This document shows, in pieces, positions 1-37,264 of a DNA stretch of 37,264 bases. This DNA is from Acidimicrobiaceae bacterium. Its GTDB lineage: Bacteria; Actinomycetota; Acidimicrobiia; Acidimicrobiales; RAAP-2. Location of the stretch: the NCBI GenBank assembly GCA_003133405.1, contig PKXH01000070.1:1-37264 (forward strand). Direction: 5' to 3'. Each line of letters opens with the position of its first letter. Positions within the stretch are counted from its first letter, which is position 1. The notes below the pieces were generated by a model. The model was given only the letters and a program-made list of their open reading frames with translations. It did no database searches and was not told where the DNA came from. The position numbers and the translations under genes were made by a program.

Positions 1-15
1 TTGAGCTACACCCCC
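1..15 (-). tRNA. tRNA 5' end, cut by window edge
   Basis: Read on the minus strand, the first 15 bases give GGGGGTG-TA-GCTCAA. This is a 7-nt acceptor strand, the usual T8-A9, and the start of a D-arm, a typical tRNA 5' end. The rest, including the anticodon, lies outside the window, so the isotype cannot be read. It would lie downstream of the membrane protein gene at 31-798 on the same strand. Confidence 0.6.
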
Positions 16-30
16 GAAGAGGTCTTTACT

Positions 31-798
31 TTAGCCCAGGGCGCGACGGCGAAAGGGCTCTCGACGCCACTGCTCGTCAGCGTCGGGCTCGTAATACTGT
101 GACGTGACATCGTCGTCGTAGCGATATTCCATGGAATCGTCATTGTCGGTGTAAAGCGATTCGATCGTTGCGAGTGAGCGCCGCTGGGGTAGGCGCAACG
201 GAAGCGATGAATCATTCAAATAACCCTGACTAACGGCATAAAAGGCCATCGCGATAAAACTCACGACGCCGAGCCAGGTCACGGCCGCCACGTCGACCAG
301 AATCGAGTAGCCACTCACGAAGGCCAGCATCGTCATCGCGAGCGCCACGAGAATCAGTCGAGTGAAGACCATGCGACGTTGCGCCTTCATGTTGCGACGG
401 CGAATCGGTGCCTGATACTCGCTCCTTGCGACAGGTTCGCTCGGGCGAGCCGAGTACGCCTTCGCGTAACGGTTGGTCTGGAGCGCGCTCGAGCGGCGCG
501 CGTCGTACTCGTAGTCCTCGCTCCATTCGTCCCAGGACGCCCTCGATTCGAGTGATCCGTACGTGTCATCGGCGTGAACCACGGTCAAGCGCGAGCGCGC
601 GGACGCGCTGCCCGGGGCCGTCTGATCAGGCTGGTCGAGTCGATGCGCCGGCTCCACGGCGTAGTCCTGACGGCTCAGGACCTCGTGTTCGTCGTGAAAA
701 GACTGGATGGACTTCTCGGTGCCGCTGTCGCGCAGCCGGCGAATGACAATCGGGGCCAAGAGCGCCACCCAAAAGAGGCCCAGCACGATTAGCAGCAT
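31..798 (-). CDS. SepX/GlpR-like membrane protein (hypothetical)
   Basis: Product of 255 residues. Residues 1-19 form a membrane segment followed at once by a basic RRLR cluster. A conserved-looking patch (SIQSFHDEHEVLSRQD) follows near 30-45, then a long polar Asp/Tyr/Arg-rich linker. Two further membrane helices lie at about 145-165 and 168-188, and the tail is acidic and Tyr-rich. An N-terminal anchor, basic residues and an S-F-VLSR patch resemble the actinobacterial SepX/GlpR proteins, which sit at the divisome or partner with Glp. That assignment is inferred from architecture only and no catalytic motif is visible. It lies 74 bp downstream of cysH in the same direction, and the ATG at 798 has only a weak AGGTCGG-like ribosome site. 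It could equally be called a conserved hypothetical membrane protein. Confidence 0.7.
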   Translation of the reverse strand: MLLIVLGLFWVALLAPIVIRRLRDSGTEKSIQSFHDEHEVLSRQDYAVEPAHRLDQPDQTAPGSASARSRLTVVHADDTYGSLESRASWDEWSEDYEYDARRSSALQTNRYAKAYSARPSEPVARSEYQAPIRRRNMKAQRRMVFTRLILVALAMTMLAFVSGYSILVDVAAVTWLGVVSFIAMAFYAVSQGYLNDSSLPLRLPQRRSLATIESLYTDNDDSMEYRYDDDVTSQYYEPDADEQWRREPFRRRALG

Positions 799-872
799 CC
801 GACCTGCTCTGATCGACCGCGCCGTGACATTGCGACAAATTTACAGTTCAAGTCGGTTTTTTTGGTGGATAG

Positions 873-1559
873 TTAGGCTTCGTGCAGCCCGCACTCCTCT
901 TTGTCCATTCCGACCCATCGACCCGACCTTCGATCCCCGGGGACCTGGGGCTTGCGGGTCATCGCCGCGCAGCCGATCGACGCGTAACCCTGGGCCCAGA
1001 GAGGATGCTCTTCCAGGCCGTGACGCGTGAGGTAGTAGGCGACATCCTCGTCGCTCCAGCTGGCCAAGGGGTTCACCTTCACCAGACCAAATTTCTCATC
1101 CCACATCAGGATTTTCATCCCCGCGCGCGAGGGCGCGTCGACGCGCTTCACCGAGGTAATCCACGCCGAGTGATTGACCAATGCCCGACCCAATGGCTCA
1201 ACTTTACGAAGCTCACAACACCGCTCGCTCCCACAGGGCCACGGCGCGGCGGCGGGGCCGGGTGTCGTGCGCGTCACGTGAAGACTCCAGTCCTTCGTCA
1301 CGCGATCGGCGAAGTCCAGCGTCTCGGGAAAGTGTCCCCCGGTGTCCAAAAAGATGATCTCGGTGGCGGGACGCAACTCGTGCACCATGTGCAACAGCGC
1401 CAGGTCCTCAAAGGAACACGCCATGGCGACGCCGTCATCGAAACGAGAAAAGGTCCACTGAAGAATCTCGCGGGGTGCGGCGTATTCGAAGCGCTCGTTG
1501 ACGAGATCGAGTTCGTCGAGCATTTCTGAAGTTGGTGTTTCTAACGTCATTCTCATCAC
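873..1559 (-). CDS. cysH: Assimilatory (phospho)adenylylsulfate reductase
   Basis: Reduces activated sulfate (APS or PAPS) to sulfite with thioredoxin electrons in cysteine biosynthesis. Product is 228 residues. LDTGGHFPET (71-80) matches the family nucleotide-site motif, and ECGLH (222-226) carries the catalytic Cys223 at the C-terminus. Cys114-Cys115 is the CC pair that marks the iron-sulfur, APS-using branch. The expected downstream CxxC is instead C197-A-A-M200 (IGCAAMT), so the fourth cluster ligand is missing; I checked this on the DNA. No APS kinase gene or CysC fusion is present nearby, which also argues for APS as substrate. It diverges from cysD. Starts at 1559 (GTG), 1556 (ATG) and 1550 (ATG) are all possible. 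A -10-like TAGACT at 1560-1565 would suit a leaderless start at 1550. Confidence 0.9.
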   Translation of the reverse strand: MMRMTLETPTSEMLDELDLVNERFEYAAPREILQWTFSRFDDGVAMACSFEDLALLHMVHELRPATEIIFLDTGGHFPETLDFADRVTKDWSLHVTRTTPGPAAAPWPCGSERCCELRKVEPLGRALVNHSAWITSVKRVDAPSRAGMKILMWDEKFGLVKVNPLASWSDEDVAYYLTRHGLEEHPLWAQGYASIGCAAMTRKPQVPGDRRSGRWVGMDKEECGLHEA

Positions 1560-1595
1560 AGTCTAACTTTGTCTAGTGACTTACTAGAATATGAT
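1560..1595. promoter_or_regulatory. Divergent cysH/cysD promoter with palindromic operator
   Basis: The 51-bp gap holds a perfect inverted repeat TCTAGT-GACTT-ACTAGA at 1572-1588. For cysD, a -10 TATGAT lies at 1590-1595 with a -35-like TTTGTC at 1568-1573, so the palindrome fills the spacer. For cysH, TAGACT (minus strand, 1560-1565) is a plausible -10, placing the palindrome upstream of it. One protein bound here could therefore control both directions. A sulfur-responsive repressor is a reasonable guess, but none is encoded nearby. Confidence 0.5.
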
Positions 1596-1610
1596 TAATC
1601 CACCGAAATC

Positions 1611-2531
1611 ATGACAACTACTTTGCGCACTCCCCACGCCACCGACCATCTGGACGTTCTGGAGTCCCACGCCCTCTTTATCCTTCGTGAAGTGGTCGCC
1701 GAGTGCGAACGGCCGGTATTGCTTTTTTCGGGCGGCAAGGACTCGGCAGTACTTTTGCACTTGGCCTCGAAAGCCTTCGCGCCCCAACAGTTGCCCTTTC
1801 CCGTCTTACACATCGATACGGGCCAGAATTTCGCCGAGGTATTGAAGTTTCGCGACCGAACCGTCGAGGCGCTCGGGGCGCGACTCGTCGTCGCCAAGGT
1901 GCAAGACACGATCGATCAAGGCAAGGTCGCCGACCCCGGTCCGCTCGGATCGCGCAACCGCCTCCAGACCGTCACGCTGCTCGACGCGATCACCGACAAC
2001 TCCTTTGACGCCGCCTTCGGCGGCGCTCGACGAGACGAGGACAAAGCTCGCGCGAAAGAACGCATCCTCAGCTTCCGTGACGCCTTTGGACAGTGGGATC
2101 CGCGCCAACAGCGGCCAGAACTCTGGCAGCTCTATCAGGGCAAGGTCAATCCCGGCGAGCATGTGCGGGCCTTCCCCCTCTCGGACTGGACCGAACTCGA
2201 CGTCTGGCAGTACATCGCACGCGAGAAGATGGAGGTGCCCTCGATCTACTTCGCCCACGAACGCGAGGTGGTGATGCGCGACGGCATGTGGCTCGCGGTG
2301 GGCGAATACGTCGAACCGCGAGAGGGTGAAGACGTCGTTCGAAAGATGGTGCGCTTTCGCACCGTCGGTGACGCCAACTGCACGGGCGCGGTGATCTCGA
2401 AGGCCGCCACCCTGGACGCGATTATTAACGAGGTGGCCATCGCCAACGTTTCGGAACGAGGCGCCACGCGCGGCGACGACAAGTTCTCCGAGACGGCCAT
2501 GGAAGATCGTAAGCGCGAGGGGTACTTCTAG
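1611..2531 (+). CDS. cysD: Sulfate adenylyltransferase subunit 2 (CysD)
   Basis: Small catalytic subunit of ATP sulfurylase, forming APS and pyrophosphate from sulfate and ATP with CysN. The 306-residue length is normal for the family. The PP-loop SGGKDS is at residues 40-45, followed by HIDTG, the conserved FGGARRDEDKARAKER stretch (about 135-152) and the FPLSDWTELDVWQYI region. The C-terminus ends in the typical REGYF. The stop codon directly abuts the cysN ATG, so the two are certainly co-transcribed and probably translationally coupled. The start ATG lies 15 bp beyond the -10 TATGAT with no strong ribosome site. Confidence 0.96.
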   Translation: MTTTLRTPHATDHLDVLESHALFILREVVAECERPVLLFSGGKDSAVLLHLASKAFAPQQLPFPVLHIDTGQNFAEVLKFRDRTVEALGARLVVAKVQDTIDQGKVADPGPLGSRNRLQTVTLLDAITDNSFDAAFGGARRDEDKARAKERILSFRDAFGQWDPRQQRPELWQLYQGKVNPGEHVRAFPLSDWTELDVWQYIAREKMEVPSIYFAHEREVVMRDGMWLAVGEYVEPREGEDVVRKMVRFRTVGDANCTGAVISKAATLDAIINEVAIANVSERGATRGDDKFSETAMEDRKREGYF

Positions 2532-3788
2532 ATGGAACTCGCGACCATGGACCTACTGCGTCTCGCGACTATCGGATCGGTTGACGACGGCAAGTCCACG
2601 TTGATTGGCCGACTCCTCGTCGACACGCGCCAACTCTTCGACGATCAACTCGACGCAGTGGCCGCCGCGTCCGAGAAGCGCGGCATCGGCGACCTCGACC
2701 TCAGTTTTGTGACCGACGGTCTTCGGGCCGAGCGCGAACAGGGCATCACCATCGACGTGGCGTACCGCTACGCGACAACCCCGACGAGAAAGTTCATTAT
2801 CGCCGACTGTCCGGGGCATGTGCAGTACACGAGAAACATGGCGACCGGCGCCTCAACGGCCGACCTCGTGCTCGTGGCCCTGGACGTGGCGTCGGGATTG
2901 AAAGAACAGACCCGACGACACCTATGCATCGCCGCGTTGCTCGGCGTGCGCTCGGTCATCGTGGCCGTGAACAAGATGGACACCGTGGCCTGGTCCGAAC
3001 TGGCCTTTCAGCGCGCGGTCGACCAATTCGAGACGCTCTCGCGTGAGTTGGGTTTCACCTCGAACCTGGCCATCCCCGTCTCGGCGCTACTGGGTGACAA
3101 CGTGGTCGAAAACTCCGCCAATACCCCGTGGTACCGCGGACCATCATTACTCGACGCGCTCGAAGCGTCCGAAGCCGGTTCCTGGGAGACCGCCCAAGGG
3201 GCGCGTCTACCAATTCAGTGGGTGTTACGTCAGCCCGGCGGCGGGCGGACCTACGCGGGCATGGTCAGTGGGGAGGCCTTTCGCGTCGGCGACCACGTCA
3301 CACTGTTGCCAGCCAATATCGAAACCACGATCAGGGCCATCAACTTTGGTGGAGAACCTCGCCTGGAGGCCACGGTCGGCCTCGCGGCCGACCTCGATCT
3401 CGCCGACGAGACCGACGCGGGACGCGGCGACCTCATCGCCACCGCGCCGCTACCGACGGTCACCAACGAGTTCGAGGCGACGATCTGCTGGTTTGGCGAA
3501 AAGCCCTTAAGCGTCAACGGACAAAGACTGCGCTTGAAACACACCACAAAGTCCACGCCGGTACGGATCGACGCGATAAGTGGACTGATTGACATCGAGT
3601 CACTGGCCATCAAAGACGCGTCGTCGCTCACCACTAATCAGATCGGACTTGCGACGTTGATCACGGCCGACGCCCTCGTCGTTGATGACTATCGCGAGGA
3701 TCGTGTGACCGGCAGCTTCGTACTCATCGACGAGGTCACCAACGCCACCGTCGCGGCCGGTATGGTCGGACACGCGTCGTTCCTCTAA
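2532..3788 (+). CDS. cysN: Sulfate adenylyltransferase subunit 1, GTPase (CysN)
   Basis: Regulatory GTPase that drives APS synthesis by CysD through GTP hydrolysis. It is an elongation-factor-like G domain: G1 GSVDDGKST (15-23), G3 DCPGH (92-96), G4 NKMD (147-150), followed by two beta-barrel domains (about 225-418). At 418 residues it ends without the APS kinase domain found in CysNC fusions, and no separate cysC is visible. That fits direct reduction of APS by the neighbouring CysH. It starts on the base after the cysD stop. Confidence 0.96.
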   Translation: MELATMDLLRLATIGSVDDGKSTLIGRLLVDTRQLFDDQLDAVAAASEKRGIGDLDLSFVTDGLRAEREQGITIDVAYRYATTPTRKFIIADCPGHVQYTRNMATGASTADLVLVALDVASGLKEQTRRHLCIAALLGVRSVIVAVNKMDTVAWSELAFQRAVDQFETLSRELGFTSNLAIPVSALLGDNVVENSANTPWYRGPSLLDALEASEAGSWETAQGARLPIQWVLRQPGGGRTYAGMVSGEAFRVGDHVTLLPANIETTIRAINFGGEPRLEATVGLAADLDLADETDAGRGDLIATAPLPTVTNEFEATICWFGEKPLSVNGQRLRLKHTTKSTPVRIDAISGLIDIESLAIKDASSLTTNQIGLATLITADALVVDDYREDRVTGSFVLIDEVTNATVAAGMVGHASFL

Positions 3789-3831
3789 GCGACGACTCGG
3801 GCCCTGCTCGTTGCTCGATCGGTTCACGCTC

Positions 3832-3850
3832 GCCCGTGCGGTCAACGGGC
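3832..3850. terminator. Hairpin between convergent cysN and purU
   Basis: An inverted repeat GCCCGT-GCGGTCA-ACGGGC sits in the 70-bp gap between the ends of cysN and purU. Position and GC-rich stem suit a bidirectional terminator. There is no T-run on either side, so the call is weak. Confidence 0.3.
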
Positions 3851-3858
3851 TGCCCATC

Positions 3859-4704
3859 TCAGCTCGAAAAGACAATCGTCCGATCGCCCGCCACAACCAC
3901 TCGATCCTCAGCCTGCAGTCGAACGGCTCTCGCCAAGACGGTTCGCTCGATGTCGCGACCAATCGCCACAAGATCGCTCGCCGACTGAGCGTGCGTCACC
4001 TGAATGACGCCTTGCTCGATGATTGGACCTTCGTCCAGATCGCCCGTGGCGTAGTGGGCCGTGGCGCCGATAACCTTCACACCGCGCTCGTACGCTTGGC
4101 GATAGGGCCTCGCTCCCTTGAAGCCCGGCAAGAACGAGTGGTGGATATTGATGATGTTGCCCGGCATCGCTTCGCAAAAGGCCGGTGACAACACCTGCAT
4201 GTAGCGCGCGAGAACAATGAAGTCGATCCGGTACCGCTCGACGAGTTCCTTGAGCGATGTCTCGGCGGCTGCCTTGGAGGCGGCCGTCACCGGTAGGTGA
4301 ACGAAAGGAATGTCGTAGCGTTCAACGATCGGCGCGCAGTCCACATGATTCGAGACGACCAGTGGAATCTCCACCGACAGCTCATCGATATTCCAGCGGT
4401 ACAGCAGGTCGACGAGACAGTGGTCAATCTTGGAAACCATAAGGAGTGCGCGTCGCCGTTGAGACTCAAGACGGATGCTGATCAGCGGCGTGAATTGGGC
4501 GAGGTGCGAGTCGAGAAATCGACGAACCTCGTCGAGGCTTCGGGGGCTGTCAAAACAGATCCGCATGCAGAAAAGTCCCGTCGGGGGATCCGAGAACTGG
4601 TCGCTCTCGACTATGTTCCCTTCCGCCTCCACAATTCCTTGGGCTGCGGCGAGCACGATACCGGCACGATCGCCACAGCGCAGGGTCAAGATGAATCGTT
4701 GCAT
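3859..4704 (-). CDS. purU: Formyltetrahydrofolate deformylase
   Basis: Hydrolyses 10-formyl-THF to formate and THF, balancing the one-carbon pool. Product is 281 residues. An N-terminal ACT-type regulatory domain (about 1-80) is followed by a formyltransferase fold. Catalytic residues read as N186 and H188 (NIHHSFLPG) and D224 (TGDLDEGPII). The ACT domain plus IHHSFLPGFKGARPY distinguishes PurU from PurN. It converges on cysN, and the 228 bp upstream (4705-4932) shows no gene or clear element. Confidence 0.95.
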   Translation of the reverse strand: MQRFILTLRCGDRAGIVLAAAQGIVEAEGNIVESDQFSDPPTGLFCMRICFDSPRSLDEVRRFLDSHLAQFTPLISIRLESQRRRALLMVSKIDHCLVDLLYRWNIDELSVEIPLVVSNHVDCAPIVERYDIPFVHLPVTAASKAAAETSLKELVERYRIDFIVLARYMQVLSPAFCEAMPGNIINIHHSFLPGFKGARPYRQAYERGVKVIGATAHYATGDLDEGPIIEQGVIQVTHAQSASDLVAIGRDIERTVLARAVRLQAEDRVVVAGDRTIVFSS

Positions 4705-4932
4705 CGATCAACCTTAGAGTGGCGCCATCCGATCAGTTGATTCTCTTCAATTGGGTTCTGGACCCGTAAAACGATCGGCTAATTACTGGTGAGAGGCCTT
4801 GCCCTCAGAACTGACGAGAGCCGCATCGTCCAAAGTCTCGATGGGAGAATTCGGGCAGACTCGCTCAAGTCATTCCGATTCACGGCAAACTAACCTTGTT
4901 CTTGAATTATCGGCACCGGCGAGAGCGGCTTG

Positions 4933-5448
4933 TTACATTTCGAGGCCGTGACCTTGGTCTCTATCGTTCAAAAACCTCTCAAATATATGCAATACTTTCA
5001 AGTCCTTGATCCGACCCGCCGCTCGCTTTGAACGTGCCAGGTCCTCAACCGACGCCACCTGAGTTTCAGTCCTTCCCACGACGACCGTGAGGGACCTCTT
5101 CTCCAATTCTTCAAAATCTTGAAATCCACTCGCCTTGAAGAGAACGTCAAATTCTCCATGTGCACACGTCAGATTGAGGACCTGCAACTCACCCAAGAAC
5201 AAGGGCGATCGGTCAAATATGATTCCCTCATCGAGATTATTGACTCGAATCTTTGCATCGAGAAGATTGAGAGCGTTGCTGAGTCGTTGCAAATTGAGCC
5301 GATGTGGAGCCGCATAAAAATCGATATCCATCGTTGGAGCCACCGGTACATTCTGCGCGATGGCTGCAAACGCGCCTATCACGACATAATTGACTTCGCA
5401 TCTTTTGAAGACCTCAATTATTGCTTCTGCGTCCAGATCGTGGATCAC
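4933..5448 (-). CDS. Nucleotidyltransferase-like protein, probable toxin of an XRE-NTase pair
   Basis: A 171-residue protein with a compact nucleotidyltransferase-like core. A GAFA segment (about 25-28) is followed by TMDIDFY, where D41 and D43 form the DxD metal-binding pair (numbering from the GTG at 5448). This pattern resembles the AbiEii/DUF6036 group of nucleotidyltransferases. I chose GTG 5448 because GAGGAG lies 5 bp upstream; the TTG at 5460 lacks such a site. The gene overlaps the end of the upstream XRE regulator gene by 35 bp, so the two are coupled. The region is visibly AT-richer than its neighbours, suggesting transfer. The toxin role is inferred from domain and context. Confidence 0.75.
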   Translation of the reverse strand: MIHDLDAEAIIEVFKRCEVNYVVIGAFAAIAQNVPVAPTMDIDFYAAPHRLNLQRLSNALNLLDAKIRVNNLDEGIIFDRSPLFLGELQVLNLTCAHGEFDVLFKASGFQDFEELEKRSLTVVVGRTETQVASVEDLARSKRAAGRIKDLKVLHIFERFLNDRDQGHGLEM

Positions 5449-5794
5449 CGGTCTCCTCAATTACTCGCGCGTTCTCAAATGCAGCAACATTTCCCTTGTG
5501 TCGTCGTTCGACACGTTGACGTTCAGCGTCACTCCGCCTGGAATGTCTCTCCAGTAACAATTGGTCGTGGTCATCTAAGGTTTCAAGATGAATAATTGGT
5601 TCGAGACCGACTGAAGCGAGGATACGCAGCACTGATTCAAATCCTGAGTCAACCCGTCCCGACTCGATTCGGGCAATCGTTGACTGGGCAACTCCTGATC
5701 GCTTCGCCAACTCGCGTTGAGTGAGACTCAGGCGGACTCGTGCCAATGCAAGCAAACTTCCGGCGACCGTGGACGTCCTTTGAGACACACGCAT
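5414..5794 (-). CDS. XRE-family regulator, probable antitoxin
   Basis: A 126-residue protein from the ATG at 5794. A clear helix-turn-helix lies at about 24-47 (LTQRELAKRSGV then AQSTIARIESGR), with hydrophobic packing up to about 67. The C-terminal half is charged and Arg-rich (about 75-126). The GTG at 5821 would put the start inside a perfect 20-bp palindrome, so the ATG at 5794 is preferred. The gene precedes and overlaps the nucleotidyltransferase gene. Autoregulation through the palindrome is the expected behaviour for such a pair. It could be a simple transcription factor if the partner is not toxic. Confidence 0.8.
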   Translation of the reverse strand: MRVSQRTSTVAGSLLALARVRLSLTQRELAKRSGVAQSTIARIESGRVDSGFESVLRILASVGLEPIIHLETLDDHDQLLLERHSRRSDAERQRVERRHKGNVAAFENARVIEETGDPRSGRRSNN

Positions 5795-6135
5795 ACCAAA
5801 TGATAGCACATATGCTATCACTCACGGTATCAAAATCGGTCTCTTCGACTTCAATGGATCTTCGTCACGACGATCGAAGCGTAAGAGCAGTGCCCCCTCT
5901 TGACGCATTTCGAATGACGAACTCCTCGCCAGCCGACGTCGGTCCCCGCTCATGACGTCGGGGCACGTATACATGGGCGTCATTTTCGAGCGCCCGACAC
6001 CGCCCGCGCCGACGCTTCACGTTGACCTCGCCGAGAGGTCACCCTTCACGCGAGCGTCACACGACCCGATACTCTCCATCTGTTTCAGTACGACAATGTG
6101 GAGTCCAGAATCTTCGAGATGACGTCAAGTCGTCA
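5795..6135. other. Non-coding gap between XRE gene and livM end
   Basis: About 340 bp with no supportable gene. It holds the XRE promoter and operator on the left and a hairpin next to the livM stop on the right. An inverted repeat CCGACGTC...GACGTCGG lies at 5933-5961, with a 13-nt loop and no T-run. Nothing else stands out. Confidence 0.5.
5801..5820 (-). promoter_or_regulatory. 20-bp palindromic operator of the XRE-NTase pair
   Basis: Perfect inverted repeat TGATAGCA-CATA-TGCTATCA, 6 bp upstream of the ATG at 5794. A TTGATA (-35-like) lies just upstream on the minus strand, so the palindrome covers the region where the -10 must be. A protein bound here would block the promoter. The encoded XRE protein is the obvious candidate. 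Confidence 0.65.
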
Positions 6136-6137
6136 TC
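6118..6137 (-). terminator. Hairpin at the livM stop
   Basis: Perfect 7-bp stem GATGACG-TCAAGT-CGTCATC overlapping the livM TGA. It sits at the end of the five-gene importer operon, so termination is plausible. No T-run follows on the minus strand. Confidence 0.35.
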
Positions 6138-7224
6138 ACTGATCGACGCTTGCGTCCACGGTGAGGGCGCGCACACGTCGCCAGGCTCGAAAGCGTCCAA
6201 CCTGACCCGCGATGCCCCCCGGGGCGAACAGCACGAACAGCACGAAGATCGCCCCGAGCAAGAACTGCGGCTCAGAAAGAGGGACCCTAAGGAAAGCTGG
6301 CAAGGTGGTGAACGAGGGCTGGGCGGAAACCTTGTCGAGAAACTGTTGGAGATAGATGTAGACCATCGCCCCGACGACCGCCCCCCAGCGCGTGCCCGCT
6401 CCACCGAGGACCACCATGATGAGGATCGACAGCGTCACCGTTGTGGAAGCCACGACACTCGGCACGGCCGTGCCGATCACCAGGATATAGATGACCCCTC
6501 CCCCGGTGGCGATGAGCGAAGAGACCACGAACGAGATCAACTTGAAGCGATAAGGCCGGATGCCCAGCACGTCCAGGCGGCGCTCGTTCTCGCGGATCGC
6601 CACGAAGACGTGCCCGGTCACCGATTCCGAAACCAGCCACACCACCGCGTAGGCCACCACGAGGAACGCGAGGGCGAGCCAGTAGAGGCTCCGCGTATTG
6701 GACACGGCCCCCGAGAGAAACGACGGCAGCCGTGTGTAGGAGAGCGCGAGACCCGTATCGCCGGCCGTGAGGTTGTGCGGGTTGCTCTCGATGAGGTAGA
6801 AAAAGGCCTGCGCGAAGGCGAGGGTCACCATGGCGAAGGCGATGCCGTGCACGCGCAGGGCGATCGCGCCGAGCACTACGGCCAGGACCAGTGACACGCC
6901 AAAGGTGAGCAACAGCGCCGGCCACAGGGGCCACGCCCAGCGGGTCAGCGCGATGTCAAAGACGTAGGTGCCGGTGGCGAAGTACAGCACCGGCCCGAGC
7001 GACATCAGGCCCGTGAAGCCGAACATCAGGTCGTAACCAACGGCGACGCCGGCGAACATGAAGCACAGGGCCAATACCTCAAGCGTGCCCGTCGAGTTGA
7101 CAATGTCGAGGGTGCCCGGGAGCACCCACGCGACGTGCACGCCCACGAAGGGCACCACGGCGAACAGCGTGAGGGCCACGGCGCCGATGACGACACCCAC
7201 GTGGCGCGAGACCCAGGTCCTCAT
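6136..7224 (-). CDS. livM: Branched-chain amino acid/amide ABC permease (LivM type)
   Basis: Second membrane permease of the importer, 362 residues from the ATG at 7224. That start overlaps the livH stop as ATGA and removes a 29-residue polar extension seen with an upstream start. About nine to ten hydrophobic segments are visible. The coupling loop contains the family's IRENERRLDVLGIRPYRFKL stretch (about 208-227), and GGAGTRWGAVVGA occurs in the C-terminal part. It pairs with LivH and is energised by LivG and LivF. The substrate cannot be read from sequence; amino acids, urea or short amides are all seen in the family. Confidence 0.9.
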   Translation of the reverse strand: MRTWVSRHVGVVIGAVALTLFAVVPFVGVHVAWVLPGTLDIVNSTGTLEVLALCFMFAGVAVGYDLMFGFTGLMSLGPVLYFATGTYVFDIALTRWAWPLWPALLLTFGVSLVLAVVLGAIALRVHGIAFAMVTLAFAQAFFYLIESNPHNLTAGDTGLALSYTRLPSFLSGAVSNTRSLYWLALAFLVVAYAVVWLVSESVTGHVFVAIRENERRLDVLGIRPYRFKLISFVVSSLIATGGGVIYILVIGTAVPSVVASTTVTLSILIMVVLGGAGTRWGAVVGAMVYIYLQQFLDKVSAQPSFTTLPAFLRVPLSEPQFLLGAIFVLFVLFAPGGIAGQVGRFRAWRRVRALTVDASVDQ

Positions 7225-8126
7225 ACGACGCGCCCGAACAGACCGCGAGGGCGCCACTCCAAGACCACGGCCAGCAGCAACACCGTCGAGAGGTTGCCAA
7301 TCTGGGCCCAACCACTGTGGCCGCCGATGTAAAAAGAGGTGTAGTCCTGGAGCAGACCCACGACGAGCGCCGCAACCGCCGAGCCGCGGATCGATCCCAG
7401 CCCCCCAATGACCACGACGATGAAGGCGAAGATCAACAGGCTGTCGCCCTGGGTCGGGGAGATGAGATCACCACTGAACACCACGGCATAGAGAATGCCC
7501 GCGAGGCCCGCCATCGCCCCGCCAATGACAAAAACGAGGGTGAAGGCCCGTCCCACGTCGATGCCCAGGGCGCGCACCATCTCGCGGTTTTCCACGCCGG
7601 CGCGGATGATGATGCCGTAGCGCGTGCGCGCCAAGAACCACTCGAGGACGACCAGCACGACGACGCCGGCGCCGAGCGCGAGAAAATTTGCGTTGGGCAA
7701 GAACATGCTCCCGATCCGCGTCGGCTCGATGAGCCACAACGGCACCGGGATCTGCAGGGCCGTACTGCCAAAGCCGCCCATCAAGAGTCCCACCGCGGCG
7801 AGGTCGAGTCCGATGGTGACGAGGATCTGACTGATCGGCTTGCCGTACAGCGGCCGGATGAGGACCAACTCGGTGATACCCGCAGCCACCGCGCCGCCCA
7901 GCGTCGCTCCAACGATGGCCAGGGTGATCAGGGCGGGCGCGCCGAACGACGACGGCAGACGCGTCGCGATCTCCCAGCCCAGGTACGCGCCGATCGTCAT
8001 GAAGAGGCCGTGGGCGAAATTGAGCACGTCCATCAACCCGTAGATGAGCGAGAGTCCCGAGGCCGCGAGGAAGTAGATCGCCCCGAGAGCGATACCGCTA
8101 AAAGTGATGACCAGAAACGCGCTCAC
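7221..8126 (-). CDS. livH: Branched-chain amino acid/amide ABC permease (LivH type)
   Basis: First membrane permease of the importer, 301 residues, with about eight hydrophobic segments. GLSLIYGLMDVLNFAHG near the N-terminus and the cytoplasmic loop containing GVENREMVRALGIDVGRAF are family hallmarks. The GTG start at 8126 overlaps the livF stop (GTGA), and its own stop overlaps livM. Confidence 0.92.
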   Translation of the reverse strand: MSAFLVITFSGIALGAIYFLAASGLSLIYGLMDVLNFAHGLFMTIGAYLGWEIATRLPSSFGAPALITLAIVGATLGGAVAAGITELVLIRPLYGKPISQILVTIGLDLAAVGLLMGGFGSTALQIPVPLWLIEPTRIGSMFLPNANFLALGAGVVVLVVLEWFLARTRYGIIIRAGVENREMVRALGIDVGRAFTLVFVIGGAMAGLAGILYAVVFSGDLISPTQGDSLLIFAFIVVVIGGLGSIRGSAVAALVVGLLQDYTSFYIGGHSGWAQIGNLSTVLLLAVVLEWRPRGLFGRVV

Positions 8127-8821
8127 GCGGCGCCCGCCACTCCGAGAAGTCGGCGAACGAGCGCCGGGTCATCAAGATCGCCGGCCCCGCCGCGGTGCAC
8201 CACCTCGCCGTGATCGAGCACGACGACATGATCGGCCAAACGTTTCACGACGCCGAGATTCTGTTCGACAAGCAACACCGTCGAATGTTCGGCGGCCCGT
8301 TCGAGCACGCTGGCGAACTCGCTCACGAGCTTCGGGGCAAGCCCCTTGGAGGGCTCGTCCACCAAGAGCAGCGGCCGGTCGTTCAGCAGCGCTCGCGCGA
8401 TCGAGAGCATCTGTTGTTGTCCGCCCGATAGGGTCCCGGCGCGCTGGCGGGCGCGCTGCTTTAACTCGGGAAAAAGGGAGAACACGTCGTCGTAGCGCGC
8501 CGCGGCGCTGCTCTCGGCCAGTCGTAGGTTCTGCTCGACGGTGAGTGCCGAGAAGACGTCGCGGTCCTCGGGCACGTAGCCGATACCGAGGCGAACGATG
8601 CGGTGCGTCGGCCAGTTCTCGACGTCGTGGCCGAGAACCTGGATCTGGCCGCTACTCGCCACGAGACCCAGGATGGCTCGCAACGTCGTAGTCTTGCCGA
8701 CGCCGTTGCGCCCGAGCAGCGCCGTCACGCCTCCCGTTGGCACGTTGAAACTGACGCCTTGAAGGATGTGCGAACCAGCGATGCTGACGTGAAGATCGGA
8801 AACGGCAACCGCGTCGGTCAC
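8123..8821 (-). CDS. livF: ABC importer ATPase (LivF type)
   Basis: ATPase subunit of 232 residues. Walker A GRNGVGKT (37-44), signature LSGGQQQM, and Walker B LLLVDEPSKGLAP are intact. The short length and KGLAP after Walker B are typical of LivF. The GTG start at 8821 overlaps the livG stop (GTGA), and its stop overlaps livH. It heterodimerises with LivG on the LivHM permease. Confidence 0.94.
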   Translation of the reverse strand: MTDAVAVSDLHVSIAGSHILQGVSFNVPTGGVTALLGRNGVGKTTTLRAILGLVASSGQIQVLGHDVENWPTHRIVRLGIGYVPEDRDVFSALTVEQNLRLAESSAAARYDDVFSLFPELKQRARQRAGTLSGGQQQMLSIARALLNDRPLLLVDEPSKGLAPKLVSEFASVLERAAEHSTVLLVEQNLGVVKRLADHVVVLDHGEVVHRGGAGDLDDPALVRRLLGVAGAA

Positions 8822-9588
8822 AGCGGTTCGCCGAGGTACGCCGCCTGGACGGTCTCGTTGGCCATGACCTCATCGGGCTCGCCACAGGCGAGGAGTCGTC
8901 CGTAGTCGAGGACAGCGACTTTCTGCGCGAGTCCCACGACGACCGCCATGTGGTGCTCGACCATTAACACCGTTCGACCCTCAGAGTGCAGTCGGGCGAT
9001 GAGGTCCATGAGGAGGCCTACGTCCTCGGAGTTGACACCGGCCATGGGCTCGTCGAGCAAGAGGACCTTCGCTCGGGCGGCGAGCAGAATCGCCAGTTCG
9101 AGTTTGCGCTTATCACCGTGGCTCAGCGCCCCAGTGACGTGACGCGCCACGCCCGAAAGTCCCACTTCCTTCAGCGCCTCTTCGGCGGCCGTCGTCGCCT
9201 CGTCGCCGGCCCGCGGCCGTCGCCAAAACTTCATGTTGCCCCCGAGGCGGCCTTGCGCCGAGAGCCGCGCGTTCTCGAGCACCGTGAGCGAATTGAACAG
9301 ACTTGAGGTCTGGAACGTGCGGCCCACGCCCATTCGAGCGCGGCCCGAGGACGAGACGCCAGCTAGGTCGCGCCCGAAGAGCTCGACCGCACCGGTCGTG
9401 GGCTTGAGCAGCCCGCTCAAGAGATTGAGCAGGGTGGTCTTGCCCGCACCGTTGGGCCCGATGATCCCGAGGAAACTTCCCTCTTCGATATCGAGGTCGA
9501 TCTCGGAGAGAATGTCCACCCCGCCGACCCGGAATCCCAGGCCCTTCACCTGCAAGGCGAGGGGCCTGGGGCCGGGACGATCTCTCAT
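8818..9588 (-). CDS. livG: ABC importer ATPase (LivG type)
   Basis: ATPase subunit of 256 residues. Walker A GPNGAGKT (44-51), the variant signature LSHGDKRKLELA usual for LivG, and Walker B VLLLDEPMAGVN. The loop after Walker A contains GRTFQTSSLFNSLTVLEN. It lies 15 bp downstream of the binding-protein gene and overlaps livF, so it belongs to a single livKGFHM transcript. Confidence 0.94.
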   Translation of the reverse strand: MRDRPGPRPLALQVKGLGFRVGGVDILSEIDLDIEEGSFLGIIGPNGAGKTTLLNLLSGLLKPTTGAVELFGRDLAGVSSSGRARMGVGRTFQTSSLFNSLTVLENARLSAQGRLGGNMKFWRRPRAGDEATTAAEEALKEVGLSGVARHVTGALSHGDKRKLELAILLAARAKVLLLDEPMAGVNSEDVGLLMDLIARLHSEGRTVLMVEHHMAVVVGLAQKVAVLDYGRLLACGEPDEVMANETVQAAYLGEPL

Positions 9589-9603
9589 TGGGGGAGACCT
9601 TAA

Positions 9604-10815
9604 TTAATTATTGAAGTGCGCCGCGACCGGAGGAGCAGTCTTTGAAGAGGCCAACGTACTCAGGACGATGGGCTTGTAGCCATTGCTGATCGTCTGCACC
9701 AGGCTGACCTGGTACATCGGTTGGAGCATCGCGTGGTCCGAAGTCCGAATGGTCTGCTCGCCCTTTGGCGCGAGGAAGCTCCAGCCCGCCAACCCCTTGA
9801 TCATCTTGTTCACGTTGGACCCGTCGCCCGTTTGGATGGCACGCACCAACATCTGCGCCCATACAAAGCCGTCGGGCGTGAAGAGGTCCGGCTGCTGCTT
9901 GTACTTCTTCTCCATCGCCTTGATGAGGTACTTGTTGGGCGCGTTGGTCGAGCCGTTCGAGACGTAGAGCGACAGATAGTTGAACGAGGTGCCGATCGTT
10001 CCGTAGAACGGGTAGGTAGCGATGTTCGCCAAACCCGTGACGACGTGCGCGGTGGCGAGCGCACCTTGCTGGTTGAGCGCCTGCATGAGGGGCGCACCCG
10101 TGGTGCCGGCCCACGCGAGGAAGATGATGTCGGGCTTGTCCTGTTGCACCTGGAGCGCCGTTGCCGTGAAGTCCGTCGTCGTGAGCGGCACGAGCAGGCT
10201 GTCAACCGTATCGCCGAGGCTCTTGAAGGCGTTAGTGGCGTCGGTCACGTACGACTGACCGAAGGCGAAGTCTTGACCCAGCACCAGGATGGTCTTGCCG
10301 GTGCCGAGCGCTTTGACGTAGGACTTGGCCGTCTGCACGTCTTGGTAGGTCTGGCGACCGGATCGGAAGGTGTAGCGGTTCGCGCCGGTGATGGCGTCGT
10401 CGGCCGCCGCGCCCGAGATGTAGAGCACTTTGTTCTGGGCGGCGACGGGCGCAAGCTCGTCGGCGATGCTCGAGTCACCGGTTCCGCCGATGATCTTGTA
10501 GCCGGCGCCCACGAAGGACTTGAAATCCGTCACGGCGGTCGTCGGGTTGTCGGCGTCGTCATCCCACGTGATGTCGAGCTTTTGACCGTTCACCTTGTCG
10601 GTGCCGTTGGTTGCGTAGTTAAGACCGATATTGAAGCCCTGGCGCCACTCGGTCTCGTACGCGGAGTAGATGCCCGTCTGTTCGAGGATCATGCCAACCT
10701 TGACCGGACCCTTTGCGGCGGCGGCGCCGGAGAGCTGAGACGTACCGACGCTCGCGCCAAGCGCCACCATGGCCAACGACATGGTGACCGCAGTCAATCG
10801 AAAGTGCCTTCTCAT
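9604..10815 (-). CDS. livK: Periplasmic-type substrate-binding protein (LivK type)
   Basis: Extracellular solute receptor of the importer, 403 residues. A signal peptide covers about 1-34: basic MRRHFR, a hydrophobic core, then an Ala-rich cleavage region. No lipobox Cys is seen, so it may be released or held by another route. The mature protein begins KVGMILEQTGIYSAY, the type I fold of the Leu/Ile/Val-binding family, and contains GTGDSSIADELAPVAAQNKV. First gene of the operon. AAGGGGGAAA gives a good ribosome site at the ATG, and the promoter is described separately. Confidence 0.93.
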   Translation of the reverse strand: MRRHFRLTAVTMSLAMVALGASVGTSQLSGAAAAKGPVKVGMILEQTGIYSAYETEWRQGFNIGLNYATNGTDKVNGQKLDITWDDDADNPTTAVTDFKSFVGAGYKIIGGTGDSSIADELAPVAAQNKVLYISGAAADDAITGANRYTFRSGRQTYQDVQTAKSYVKALGTGKTILVLGQDFAFGQSYVTDATNAFKSLGDTVDSLLVPLTTTDFTATALQVQQDKPDIIFLAWAGTTGAPLMQALNQQGALATAHVVTGLANIATYPFYGTIGTSFNYLSLYVSNGSTNAPNKYLIKAMEKKYKQQPDLFTPDGFVWAQMLVRAIQTGDGSNVNKMIKGLAGWSFLAPKGEQTIRTSDHAMLQPMYQVSLVQTISNGYKPIVLSTLASSKTAPPVAAHFNN

Positions 10816-10857
10816 TTTCCCCCTTGAAACGTGCCGCCCCCATGGCCGCGTGAGCGA

Positions 10858-10887
10858 TAGTTAAGCAGAGCCCCGCAAGAATGTCAA
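10858..10887 (-). promoter_or_regulatory. livK promoter
   Basis: On the minus strand, -35 TTGACA (10882-10887), an 18-bp spacer, and -10 TAACTA (10858-10863), placing transcription start about 35 nt before the livK ATG. A 7-bp inverted repeat (AGCCCCG at 10869-10875, CGGGGCT at 10908-10914) brackets the -35 and could be an operator. The rest of the 276-bp gap to the esterase gene shows nothing further. Confidence 0.6.
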
Positions 10888-11092
10888 GTGAATCACCTCT
10901 CATATTTCGGGGCTTTCTACCCCGCCCCGGGTCCGAAGGATTCCTAAAAGACCTGCAGCAGAAGGCTGATCCGGCCGTACCCGACGCCGGTCAACGTGGG
11001 CGTTCGGTGGAGTTCGAAGACCTGAGCGGCTCTAAATCGCCGGGACCGAGGTCTGAACTCTGGCGAGTTCGCACCCGCCACTGCGCAACTTT

Positions 11093-12214
11093 TTAACGCA
11101 ACGCCGCTTCTACCGCCGCCCGCGCGATGTTGGCGCCGCGCGTACTACCCGGCACGAACTGCATCTTGTTCGGCGTGTACGCAATGGTGATGCCGAAGTC
11201 TTGATCCATGATGACCAGCGAGCCAAGGCCCGCCCAGAAGCAGCCGTGCGGACCCAGTGGCGTCACGCTGCTGGCGAGCCCGTAGCCCATCCCGAAGTTC
11301 GCCTCGATGCCGAGCACCAAGTCGACGCCGTGGGCCTGGGTCTCGAAGATCTGCGCGCCCGTCTTTTCGGAGAAGAATCGCTTCCCGTTGAACTCGCCCT
11401 TGTTCGCCACGATGGACTGGACCGTCGCCACCGAACGCGCGTTACCGTGCCCGTTCGAGGCGGGGATCTCCGCCGCGCGCCACCAGCGGTGCCACGGCCA
11501 CGTGAAGTCGATCGGTGGCGACATCCACGAGCGATAGGCGATCGAATGAGGGTCTAACCCCTCGAGGACGTTGCCGTCTCCTGGGATCACGAGACTGACC
11601 CTCGACTCCTCCGATTCGGGAAGACCGACGTAGAAGTCGGCGCCGAGCACGTCGGTGACCTCGGACTTCAAGAACTGAGCGAACGAGGTGCCCGTGATAC
11701 GACGGACAATCTCACCGATCAGGTACCCCTGGGTCACGAGGTGATAGCCCGAGGCGGTGCCCGGCTCCCACCAGGGGGCCTGCGCGGCCAGGGCGCGAGT
11801 ACAGAGATCCCAGTCAGCGAGGTCTTCAGGCTTGAGCGTCGCGTCAAAACCCGCCAGTCCCGAGGTGTGGCCCATGACGTGGCGGACCTCGATGGACCCT
11901 TTGCCCTGCTGGGCGAATTCGGGCCAGTATTTGGCCACTGGTGCATGAAAGTCGAGTTCGCCACGGTCGGACAGCATCAGTGCCACGAGAAACGTCATGG
12001 TCTTGGTGACGGACCACACGTTCACAATCGTGTCGCGCTCCCAGAGTGTCGTCTTCTGCTCGTCGGCGTAGCCGCCCCAGATGTCCGCGACGAGTTCACC
12101 GCGCAGATAGACAGCGATCGACGCGCCGACGTCCTCGCCGTTCTTGAGTTGCTCTTCGAATACTTCGCGCAACGACGAAAATTTATCGGTGGTGTAGCCC
12201 TGAACGATTGACAT
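11093..12214 (-). CDS. Serine hydrolase of the beta-lactamase/esterase (EstB-like) family
   Basis: About 373 residues from the ATG at 12214. Class C beta-lactamase-like fold: SVTK supplies the nucleophile Ser and the general-base Lys, the region SGYHLVTQGYL supplies the Tyr, and GPHGCFWAGLG near the C-terminus matches the third motif. GHTSGLAG is also typical. No signal peptide is seen, so an intracellular carboxylesterase is likelier than a true beta-lactamase. The ATG at 12214 has GGAG about 5 bp upstream, better than the start at 12256. It diverges from a TetR gene that may control it; the substrate is unknown. Confidence 0.85.
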   Translation of the reverse strand: MSIVQGYTTDKFSSLREVFEEQLKNGEDVGASIAVYLRGELVADIWGGYADEQKTTLWERDTIVNVWSVTKTMTFLVALMLSDRGELDFHAPVAKYWPEFAQQGKGSIEVRHVMGHTSGLAGFDATLKPEDLADWDLCTRALAAQAPWWEPGTASGYHLVTQGYLIGEIVRRITGTSFAQFLKSEVTDVLGADFYVGLPESEESRVSLVIPGDGNVLEGLDPHSIAYRSWMSPPIDFTWPWHRWWRAAEIPASNGHGNARSVATVQSIVANKGEFNGKRFFSEKTGAQIFETQAHGVDLVLGIEANFGMGYGLASSVTPLGPHGCFWAGLGSLVIMDQDFGITIAYTPNKMQFVPGSTRGANIARAAVEAALR

Positions 12215-12437
12215 CATGTCTCCAGTTTCTTTCGTCACGTCCGGTGAAGTGTCCAAGACAATAGCGACTCGTGTCTCGATCGCTCGAACTTTGTCGTCGC
12301 GACATGACGCGATCCTTTCGATTCTTCTTCACTGGCCTGTTGGCGAGTGGCCCCTTTTAGGCGCAACTCACTTCTCTTAGCCGAGCGTGCCGGCAGCGTG
12401 GTTTCCATCGTCGCGAACGGAGTCGATAGAGTACGCG

Positions 12438-13250
12438 ATGTGTTCGCAGCGACCTTTGACGGACGTGTCCGTGGCCAATGACTACTCGGTTCGACCGGGC
12501 GCCACGGGACCGCCCGATCTCGACCAGAGCGAATCGGGTAAGGAGAACGTCGGGCAACCCAGCAAGGGGAAGGGGGCGCGCACGCGGCGCAAGTTGGTTT
12601 CGGCCGCCGAAGACGTCTTCAACATCTATGGCTACTACGACGCGTCAATCGTCAAAATAACCGAAGCCGCCGGTGTCGCCCAGGGCACGTTTTACGTGTA
12701 TTTCAAGAGCAAAAAGGAGATCTTCGACGAGGTCGTCGCCGATCTCAATCGCCGGGTTCGTCACGCCATGTCCGAGGCGGCTCGCGGCGCCACCACCCGC
12801 CTCGAAGCCGAGCGCCTTGGTTTCGCCGGGTTTTTCCGTTTCACGACTGATCACCCGGCGCTCTATCGAGTGATTCGCCAGGCAGAGTTCGTCTCGCCGG
12901 GTGCGCTTCGTAACCACTACGAGAAGGTCGCCGAGGGCTACGTCGCCCCGTTGCGCGAGGCGATGGCCGCAGGCGACGTCACGCCCGGCGACCCGATGAT
13001 TCTCGCCTGGTTGCTCATGGCGATCGGCGAGGCCGTCGGACTGCGCTGGATCATTTGGGACGAGGCCAAGGCTGTCCCCACCGAAGTCTTCGACGAGATG
13101 ATGGCCATTATCGCGCGCATGCTCGGCGGTCAGACCAGCGCCGCGTACAGTGACGGCACCAACGATGCCCCGTCGCTTCACGACGACGGAGACGTTCAAC
13201 CAAGATTCGGCTCGGCGACCGAGGAAGCCGCGCCACGAGTCGAGAGTTGA
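12438..13250 (+). CDS. TetR-family transcriptional regulator
   Basis: About 270 residues. A polar N-terminal tail of about 45 residues precedes the DNA-binding domain. That domain runs from ARTRRKLVSAAEDVF through GYYDASIVKITEAAGVAQGT to FYVYFKSKKEIF, a textbook TetR helix-turn-helix. The C-terminal half is helical with a ligand-pocket-like section (FFRFTTDHPALYRVIRQAEF), similar to fatty-acid/acyl-CoA-responsive TetR proteins. The start is uncertain: GTG 12387, ATG 12438 and GTG 12465 are all in frame. It lies between the divergent esterase and the acyl-CoA synthetase and may regulate both. Confidence 0.85.
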   Translation: MCSQRPLTDVSVANDYSVRPGATGPPDLDQSESGKENVGQPSKGKGARTRRKLVSAAEDVFNIYGYYDASIVKITEAAGVAQGTFYVYFKSKKEIFDEVVADLNRRVRHAMSEAARGATTRLEAERLGFAGFFRFTTDHPALYRVIRQAEFVSPGALRNHYEKVAEGYVAPLREAMAAGDVTPGDPMILAWLLMAIGEAVGLRWIIWDEAKAVPTEVFDEMMAIIARMLGGQTSAAYSDGTNDAPSLHDDGDVQPRFGSATEEAAPRVES

Positions 13251-13299
13251 CGATCGTGAGGCCACGGCGCTGGCTGACGTCAACGGCGATACGAATCTC

Positions 13300-14820
13300 A
13301 TGAGCGAACGAGATCACGACCTGCACGTGATAGGGCGGTGGATCAGCGAACGCGCGCGCCAGACGCCGTGCCGCAGCGCCATTGAATTTGACGGAGACGC
13401 AATTACTTACGCCGAGCTCGAAGTTCGATCAACCGAACTCGCCCACGCCCTGCTTCACTTCGGACTGATGCCGGGCGACAGGATCGCCACCCTCACCGAG
13501 AATCGCCCCGAGCACGTTGAGTTGCTCTTCGCCTGCGCCAAGGCCGGACTCGTCATGGCGCCCTTGAATTGGCGACTGACGCCGCCCGAGCTCGCCGCCC
13601 AGCTCAAGGTCTTCACGCCCGCACTCATTACCGCATCAAGGATGCACCGTACGCGAATGGAAGAGACGCGTTCGTTGGTGGCGAGCGCGACGCCGTCGCT
13701 CGACCTCGAGACCCTGGCACAGGAATTGAGGCCCGCGTCGCTGAAGCGCGAACTCCCCATCGTCGAGGACGACGACGCACTGCTGATCATCGCGACGTCA
13801 GGTACCACGGGCACGCCGAAGGGCGTCGTGCTGACTCACGCCAACTGTTTTTGGACCAACCTCGGCTTCGACCTCGCCGCCCCCATGGGAGGCGACGACG
13901 TCGTGTTGCAAGTGCTGCCGCAGTGTCACGTCGGAGGGTGGAATGTGCAACCGCTTCTCGCATGGTGGAAGGGCGCGACGGTCGTGCTCGAATCTTCGTT
14001 CGATCCCCCGCGAGTGCTCGATCTCGTCGCGCGTCGACGTGTCACGACGATGATGGGCGTCCCGGCGACGTACCTTTTGCTCGCGCAGCATCCCGGATTT
14101 GCCCAGGCCGACCTCACGAGTTTGCGTCGGGTCCTCGTCGGTGGCGCGTCGATGCCGCTCACGCTCATCGAAGAGTGGCACTCGCGTGGCGTCGAAGTAG
14201 TCCAGGGCTACGGGTTGACGGAGGCGTCGCCCAACGTCCTATGTCTCGCTCCCGAAGACGCGACGTCGCACCTCGGTTCCGTCGGCAAGCCCTACACCTA
14301 CGTCAACGTGGCGCTGCACGACAATGACACCGGATCGTTCGTTCACGGGGCGGGCCGCGGCGAGATCTACGTAAAGGGTCCGAACGTGTTCCGCGGCTAC
14401 TGGGACAACGCCGCCGCCACGGCGGCGGCGTTCGATGACGGATGGCTACGTACCGGTGACGTGGCCGAACGCGACGAGGCCGGCTACTACCGGATCTGCG
14501 GTCGCGCGAAGGAGATGTTCGTGTCGGGCGGCGAGAACGTGTACCCGGCCGAAGTCGAGCAAGTCCTCGCCTCGTACCTCGACGTCGCCGAAGCGGCGGT
14601 GGTCGCGATTGCGCACCCGCGATGGGGCGAGTCCGGCGTCGCCTTTGTCGTAGCGAAACGGGGCGCGACCTTGGAGACGGAGACACTGACGACGTACTGC
14701 CGCGCGAACCTCGCGGCGTACAAGGTGCCGAGCCAATTCCATGTCGTCGAAGAGTTGCCCCGTTCGACCGTTGGCAAAGTCGATCGGGTTCGCCTGACCA
14801 TTATGGCGAGTGAGTCATAA
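13300..14820 (+). CDS. Acyl-CoA synthetase (AMP-forming), FadD-like
   Basis: Activates a carboxylic acid to its CoA thioester via an acyl-adenylate. Product is 506 residues from the ATG at 13300; an upstream start at 13150 would run back into the TetR gene. The phosphate loop TSGTTGTPKG (166-175), YGLTE (304-308), GWLRTGD (381-387), the hinge with GRAKEMFVSGGENVYPAE (401-418), and the C-terminal catalytic Lys in TVGKVDR (K493) are all present. It follows the TetR gene by 49 bp, so a small regulated fatty or aromatic acid activation unit is likely. Chain length cannot be told. Confidence 0.92.
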   Translation: MSERDHDLHVIGRWISERARQTPCRSAIEFDGDAITYAELEVRSTELAHALLHFGLMPGDRIATLTENRPEHVELLFACAKAGLVMAPLNWRLTPPELAAQLKVFTPALITASRMHRTRMEETRSLVASATPSLDLETLAQELRPASLKRELPIVEDDDALLIIATSGTTGTPKGVVLTHANCFWTNLGFDLAAPMGGDDVVLQVLPQCHVGGWNVQPLLAWWKGATVVLESSFDPPRVLDLVARRRVTTMMGVPATYLLLAQHPGFAQADLTSLRRVLVGGASMPLTLIEEWHSRGVEVVQGYGLTEASPNVLCLAPEDATSHLGSVGKPYTYVNVALHDNDTGSFVHGAGRGEIYVKGPNVFRGYWDNAAATAAAFDDGWLRTGDVAERDEAGYYRICGRAKEMFVSGGENVYPAEVEQVLASYLDVAEAAVVAIAHPRWGESGVAFVVAKRGATLETETLTTYCRANLAAYKVPSQFHVVEELPRSTVGKVDRVRLTIMASES

Positions 14821-15109
14821 AGCGCTCTCCACCAGGAAACTCGTTGAGCAACGCCTGCATTGTTTGGCACCGAGGAAATGCCAATGGCCGCCCGTCTGCC
14901 AATGCCAAGACATGAACGGAATTGATGGGAGTGAACTCGTCGTAATGGCGCCCGCTGGAGGTTTCCTCAGCCGGTGAAGGCACGAATTTGGTGAGCGAAC
15001 AAGCAAAAAATTCATCGCGAAATTTCGCCGTCACTACTAGCGCACGTAGAGGTCCATACGCCAACTTCCGGTCATCGCAAAGTCGCACAGTGACGCCGTC
15101 ATCGAGCAC
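14801..15109 (-). CDS. Doubtful small ORF (102 aa)
   Basis: An open frame of 102 codons filling the gap between the acyl-CoA synthetase end (20-bp antisense overlap) and the hypothetical gene at 15037-15489 (73-bp overlap in another frame). No motif is recognised. It covers space that otherwise has no gene, but both overlaps and the lack of a clear ribosome site make it weak. Confidence 0.25.
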   Translation of the reverse strand: MLDDGVTVRLCDDRKLAYGPLRALVVTAKFRDEFFACSLTKFVPSPAEETSSGRHYDEFTPINSVHVLALADGRPLAFPRCQTMQALLNEFPGGERFMTHSP

Positions 15110-15489
15110 ATCACGTCAAGCACCTTGTCCGCATTCGTGTCGGCGGGCACGTCGAGAAGGAGGCCACGCGCGTTGTGATCTTGACGGACCGTGAACGGTG
15201 CGCCACCGAGCAGCAACGTGATCCGCTCGCGTCCGAGCCGCCCCCGCGAATGTAAAATACCCAGTGAGGAGGGCAGCACCTCTCCGTGGCGTGGGGCCGA
15301 CGTGACAAAGGACGCCACCGCGACGCCCTGGTTCACCCACAAGCCAAAAACGTTGACCTTGAGATCCGCCACATCGTCCACAACCCCCGGCACGACGTTG
15401 CACCACCCCCTCCCCGACGCGATCGACTCAACGGCGCTGATGGCTTCGTCGCGGTCGTCAGAGAACTGAAGTTCGCTACGCGTCGTCAC
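15037..15489 (-). CDS. Hypothetical protein (150 aa)
   Basis: A 150-residue protein with no recognised domain. The middle has alternating hydrophobic stretches suggesting beta strands (KVNVFGLWVNQGVAVASFV, then ITLLLGGAPFTV), and the C-terminal part looks helical with two Cys. No signal peptide or membrane segment. The GTG start at 15489 has GAGGA about 5 bp upstream, which supports it as real. It follows the metallopeptidase gene by 43 bp on the same strand. Confidence 0.6.
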   Translation of the reverse strand: MTTRSELQFSDDRDEAISAVESIASGRGWCNVVPGVVDDVADLKVNVFGLWVNQGVAVASFVTSAPRHGEVLPSSLGILHSRGRLGRERITLLLGGAPFTVRQDHNARGLLLDVPADTNADKVLDVMCSMTASLCDFAMTGSWRMDLYVR

Positions 15490-15532
15490 GGTTCCTCTTC
15501 ACGCCAAGGCGGGGCTGCTCGTGCGAACGAAG

Positions 15533-15880
15533 CTACGCCCAACCCAGCTCCTCGAGTCGGGGATCGCTGATGCCGAAGTGGTGCGCGACCTCGTGAATGA
15601 CGGTCTTTCGAATCTGGACCTTCACTTCGTCCTCGTTGTGGCAACCAGCGCAGATCGTCTTTTGGTACAAGGTGATCCGGTCCGGTAGGACGCCGTTGTA
15701 ACTCATCGGCCCGCGCCGAGTGAGGGGTATCCCTTCGTAGAGGCCAAAGAGCGAGCGCCCCAGGGCCTCGTCTTCGACCATGATCGCCAAATTCTCTATG
15801 TGCATCGAGAGCTCGGGCGGCAGCGAAGCGAGCGCCTCGGTCGCCAGCGCCTCGAAGCGTTCGTTGGACATCTCGAACAT
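15533..15880 (-). CDS. Small zincin-like metallopeptidase
   Basis: A 115-residue protein with the zinc-protease motif HEVAHHFGI near residues 95-103, followed by SDPRLEELGW, the hallmark of the minimal zincin family common in actinobacteria. The N-terminal half contains ITLYQKTI, the strand that precedes the active helix. Cys residues in ICAGCHNED are notable. Substrate unknown. It begins 18 bp after the phaB stop and is probably co-transcribed. Confidence 0.85.
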   Translation of the reverse strand: MFEMSNERFEALATEALASLPPELSMHIENLAIMVEDEALGRSLFGLYEGIPLTRRGPMSYNGVLPDRITLYQKTICAGCHNEDEVKVQIRKTVIHEVAHHFGISDPRLEELGWA

Positions 15881-15898
15881 CCCCGAAGCGTAATGGTC

Positions 15899-16639
15899 TC
15901 ACATGTCGAGTCCGCCGTTGACCGGGATCACCGCCCCCGTGATGTACCCCGCTCGCTCGTCGAGCAAACACGTCACCATGTAAGCCACATCTTCAGGCTC
16001 CCCGAGGCGGCCGACCGGAATACGCGCCACGATGCTCTTGAGGATCTTCTCGGGTACCGAGGCCATCATGTCGGTACTGATGAATCCCGGTGCGACGCAG
16101 TTCACCGTGATGCCCTTGCCGGCGAGTTCCAAGGCGAGGGTCTTGGTCAGTCCGTGCATGCCCGACTTGGCCGTGGCGTAGTTGGCCTGGCCCACGTTGC
16201 CCGTCTCGCCGATGATCGAACTGATGTTGACGATTCGTCCGGACCCTCGCGCGATCATGTGCTCGATCACGCCCTTCACCATGTAGAAGCACCCCGAGAT
16301 ATTGATTCGCATGACCGCGTGCCACTCCTCAACGGTCATGCGGCGCACCGTGCGATCAATATTGATCCCGGCGTTGTTGATGAGATAGTCCACGTGGTCA
16401 TACGAAGCTAAGACTTCGTCGATGAAGCGCACGCAATCCTGGGGATCGCCGACGTCCATCTGATGAACACTGATCGAGCGGCCCTGGGCGGCGGCCTCTT
16501 TGCGCATCGCTTCGGCGGCGTCACGATTGTTGAGATACGCGGCGCAGACGTGCGCGCCACCCTCCGCCAGGGCGAGCGTGATGGCCCGACCGATTCCTCG
16601 GGTCCCGCCCGTAACGACGGCCACCTTCTGTTCACTCAT
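15899..16639 (-). CDS. phaB: Acetoacetyl-CoA reductase (PhaB/FabG-type SDR)
   Basis: Reduces acetoacetyl-CoA to (R)-3-hydroxybutyryl-CoA with NAD(P)H, the monomer for PHA synthase. Product is 246 residues from the ATG at 16639, chosen for GGGGGG 8 bp upstream over a GTG at 16648. Cofactor motif GGTRGIG (11-17), NNAGI (88-92), Ser140/141 and the YATAK catalytic pair (Y154, K158). INISGCFYMVKGVIEHM and the overall pattern favour PhaB over housekeeping FabG, and the PHA cluster context agrees. No beta-ketothiolase lies nearby. Confidence 0.85.
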   Translation of the reverse strand: MSEQKVAVVTGGTRGIGRAITLALAEGGAHVCAAYLNNRDAAEAMRKEAAAQGRSISVHQMDVGDPQDCVRFIDEVLASYDHVDYLINNAGINIDRTVRRMTVEEWHAVMRINISGCFYMVKGVIEHMIARGSGRIVNISSIIGETGNVGQANYATAKSGMHGLTKTLALELAGKGITVNCVAPGFISTDMMASVPEKILKSIVARIPVGRLGEPEDVAYMVTCLLDERAGYITGAVIPVNGGLDM

Positions 16640-16660
16640 AACAACCACCCCCCGACGGTC

Positions 16661-16690
16661 ACCCTATCCACGGTGCGCACGCGGGACCAA
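16661..16690 (-). promoter_or_regulatory. Possible phaB promoter
   Basis: In the 149-bp gap before phaB the minus strand has TTGGTC (16685-16690), an 18-bp spacer and TAGGGT (16661-16666). It lacks the palindrome shared by the phaC and phasin promoters, so phaB may be controlled differently or read through from upstream. Confidence 0.35.
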
Positions 16691-16788
16691 GTTGGTGTGT
16701 TCAGGTACCGCGCCGGGGCCCGACGCTCGTCTCAGTCTCGCGAGTTCCCAACGGCGACGCGTAAGAGGTCCGCGGACGGACGAATCGC

Positions 16789-17697
16789 CTACGACGCTTC
16801 GGAAAGGGCTTTGGCGATGGTGATGGTCTCGCTGTCGAGCGAGGTCGGTTCATGAAAGCCAGTGACATCGAGTTCGTCGATGAGTCCCAACGAGGCGCGA
16901 ATGGCTTCGGGTGTATTCTCGGCGAACACCACGCCGTAGGTCTCCCCGACGAAGATTCGCGCGACGCGCCCGCCCGCCACCGAGTAGATGTTGCCGCTGA
17001 CGGCGCACTCGTCACTGGCGAGGTAGACCACGAGTGGGCTGACCAAGTCGGTCGACACCTTGGGCGCCAAGTCCCCCAGGATGCCCTCGGTCATCCTCGT
17101 CAGGGCGATCGGGGCGATGGCGTTGACCTTGATGTCGTGCTCGGCGCCCTCGAGTGAGAGTACGCGCGTCAGGCCCGCCAAACCGGCCTTCGCCGCGCCG
17201 TAGTTGGCCTGGCCGAAGTTACCGAAGAGGCCCGAAGCCGAACTGGTGTTGACGACGCGACCGTACCCTTGGGCGCGCATGAGTCGAAACGCCGGTTGAC
17301 AGACGTAGAGCGCACCTTTCAGGTGCACGTCGATCACCTGGTCGATCATGGTGGCGTCCATCTTATGAAACGCCTTGTCGCGCAAGATGCCGGCGTTGTT
17401 TATCAACACGTCGACTCGACCGAAGGCGTCCAGAGCGCTCTGGACGATGGCTTCACCTCCGAGCGCGGTGGCGACGCTGTCGTGATTGGGCGCGGCGATC
17501 CCACCGAGTGCGACGATCTCTTCGACGACCCGCTCGGCGGCCGAGGTCGACGAACCGCTGCCGTCGAGCGAGCCGCCGAGGTCGTTGACGAGCACGCTCG
17601 CTCCGCGCGCGGCGAGCGCGAGCGCGTGCGAGCGCCCCAGTCCGCCGCCGGCGCCGGTGATAATCGCCACTCGCCCGTCAAAGCGAATTTCTTCCAT
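16789..17697 (-). CDS. SDR 3-hydroxyacyl-CoA dehydrogenase-like (MFE-2/HSD17B4 type)
   Basis: About 302 residues from the ATG at 17697, chosen for GGAG 6-7 bp upstream. GAGGGLGR (15-22) followed by NDLGGSLDGSG and later HDSV is the signature of the (3R)-hydroxyacyl-CoA dehydrogenase part of multifunctional beta-oxidation enzymes. Catalytic YGAAK follows NTSSASGLFGNFGQAN. The C-terminal 60 residues extend past a standard SDR. It lies 2 bp after the hydrolase stop in the phaC transcript. A link between (R)-3-hydroxyacyl-CoA metabolism and the polymer is likely, but the direction is inference. Confidence 0.85.
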   Translation of the reverse strand: MEEIRFDGRVAIITGAGGGLGRSHALALAARGASVLVNDLGGSLDGSGSSTSAAERVVEEIVALGGIAAPNHDSVATALGGEAIVQSALDAFGRVDVLINNAGILRDKAFHKMDATMIDQVIDVHLKGALYVCQPAFRLMRAQGYGRVVNTSSASGLFGNFGQANYGAAKAGLAGLTRVLSLEGAEHDIKVNAIAPIALTRMTEGILGDLAPKVSTDLVSPLVVYLASDECAVSGNIYSVAGGRVARIFVGETYGVVFAENTPEAIRASLGLIDELDVTGFHEPTSLDSETITIAKALSEAS

Positions 17698-17699
17698 GA

Positions 17700-18497
17700 T
17701 TATCTCCATCTACGTTGAGGGTGAGTATTAGTGCTGTCGATTGGTCGTAGGGGCGAAACCACGGGCGCGGGCGCCACGACGACGGCGCCGCCAAGAAACG
17801 TGTCGACGACGTGCGCCAACGCCGCGGCCGGCTCGGGCTGCTGCAAATCGTGACCCTCGGGTAAGACCGTCAACGAGGCGTTCGGGATGCGTCCGGCCAA
17901 CGCCCGACTGTTGGCAATAGGCGCGACACGGTCCTTAAGCCCGCACACGACGAGGGTCGGCGCCGCGATGGCGCCGAGAAACGGGATGCTCGACCAGGCG
18001 GAGATGGCCATGGTGCGCCATATCGCCGACTTCGCCTGGGAGCGATCGAACTTCGGCAGCACGCCCAGTCCGTCGAGCGAGTCCCAGCCACTGAGGGTCG
18101 CCCCCGCGCCACACGAGGTGGCCACGAGCACCAGGCGGAGAACCCTCGAAGGGTATTGAAACGCCAACTGCTGTGCCACGGCGCCTCCGTGGGAGAAACC
18201 CAACACGTCGACTCGGTCCAGCCCCACTTCATCGAGCATCGCGGCGGCGAGTTCGGCGAGTTGGGCGATGGAGAGGGGCAGGAGGGGCAAAGGACTCTGG
18301 CCCACGCCGGGCGCGTCGAAGCTGACGATGGTTCGCTCCCCCAACGCGCGCACGAACGGATCCCAACTCTCCAAGGAGCGAGTTAGCCCGTTGAGCAACA
18401 ACAACGGGTCGCCGTGACCTTGCACGCGGATATGGACTCGATGCCCCCGGACCCACAGAATCGAGGCGTCGTACGCCTCTAGGGCAGCGTTACTCAA
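17700..18497 (-). CDS. Alpha/beta hydrolase, probable intracellular PHA depolymerase-like
   Basis: A 265-residue alpha/beta hydrolase. Nucleophile elbow GFSHGG with Ser102, acid in VCGLKDR, and His in LPEGHDL. The N-terminal PLLLLNGLTRSLESWDPF followed by SFDAPGVGQSP resembles the PhaZ family of intracellular medium-chain PHA depolymerases. The start is TTG at 18497, overlapping the phaC stop as TTGA, so it is translationally coupled to the synthase. The tail (about 235-265) is Pro/Val-rich and low in complexity. Depolymerase function rests on context plus resemblance; another esterase is possible. Confidence 0.75.
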   Translation of the reverse strand: MSNAALEAYDASILWVRGHRVHIRVQGHGDPLLLLNGLTRSLESWDPFVRALGERTIVSFDAPGVGQSPLPLLPLSIAQLAELAAAMLDEVGLDRVDVLGFSHGGAVAQQLAFQYPSRVLRLVLVATSCGAGATLSGWDSLDGLGVLPKFDRSQAKSAIWRTMAISAWSSIPFLGAIAAPTLVVCGLKDRVAPIANSRALAGRIPNASLTVLPEGHDLQQPEPAAALAHVVDTFLGGAVVVAPAPVVSPLRPIDSTNTHPQRRWR

Positions 18498-20404
18498 GCG
18501 CGAACACGCACGTAGCTGCCGGGCGCCGCCTCAAGGGCCGGGTGGTTCTCATTGCCGAGGCGCGAGGGCGCGGTTACCTTCACGCCACCTCGAGCGCCGA
18601 TCCATTCGGTCCAATCGTTCCACCACGTGTCCTTGACCAACGTGGCCCCGTCCTGCCACGCTTGGGCGTCGTCGGGGCGCGCGTCGTTGGACCAGTAACT
18701 GGCCTTGGGACTCGGCGGGTTGACGACCCCGGCGATGTGGCCCGAGGAGCTGAGCACGAATCGATTGGCGCCGGTGAACATTCGAGCGGTCTTGTAGCCC
18801 GAGGGCCAGGGAACGATGTGATCGTTGATCGCCGAGACCACGTAGGTGTCGAGTTCGACCTTTTTGGGGTCGAGCTTGCGTCCGTCGATCTCGAACTCCC
18901 CGCGGGCGAACTCGTTGTTGAGATAACACGACCGCAGATACTGCGAGTGCATCTTGGCCGGCATTCGCGTGCTGTCGTTGTTCCACACCAAGAGATCAAA
19001 GGCGGCCGGCTGCTTGCCGAGCAGCCAGTTGTTGCCGATGTACTGAAAGATGAGGTCGTTGGCGCGCAGCGCGTCGAACACGTGGGCCATGGTGTCGGCC
19101 TCGAGGTAGCCGTCGCTGGCCATCTGTTCTTCGAGGCTGGCGATGGTCGCCTCGTCGGTGAACAGACCGAGCACGCCGGGCACGGAGAAGTCGGTGTTGG
19201 TGTTGAGCAACGTGGCCGACTTAATCGAGTCGTCGCCGAGCGACGCGTCGTAGGCCAAACCGATCGCGCTCAACGTGCCCCCGAGACAGAGCGAGACGGT
19301 ATTGACCTGGCGAGCGCCGGTGATCTCACGGATGACGCGTACGGCGTCAAGGAGCCCCCGTCGTAAGTAGTCCTCGAGGCCGAGGTCGCGCATACTCGAA
19401 TCGGGGTTCTTGTAACTTATGGCAAAACAGGTATGGCCGTGCTGGACCGACCACTCGATCAAGCTCTTGCCGGGCGCTAAGTCCATGATGTAGTACTTGT
19501 TGATCCACGGCGGACAGAACAGCAAAGGCACCGCATAGACCTGCTCACTCTGGGGTGAGTACTGGATCAACTCGATTAGTTCGTTTCGGTACACGACCGC
19601 CCCGGGCGTGGCGGCCATGTTGACCCCCAGCTCGAACCCCGAGGTGTCGACCTGCGAGGGCCAACCCTTGTTGTGACTCAGGTCCTCGAGCATGTTCTTC
19701 GCTCCGCGCACCAGGCTCTCGCCGCCGGTCTCAACGGCCTCTCGTAGCGCCACGGGATTGCCGAGCAGCGTATTGGTGGGCGCCAACGCGTCGAGGATGA
19801 ATTTGGCCGCGAAACGGGCCTTGGCGTCTTGGCCCTCCTCGAGTTGCGCCGCGTCCAACAGCTCATTGACGTACTGACAGCCGAGCAGGTACTGCTGCTC
19901 GAGCAAGAAGAACAACGGATTCTCCGCGTAGGCGGAGTCGACGAAGCGCTTGTCCCCAGAAGATGGTGTCATAGGCGCGGGCGTGGGCGTCCCGCCAGCG
20001 CGCTGGGCGGTCGCGCGCACCGCGGCGTCCAAGCCGATCGAGAGTCGCGCGTTGGCCGCCGCGACCTCAGCCGGCTTTTGCACCAGTGCCGCCTGGGCGG
20101 CTTGTAGTGAGCCAAAGAACGAGGCCGGATCGGCCTTGGCGACCAGATCGTCAATGAACGCTTGTTGAGAGCTGTGGAGATCTTGGGCGAACTTGAACAG
20201 GTCACTCGGCGCGGGGATGGCGCCGGGCAGCGGCAGCTGGACCATCTCGGTCAACTTGGTGAAGAATTCGCTGGCGCCTTCGAACCACGCGCTGACGAAC
20301 TGACGAGTGGCGTCTTGGGAGATTTGCAGCGCACCGAGCAACTGCTCGGCGAGGGGTGAACTTGGCCCGGCAGGGCCCGTGGCTTCGTTATCCCCTATGA
20401 CCAT
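18494..20404 (-). CDS. phaC: PHA synthase with phasin-like N-terminal segment
   Basis: Polymerises (R)-3-hydroxyacyl-CoA into polyhydroxyalkanoate at the granule surface. At 636 residues it is longer than the roughly 560-600 usual for class I enzymes. Catalytic triad: Cys373 in SLCLGGT, Asp528 in NDHIVPW and His556 in SSGHIAG. The lipase-like box has Ser where the first Gly is usual. Residues about 22-95 match the stand-alone phasin at 21518-21850: SQDATRQFVSAW against SQDATLKIVSAW, then LPL...P.P..L..FAQ.L..SQQ.F in both. A Pro/Ala-rich linker (about 136-148) separates this from the synthase. AGGGA lies about 9 bp before the ATG. First gene of the transcript with the hydrolase and SDR. Confidence 0.93.
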   Translation of the reverse strand: MVIGDNEATGPAGPSSPLAEQLLGALQISQDATRQFVSAWFEGASEFFTKLTEMVQLPLPGAIPAPSDLFKFAQDLHSSQQAFIDDLVAKADPASFFGSLQAAQAALVQKPAEVAAANARLSIGLDAAVRATAQRAGGTPTPAPMTPSSGDKRFVDSAYAENPLFFLLEQQYLLGCQYVNELLDAAQLEEGQDAKARFAAKFILDALAPTNTLLGNPVALREAVETGGESLVRGAKNMLEDLSHNKGWPSQVDTSGFELGVNMAATPGAVVYRNELIELIQYSPQSEQVYAVPLLFCPPWINKYYIMDLAPGKSLIEWSVQHGHTCFAISYKNPDSSMRDLGLEDYLRRGLLDAVRVIREITGARQVNTVSLCLGGTLSAIGLAYDASLGDDSIKSATLLNTNTDFSVPGVLGLFTDEATIASLEEQMASDGYLEADTMAHVFDALRANDLIFQYIGNNWLLGKQPAAFDLLVWNNDSTRMPAKMHSQYLRSCYLNNEFARGEFEIDGRKLDPKKVELDTYVVSAINDHIVPWPSGYKTARMFTGANRFVLSSSGHIAGVVNPPSPKASYWSNDARPDDAQAWQDGATLVKDTWWNDWTEWIGARGGVKVTAPSRLGNENHPALEAAPGSYVRVRA

Positions 20405-20448
20405 TACGCAATCCCTAGTCGTGTGAAGCCGCTCGGCGTCTGGAGGAC

Positions 20449-20481
20449 ACTGTACCTACCCACTGCTTGGCATGTCAAGCA
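20449..20481 (-). promoter_or_regulatory. phaC promoter with PHA operator
   Basis: Minus strand -35 TTGACA (20473-20478), 18-bp spacer, -10 TACAGT (20449-20454). The -35 is embedded in the near-palindrome TGCTTGGCATGTCAAGCA (20464-20481, plus-strand reading), which recurs at the two phasin promoters. Confidence 0.7.
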
Positions 20482-20583
20482 TTGCCGCCGGGCGATGAAA
20501 GTCTTACGAACGCCGCGTTTATCAGTAAAACAAAGACTATTCGGCACGTCTCGCCAAGGTCCCGCACCCAGCGCAAAAAGGTT

Positions 20584-20970
20584 TTAGGCCCCTTGGCGAT
20601 TGGTCTCGACGTAGCTGCGATACACCCCGAGCAAAGCGTGACGTTGGGCTTCGGTGAGTCGCTGGTCGGCTCGAATGGCGCTCTCGGTAGCGTCGTCGCC
20701 CAACTTTTCAGTGCCGCTGATCAGTCCGGCCTGCTCAAAGAGAATCTCCGCCGACACGTTGAGCGCGTCAGCGATCGATTTGAGCACCCGGATCGAGGGC
20801 TCGTGGAGTCCCCGCTCGACCTGACTCAGGTAGGGATTGGAGATTTCGGTGAGCGCCGAGAGCTGGCGCAGCGACAGATTCGCAATCTGTCGCTGCGCCC
20901 GGATGAACCCACCCAGCACGCGCCGGGGGTCATCCTCAGTTGTTGTGACTGGCTCTTCCGTGCCTTGCAT
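20584..20970 (-). CDS. XRE-family regulator, probable PHA repressor
   Basis: A 128-residue protein. An XRE helix-turn-helix lies at about 18-72 (LGGFIRAQRQIANLSLRQLS, then EISNPYLSQVERGLHEPS), and a helical C-terminus about 75-128 may sense or dimerise. It begins 24 bp after the phasin 1 stop, so it is read from the phasin 1 promoter, which carries the shared operator. It is the only regulator in the cluster and so the best candidate to bind all three operators and its own promoter. Whether it senses polymer, as PhaR does in other bacteria, is unknown; it is not homologous in appearance to proteobacterial PhaR. Confidence 0.8.
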   Translation of the reverse strand: MQGTEEPVTTTEDDPRRVLGGFIRAQRQIANLSLRQLSALTEISNPYLSQVERGLHEPSIRVLKSIADALNVSAEILFEQAGLISGTEKLGDDATESAIRADQRLTEAQRHALLGVYRSYVETNRQGA

Positions 20971-20994
20971 CGTAACTGAATCCGTTGAGACGGA

Positions 20995-21297
20995 CTAAGC
21001 CAACTTCTCGGGAACGAGTGCGTTCGCCAACTGCAGGGTGAAGTCGCGCTGGGCCTTCAAAAGGTCATTGGCGAAATCGAACGCGAACTTGGTGGCAGCT
21101 TCAGCGTCGGGCAGAGCGGCCACACCAGGAATGGTGGGCAGGTCGGCGACGGGCAAAACGGAGGCGGCCTTCATCCAGGTCTGGGCGGCGTCGACGGAGA
21201 ACTGCTGACACTGCTTGACGGTGGAAATCAGTTGTTCGCGAATTTTCACGGCAAATTCAGGTACTTCGGTCGTTGATGTGGTCTTAGTGGAAACCAT
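20995..21297 (-). CDS. Phasin-like protein 1
   Basis: A small, 100-residue helical protein with no Cys-rich or catalytic motif. ATG 21297 is chosen because AGAGGAG lies about 6 bp upstream; the GTG at 21327 lacks this. Residues about 25-95 follow the same plan as phasin 2 and the PhaC N-terminus: a helix ending in AAQTWMKAA, a Pro-rich hinge (LPTIPGVAALPD) and an amphipathic helix (FAFDFANDLLKAQRDFTLQL). Phasins coat PHA granules. The assignment rests on this pattern, on the phaC neighbourhood and on the shared promoter. It is co-transcribed with the XRE regulator. Confidence 0.8.
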   Translation of the reverse strand: MVSTKTTSTTEVPEFAVKIREQLISTVKQCQQFSVDAAQTWMKAASVLPVADLPTIPGVAALPDAEAATKFAFDFANDLLKAQRDFTLQLANALVPEKLA

Positions 21298-21347
21298 CAG
21301 GAACTCCTCTGGTCTTACTTCCAGCACGGCAATTCCGCGCTGAGCAC

Positions 21348-21380
21348 ACTATACACCCCATCTGCTTGGTATGTCAAGCA
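21348..21380 (-). promoter_or_regulatory. Phasin 1/regulator promoter with PHA operator
   Basis: Minus strand -35 TTGACA (21372-21377), 18-bp spacer, -10 TATAGT (21348-21353). The operator copy is TGCTTGGTATGTCAAGCA at 21363-21380. This gives autoregulation of the XRE gene if it binds here. Confidence 0.75.
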
Positions 21381-21517
21381 CTATCCTTGCCGTGTTTCGG
21401 ACCTACTTTGACCTGTTGAGAAACCCGACCATCACTTTCGAGGTCGTTGAATTGGGGCCCACTGGACGCGATTCGACCTCCAAGTGGATCCAAGGCGAAT
21501 ATGCCGGTCGCGGTCTC

Positions 21518-21850
21518 TTAAGCGTTGGGCTGGTCGTGACCCGGCAGCGTGTCGAACAACTTCTTGACGAACTCTTGCTGTGAGGTCATCAGTTGCTGGG
21601 CGAACTCAAAGTACTGGTCCGAGAGTTCGCCGGGCTTGGGCAGCGTGTCGACCAAAGGGAGCTTGGGCAACTCGGGCAAGTGAGTCGTCACTTTGGCGAC
21701 GTTCTCGGACCACGCGCTCACAATCTTCAACGTGGCGTCCTGGGATCGCTTGATCGCCTCCAGCACCTGGCTTTGCACGCGCGCAGCCTCCGCGGCGGCT
21801 TTCTTCTTGCCATCTTTTTTGGTCGTGTCTTTCGTGTTCTCCGCTACCAT
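21518..21850 (-). CDS. Phasin-like protein 2
   Basis: A 110-residue protein from the ATG at 21850, with GAGGAG about 7 bp upstream. A Lys/Ala-rich start (about 7-24) resembles the basic tails of some phasins. Then SQDATLKIVSAW (36-47), a Pro-rich hinge (LPELPKLPLVDTLPKPG) and the helix FEFAQQLMTSQQEFVKKLF (81-99). It matches the N-terminal segment of PhaC more closely than it matches phasin 1. The two phasin leaders also share AGGAGTTC before the start, consistent with duplication. It has its own promoter and is probably a granule surface protein. Confidence 0.8.
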   Translation of the reverse strand: MVAENTKDTTKKDGKKKAAAEAARVQSQVLEAIKRSQDATLKIVSAWSENVAKVTTHLPELPKLPLVDTLPKPGELSDQYFEFAQQLMTSQQEFVKKLFDTLPGHDQPNA

Positions 21851-21901
21851 CGTGAACTCCTCATGGACTTGGAACGTGAACGGCGTCTCCGCCACACCCG
21901 C

Positions 21902-21934
21902 ACTCTACCGACCAAGTGCTTGAAATGTCAAGCA
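21902..21934 (-). promoter_or_regulatory. Phasin 2 promoter with PHA operator
   Basis: Minus strand -35 TTGACA (21926-21931), 18-bp spacer, -10 TAGAGT (21902-21907). The operator copy TGCTTGAAATGTCAAGCA (21917-21934) is the most symmetrical of the three, with 7-bp arms around AATG. Confidence 0.75.
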
Positions 21935-21984
21935 AACCTTGGTCCGCGCCAGCGTCCGCGCCACCCTCATTACGTCGCGAAGGA

Positions 21985-22410
21985 CTAGAACTGCACCAAC
22001 ATCGACACGAGTGCGATAGCGATCAGTGCGAGGAGCACGTCGTCAGAGCGAACCAACTGACGCCCTTGATCGATCGACGCGACGCCCTCACGAGCGATCG
22101 TGGCGGCGACCATGCGCTCTTGAGGAAGCGCGCGTGCTTCCAGGTGGCCGGCCGCGGCTAAGTAGCAGAGCAGACCCACGCCAATCCAGGGTCTGGCCAG
22201 GGAGACCGAGTTGCCACCGCTTAGCGACATGATGAGCCCCGTCACCGGCAAGACGTGCATCACCCGCGCCGCCCAGTTACGACGCTCGGGCACACGCCGA
22301 GCTTGGGTGGCGCCGTCAGCGCCGCGCGCCACGCTAAGCGCCGCGTAACGCATCGAGACCAAGACGATCACGGTGACCACGGCCGCGATCACGTGGATCA
22401 AGAAGACCAA
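21985..22410 (-). CDS. Small multi-pass membrane protein
   Basis: About 141 residues if it starts at TTG 22410, 24 bp after the meaB stop. A longer reading up to 22716 would overlap meaB in another frame and has a low-complexity Arg-rich N-terminus, so I reject it. Four hydrophobic segments: LVFLIHVIAAVVTVIVLVSM, VMHVLPVTGLIMSL, WIGVGLLCYLAAAG and VLLALIAIALVSMLVQF. His residues in the first two helices (IHVIAAV, MHVLPVTG) recall small heme- or metal-linked membrane families, but no family is assigned. The start is uncertain. Confidence 0.6.
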   Translation of the reverse strand: MVFLIHVIAAVVTVIVLVSMRYAALSVARGADGATQARRVPERRNWAARVMHVLPVTGLIMSLSGGNSVSLARPWIGVGLLCYLAAAGHLEARALPQERMVAATIAREGVASIDQGRQLVRSDDVLLALIAIALVSMLVQF

Positions 22411-22433
22411 GTCGTAGCCGACCGAAGTGGCGA

Positions 22434-23396
22434 TTACGGTGCGCCCAGCAATGTCTCGGCCGCGCGATAGGGATCCGTCGACCCCTCGACCAGCGCGTCC
22501 ACTTGGGCCTCGTACTCGTCGCCCCTGGCCAACGCCGTGGCGCGCGAGCTCACGAGAAATCGTACGACTTTGTCGAGTTCGGCTCGCGTGCGTTGGCGGC
22601 GCGCCTCGACGAGTCGTGCGCCGTCGAGGAAGGTTCGGTGCTCGCCGACCGCGTCGAAGAGTGCCTCGGTGCCCTCGTCGTTGGTGGCGCACGTCTCGAT
22701 GATCATTGGTCGCCACTCGCCTTGGCTCCCGAGATTCAGCATCTGCTCAAGATCGCGCCGCGTCTCGCGAACCCCCGGGCGATCGGCCTTATTGATCACG
22801 AAGATGTCGGCGATCTCTAAGAGGCCCGCCTTGCTCGCCTGCATCGAGTCGCCCCAGCCAGGGTTGGTCACCACGACCGTAGTGTCCGCGGCCGAGGCGA
22901 TCTCGACCTCCATCTGGCCGACGCCGACGGTTTCGACGAACACGAAGGGGAAGTTGGCCGCGCCCAGCACGCGCAGCGCGTCGGGCACGGCGAGTGAGAG
23001 CCCCCCTAGATGTCCGCGCGTGGCCATGGAACGGATGAAGACGTGCTCGTCGGTGGCGTGGCCCTGCATGCGAATGCGATCGCCGAGAATGGCGCCCCCG
23101 CTAAAGGGCGAACTGGGATCGACGCAGAGTACCGCCACTTGATCAAAGGTCTCTTCGTCACCCACTTGACCCTTTTTGAGGGCCGTCGAGATGAGGCGAT
23201 CGGTCAAGGTGGACTTGCCGACCCCTGGCGGACCGGTGAGACCAACGACGTAGGGCGCGGGGGCCCCGTACGCCAGCGCCACGGTCGCGCGGTGTTGGTC
23301 GGCGCCCGCCTCGACGTAGCTCAACAGTCGCGCGAGTGCGGTACGCGAACCATCTCGCGCCTCTTCTAGAAGTACGTCGGGTTCGCGCGCGATCAC
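22434..23396 (-). CDS. meaB: MeaB/ArgK-type G3E GTPase
   Basis: A 320-residue P-loop GTPase that protects and loads cobalamin-dependent acyl-CoA mutases. Walker A GPPGVGKST (55-63), CVDPSSPFSGGAILGDRIRM (switch region), ETVGVGQ (Walker B/switch II) and NKAD (base specificity). The GTG start at 23396 overlaps the murA stop as GTGA, so it is coupled to murA although no mutase gene is in the window. It may serve methylmalonyl-CoA mutase encoded elsewhere; which mutase cannot be told here. Confidence 0.9.
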   Translation of the reverse strand: MIAREPDVLLEEARDGSRTALARLLSYVEAGADQHRATVALAYGAPAPYVVGLTGPPGVGKSTLTDRLISTALKKGQVGDEETFDQVAVLCVDPSSPFSGGAILGDRIRMQGHATDEHVFIRSMATRGHLGGLSLAVPDALRVLGAANFPFVFVETVGVGQMEVEIASAADTTVVVTNPGWGDSMQASKAGLLEIADIFVINKADRPGVRETRRDLEQMLNLGSQGEWRPMIIETCATNDEGTEALFDAVGEHRTFLDGARLVEARRQRTRAELDKVVRFLVSSRATALARGDEYEAQVDALVEGSTDPYRAAETLLGAP

Positions 23397-24658
23397 GTGA
23401 ACCGTTCGATGTTGGCGCCCAGCGCACTCAGCCGCCCGACGAAATTGTCGTACCCGCGGTCCATGTGCTCTAAGCCCGTCAAGGTCGTCTCGCCTTCGGC
23501 GACGAGTCCGGCCAGAGTGAGCGCCGCGGCGGCACGAATGTCGCTCGCGCGCACCGTGGTTCCGATCAGGCGTTCGACGCCACGGATCATCGCGTGATGA
23601 CCCTCGGTGGTGATGTTGGCGCCCAGTCGCACGAGCTCGTCGACGTAGCGAAAACGCCCGACGAAGAGGTTCTCGGTAACAACGGAGACCCCCTCGGCGA
23701 CGCTCAGCATGGCGGTGAGTAGCGGCTTGTAGTCGGTCGCCACGCCGGGGTAAGGCAACGTCGCCACGTCCACTGCCCTAAGGCGCCCCCGGGCTCGCAC
23801 CGCGACGCCGGGCCCCGCTTCGTCGACCTCGGCGCCTATGGCTTCGAGTTTTCGCAGCAACATCACCATGTGCTCGGCCCTCGCGTCGACGACGCGCACG
23901 TGGCCTCCCGTGATGAGACCCGAGGCGAGGTACGTCGCTGAGACCACGCGGTCGGTCACCACTTCGTGGTGCGCGGGGGCGAGTTCCTCCACGCCGTCGA
24001 TCGTGAGTCGCGACGTGCCGAGCCCCTCGATCTTCGCACCCATGGCGATGAGTTGGCGGCCCAGGTCCTCCACCTCGGGCTCTCGCGCGGCGTTCTCGAT
24101 GATCGTTCGACCCTGAGCGAGCACCGCCGCCATCAAGAGGTTGTCGGTCGCGGTGTGACTCGGGTATTCGAGGGTGACACGCGTGGCGTGCAGGCGCGGC
24201 GAATTGGTGGTGGCGTGAATGGACGTGCGATCGTTGTGGAAAGTGGCGCCCATGGCGCTCAAGCCCTCGGTGTGAAAATTGATCGGGCGCTGGCCGAAGT
24301 CATCGCCGCCCGGCAGGGCCATATTGGCTTCACCGCAGCGCGCGAGCAGTGGTCCGAGGATGACAATGGAGGCGCGCATCGATTCAAAGAGGTGCGCCGG
24401 GGCCACGGGGTGAATCTGGTCGCATGCAGGCACGCGCACGCGAAGTTCGTGGTCCGAAGGTTCGTCCACCCGGCACCCGAGCGCCACTAAAAGCTCACTC
24501 ATCACTTTGACGTCGCTGATGCGCGGCACGTTCGTCAGGTGGTGATCGCCCGTGGCGAGCAGGCAGGCCGCCATCTCCTTTAGGACTGCGTTCTTCGCCC
24601 CGTAAGCGCGAACTTCGCCCTCGAGCGCACCGGCGGGCTTCACCACGAGAGAACTCAC
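23393..24658 (-). CDS. murA: UDP-GlcNAc 1-carboxyvinyltransferase
   Basis: First committed step of peptidoglycan synthesis: transfers enolpyruvate from PEP to UDP-GlcNAc in the cytoplasm. A 421-residue, complete two-domain fold with Lys22-Asn23 in AYGAKNAVLKE. The active loop reads LPGGDDFGQRP, so Asp119 stands where most MurA proteins have the PEP/fosfomycin-reactive Cys. This Cys-to-Asp change is known from mycobacteria and gives intrinsic fosfomycin insensitivity. GTG start at 24658, with GTGs at codons 5 and 6 as alternatives better spaced from AGGGGG. It lies downstream of the atp operon region, as in other actinobacteria, but a tnpB element now sits at its 5' side. Confidence 0.95.
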   Translation of the reverse strand: MSSLVVKPAGALEGEVRAYGAKNAVLKEMAACLLATGDHHLTNVPRISDVKVMSELLVALGCRVDEPSDHELRVRVPACDQIHPVAPAHLFESMRASIVILGPLLARCGEANMALPGGDDFGQRPINFHTEGLSAMGATFHNDRTSIHATTNSPRLHATRVTLEYPSHTATDNLLMAAVLAQGRTIIENAAREPEVEDLGRQLIAMGAKIEGLGTSRLTIDGVEELAPAHHEVVTDRVVSATYLASGLITGGHVRVVDARAEHMVMLLRKLEAIGAEVDEAGPGVAVRARGRLRAVDVATLPYPGVATDYKPLLTAMLSVAEGVSVVTENLFVGRFRYVDELVRLGANITTEGHHAMIRGVERLIGTTVRASDIRAAAALTLAGLVAEGETTLTGLEHMDRGYDNFVGRLSALGANIERFT

Positions 24659-24682
24659 CCCCTAAGTATTGCCGCTCGCACG

Positions 24683-24713
24683 TTCGGCAATCTTCGGACC
24701 TAATGGCGTACGG
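24683..24713 (+). repeat. Left inverted repeat of the tnpB element
   Basis: TTCGGCAA, 11 less conserved bases, then AATGGCGTACGG. It pairs with the reverse complement of 26112-26142: both blocks match perfectly (8 and 12 bp) and the middle at about 6 of 11. On the minus strand its TTGCCG could act as a -35 for murA. Confidence 0.7.
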
Positions 24714-24745
24714 GCAATGTCACACCTGGTGCTGATACTGATGAC

Positions 24746-26071
24746 GTGACCATTACCGCCAGCACGTCCGTTGTGGTCACCCAGGCTTACGTTTACGCAT
24801 TAAATCCCACGCCCGAGCAGATCTCGATGTTGCGCAACCACTTAGGTGGATCCCGGTTCGCCTACAACGCGCTACTTGGAATGGTAAAGGACAACTGGGA
24901 CGAGAACCGTGCGAAGAAGGAGGCTGGTACCGAGGTCACCAAAGACGACTGGATCAGCACCTCACAGATTGGACTGTTGTACCTCTGGGCCAAGCATCGC
25001 GACGAACTGGCCCCGTGGTGGCCACAGAATTCTTCAAGCACTTACAACGACGCGGCCCAACGTCTTTCGATGTCCTTCACCAATTTTCGTACAGGACGGG
25101 CTAAGTTCCCGCAGTTCAAGCGAAAGAGGCAGACAGGCTCGGTGCGGTTCATGGGACATGTCGTGCGACTCGTCGACACACACCACGTGCGCATTGCCCG
25201 AATTGGTGAGATTAAGACATACGAGTCCTCCCGAAAGCTCTACCGACACCTGGATCGTGGTACCGGCAAGATCGTGGCGGCCACCGTCACCGTACGAGCT
25301 GGCAAGTGGTGCGTGTCCTTCACCGTTGAGGTCACTCGCCAGATTCCTGTCACCCGCAAGCCCGACAAGATCATCGGCGTCGATGTCGGCATCACGACCC
25401 TCTACACCGGCGCCACGACAGACGGAAAACAAGTGTTCGAAGTAGCTAATCCTCGCCACCTCCAGCGCGCTGAGAAGAAGTTGGCCCATGTTCAACGCAT
25501 CGCCTCACGACGTCAAGGCCCGCGTTCCCCAGCAGCGCCGTCGAAGCGGTGGACCAAAGCCAACACCCGGATCCAGAACGTTCACGCCGGCGTGCGTAAC
25601 GCTCGCAAGAACCTCATTCACGAGACCACAACGATGCTCGCGAAGAACTACGACGTCATCGTGATCGAGGACCTGAACGTGGCAGGCATGTTAAAGAACC
25701 ACGCACTGGCGAAACACATTCAAGACGCCGCGTGGGGCGAGTTCGCGCGCCAACTCGAGTACAAGACCAGGTGGTACGGTTCTGCCCTCATTTGCGTCGA
25801 CCGGTTCTACCCCTCTTCAAAGACCTGCAGTCAATGTGGGACAGTAAGAGCCACACTGTCCCTTGACGAACGGACGTATCACTGTGAGACCTGTGGTCTC
25901 ACGCTCGGTCGCGACCACAACGCGGCCATCAACCTGGCCCGTCAAGGCCTGCCGGGGACAAGCTCTGGTACTGGACGTGGAGGGGAGGTAAGACCTGCGC
26001 AGCAGAATCTTGTTGCAACGGCACACCCTGATGAAGCGTCAACCGAAACGCCACCAGAAGTTGGCGCGTAG
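24746..26071 (+). CDS. tnpB: TnpB, RNA-guided RuvC-like nuclease of IS200/IS605/IS607 type
   Basis: A 441-residue protein. RuvC triad: Asp213 in GVDVGITTL, Glu308 in VIEDLNV and Asp390 in GRDHNAAINLA. The zinc ribbon has Cys361, Cys364, Cys380 and Cys383. The N-terminus follows the usual LNPTPEQ...FAYNALL pattern. All catalytic and zinc residues are intact, so it is probably active. Known TnpB proteins cut DNA guided by an RNA from the element's 3' end and favour its retention. The tail after residue 400 is polar and overlaps the putative guide-RNA region. GTG start at 24746 with no strong ribosome site; GTG 24773 is possible. Confidence 0.93.
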   Translation: MTITASTSVVVTQAYVYALNPTPEQISMLRNHLGGSRFAYNALLGMVKDNWDENRAKKEAGTEVTKDDWISTSQIGLLYLWAKHRDELAPWWPQNSSSTYNDAAQRLSMSFTNFRTGRAKFPQFKRKRQTGSVRFMGHVVRLVDTHHVRIARIGEIKTYESSRKLYRHLDRGTGKIVAATVTVRAGKWCVSFTVEVTRQIPVTRKPDKIIGVDVGITTLYTGATTDGKQVFEVANPRHLQRAEKKLAHVQRIASRRQGPRSPAAPSKRWTKANTRIQNVHAGVRNARKNLIHETTTMLAKNYDVIVIEDLNVAGMLKNHALAKHIQDAAWGEFARQLEYKTRWYGSALICVDRFYPSSKTCSQCGTVRATLSLDERTYHCETCGLTLGRDHNAAINLARQGLPGTSSGTGRGGEVRPAQQNLVATAHPDEASTETPPEVGA

Positions 26072-26142
26072 GAGGTAGTTCGGTTAAGAACTCGGTGCCA
26101 ATGGGTATTTTCCGTACGCCATTGAGTCCCGAGTTTGCCGAA
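26049..26142 (+). ncRNA. Candidate omega/reRNA 3' region of tnpB element
   Basis: Two successive hairpins span the tnpB end: CGCCA-CCAGAAGT-TGGCG (26049-26066) and AGTTC-GGTTAA-GAACT (26077-26092), then a TATTTT tract and the right repeat. Known TnpB guide RNAs derive from this position, overlapping the tnpB 3' end and running into flanking DNA. Its exact ends cannot be seen. Confidence 0.35.
26112..26142 (-). repeat. Right inverted repeat of the tnpB element
   Basis: CCGTACGCCATT, 11 bases, then TTGCCGAA: the inverted partner of 24683-24713. It lies 18 bp upstream of the first possible glpX start. Confidence 0.7.
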
Positions 26143-26160
26143 TGAGGCCGCTCATGACAA

Positions 26161-27201
26161 TTGACTGAATCGCCGTTCGGACCCCCGGGAGCACCGGACT
26201 ACGCTGGCCCTGTGCTGCCTCCGTCCAGGCCCGACCGCAACATCGCCCTTGAATTAATTCGCGTCACTGAAGCGGCGGCGATCGCGGCGGCGCGCTGGGC
26301 CGGTCGTGGCGACAAGATCGCCGCCGATGGCGCGGCCGTCGACGCCATGCGCTTCGTATTGGGCGGCGTCTCGATGGACGGCGTGGTCGTCATCGGTGAG
26401 GGCGAAAAAGATAAGGCCCCGATGCTCTACAACGGTGAGCGGATCGGTGACGGTCGTCCCCCCAAAGTTGACGTCGCGGTCGATCCCATTGACGGCACGA
26501 CGTTGACCGCAATGGGACGCAACGGCGCCATAGCCGTCATCGCGCTCTCCGAGCGCGGCACCATGTTCAATCCCGGTCCGTGCTTTTACATGAAGAAGGT
26601 CGCCGTGGGACCGCGCGGGCGTGGATCGGTGGACATCAACGCCTCGGCGACCGATAATTTGATCGAACTTTCCAAGAGCTTGAAGAAACCAGTGCAGGAG
26701 TTGGGCGTCGTCATTCTCGATCGTCCCCGCCACGCCGAGCTCGTCGCCGAGGTACGTGAAGCCGGCGCGCGCGTGCTCTCGATCACCGACGGCGACGTCG
26801 CCGGCGCGATCGCCACGGGCTGGCCCAACTCGGGCGCCGACGTCCTCTTTGGCATTGGCGGCACGCCTGAGGGCGTCATCGCCGCGGCGGCCCTCAAGGG
26901 TCTCGGCGGCGAGATCCAAGGCGTCTTGCACGCGAATACCGAAGAGGTGAGAAAGGAGGCCGAAGCCCTCGGGTACGACTTCACCCGTGTGTTGAAGACC
27001 GACGACCTGGTCGCGAGCGATAACTGTTTTTTCTCCGCGACCGCCATCACCGACGGCGACTTCTTGCGCGGTGTTCGCTTCTACGACTTCGGCGCCACCA
27101 CCCAATCCCTGGTCGTTCGTTCCCGTTCGGGCACCGTACGCACGATCGAGACCTTCCACCGTCACGACAAACTCCAAGAGTTCACCACGGCGGGCTTCTA
27201 A
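26161..27201 (+). CDS. glpX: Fructose-1,6-bisphosphatase class II
   Basis: Dephosphorylates fructose-1,6-bisphosphate in gluconeogenesis; in actinobacteria GlpX is the main such enzyme. Up to 346 residues. Metal-dependent, lithium-sensitive-type phosphatase motifs: GEGEKDKAPMLYNGE and DPIDGTTL, then ILDRPRHAEL, ITDGDVAGAI and GIGGTPEGVIAAAALKGLGG. The TTG start at 26161 is weak. GTG 26212 (329 residues) lies 6 bp after a TACGCT that could be a -10 for a leaderless message and fits conservation, since family similarity begins at PDRNIALELIRVTEAA. It lies just beyond the tnpB element's right repeat, so its promoter may have been affected by insertion. Confidence 0.94.
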   Translation: MTESPFGPPGAPDYAGPVLPPSRPDRNIALELIRVTEAAAIAAARWAGRGDKIAADGAAVDAMRFVLGGVSMDGVVVIGEGEKDKAPMLYNGERIGDGRPPKVDVAVDPIDGTTLTAMGRNGAIAVIALSERGTMFNPGPCFYMKKVAVGPRGRGSVDINASATDNLIELSKSLKKPVQELGVVILDRPRHAELVAEVREAGARVLSITDGDVAGAIATGWPNSGADVLFGIGGTPEGVIAAAALKGLGGEIQGVLHANTEEVRKEAEALGYDFTRVLKTDDLVASDNCFFSATAITDGDFLRGVRFYDFGATTQSLVVRSRSGTVRTIETFHRHDKLQEFTTAGF

Positions 27202-27235
27202 GCGCCCGTCGCAATCATTGATTTTCCGTCACTTT

Positions 27236-27264
27236 TTGCTTTCTCGTACGGCTGGGCGTAGCCT
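27236..27264 (+). promoter_or_regulatory. Promoter of the CBS-domain gene
   Basis: TTGCTT (27236-27241), 17-bp spacer, TAGCCT (27259-27264), about 55 bp before the GTG start. Moderate match to a housekeeping promoter. Confidence 0.4.
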
Positions 27265-27318
27265 CCGCTTACGAACCAAATGGTTCGGGCGCTTCGGCGT
27301 TGACGAAGGAGGTGCGCG

Positions 27319-27750
27319 GTGCGCGTCTCACAACTACTGGCGACGAAAGGTCACGACGTCGCGACCATCTCCCAAGAGCGCTCGGTCACCGACGCGCTGA
27401 CCCTCTTAAAAGAGCGCGGCATCGGCGCACTCGTCGTCACCGGCGCGAAGGCGCCACTGGTAGGTATCTTCTCGGAGCGTGACGTGGTGCGCGCCCTGGC
27501 GACCAGCGGCGAGAGTGCCCTCCAACAAAAGGTGGCCGAACTGATGAGCACCGAGGTGTCGGTGTGCAACGAGTCGACCGAACTCCACGAACTGATGACC
27601 ATGATGACCGAGAAGCGAATCCGCCACGTGCCAGTCGTCCAAGACGGCCACCTGGTCGGACTCATCTCCATCGGTGACGTCGTCAAGGCCCGTCTCGAAG
27701 AGCTCGAGCACGACAAGAAGGACCTGCTGGACTACGTGTCGGGCCGCTAA
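27319..27750 (+). CDS. CBS-domain pair protein
   Basis: A 143-residue protein made of two CBS domains (about 8-60 and 72-130) with the typical PLVGIFSERDVVRAL and HLVGLISIGDVVKARLEE ends. Stand-alone CBS pairs bind adenine nucleotides and act as energy or redox sensors. GTG start with a strong AAGGAGG 6 bp upstream. Its stop is only 3 bp from the convergent atpC stop. The location beside ATP synthase and glpX is suggestive of nucleotide sensing, but the target is unknown. Confidence 0.9.
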   Translation: MRVSQLLATKGHDVATISQERSVTDALTLLKERGIGALVVTGAKAPLVGIFSERDVVRALATSGESALQQKVAELMSTEVSVCNESTELHELMTMMTEKRIRHVPVVQDGHLVGLISIGDVVKARLEELEHDKKDLLDYVSGR

Positions 27751-27753
27751 GCG

Positions 27754-28184
27754 CTACTTCGTCGCCGCGCGAAGTCGTAACTCCGCGCGCTCGAGCGCGG
27801 CCAAGGCGACGAGTTGCGCCGTGTCGTCGGACTGGTCACCTTTCGTCGCCGCGGCCAGTTGCGCCTCAGCGGCCTCCTTCGCGGCCTGGGCCCGAGCAAC
27901 GTCGATCTCCGTCGTTCGTTCCGCAACACCCGCGAGCACGGTGGCGAGCGTCACGCCCTCGCCGTCGCCCGGTCCCACTTGGAAGTAGCCCGTGTGCACC
28001 GCGAAGGCCACTTCCCCTTCGACAGTCTCAACGCGCACGATGCTCGACACGAGGTCGCCCACCATCTCGGTGTGTTGGGGCAGAATCGTGAAGTTACCCT
28101 CCGACGAGCGCGCGATGAGGGCCGTGGCCGCACCGCTCCACAGGGCCGCTTCGGGCGAGAGGATCTCCACGCTCAACGTCGCCA

Positions 28185-28185
<1 letters not shown>
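27754..28185 (-). CDS. atpC: ATP synthase F1 epsilon subunit
   Basis: A 143-residue central-stalk subunit that couples and inhibits rotation. N-terminal beta-sandwich about 1-85 (VEILSPEAALWSG, then GNFTILPQHTEMVG) and a C-terminal helical hairpin rich in Ala/Glu. Its ATG shares a base with the atpD stop (TAATG). Last gene of the atp operon. Confidence 0.95.
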
Positions 28186-30519
<2,334 letters not shown>

Positions 30520-30542
30520 GAGTCCTCCTCTCTCGTCGCTTC

Positions 30543-32060
30543 TTAGTTACTGACAGCGAAGCTGTCGAGGAACGATTTCAGGGCGGCGTCGAGCTTACCG
30601 GTGTCGGGCAACGCGCTGGTGTCACGAATCTCGCTGAGCAGATCGGCGTGCTTGGCACGAAAGTCCGTCAACAGTTCCGCCTCAAAACGAATGACGTCCA
30701 CGACCGGGATCGTGTCGAGCCAGCCGCGAGTTCCGGCGTAGATCACGACGACCTGCTCTTCGACCGGCACCGGTGCGTTCAGGCCTTGCTTGAGCAGTTC
30801 GGTCAGGCGGTAACCGCGGTCGAGCTGTTGCTGGGAGGTCTTGTCGAGCTCTGAGCCAAAGGTCGCGAAGGACTCGAGGTCGCGGAACTGCGCGAGGTCG
30901 ATCTTCAACGTCCCGGCGACCGCCTTCATCGCTTTGATCTGGGCATTTCCACCGACGCGCGACACCGAGTTACCGACGTTGATCGCCGGACGAACGCCCG
31001 AGTAAAACAGGTCGGCCTCCAGAAAGACCTGGCCGTCGGTGATCGAGATGACGTTGGTCGGGATGTACGCCGAGATGTCGCCGGCCTTGGTCTCAATGAT
31101 CGGCAGGGCCGTCAACGAGCCGCCACCGAGCTCGTCGCTCAACTTCGCGGCGCGCTCCAAGAGCCGGCTGTGAAGGTAAAAGACGTCCCCGGGGTAGGCC
31201 TCGCGACCCGGTGGACGACGTAGCAGCAGCGAGATTTGACGATAGGCCTCGGCCTGCTTGGAGAGGTCGTCGTAGACCACGAGCGCGTGCTCGCCGCCTT
31301 CCATCCACTCTTGACCGATGGCGCAGCCCGCGTAGGGCGCGAGAAACTTAAAGGGCGCGGGGTCCCCGGCGCCGGCGACGACCACGACGGTGTACTCAAA
31401 GGCGCCGTGGTCTTCGAGGGTCTTCACGGTTTGGGCGACCGAGGAGTTCTTTTGACCTATGGCCACGTAGATGCACTTCACCCCTTGACCCTTTTGGTTC
31501 AAGATGGTGTCAACCACGACCGTCGTCTTGCCGGTCTTGCGGTCGCCGATGATCAGCTCGCGCTGACCGCGGCCGATCGGCGTCATCGCGTCGATGGCCT
31601 TGATGCCCGTCTGCAATGGTTGGCTCACGGGCTGACGACCGGTGATGCCGGGGGCCTGGACCTCCATGCGCCGATGCTTGGGATTGACGAGTGGTCCCTT
31701 GCCGTCGATCGGCTCGCCGAGCGCGTTGACCACCCGACCCAGCAAGGCGTCACCCACGGGCATCGAAAGGATGCGGCCCGTCGATCGCACGACCTGCTCT
31801 TCTTCGATGGCATCGACCGAACCGAGGACCACCGCACCAATGGTCTCCTCGTCGAGGTTCATCGCCAGACCCACGGTGCCGTCTTCAAACTCGAGCAGTT
31901 CGTTCACTCTCGCCGAGGGCAGTCCCGACACGCGCGCGATGCCGTCACCGACCTCCACGACGCGTCCCACCTGCTCGGCCTCGACGGCCGGATTGAAGTC
32001 GGTCACATTCTTGCGCAGCGCTTCGGTAATCTCGGCAGCGCTAATGGTGAGCTCAGTCAT
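30543..32060 (-). CDS. atpA: ATP synthase F1 alpha subunit
   Basis: Non-catalytic nucleotide-binding subunit, about 505 residues. Walker A GDRKTGKT (173-180 counted from the GTG at 32063), [20 protein letters not shown], and the arginine-finger region in [14 protein letters not shown] 32060 is preferred because AAGGGAA lies about 7 bp upstream. It is shorter at the C-terminus than mycobacterial alpha subunits, which carry an extra inhibitory tail. Confidence 0.97.
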
Positions 32061-32075
32061 CACAGTTTCCCTTTC

Positions 32076-32987
32076 TTAGTCATTTCGATTTAGGGCCGAT
32101 TCGTAGGCCCGCCCCGACGTAAGGGCCTCACGTAGCGAGCCGAGCCGTCCTCGGGTGCTGGCGTCCAAACGCAGGTCGCCGATTTCCACGAGCACGCCGC
32201 CAAGCAACGAGGGCTCGTCCGCGACTTGGAGTTCCACGTTCTTGCCGGTCAGGGCGCTCAGCGTGGCGACCAGTTGGTGCTGACTCGGGGTATCGAGCGC
32301 ACGAGCGGTATGCACTCGAGCGACCCGCCAATCTCTCGCGTGAGCAACGTAGTCCACCAGATAGTCGAGCGTGCCCACGACGTCGCGGGGTCGTCCACCG
32401 ACGATCGCAAAACGCGCGAGCGACATCGACACCGGGTTTACCTTGCCCTCGAGGAGTTGATACGTCAAGCCCAGACGAGCGCCCAGCGGCGCGTCGCGGT
32501 CCAACAAGAGGTGGCGCAGTTCGACGTTCGCTTCCACGGTTCGCGCCCAACGAAAAAGGTCGTCCTCGATCGAGGAGAAGTTCGCCGTGTCGATCTCATC
32601 GAGCAACGCGTCCGCAAAACCACCGACGCGACGACGTGCGTCGAGTAGACCCAAATTGGCGTGGTGAAACTCGCCGGTCTCGTGCAGTGTGCGCCCCACC
32701 TGAAACAGCTCTTCAAAGGCGTGGGGCACTTCCTGGGCCGGTACCGTGGTGGCGGCGTAGACGACCAGGCGAAGGGCCTCCGGGCTCACTTTGGCGTGCA
32801 AGAGATCATGAACGACCTGTCCGCGCGCGACGTTCGCGATCGAGGTGTCGGTCAAGACGGCACTCAAGTCCTGACGAGCGAGAACGGTCTCATTGACGGC
32901 GTTCAGGTCACCAACGACCGCTTCGAGTGCGCTCGAGTCGAGTCGGCCCAAAAGAGCAGCGGCGAAGCCTTCGAGTTTGGGGAGCAT
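32076..32987 (-). CDS. atpH: ATP synthase delta subunit with duplicated N-terminal domain
   Basis: Peripheral-stalk subunit. At 303 residues it is far longer than the usual 180 or so. Two copies of the OSCP-type helical domain are visible: FAAALL (8-13) aligns with FADALL (124-129), and a later block LLHAKVSPEALRL (62-74) with LLEGKVNPVSMSL (178-190). The normal C-terminal beta domain follows (LGGVLVEIGDLRLDASTRGR). A similar extra domain is known in the mycobacterial b-delta fusion, but here the gene is separate from atpF. It starts 2 bp after the atpF stop. Confidence 0.93.
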   Translation of the reverse strand: MLPKLEGFAAALLGRLDSSALEAVVGDLNAVNETVLARQDLSAVLTDTSIANVARGQVVHDLLHAKVSPEALRLVVYAATTVPAQEVPHAFEELFQVGRTLHETGEFHHANLGLLDARRRVGGFADALLDEIDTANFSSIEDDLFRWARTVEANVELRHLLLDRDAPLGARLGLTYQLLEGKVNPVSMSLARFAIVGGRPRDVVGTLDYLVDYVAHARDWRVARVHTARALDTPSQHQLVATLSALTGKNVELQVADEPSLLGGVLVEIGDLRLDASTRGRLGSLREALTSGRAYESALNRND

Positions 32988-32989
32988 GG

Positions 32990-33511
32990 TTAGCGGTTCG
33001 TTCCCTTGACGGCTTCCGCGTTCAGGGCCGCGACGGCTTCTCGAACCAGGTCGTCGTGGGCGCGCTGGTCGACTTCGCGCTCGACGATCTTGGTCACGAG
33101 GTCAAAGACGATGTCGCCGATGCGCGCCGATGCCTCGTCGATGGCGTGGACCCGCGCCGTTGCAACTTCTCCCTGGGCGGCGGCGACAATTCGCTCGTAC
33201 TCGACCTGTGCTCGCCCTCCCGCTTCCGCCTTCAGCTGATCCGAGGTCGCCTGCGCGCTCGCGACGATGAGGTGGGCCTGCGCACGGGCTTCGGCGAGCA
33301 CCTTCGCGCGCTCGTCGTCGGCGGCGGCCGCTTCCGCGCGCGCCGCGTCGGCCGCCTCGAGGGCGGTACGGATTTTCTCTTGACGGCCCTCCATCGCTCG
33401 ATTGAGCGGCGGCAAGATGTACTTCGTCATGAGGAACAAAATGACCGCTACGACCAGCAGTTCAACGAAGAACGTGCCGTTAGGTAGCAGGAAGACTGAC
33501 GTCGCTGTCAT
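32990..33511 (-). CDS. atpF: ATP synthase Fo b subunit
   Basis: A 173-residue peripheral-stalk subunit with one N-terminal membrane helix (about 14-33, FFVELLVVAVILFLMTKYIL) and a long Ala/Glu/Arg-rich coiled coil. The only b gene in the operon, so the stalk is presumably a b homodimer. It is followed 2 bp later by atpH. Confidence 0.95.
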   Translation of the reverse strand: MTATSVFLLPNGTFFVELLVVAVILFLMTKYILPPLNRAMEGRQEKIRTALEAADAARAEAAAADDERAKVLAEARAQAHLIVASAQATSDQLKAEAGGRAQVEYERIVAAAQGEVATARVHAIDEASARIGDIVFDLVTKIVEREVDQRAHDDLVREAVAALNAEAVKGTNR

Positions 33512-33544
33512 CTCGAAAGACCTTCTTTCTTAGGGAACAACACT

Positions 33545-33569
33545 GGTGACGCTCCACTCGTAGAGCACC
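33545..33569. other. Imperfect hairpin between atpE and atpF
   Basis: A stem of GGTG-(acg)-CTC pairing with GAGCACC around an 8-nt loop, in the 67-bp gap after atpE. Such intercistronic hairpins can raise the yield of the c subunit relative to its neighbours by stabilising or partly terminating the message. The bulge makes this tentative. Confidence 0.25.
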
Positions 33570-33578
33570 GGATGAGAA

Positions 33579-33848
33579 TTAGTGCTTCTCAAAGACGTAG
33601 ACGAACACGACCATGAACAACAGGTTGATGAAGTACATCGCCTCCACCAGACCCACCGTCAAGAAGAAATACTGACGGGCCTTGTTCTCAATTTCGGGTT
33701 GACGGGCGATCGCCGCGATGGTCTGACTACCGGCCAAACCGTCGCCGATCGCGGCGCCAATGGCGCCGCCGCCGAGGGCCATACCGCCGCCGACCAGCGC
33801 GCCGGCGATGCGTACCGCACCGGCGATGTCATTGGGATTAGTTGCCAT
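33579..33848 (-). CDS. atpE: ATP synthase Fo c subunit
   Basis: An 89-residue hairpin of two membrane helices forming the rotor ring. Gly/Ala-rich first helix ([20 protein letters not shown]), polar loop ARQPE, and second helix with the ion-carrying Glu in GLVEAMYF. The Na+-type Gln/Ser ligands are not evident, so proton coupling is likely. Confidence 0.96.
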
Positions 33849-33870
33849 TATTCATTTCCTCCTGGGTGGG

Positions 33871-34629
33871 TTAGTGCGACATTTCTAAGGCGGGTTCGGG
33901 TTCGTCGTGACTCGTGGCGAAGGCGAAGTACAGCATGGTCAACAACATGAAGATGTACGCCTGGATGAGACCAATGAAGAGGTCGAAGGGCTTCCAGACG
34001 AGTTCGCCGAGCGGCGAGACGAAGATAGGCAGCAGCGTCACCATGACCGCGATCATCAACCCGCCCGAGAACAGGTTGCCAAAGAGACGGAAGGTCAACG
34101 TGATGGGCTTGGTGATCTCTTCGATGACGTTGATCGGCGTGAGCGCCACGTAGGGCTGACGGTAGTGACGGAAGTAGCCCCGAATGCCCCGCGCGCGAAA
34201 CGACTCCACGTGCACCCAAACAATGACGAAGAGCGCCATCGCCAGGGGCAGGTTCACGTCGCTCGTCGGTGCGGGCAAGATATCGCCCGACACGCCCGGG
34301 TGCAGCGCTGAGGGAATAAAGCCGATCCAGTTACATATCAAGATGAAGAGAAAGAGCGTGACCCCAATGGGAACAAATTTCCGTCCCTTGGGCCCGATGG
34401 CGGTATCGGCCAGGTCGTTGACCTGGTCGACCAGCAGCTCCCACATGAGTTGAAGTTTGCCGGGCACGCCGTCGGTGACCTTGGCGCGCATGCGAAACCC
34501 TAGGAAGAGGAGAATGGCCATGGCGAGCAGCGTGGAGGTGACGATGTCGGCGTCGACGGTGAGCCCCAGAAGGTGAATTTCGGGGTGTACACCAACGCTG
34601 ATGTTCCCCGCGGCTTCCAGGGTCCTCAC
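33871..34629 (-). CDS. atpB: ATP synthase Fo a subunit
   Basis: A 252-residue proton channel subunit. The essential Arg lies in LTFRLFGNLFSGG; the N-terminal HPEIHLLG and NWIGFIPS segments are typical. Five to six membrane helices. GTG start at 34629 overlaps the stop of the upstream atpI-like gene (GTGA). Confidence 0.96.
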   Translation of the reverse strand: MRTLEAAGNISVGVHPEIHLLGLTVDADIVTSTLLAMAILLFLGFRMRAKVTDGVPGKLQLMWELLVDQVNDLADTAIGPKGRKFVPIGVTLFLFILICNWIGFIPSALHPGVSGDILPAPTSDVNLPLAMALFVIVWVHVESFRARGIRGYFRHYRQPYVALTPINVIEEITKPITLTFRLFGNLFSGGLMIAVMVTLLPIFVSPLGELVWKPFDLFIGLIQAYIFMLLTMLYFAFATSHDEPEPALEMSH

Positions 34630-35033
34630 TCCATGCCTCCTTGGTTTGTCACGACACGTAGAACGTTCAGGACAAAGACGATTTGATAAAGAACAAGCCC
34701 TGCCACAATACCGATTCCCAGGGGGGCGTTCAGCCAGACAAAGCCCAGCACCACCACGGTCATTACGAGGAGCCGGCCCGTGGTTTTGCCACCGAGCTGG
34801 CGGCGCACGGCCTTGGTGCTCTGCTCGCCTCGCAGCTCCACCGTGGCCGCCTGATGATCGAGAAAACGCAGATTAACGATGGCCAGACCTACGCCCAGCA
34901 CGACACCCAGGGCGGCCAGGGGCGGCGCCACGAAGATCGCCACCATGAATCCCACAAATCCCACCAAGATGGCCGAAAGGGTAGTTCGGCGCAAGAGACG
35001 TGGCAGGGCGTTGGTGGGCAGGTTTTCTAACAC
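34626..35033 (-). CDS. atpI: AtpI-like membrane protein
   Basis: A 135-residue protein with four hydrophobic segments (about 17-33, 38-54, 88-103, 106-125). Position directly before atpB and a polar central loop fit the poorly conserved ATP synthase accessory protein I, which helps assemble the c ring or handle Mg. The GTG start at 35033 has no clear ribosome site. The name rests mainly on position. Confidence 0.75.
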   Translation of the reverse strand: MLENLPTNALPRLLRRTTLSAILVGFVGFMVAIFVAPPLAALGVVLGVGLAIVNLRFLDHQAATVELRGEQSTKAVRRQLGGKTTGRLLVMTVVVLGFVWLNAPLGIGIVAGLVLYQIVFVLNVLRVVTNQGGME

Positions 35034-35045
35034 GGGGCGTCAATT

Positions 35046-35300
35046 TTAAAGGAAGCGCCGAACGAGTTTGACAACGCTCGCAACGGCCGCGACCGCTCCT
35101 AACACTATCCCTATTAATAGGCCCGCCGGCGCGCTGTGCCACAGGTGGTCGGCGTAAAGACCCAGCAGCACGCCCACCGCGATACACGACGCGATGGTCG
35201 TGCCCATCGCCGCAAAGGCCGCGAGACCCGGTAGATCTCTCACGTTCGATTTCTCCTGGTCCGAGTGGGCCGAGGGGCCAGGGGGGGAGGAGTCGCTCAC
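35046..35300 (-). CDS. AtpZ/AtpI-family two-helix protein
   Basis: An 84-residue protein with two membrane helices (about 27-47 and 56-78) after a polar Ser/Pro-rich start. GLLIGIVLGAVAAVASVVKLVRRF at the end resembles the AtpZ group, found upstream of atpI and proposed to form a Mg/Ca-handling complex with it. GTG start overlaps the wecA-like stop as GTGA. Confidence 0.75.
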   Translation of the reverse strand: MSDSSPPGPSAHSDQEKSNVRDLPGLAAFAAMGTTIASCIAVGVLLGLYADHLWHSAPAGLLIGIVLGAVAAVASVVKLVRRFL

Positions 35301-36439
35301 TTCATGACCCGCTCATCGTCGGCGTCGGCCTCTTCGCGACGACGACGTCGACGCCACAGCAAGGGACTAAACCACGTAAAGAGAGCGATGACGAGCACCG
35401 CGACTCCGAGTGGAATGAACACGTTGGCGCGCGTATCAAAGAGGGGCAACAACACGAATCCACAGAGCAACGCCGTCCAGGCCCACAGAATGATGACGGT
35501 TCGTCGATGCCCGTGGCCCAGGCGCATGAGTCGGTGGTGAATGTGGTTCTTATCGGGGGTGTGAAAGCCCTGTCCCGAGGCCGTTCGACGTATGAAGGCC
35601 CACACGGCGTCGATGAGCGGCACCCCGAGGATGAAGACCGGGATGAAGAGGGGCGCGAAGAAGAAGAACGTCACTCCACTGGCCGGCGGCGTGCGCCCGC
35701 CGATGACCATGGTCGACGCGCTCATGAGCAGCCCCAGCATCAACGCGCCCGCGTCGCCCATGAAGAGCTTGGCGGGATGAAAGTTGTCGCGCAGGAAGCC
35801 CACGCAGATCCCACAGGTCAGCGCCGCGACCAACGGTCCGATGTTCGTAACAGGCAAGAGCCCCAAGGTCTCGAGACGAAGGCCGTAAATGCACAGGGTC
35901 CCCGACGCGATCGCGACGATGCCGGCCGCCAAGCCGTCTAAGCCGTCAATCAAGTTGATGGCGTTGCACAGCGCGACGACCCACACCGCGGTGATGATCG
36001 GCAAGATCGACGGACCTAAGACGACAAAGCCGGCGAAGGGTAGCTTCAATTGGTACATCGTCACGCCCGAGAAGTAGAGAATCGACGCGGCGAGAAACTG
36101 ACCGGCCACCTTCGCCGGGGCGCTCATCTCACGAAAGTCGTCCACGACGCCCACCACGAAGATCACCCCCGCCGCCAGCAACACCCCGAGCATCTCGTGC
36201 GAGGACGTAATCACGCTACGAAGTGAGGGGATGAGAAAGGCGAAGAGCAGGGCCAGACAGAAGCCGACCAACATCGCGCCGCCGCCCCCGTAGGGCGTGA
36301 CGCGCCGGTGAACCTTGCGTTCATCGGGCAGCGCCGTGTACCCCGCGCGCAGGGAGATCACCCGCGCCGGGCGATTCGCGATCAGCGTGACGACTGCCCC
36401 CACCACCGCGACGGCGACATAGGCGGCAATATTGCCCAT
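35297..36439 (-). CDS. wecA: Undecaprenyl-phosphate GlcNAc-1-phosphate transferase (WecA/TagO type)
   Basis: A 380-residue multi-pass enzyme that starts cell-wall polysaccharide (in mycobacteria arabinogalactan linkage-unit) synthesis by moving a sugar phosphate onto undecaprenyl or decaprenyl phosphate. Motifs: VVDDFR, NLIDGLDGLA, FMGDAGA, and the His-rich cytoplasmic loop DKNHIHHRLMRLGHG. About eleven helices, then a basic tail. Its location before the atp operon is the standard actinobacterial order. Confidence 0.92.
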   Translation of the reverse strand: MGNIAAYVAVAVVGAVVTLIANRPARVISLRAGYTALPDERKVHRRVTPYGGGGAMLVGFCLALLFAFLIPSLRSVITSSHEMLGVLLAAGVIFVVGVVDDFREMSAPAKVAGQFLAASILYFSGVTMYQLKLPFAGFVVLGPSILPIITAVWVVALCNAINLIDGLDGLAAGIVAIASGTLCIYGLRLETLGLLPVTNIGPLVAALTCGICVGFLRDNFHPAKLFMGDAGALMLGLLMSASTMVIGGRTPPASGVTFFFFAPLFIPVFILGVPLIDAVWAFIRRTASGQGFHTPDKNHIHHRLMRLGHGHRRTVIILWAWTALLCGFVLLPLFDTRANVFIPLGVAVLVIALFTWFSPLLWRRRRRREEADADDERVMK

Positions 36440-36442
36440 TAG

Positions 36443-37264
36443 CTACTTCGTAAAGTTCGCGTACGGGTTGAAGTCGGCGCACAGCGCCGCGACCTCGTGG
36501 CGAACCGCGGTGAGGGCCGTTTCGTCGTCGCGCTGACGAAGAGCGCGGGCCATCAACGACGCTATTCTCTCGAACTCCTTCTCCTTCATCCCCGCGGTGG
36601 TCTCGGCGGCGGTACCCACGCGAAGACCTGAAGTAATAAAGGCACTACGGGGATCGTCGGGGATGGTGTTGCGATTCGTCGTGATACCGGCGCGGTCCAA
36701 CACCTCCTGGGCGACTTTGCCGGTCAACTCACCATCGAAGTCGCGTAAGTCGAGCAACACCATGTGGTTATCGGTCCCCCCCGAGACCATGCGAAATCCC
36801 TCGTTGGCGAGCGCACCGCCAAAGGCCTTCGAGTTGGCGACGATCTGGTGGGTATAGGTCGAAAAGCTCGGCTGGCTGGCTTCCTTGAAGGCCACGGCCT
36901 TGGCCGCGATGACGTGCTCCAGCGGACCACCCTGCTGACCGGGAAAGACCGCTGAATCGATCTTCTTGGCGAACTCCTCGCGACAGACAATGGCGCCGCC
37001 GCGTGGACCACGCAGCGTCTTGTGCGTCGTAAATGAGACCACGTCGGCGTAGGGCACCGGGTCAGGGTGCGAGCCGCCGGCGATCAGACCGGCCACGTGC
37101 GCCGAGTCGAACATCAACAACGCGCCCACTTCGTCAGCGATCTCTCGAAACGGCGCGGGGTCGATCACTCGCGCGTAGGCCGTCGCCCCGGCGACGATCA
37201 GCTTCGGTCGGTGTTCGAGCGCCAACGTGCGCACGTTGTCAAAGTCGATGACTTCACCGGGCGC
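36443..37264 (-). CDS. glyA: Serine hydroxymethyltransferase, 5' part missing at window edge
   Basis: The C-terminal 274 residues of a PLP enzyme that interconverts serine and glycine with THF. The frame stays open to the window edge, so the start lies outside. PLP lysine in SFTTHKTLRGPRGG; FDSAHVAGLIAGG carries the Asp and His that hold the cofactor; VGTAAETTAGM and FPGQQGGPLEH are family hallmarks. It lies 3 bp upstream of the wecA-like gene and may share its transcript. Confidence 0.95.
   Translation of the reverse strand, partial: APGEVIDFDNVRTLALEHRPKLIVAGATAYARVIDPAPFREIADEVGALLMFDSAHVAGLIAGGSHPDPVPYADVVSFTTHKTLRGPRGGAIVCREEFAKKIDSAVFPGQQGGPLEHVIAAKAVAFKEASQPSFSTYTHQIVANSKAFGGALANEGFRMVSGGTDNHMVLLDLRDFDGELTGKVAQEVLDRAGITTNRNTIPDDPRSAFITSGLRVGTAAETTAGMKEKEFERIASLMARALRQRDDETALTAVRHEVAALCADFNPYANFTK

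Follow-up and report, generated by a model that had tools for sequence, protein, structure and literature searches.

Gene Order at the PHA Locus

The window, i.e., the whole stretch of DNA that was analysed, is 37,264 nucleotides long, and its PHA genes lie on the minus strand in the order phasin 2, phasin 1, XRE regulator, phaC, alpha/beta hydrolase, and two short-chain dehydrogenases. Phasin 2 (P0003, 21518..21850) is a stand-alone protein of 110 aa, and phasin 1 (P0002, 20998..21297) is a stand-alone protein of 100 aa as translated. The interval between phasin 1 and phaC is occupied by an XRE-type helix-turn-helix regulator (20584..20970; PF01381, E 4.2e-13). The alpha/beta hydrolase (17700..18497) overlaps the end of phaC, and its top NCBIfam model is a PHA depolymerase, matched at 126.2 of 250.6 bits (half the cut-off). 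The second short-chain dehydrogenase has its best match in acetoacetyl-CoA reductase (TIGR01829, 284.1 bits vs. a cut-off of 302.1). An IS605-type OrfB/TnpB-like protein (PF01385, PF07282, PF12323) is also encoded in the window, at 24746-26071 on the plus strand.

The phaC gene (P0001, 18494..20404) encodes a predicted class I-like PHA synthase of 636 aa that carries an N-terminal fusion. Its PhaC_N domain (PF07167) covers residues 151-318 (E 5.4e-60) and is preceded by 150 residues, while PF00561 covers residues 321-562 (E 9.6e-14), and the nearest PDB sequence, 9knj, covers residues 130-635. The protein thus resembles class I PHA synthases in having both PhaC_N and alpha/beta hydrolase domains and in matching TIGR01838, the top scorer among three matched class models, over residues 109-633. 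It differs from them in the phasin module added ahead of the ordinary N-terminus and in its TIGR01838 score of 587.2 bits, which is under the curated cut-off of 622.65 and is the reason why the protein is termed 'class I-like'.

A Phasin-Like Module at the N-Terminus of PhaC

The phasin-like module (20141..20371, minus strand) comprises a helix, a Pro-rich hinge, and a second helix at PhaC residues ~12-88, and was assigned by homology to phasin 2, the nearest relative found in the genome. The initial annotation had described motifs shared by the two proteins (SQDAT...VSAW, an LPL/Pro hinge, and FAQ.L..SQQ.F), and their order and spacing were verified by alignment: residues 19-98 of phasin 2 align to residues 12-87 of PhaC with a single gap of four residues. 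The module and phasin 2 are 40-43% identical. The Smith-Waterman score between PhaC residues 1-150 and phasin 2 is 144, which none of 2000 shuffles equalled (mean 28.6, sd 5.0). Phasin 1, which had been proposed to follow the same plan, is related more weakly: it scores 58 against PhaC residues 1-150 (3/2000 shuffles as high) and 93 against phasin 2 (0/2000). When PhaC residues 1-101 were searched against 296 genomes of the class, the phasin 2 of the same genome was recovered at E 5.1e-12 with 43% identity, together with single weak matches in two further genomes. With phasin 2 as the query, PhaC was found at E 7.9e-12 and phasin 1 at E 3.5e-5.

Profile-profile comparison, with actinobacterial phasin-like family profiles built in the present analysis, gave a probability of 99.4% (E 2.4e-21, 77 columns) between the module, as represented by 14 fused PhaCs, and phasin 2. 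The corresponding values were 93.8% for phasin 1 and 98.0% over 79 columns for a set of 21 stand-alone phasins found in other parts of the class and phylum. The homology extends across the entire helix-hinge-helix unit of actinobacterial phasin-like proteins. The relation to both phasins exceeds chance helical similarity, which was ruled out by the shuffle test together with the profile-profile comparison. The presence of a phasin-like module at the PhaC N-terminus is therefore confirmed at the level of sequence, and the fusion as first interpreted is supported. The extent initially given, 20016-20341 (residues 22-130), proved too long for what is a real module: residues 91-130, which had been counted as phasin-like, are ordinary PhaC according to the alignment with unfused PhaCs.

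The AlphaFold2 model of PhaC places helices at residues 17-54 and 66-90 of the module with low confidence, and that of phasin 2 places them at residues 9-56 and 73-101. The two segments are thus predicted to have a common helix, Pro-rich hinge, helix plan, although both models are poor (mean pLDDT 40.6 for PhaC, with residues 1-97 below 50, and 63.9 for phasin 2), and the full-length PhaC model was rejected as unusable. The amphipathicity of the helices is mildly above that of shuffled sequences (45 and 67 of 1000 as high for the PhaC helices, 15 to 207 for the phasin helices). Comparison of the phasin 2 model with the PDB returned generic helical matches (best Z 7.9) with no phasin among the 17 matches listed, and sequence-profile searches of the PDB found no phasin, the two low-E matches being designed helical proteins.

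With regard to the Pfam phasin family, Phasin_2 (PF09361), the module and the small proteins fall outside it by gathering score. No protein of the window reaches the 24.9 bits required; phasin 1 comes to 13.0 bits (E 0.13), and neither PhaC nor its N-terminus has a match up to E 10. Among homologues, Phasin_2 is matched by 3/14 and 5/22 phasins (E up to 0.1) and by 2/10 fused N-termini (E up to 1; best 0.0018). The best relative, at E 0.00071, is estimated to lie below the cut-off. Phasin_2 is the family matched by most members in each of the three scans; the same scans also contain isolated hits of single members to unrelated families (E 0.002-0.01). From the gene neighbourhood and these weak matches, it is inferred that the present phasin family binds granules.

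Comparison with Ordinary Class I N-Termini

The synthase is longer than its nearest unfused relatives, as the initial annotation had suggested. Ahead of an anchor column set at residue 160 of the window PhaC, it has 159 residues; the five unfused PhaCs closest to it (584-587 aa) have 104-105. Of 23 other PhaCs of the class, 19 have 57-129 residues ahead of this column; the lengths of the remaining four (218-390 residues) carry no meaning because the earliest start codon available to them is located far upstream. Most unfused N-termini of the class hold a segment that aligns with residues ~91-150 of the window PhaC (19955..20134, minus strand), an ordinary, non-phasin actinobacterial segment of the form DPxSF...P... 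(DPxxFxxxL...P in the nearest unfused ones). As this segment is also present in the fused PhaC, where the module is joined immediately ahead of it, the module is an extra and is not known to be required.

It could be argued that the N-terminal segment is nothing but the ordinary domain of class I synthases with a helical resemblance to phasins. In eight proteobacterial N-termini compared singly, z was 2.3 at most; the highest value came from a Paracoccus N-terminus against the module (19/500 shuffles as high), and an Azospirillum N-terminus reached z 2.1 against phasin 2 (24/500). Such values are what this explanation would draw upon, but it is highly improbable given the profile-profile comparison, in which the module matched two groups of proteobacterial N-termini at 0.1% and 0.4% and the unfused N-termini of the class at 4.0% over 17 columns, located at the DPxSF tail of the module, vs. 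99.4% for phasin 2. Moreover, the fused PhaC retains the ordinary segment besides the module. An ordinary class I N-terminal domain, which the initial annotation had itself raised as the alternative, is not what was found: the module is missing from all 26 unfused PhaCs examined in the class (22 judged by phmmer at E 0.01, L019 and L024 by reading, L111 and L112 by shuffle tests). It is also absent from the 19 proteobacterial PhaCs tested, of which eight were compared singly and 14 as profiles, three being in both sets. Alignments, shuffle tests, and profile-profile comparison together rule out the equation of the module with the ordinary N-terminus.

Four proteobacterial class I PhaCs (L119, L121, L122, and L124) have another conserved N-terminal extension, with W.SW near its start and WNANP near its end. 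These long N-termini were considered as a second type of fusion and rejected (profile probability 0.1% to the module and 0.8% to phasin 2).

Distribution of the Fusion

Within the genus, 15 of 99 genomes searched have a PhaC match, and the module is present in 14 of those 15, which rules out an assembly or frame artefact. The remaining genome, G457, encodes a distant PhaC with 42% identity, for which the match begins at residue 107. At E 0.001, the other 84 genomes yielded no PhaC match; the PHA locus is therefore patchy across the genus. Several of the fused loci are fragments or contain frame breaks; in one genome (G422, L076:6078-8281), the fused PhaC is split, by sequencing error or decay, over two frames that match residues 16-341 and 390-636. 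In the family, 17/172 genomes have a match, and the two that lie beyond the genus set (G834 and G838) are unfused. In a sample of the class, 27/395 genomes match PhaC_N, and the fusion occurs only in the window's genome among those examined, namely 23 of 28 other long PhaC_N matches (L014, an incomplete one, was dropped, and four lacked a locus).

When a named genome collection was scanned with peptide patterns, all 13 loci recovered were fused, an outcome partly built in, since the patterns were derived from fused sequences, which also makes the scan blind to distant cases. These loci belong to the same genomes as the other 13 fused members of the genus and add no evidence. In 12 of these 13 relatives, the isolate name includes palsa, bog, or fen. 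The fusion was found in a single lineage of actinobacteria from soil and peat.

A scan of 396 genomes of the phylum with the module profile, a sample that leaves room for fusions elsewhere, gave 24 matches in 17 genomes including the window's. The window's PhaC is the only match whose frame is as long as a synthase (653), the other 23 matches being in frames of 97-275 aa. The longest of these, in a genome of another family of the phylum (G647, L132:2050-2847), is an unusual phasin-like frame in which the module lies near the end and is accompanied by an Ala/Lys/Glu-rich repeat of ~150 residues (AAKEQAAKE...); it was rejected as a synthase fusion in favour of a repeat-rich frame. Other phyla were covered by the 19 of 217 plasmid records that have a PhaC match.

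At the fused loci, a homologue of phasin 2 is found near phaC in 14/14 cases and a homologue of phasin 1 in 12/14. In other families of the class, unfused phaC genes likewise have stand-alone phasin-like genes as neighbours.

Origin and Selection

A tree built on 91 columns from 59 modules and phasins unites all 14 fused modules in one clade (support 100/99). Together with 13 phasin 2 sequences, they form a group of 27 rows (98/98), and they seem to arise among the phasin 2 sequences (26 rows, 95/90). This tree was rooted at its midpoint, has few columns, and drew a long-branch warning from the program. A second tree was built from PhaC without the N-terminus, by a quick method with SH-aLRT as its sole support measure. 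Its 45 rows comprise 26 unfused PhaCs (23 plus those of G457, G834, and G838), ten of the 14 fused PhaCs, the other four being broken or cut, and nine hand-chosen from the 19 plasmid PhaCs. Here, the ten fused PhaCs again form one clade (100), nested in a clade of 19 rows with nine unfused PhaCs of the class (98), and one unfused row is placed inside the proteobacterial outgroup. These results support a single fusion, in this genus as searched, in which a phasin-2-like gene would have been placed ahead of an otherwise ordinary unfused actinobacterial PhaC. The initial annotation had allowed descent in either direction; both trees, within their limits, favour the phasin first and the fusion later over a derivation of the phasins from the synthase.

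The module is under purifying selection. Its dN/dS is 0.09-0.30 in eight pairs, vs. 0.08-0.17 for the catalytic part; the pairs share sequences and are hence non-independent, and dS is near or above 1 in several. A read-through fusion that persists as a tolerated leftover, with no function of its own, would be consistent with the faster evolution of the module in the four distant pairs (0.24-0.30 vs. 0.10-0.17). However, such a leftover is improbable, as the module dN/dS is well under 1 in all eight pairs and all 13 aligned fused sequences agree at its Q, T, F, W, and QQ positions.

A Shared Palindrome and the XRE Regulator

The palindrome TGCTTGNNATNNCAAGCA, with a TTGACA box inside it, lies upstream of phaC (20464..20481), phasin 1 (21363..21380), and phasin 2 (21917..21934). 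An exact search of the 2.27 Mb assembly (90.5% complete) found it at these three places only, and a reversed control pattern occurs nowhere in the assembly. Within the window, six matches with up to three mismatches were obtained (the three places on both strands), a number that none of 100 shuffles reached. At all three sites, as judged by eye, the TTGACA within the palindrome lies 18 bases ahead of a TANAGT box.

Among the 13 fused relatives, a TGCTTGNNATNNCAAGCA site with up to two mismatches precedes phaC in 12, and an XRE homologue is encoded upstream of phaC in all 13; of 22 further loci in the class, 12 also have such a homologue. The palindrome is likely the operator of the XRE regulator at 20584-20970. 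As it is shared by promoter-like stretches of the three genes and likely bound by the regulator, the synthase and phasins are probably co-produced. In a genome of another family of the class (G212), TGCTTGNNATNNCAAGCA also occurs at two stand-alone phasin genes, at L057:7036-7053 (no mismatch) and L046:5152-5169 (one mismatch); hence, the operator may predate the fusion.

A partial parallel is MLDSR of Rhodococcus jostii, which is described as an XRE-type regulator located next to a droplet-coat gene, binding a promoter palindrome, and sequestered by droplets (PMC5504291). Its reported box, GNT(T/A)GCTNNTGCTANC, is different, and the droplets consist of lipid rather than PHA (PMC5504291). By analogy, the present XRE regulator may work in the manner of MLDSR.

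Proposed Role of the Module

The reading preferred here, to which a probability of roughly 0.6 is assigned, is that the N-terminal phasin module, of single origin, anchors the synthase at the granule surface or coat from the start and is co-produced with the phasins. The two helices of the module would lie on the surface of the nascent polymer, pair with phasins 1 and 2, or do both, and would thereby hold the growing synthase in the granule coat from the outset. Such anchoring could affect the seeding and number of granules, and the XRE regulator, acting on the common palindrome, would cause the synthase and phasins to be made together. The most likely function of the module, as inferred from sequence, is that of a tether between the synthase and either the granule surface or the phasin coat. 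The stronger proposal of a self-coating polymerase, a lineage-specific natural fusion that would both seed and position granules on its own and share one operator, and thus its regulation, with the free phasins, has about an even chance of being correct.

The module may also be conceived as a protein-protein device that pairs with phasins 1/2 or with another synthase, a built-in activator similar to PhaM, PhaE, or PhaR that makes no contact with the polymer. The module and its two possible partners, phasins 1 and 2, are homologous and have one palindrome in common. In class I PhaCs, dimerisation and the number of granules are reportedly influenced by the N-terminus (PMC10867992), and according to a review, a high proportion of phasins contain leucine-zipper motifs (PMC5658603). 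The present data fit contact with protein and contact with polymer alike, and a purely protein-directed device is considered rather unlikely beside the anchoring of the synthase at the granule.

Relation to Known Systems and Significance

By sequence, the module groups with the small stand-alone phasin-like proteins of actinobacteria, which are often encoded beside phaC and match PF09361 weakly; unlike them, it constitutes a third copy that is covalently part of the synthase. Two described proteins are comparable in architecture. PhaC2 of Cobetia is likewise a class I synthase with an extra terminal region found in one genus, for which its authors speculated on a PhaM-like role; however, that extension is C-terminal, 380 residues long, mostly unordered, and has a pI of 10.34, and no relation to phasins was found in its description (PMC8686332). 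In PhaF of Pseudomonas, a phasin module is also joined to a second functional domain, but according to the review its partner is a histone-like DNA-binding tail and not a polymerase (PMC5658603). Engineered PhaC fusions are common among the literature matches listed from one full-text search. Over all full-text searches, no natural fusion of a phasin and a PHA synthase was found among the matches listed. The enzyme and the sort of coat protein are both known, and their joining is rated as new.

The role of the PhaC N-terminal domain has been called elusive (PMC10867992). A natural polymerase with an apparent coat protein inside it would allow direct tests of how the synthase, the coat, and the first polymer chains assemble. 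The natural fusion also shows where the two parts can meet, just ahead of the DPxSF segment, and the module may be usable as it stands to anchor proteins on PHA beads.
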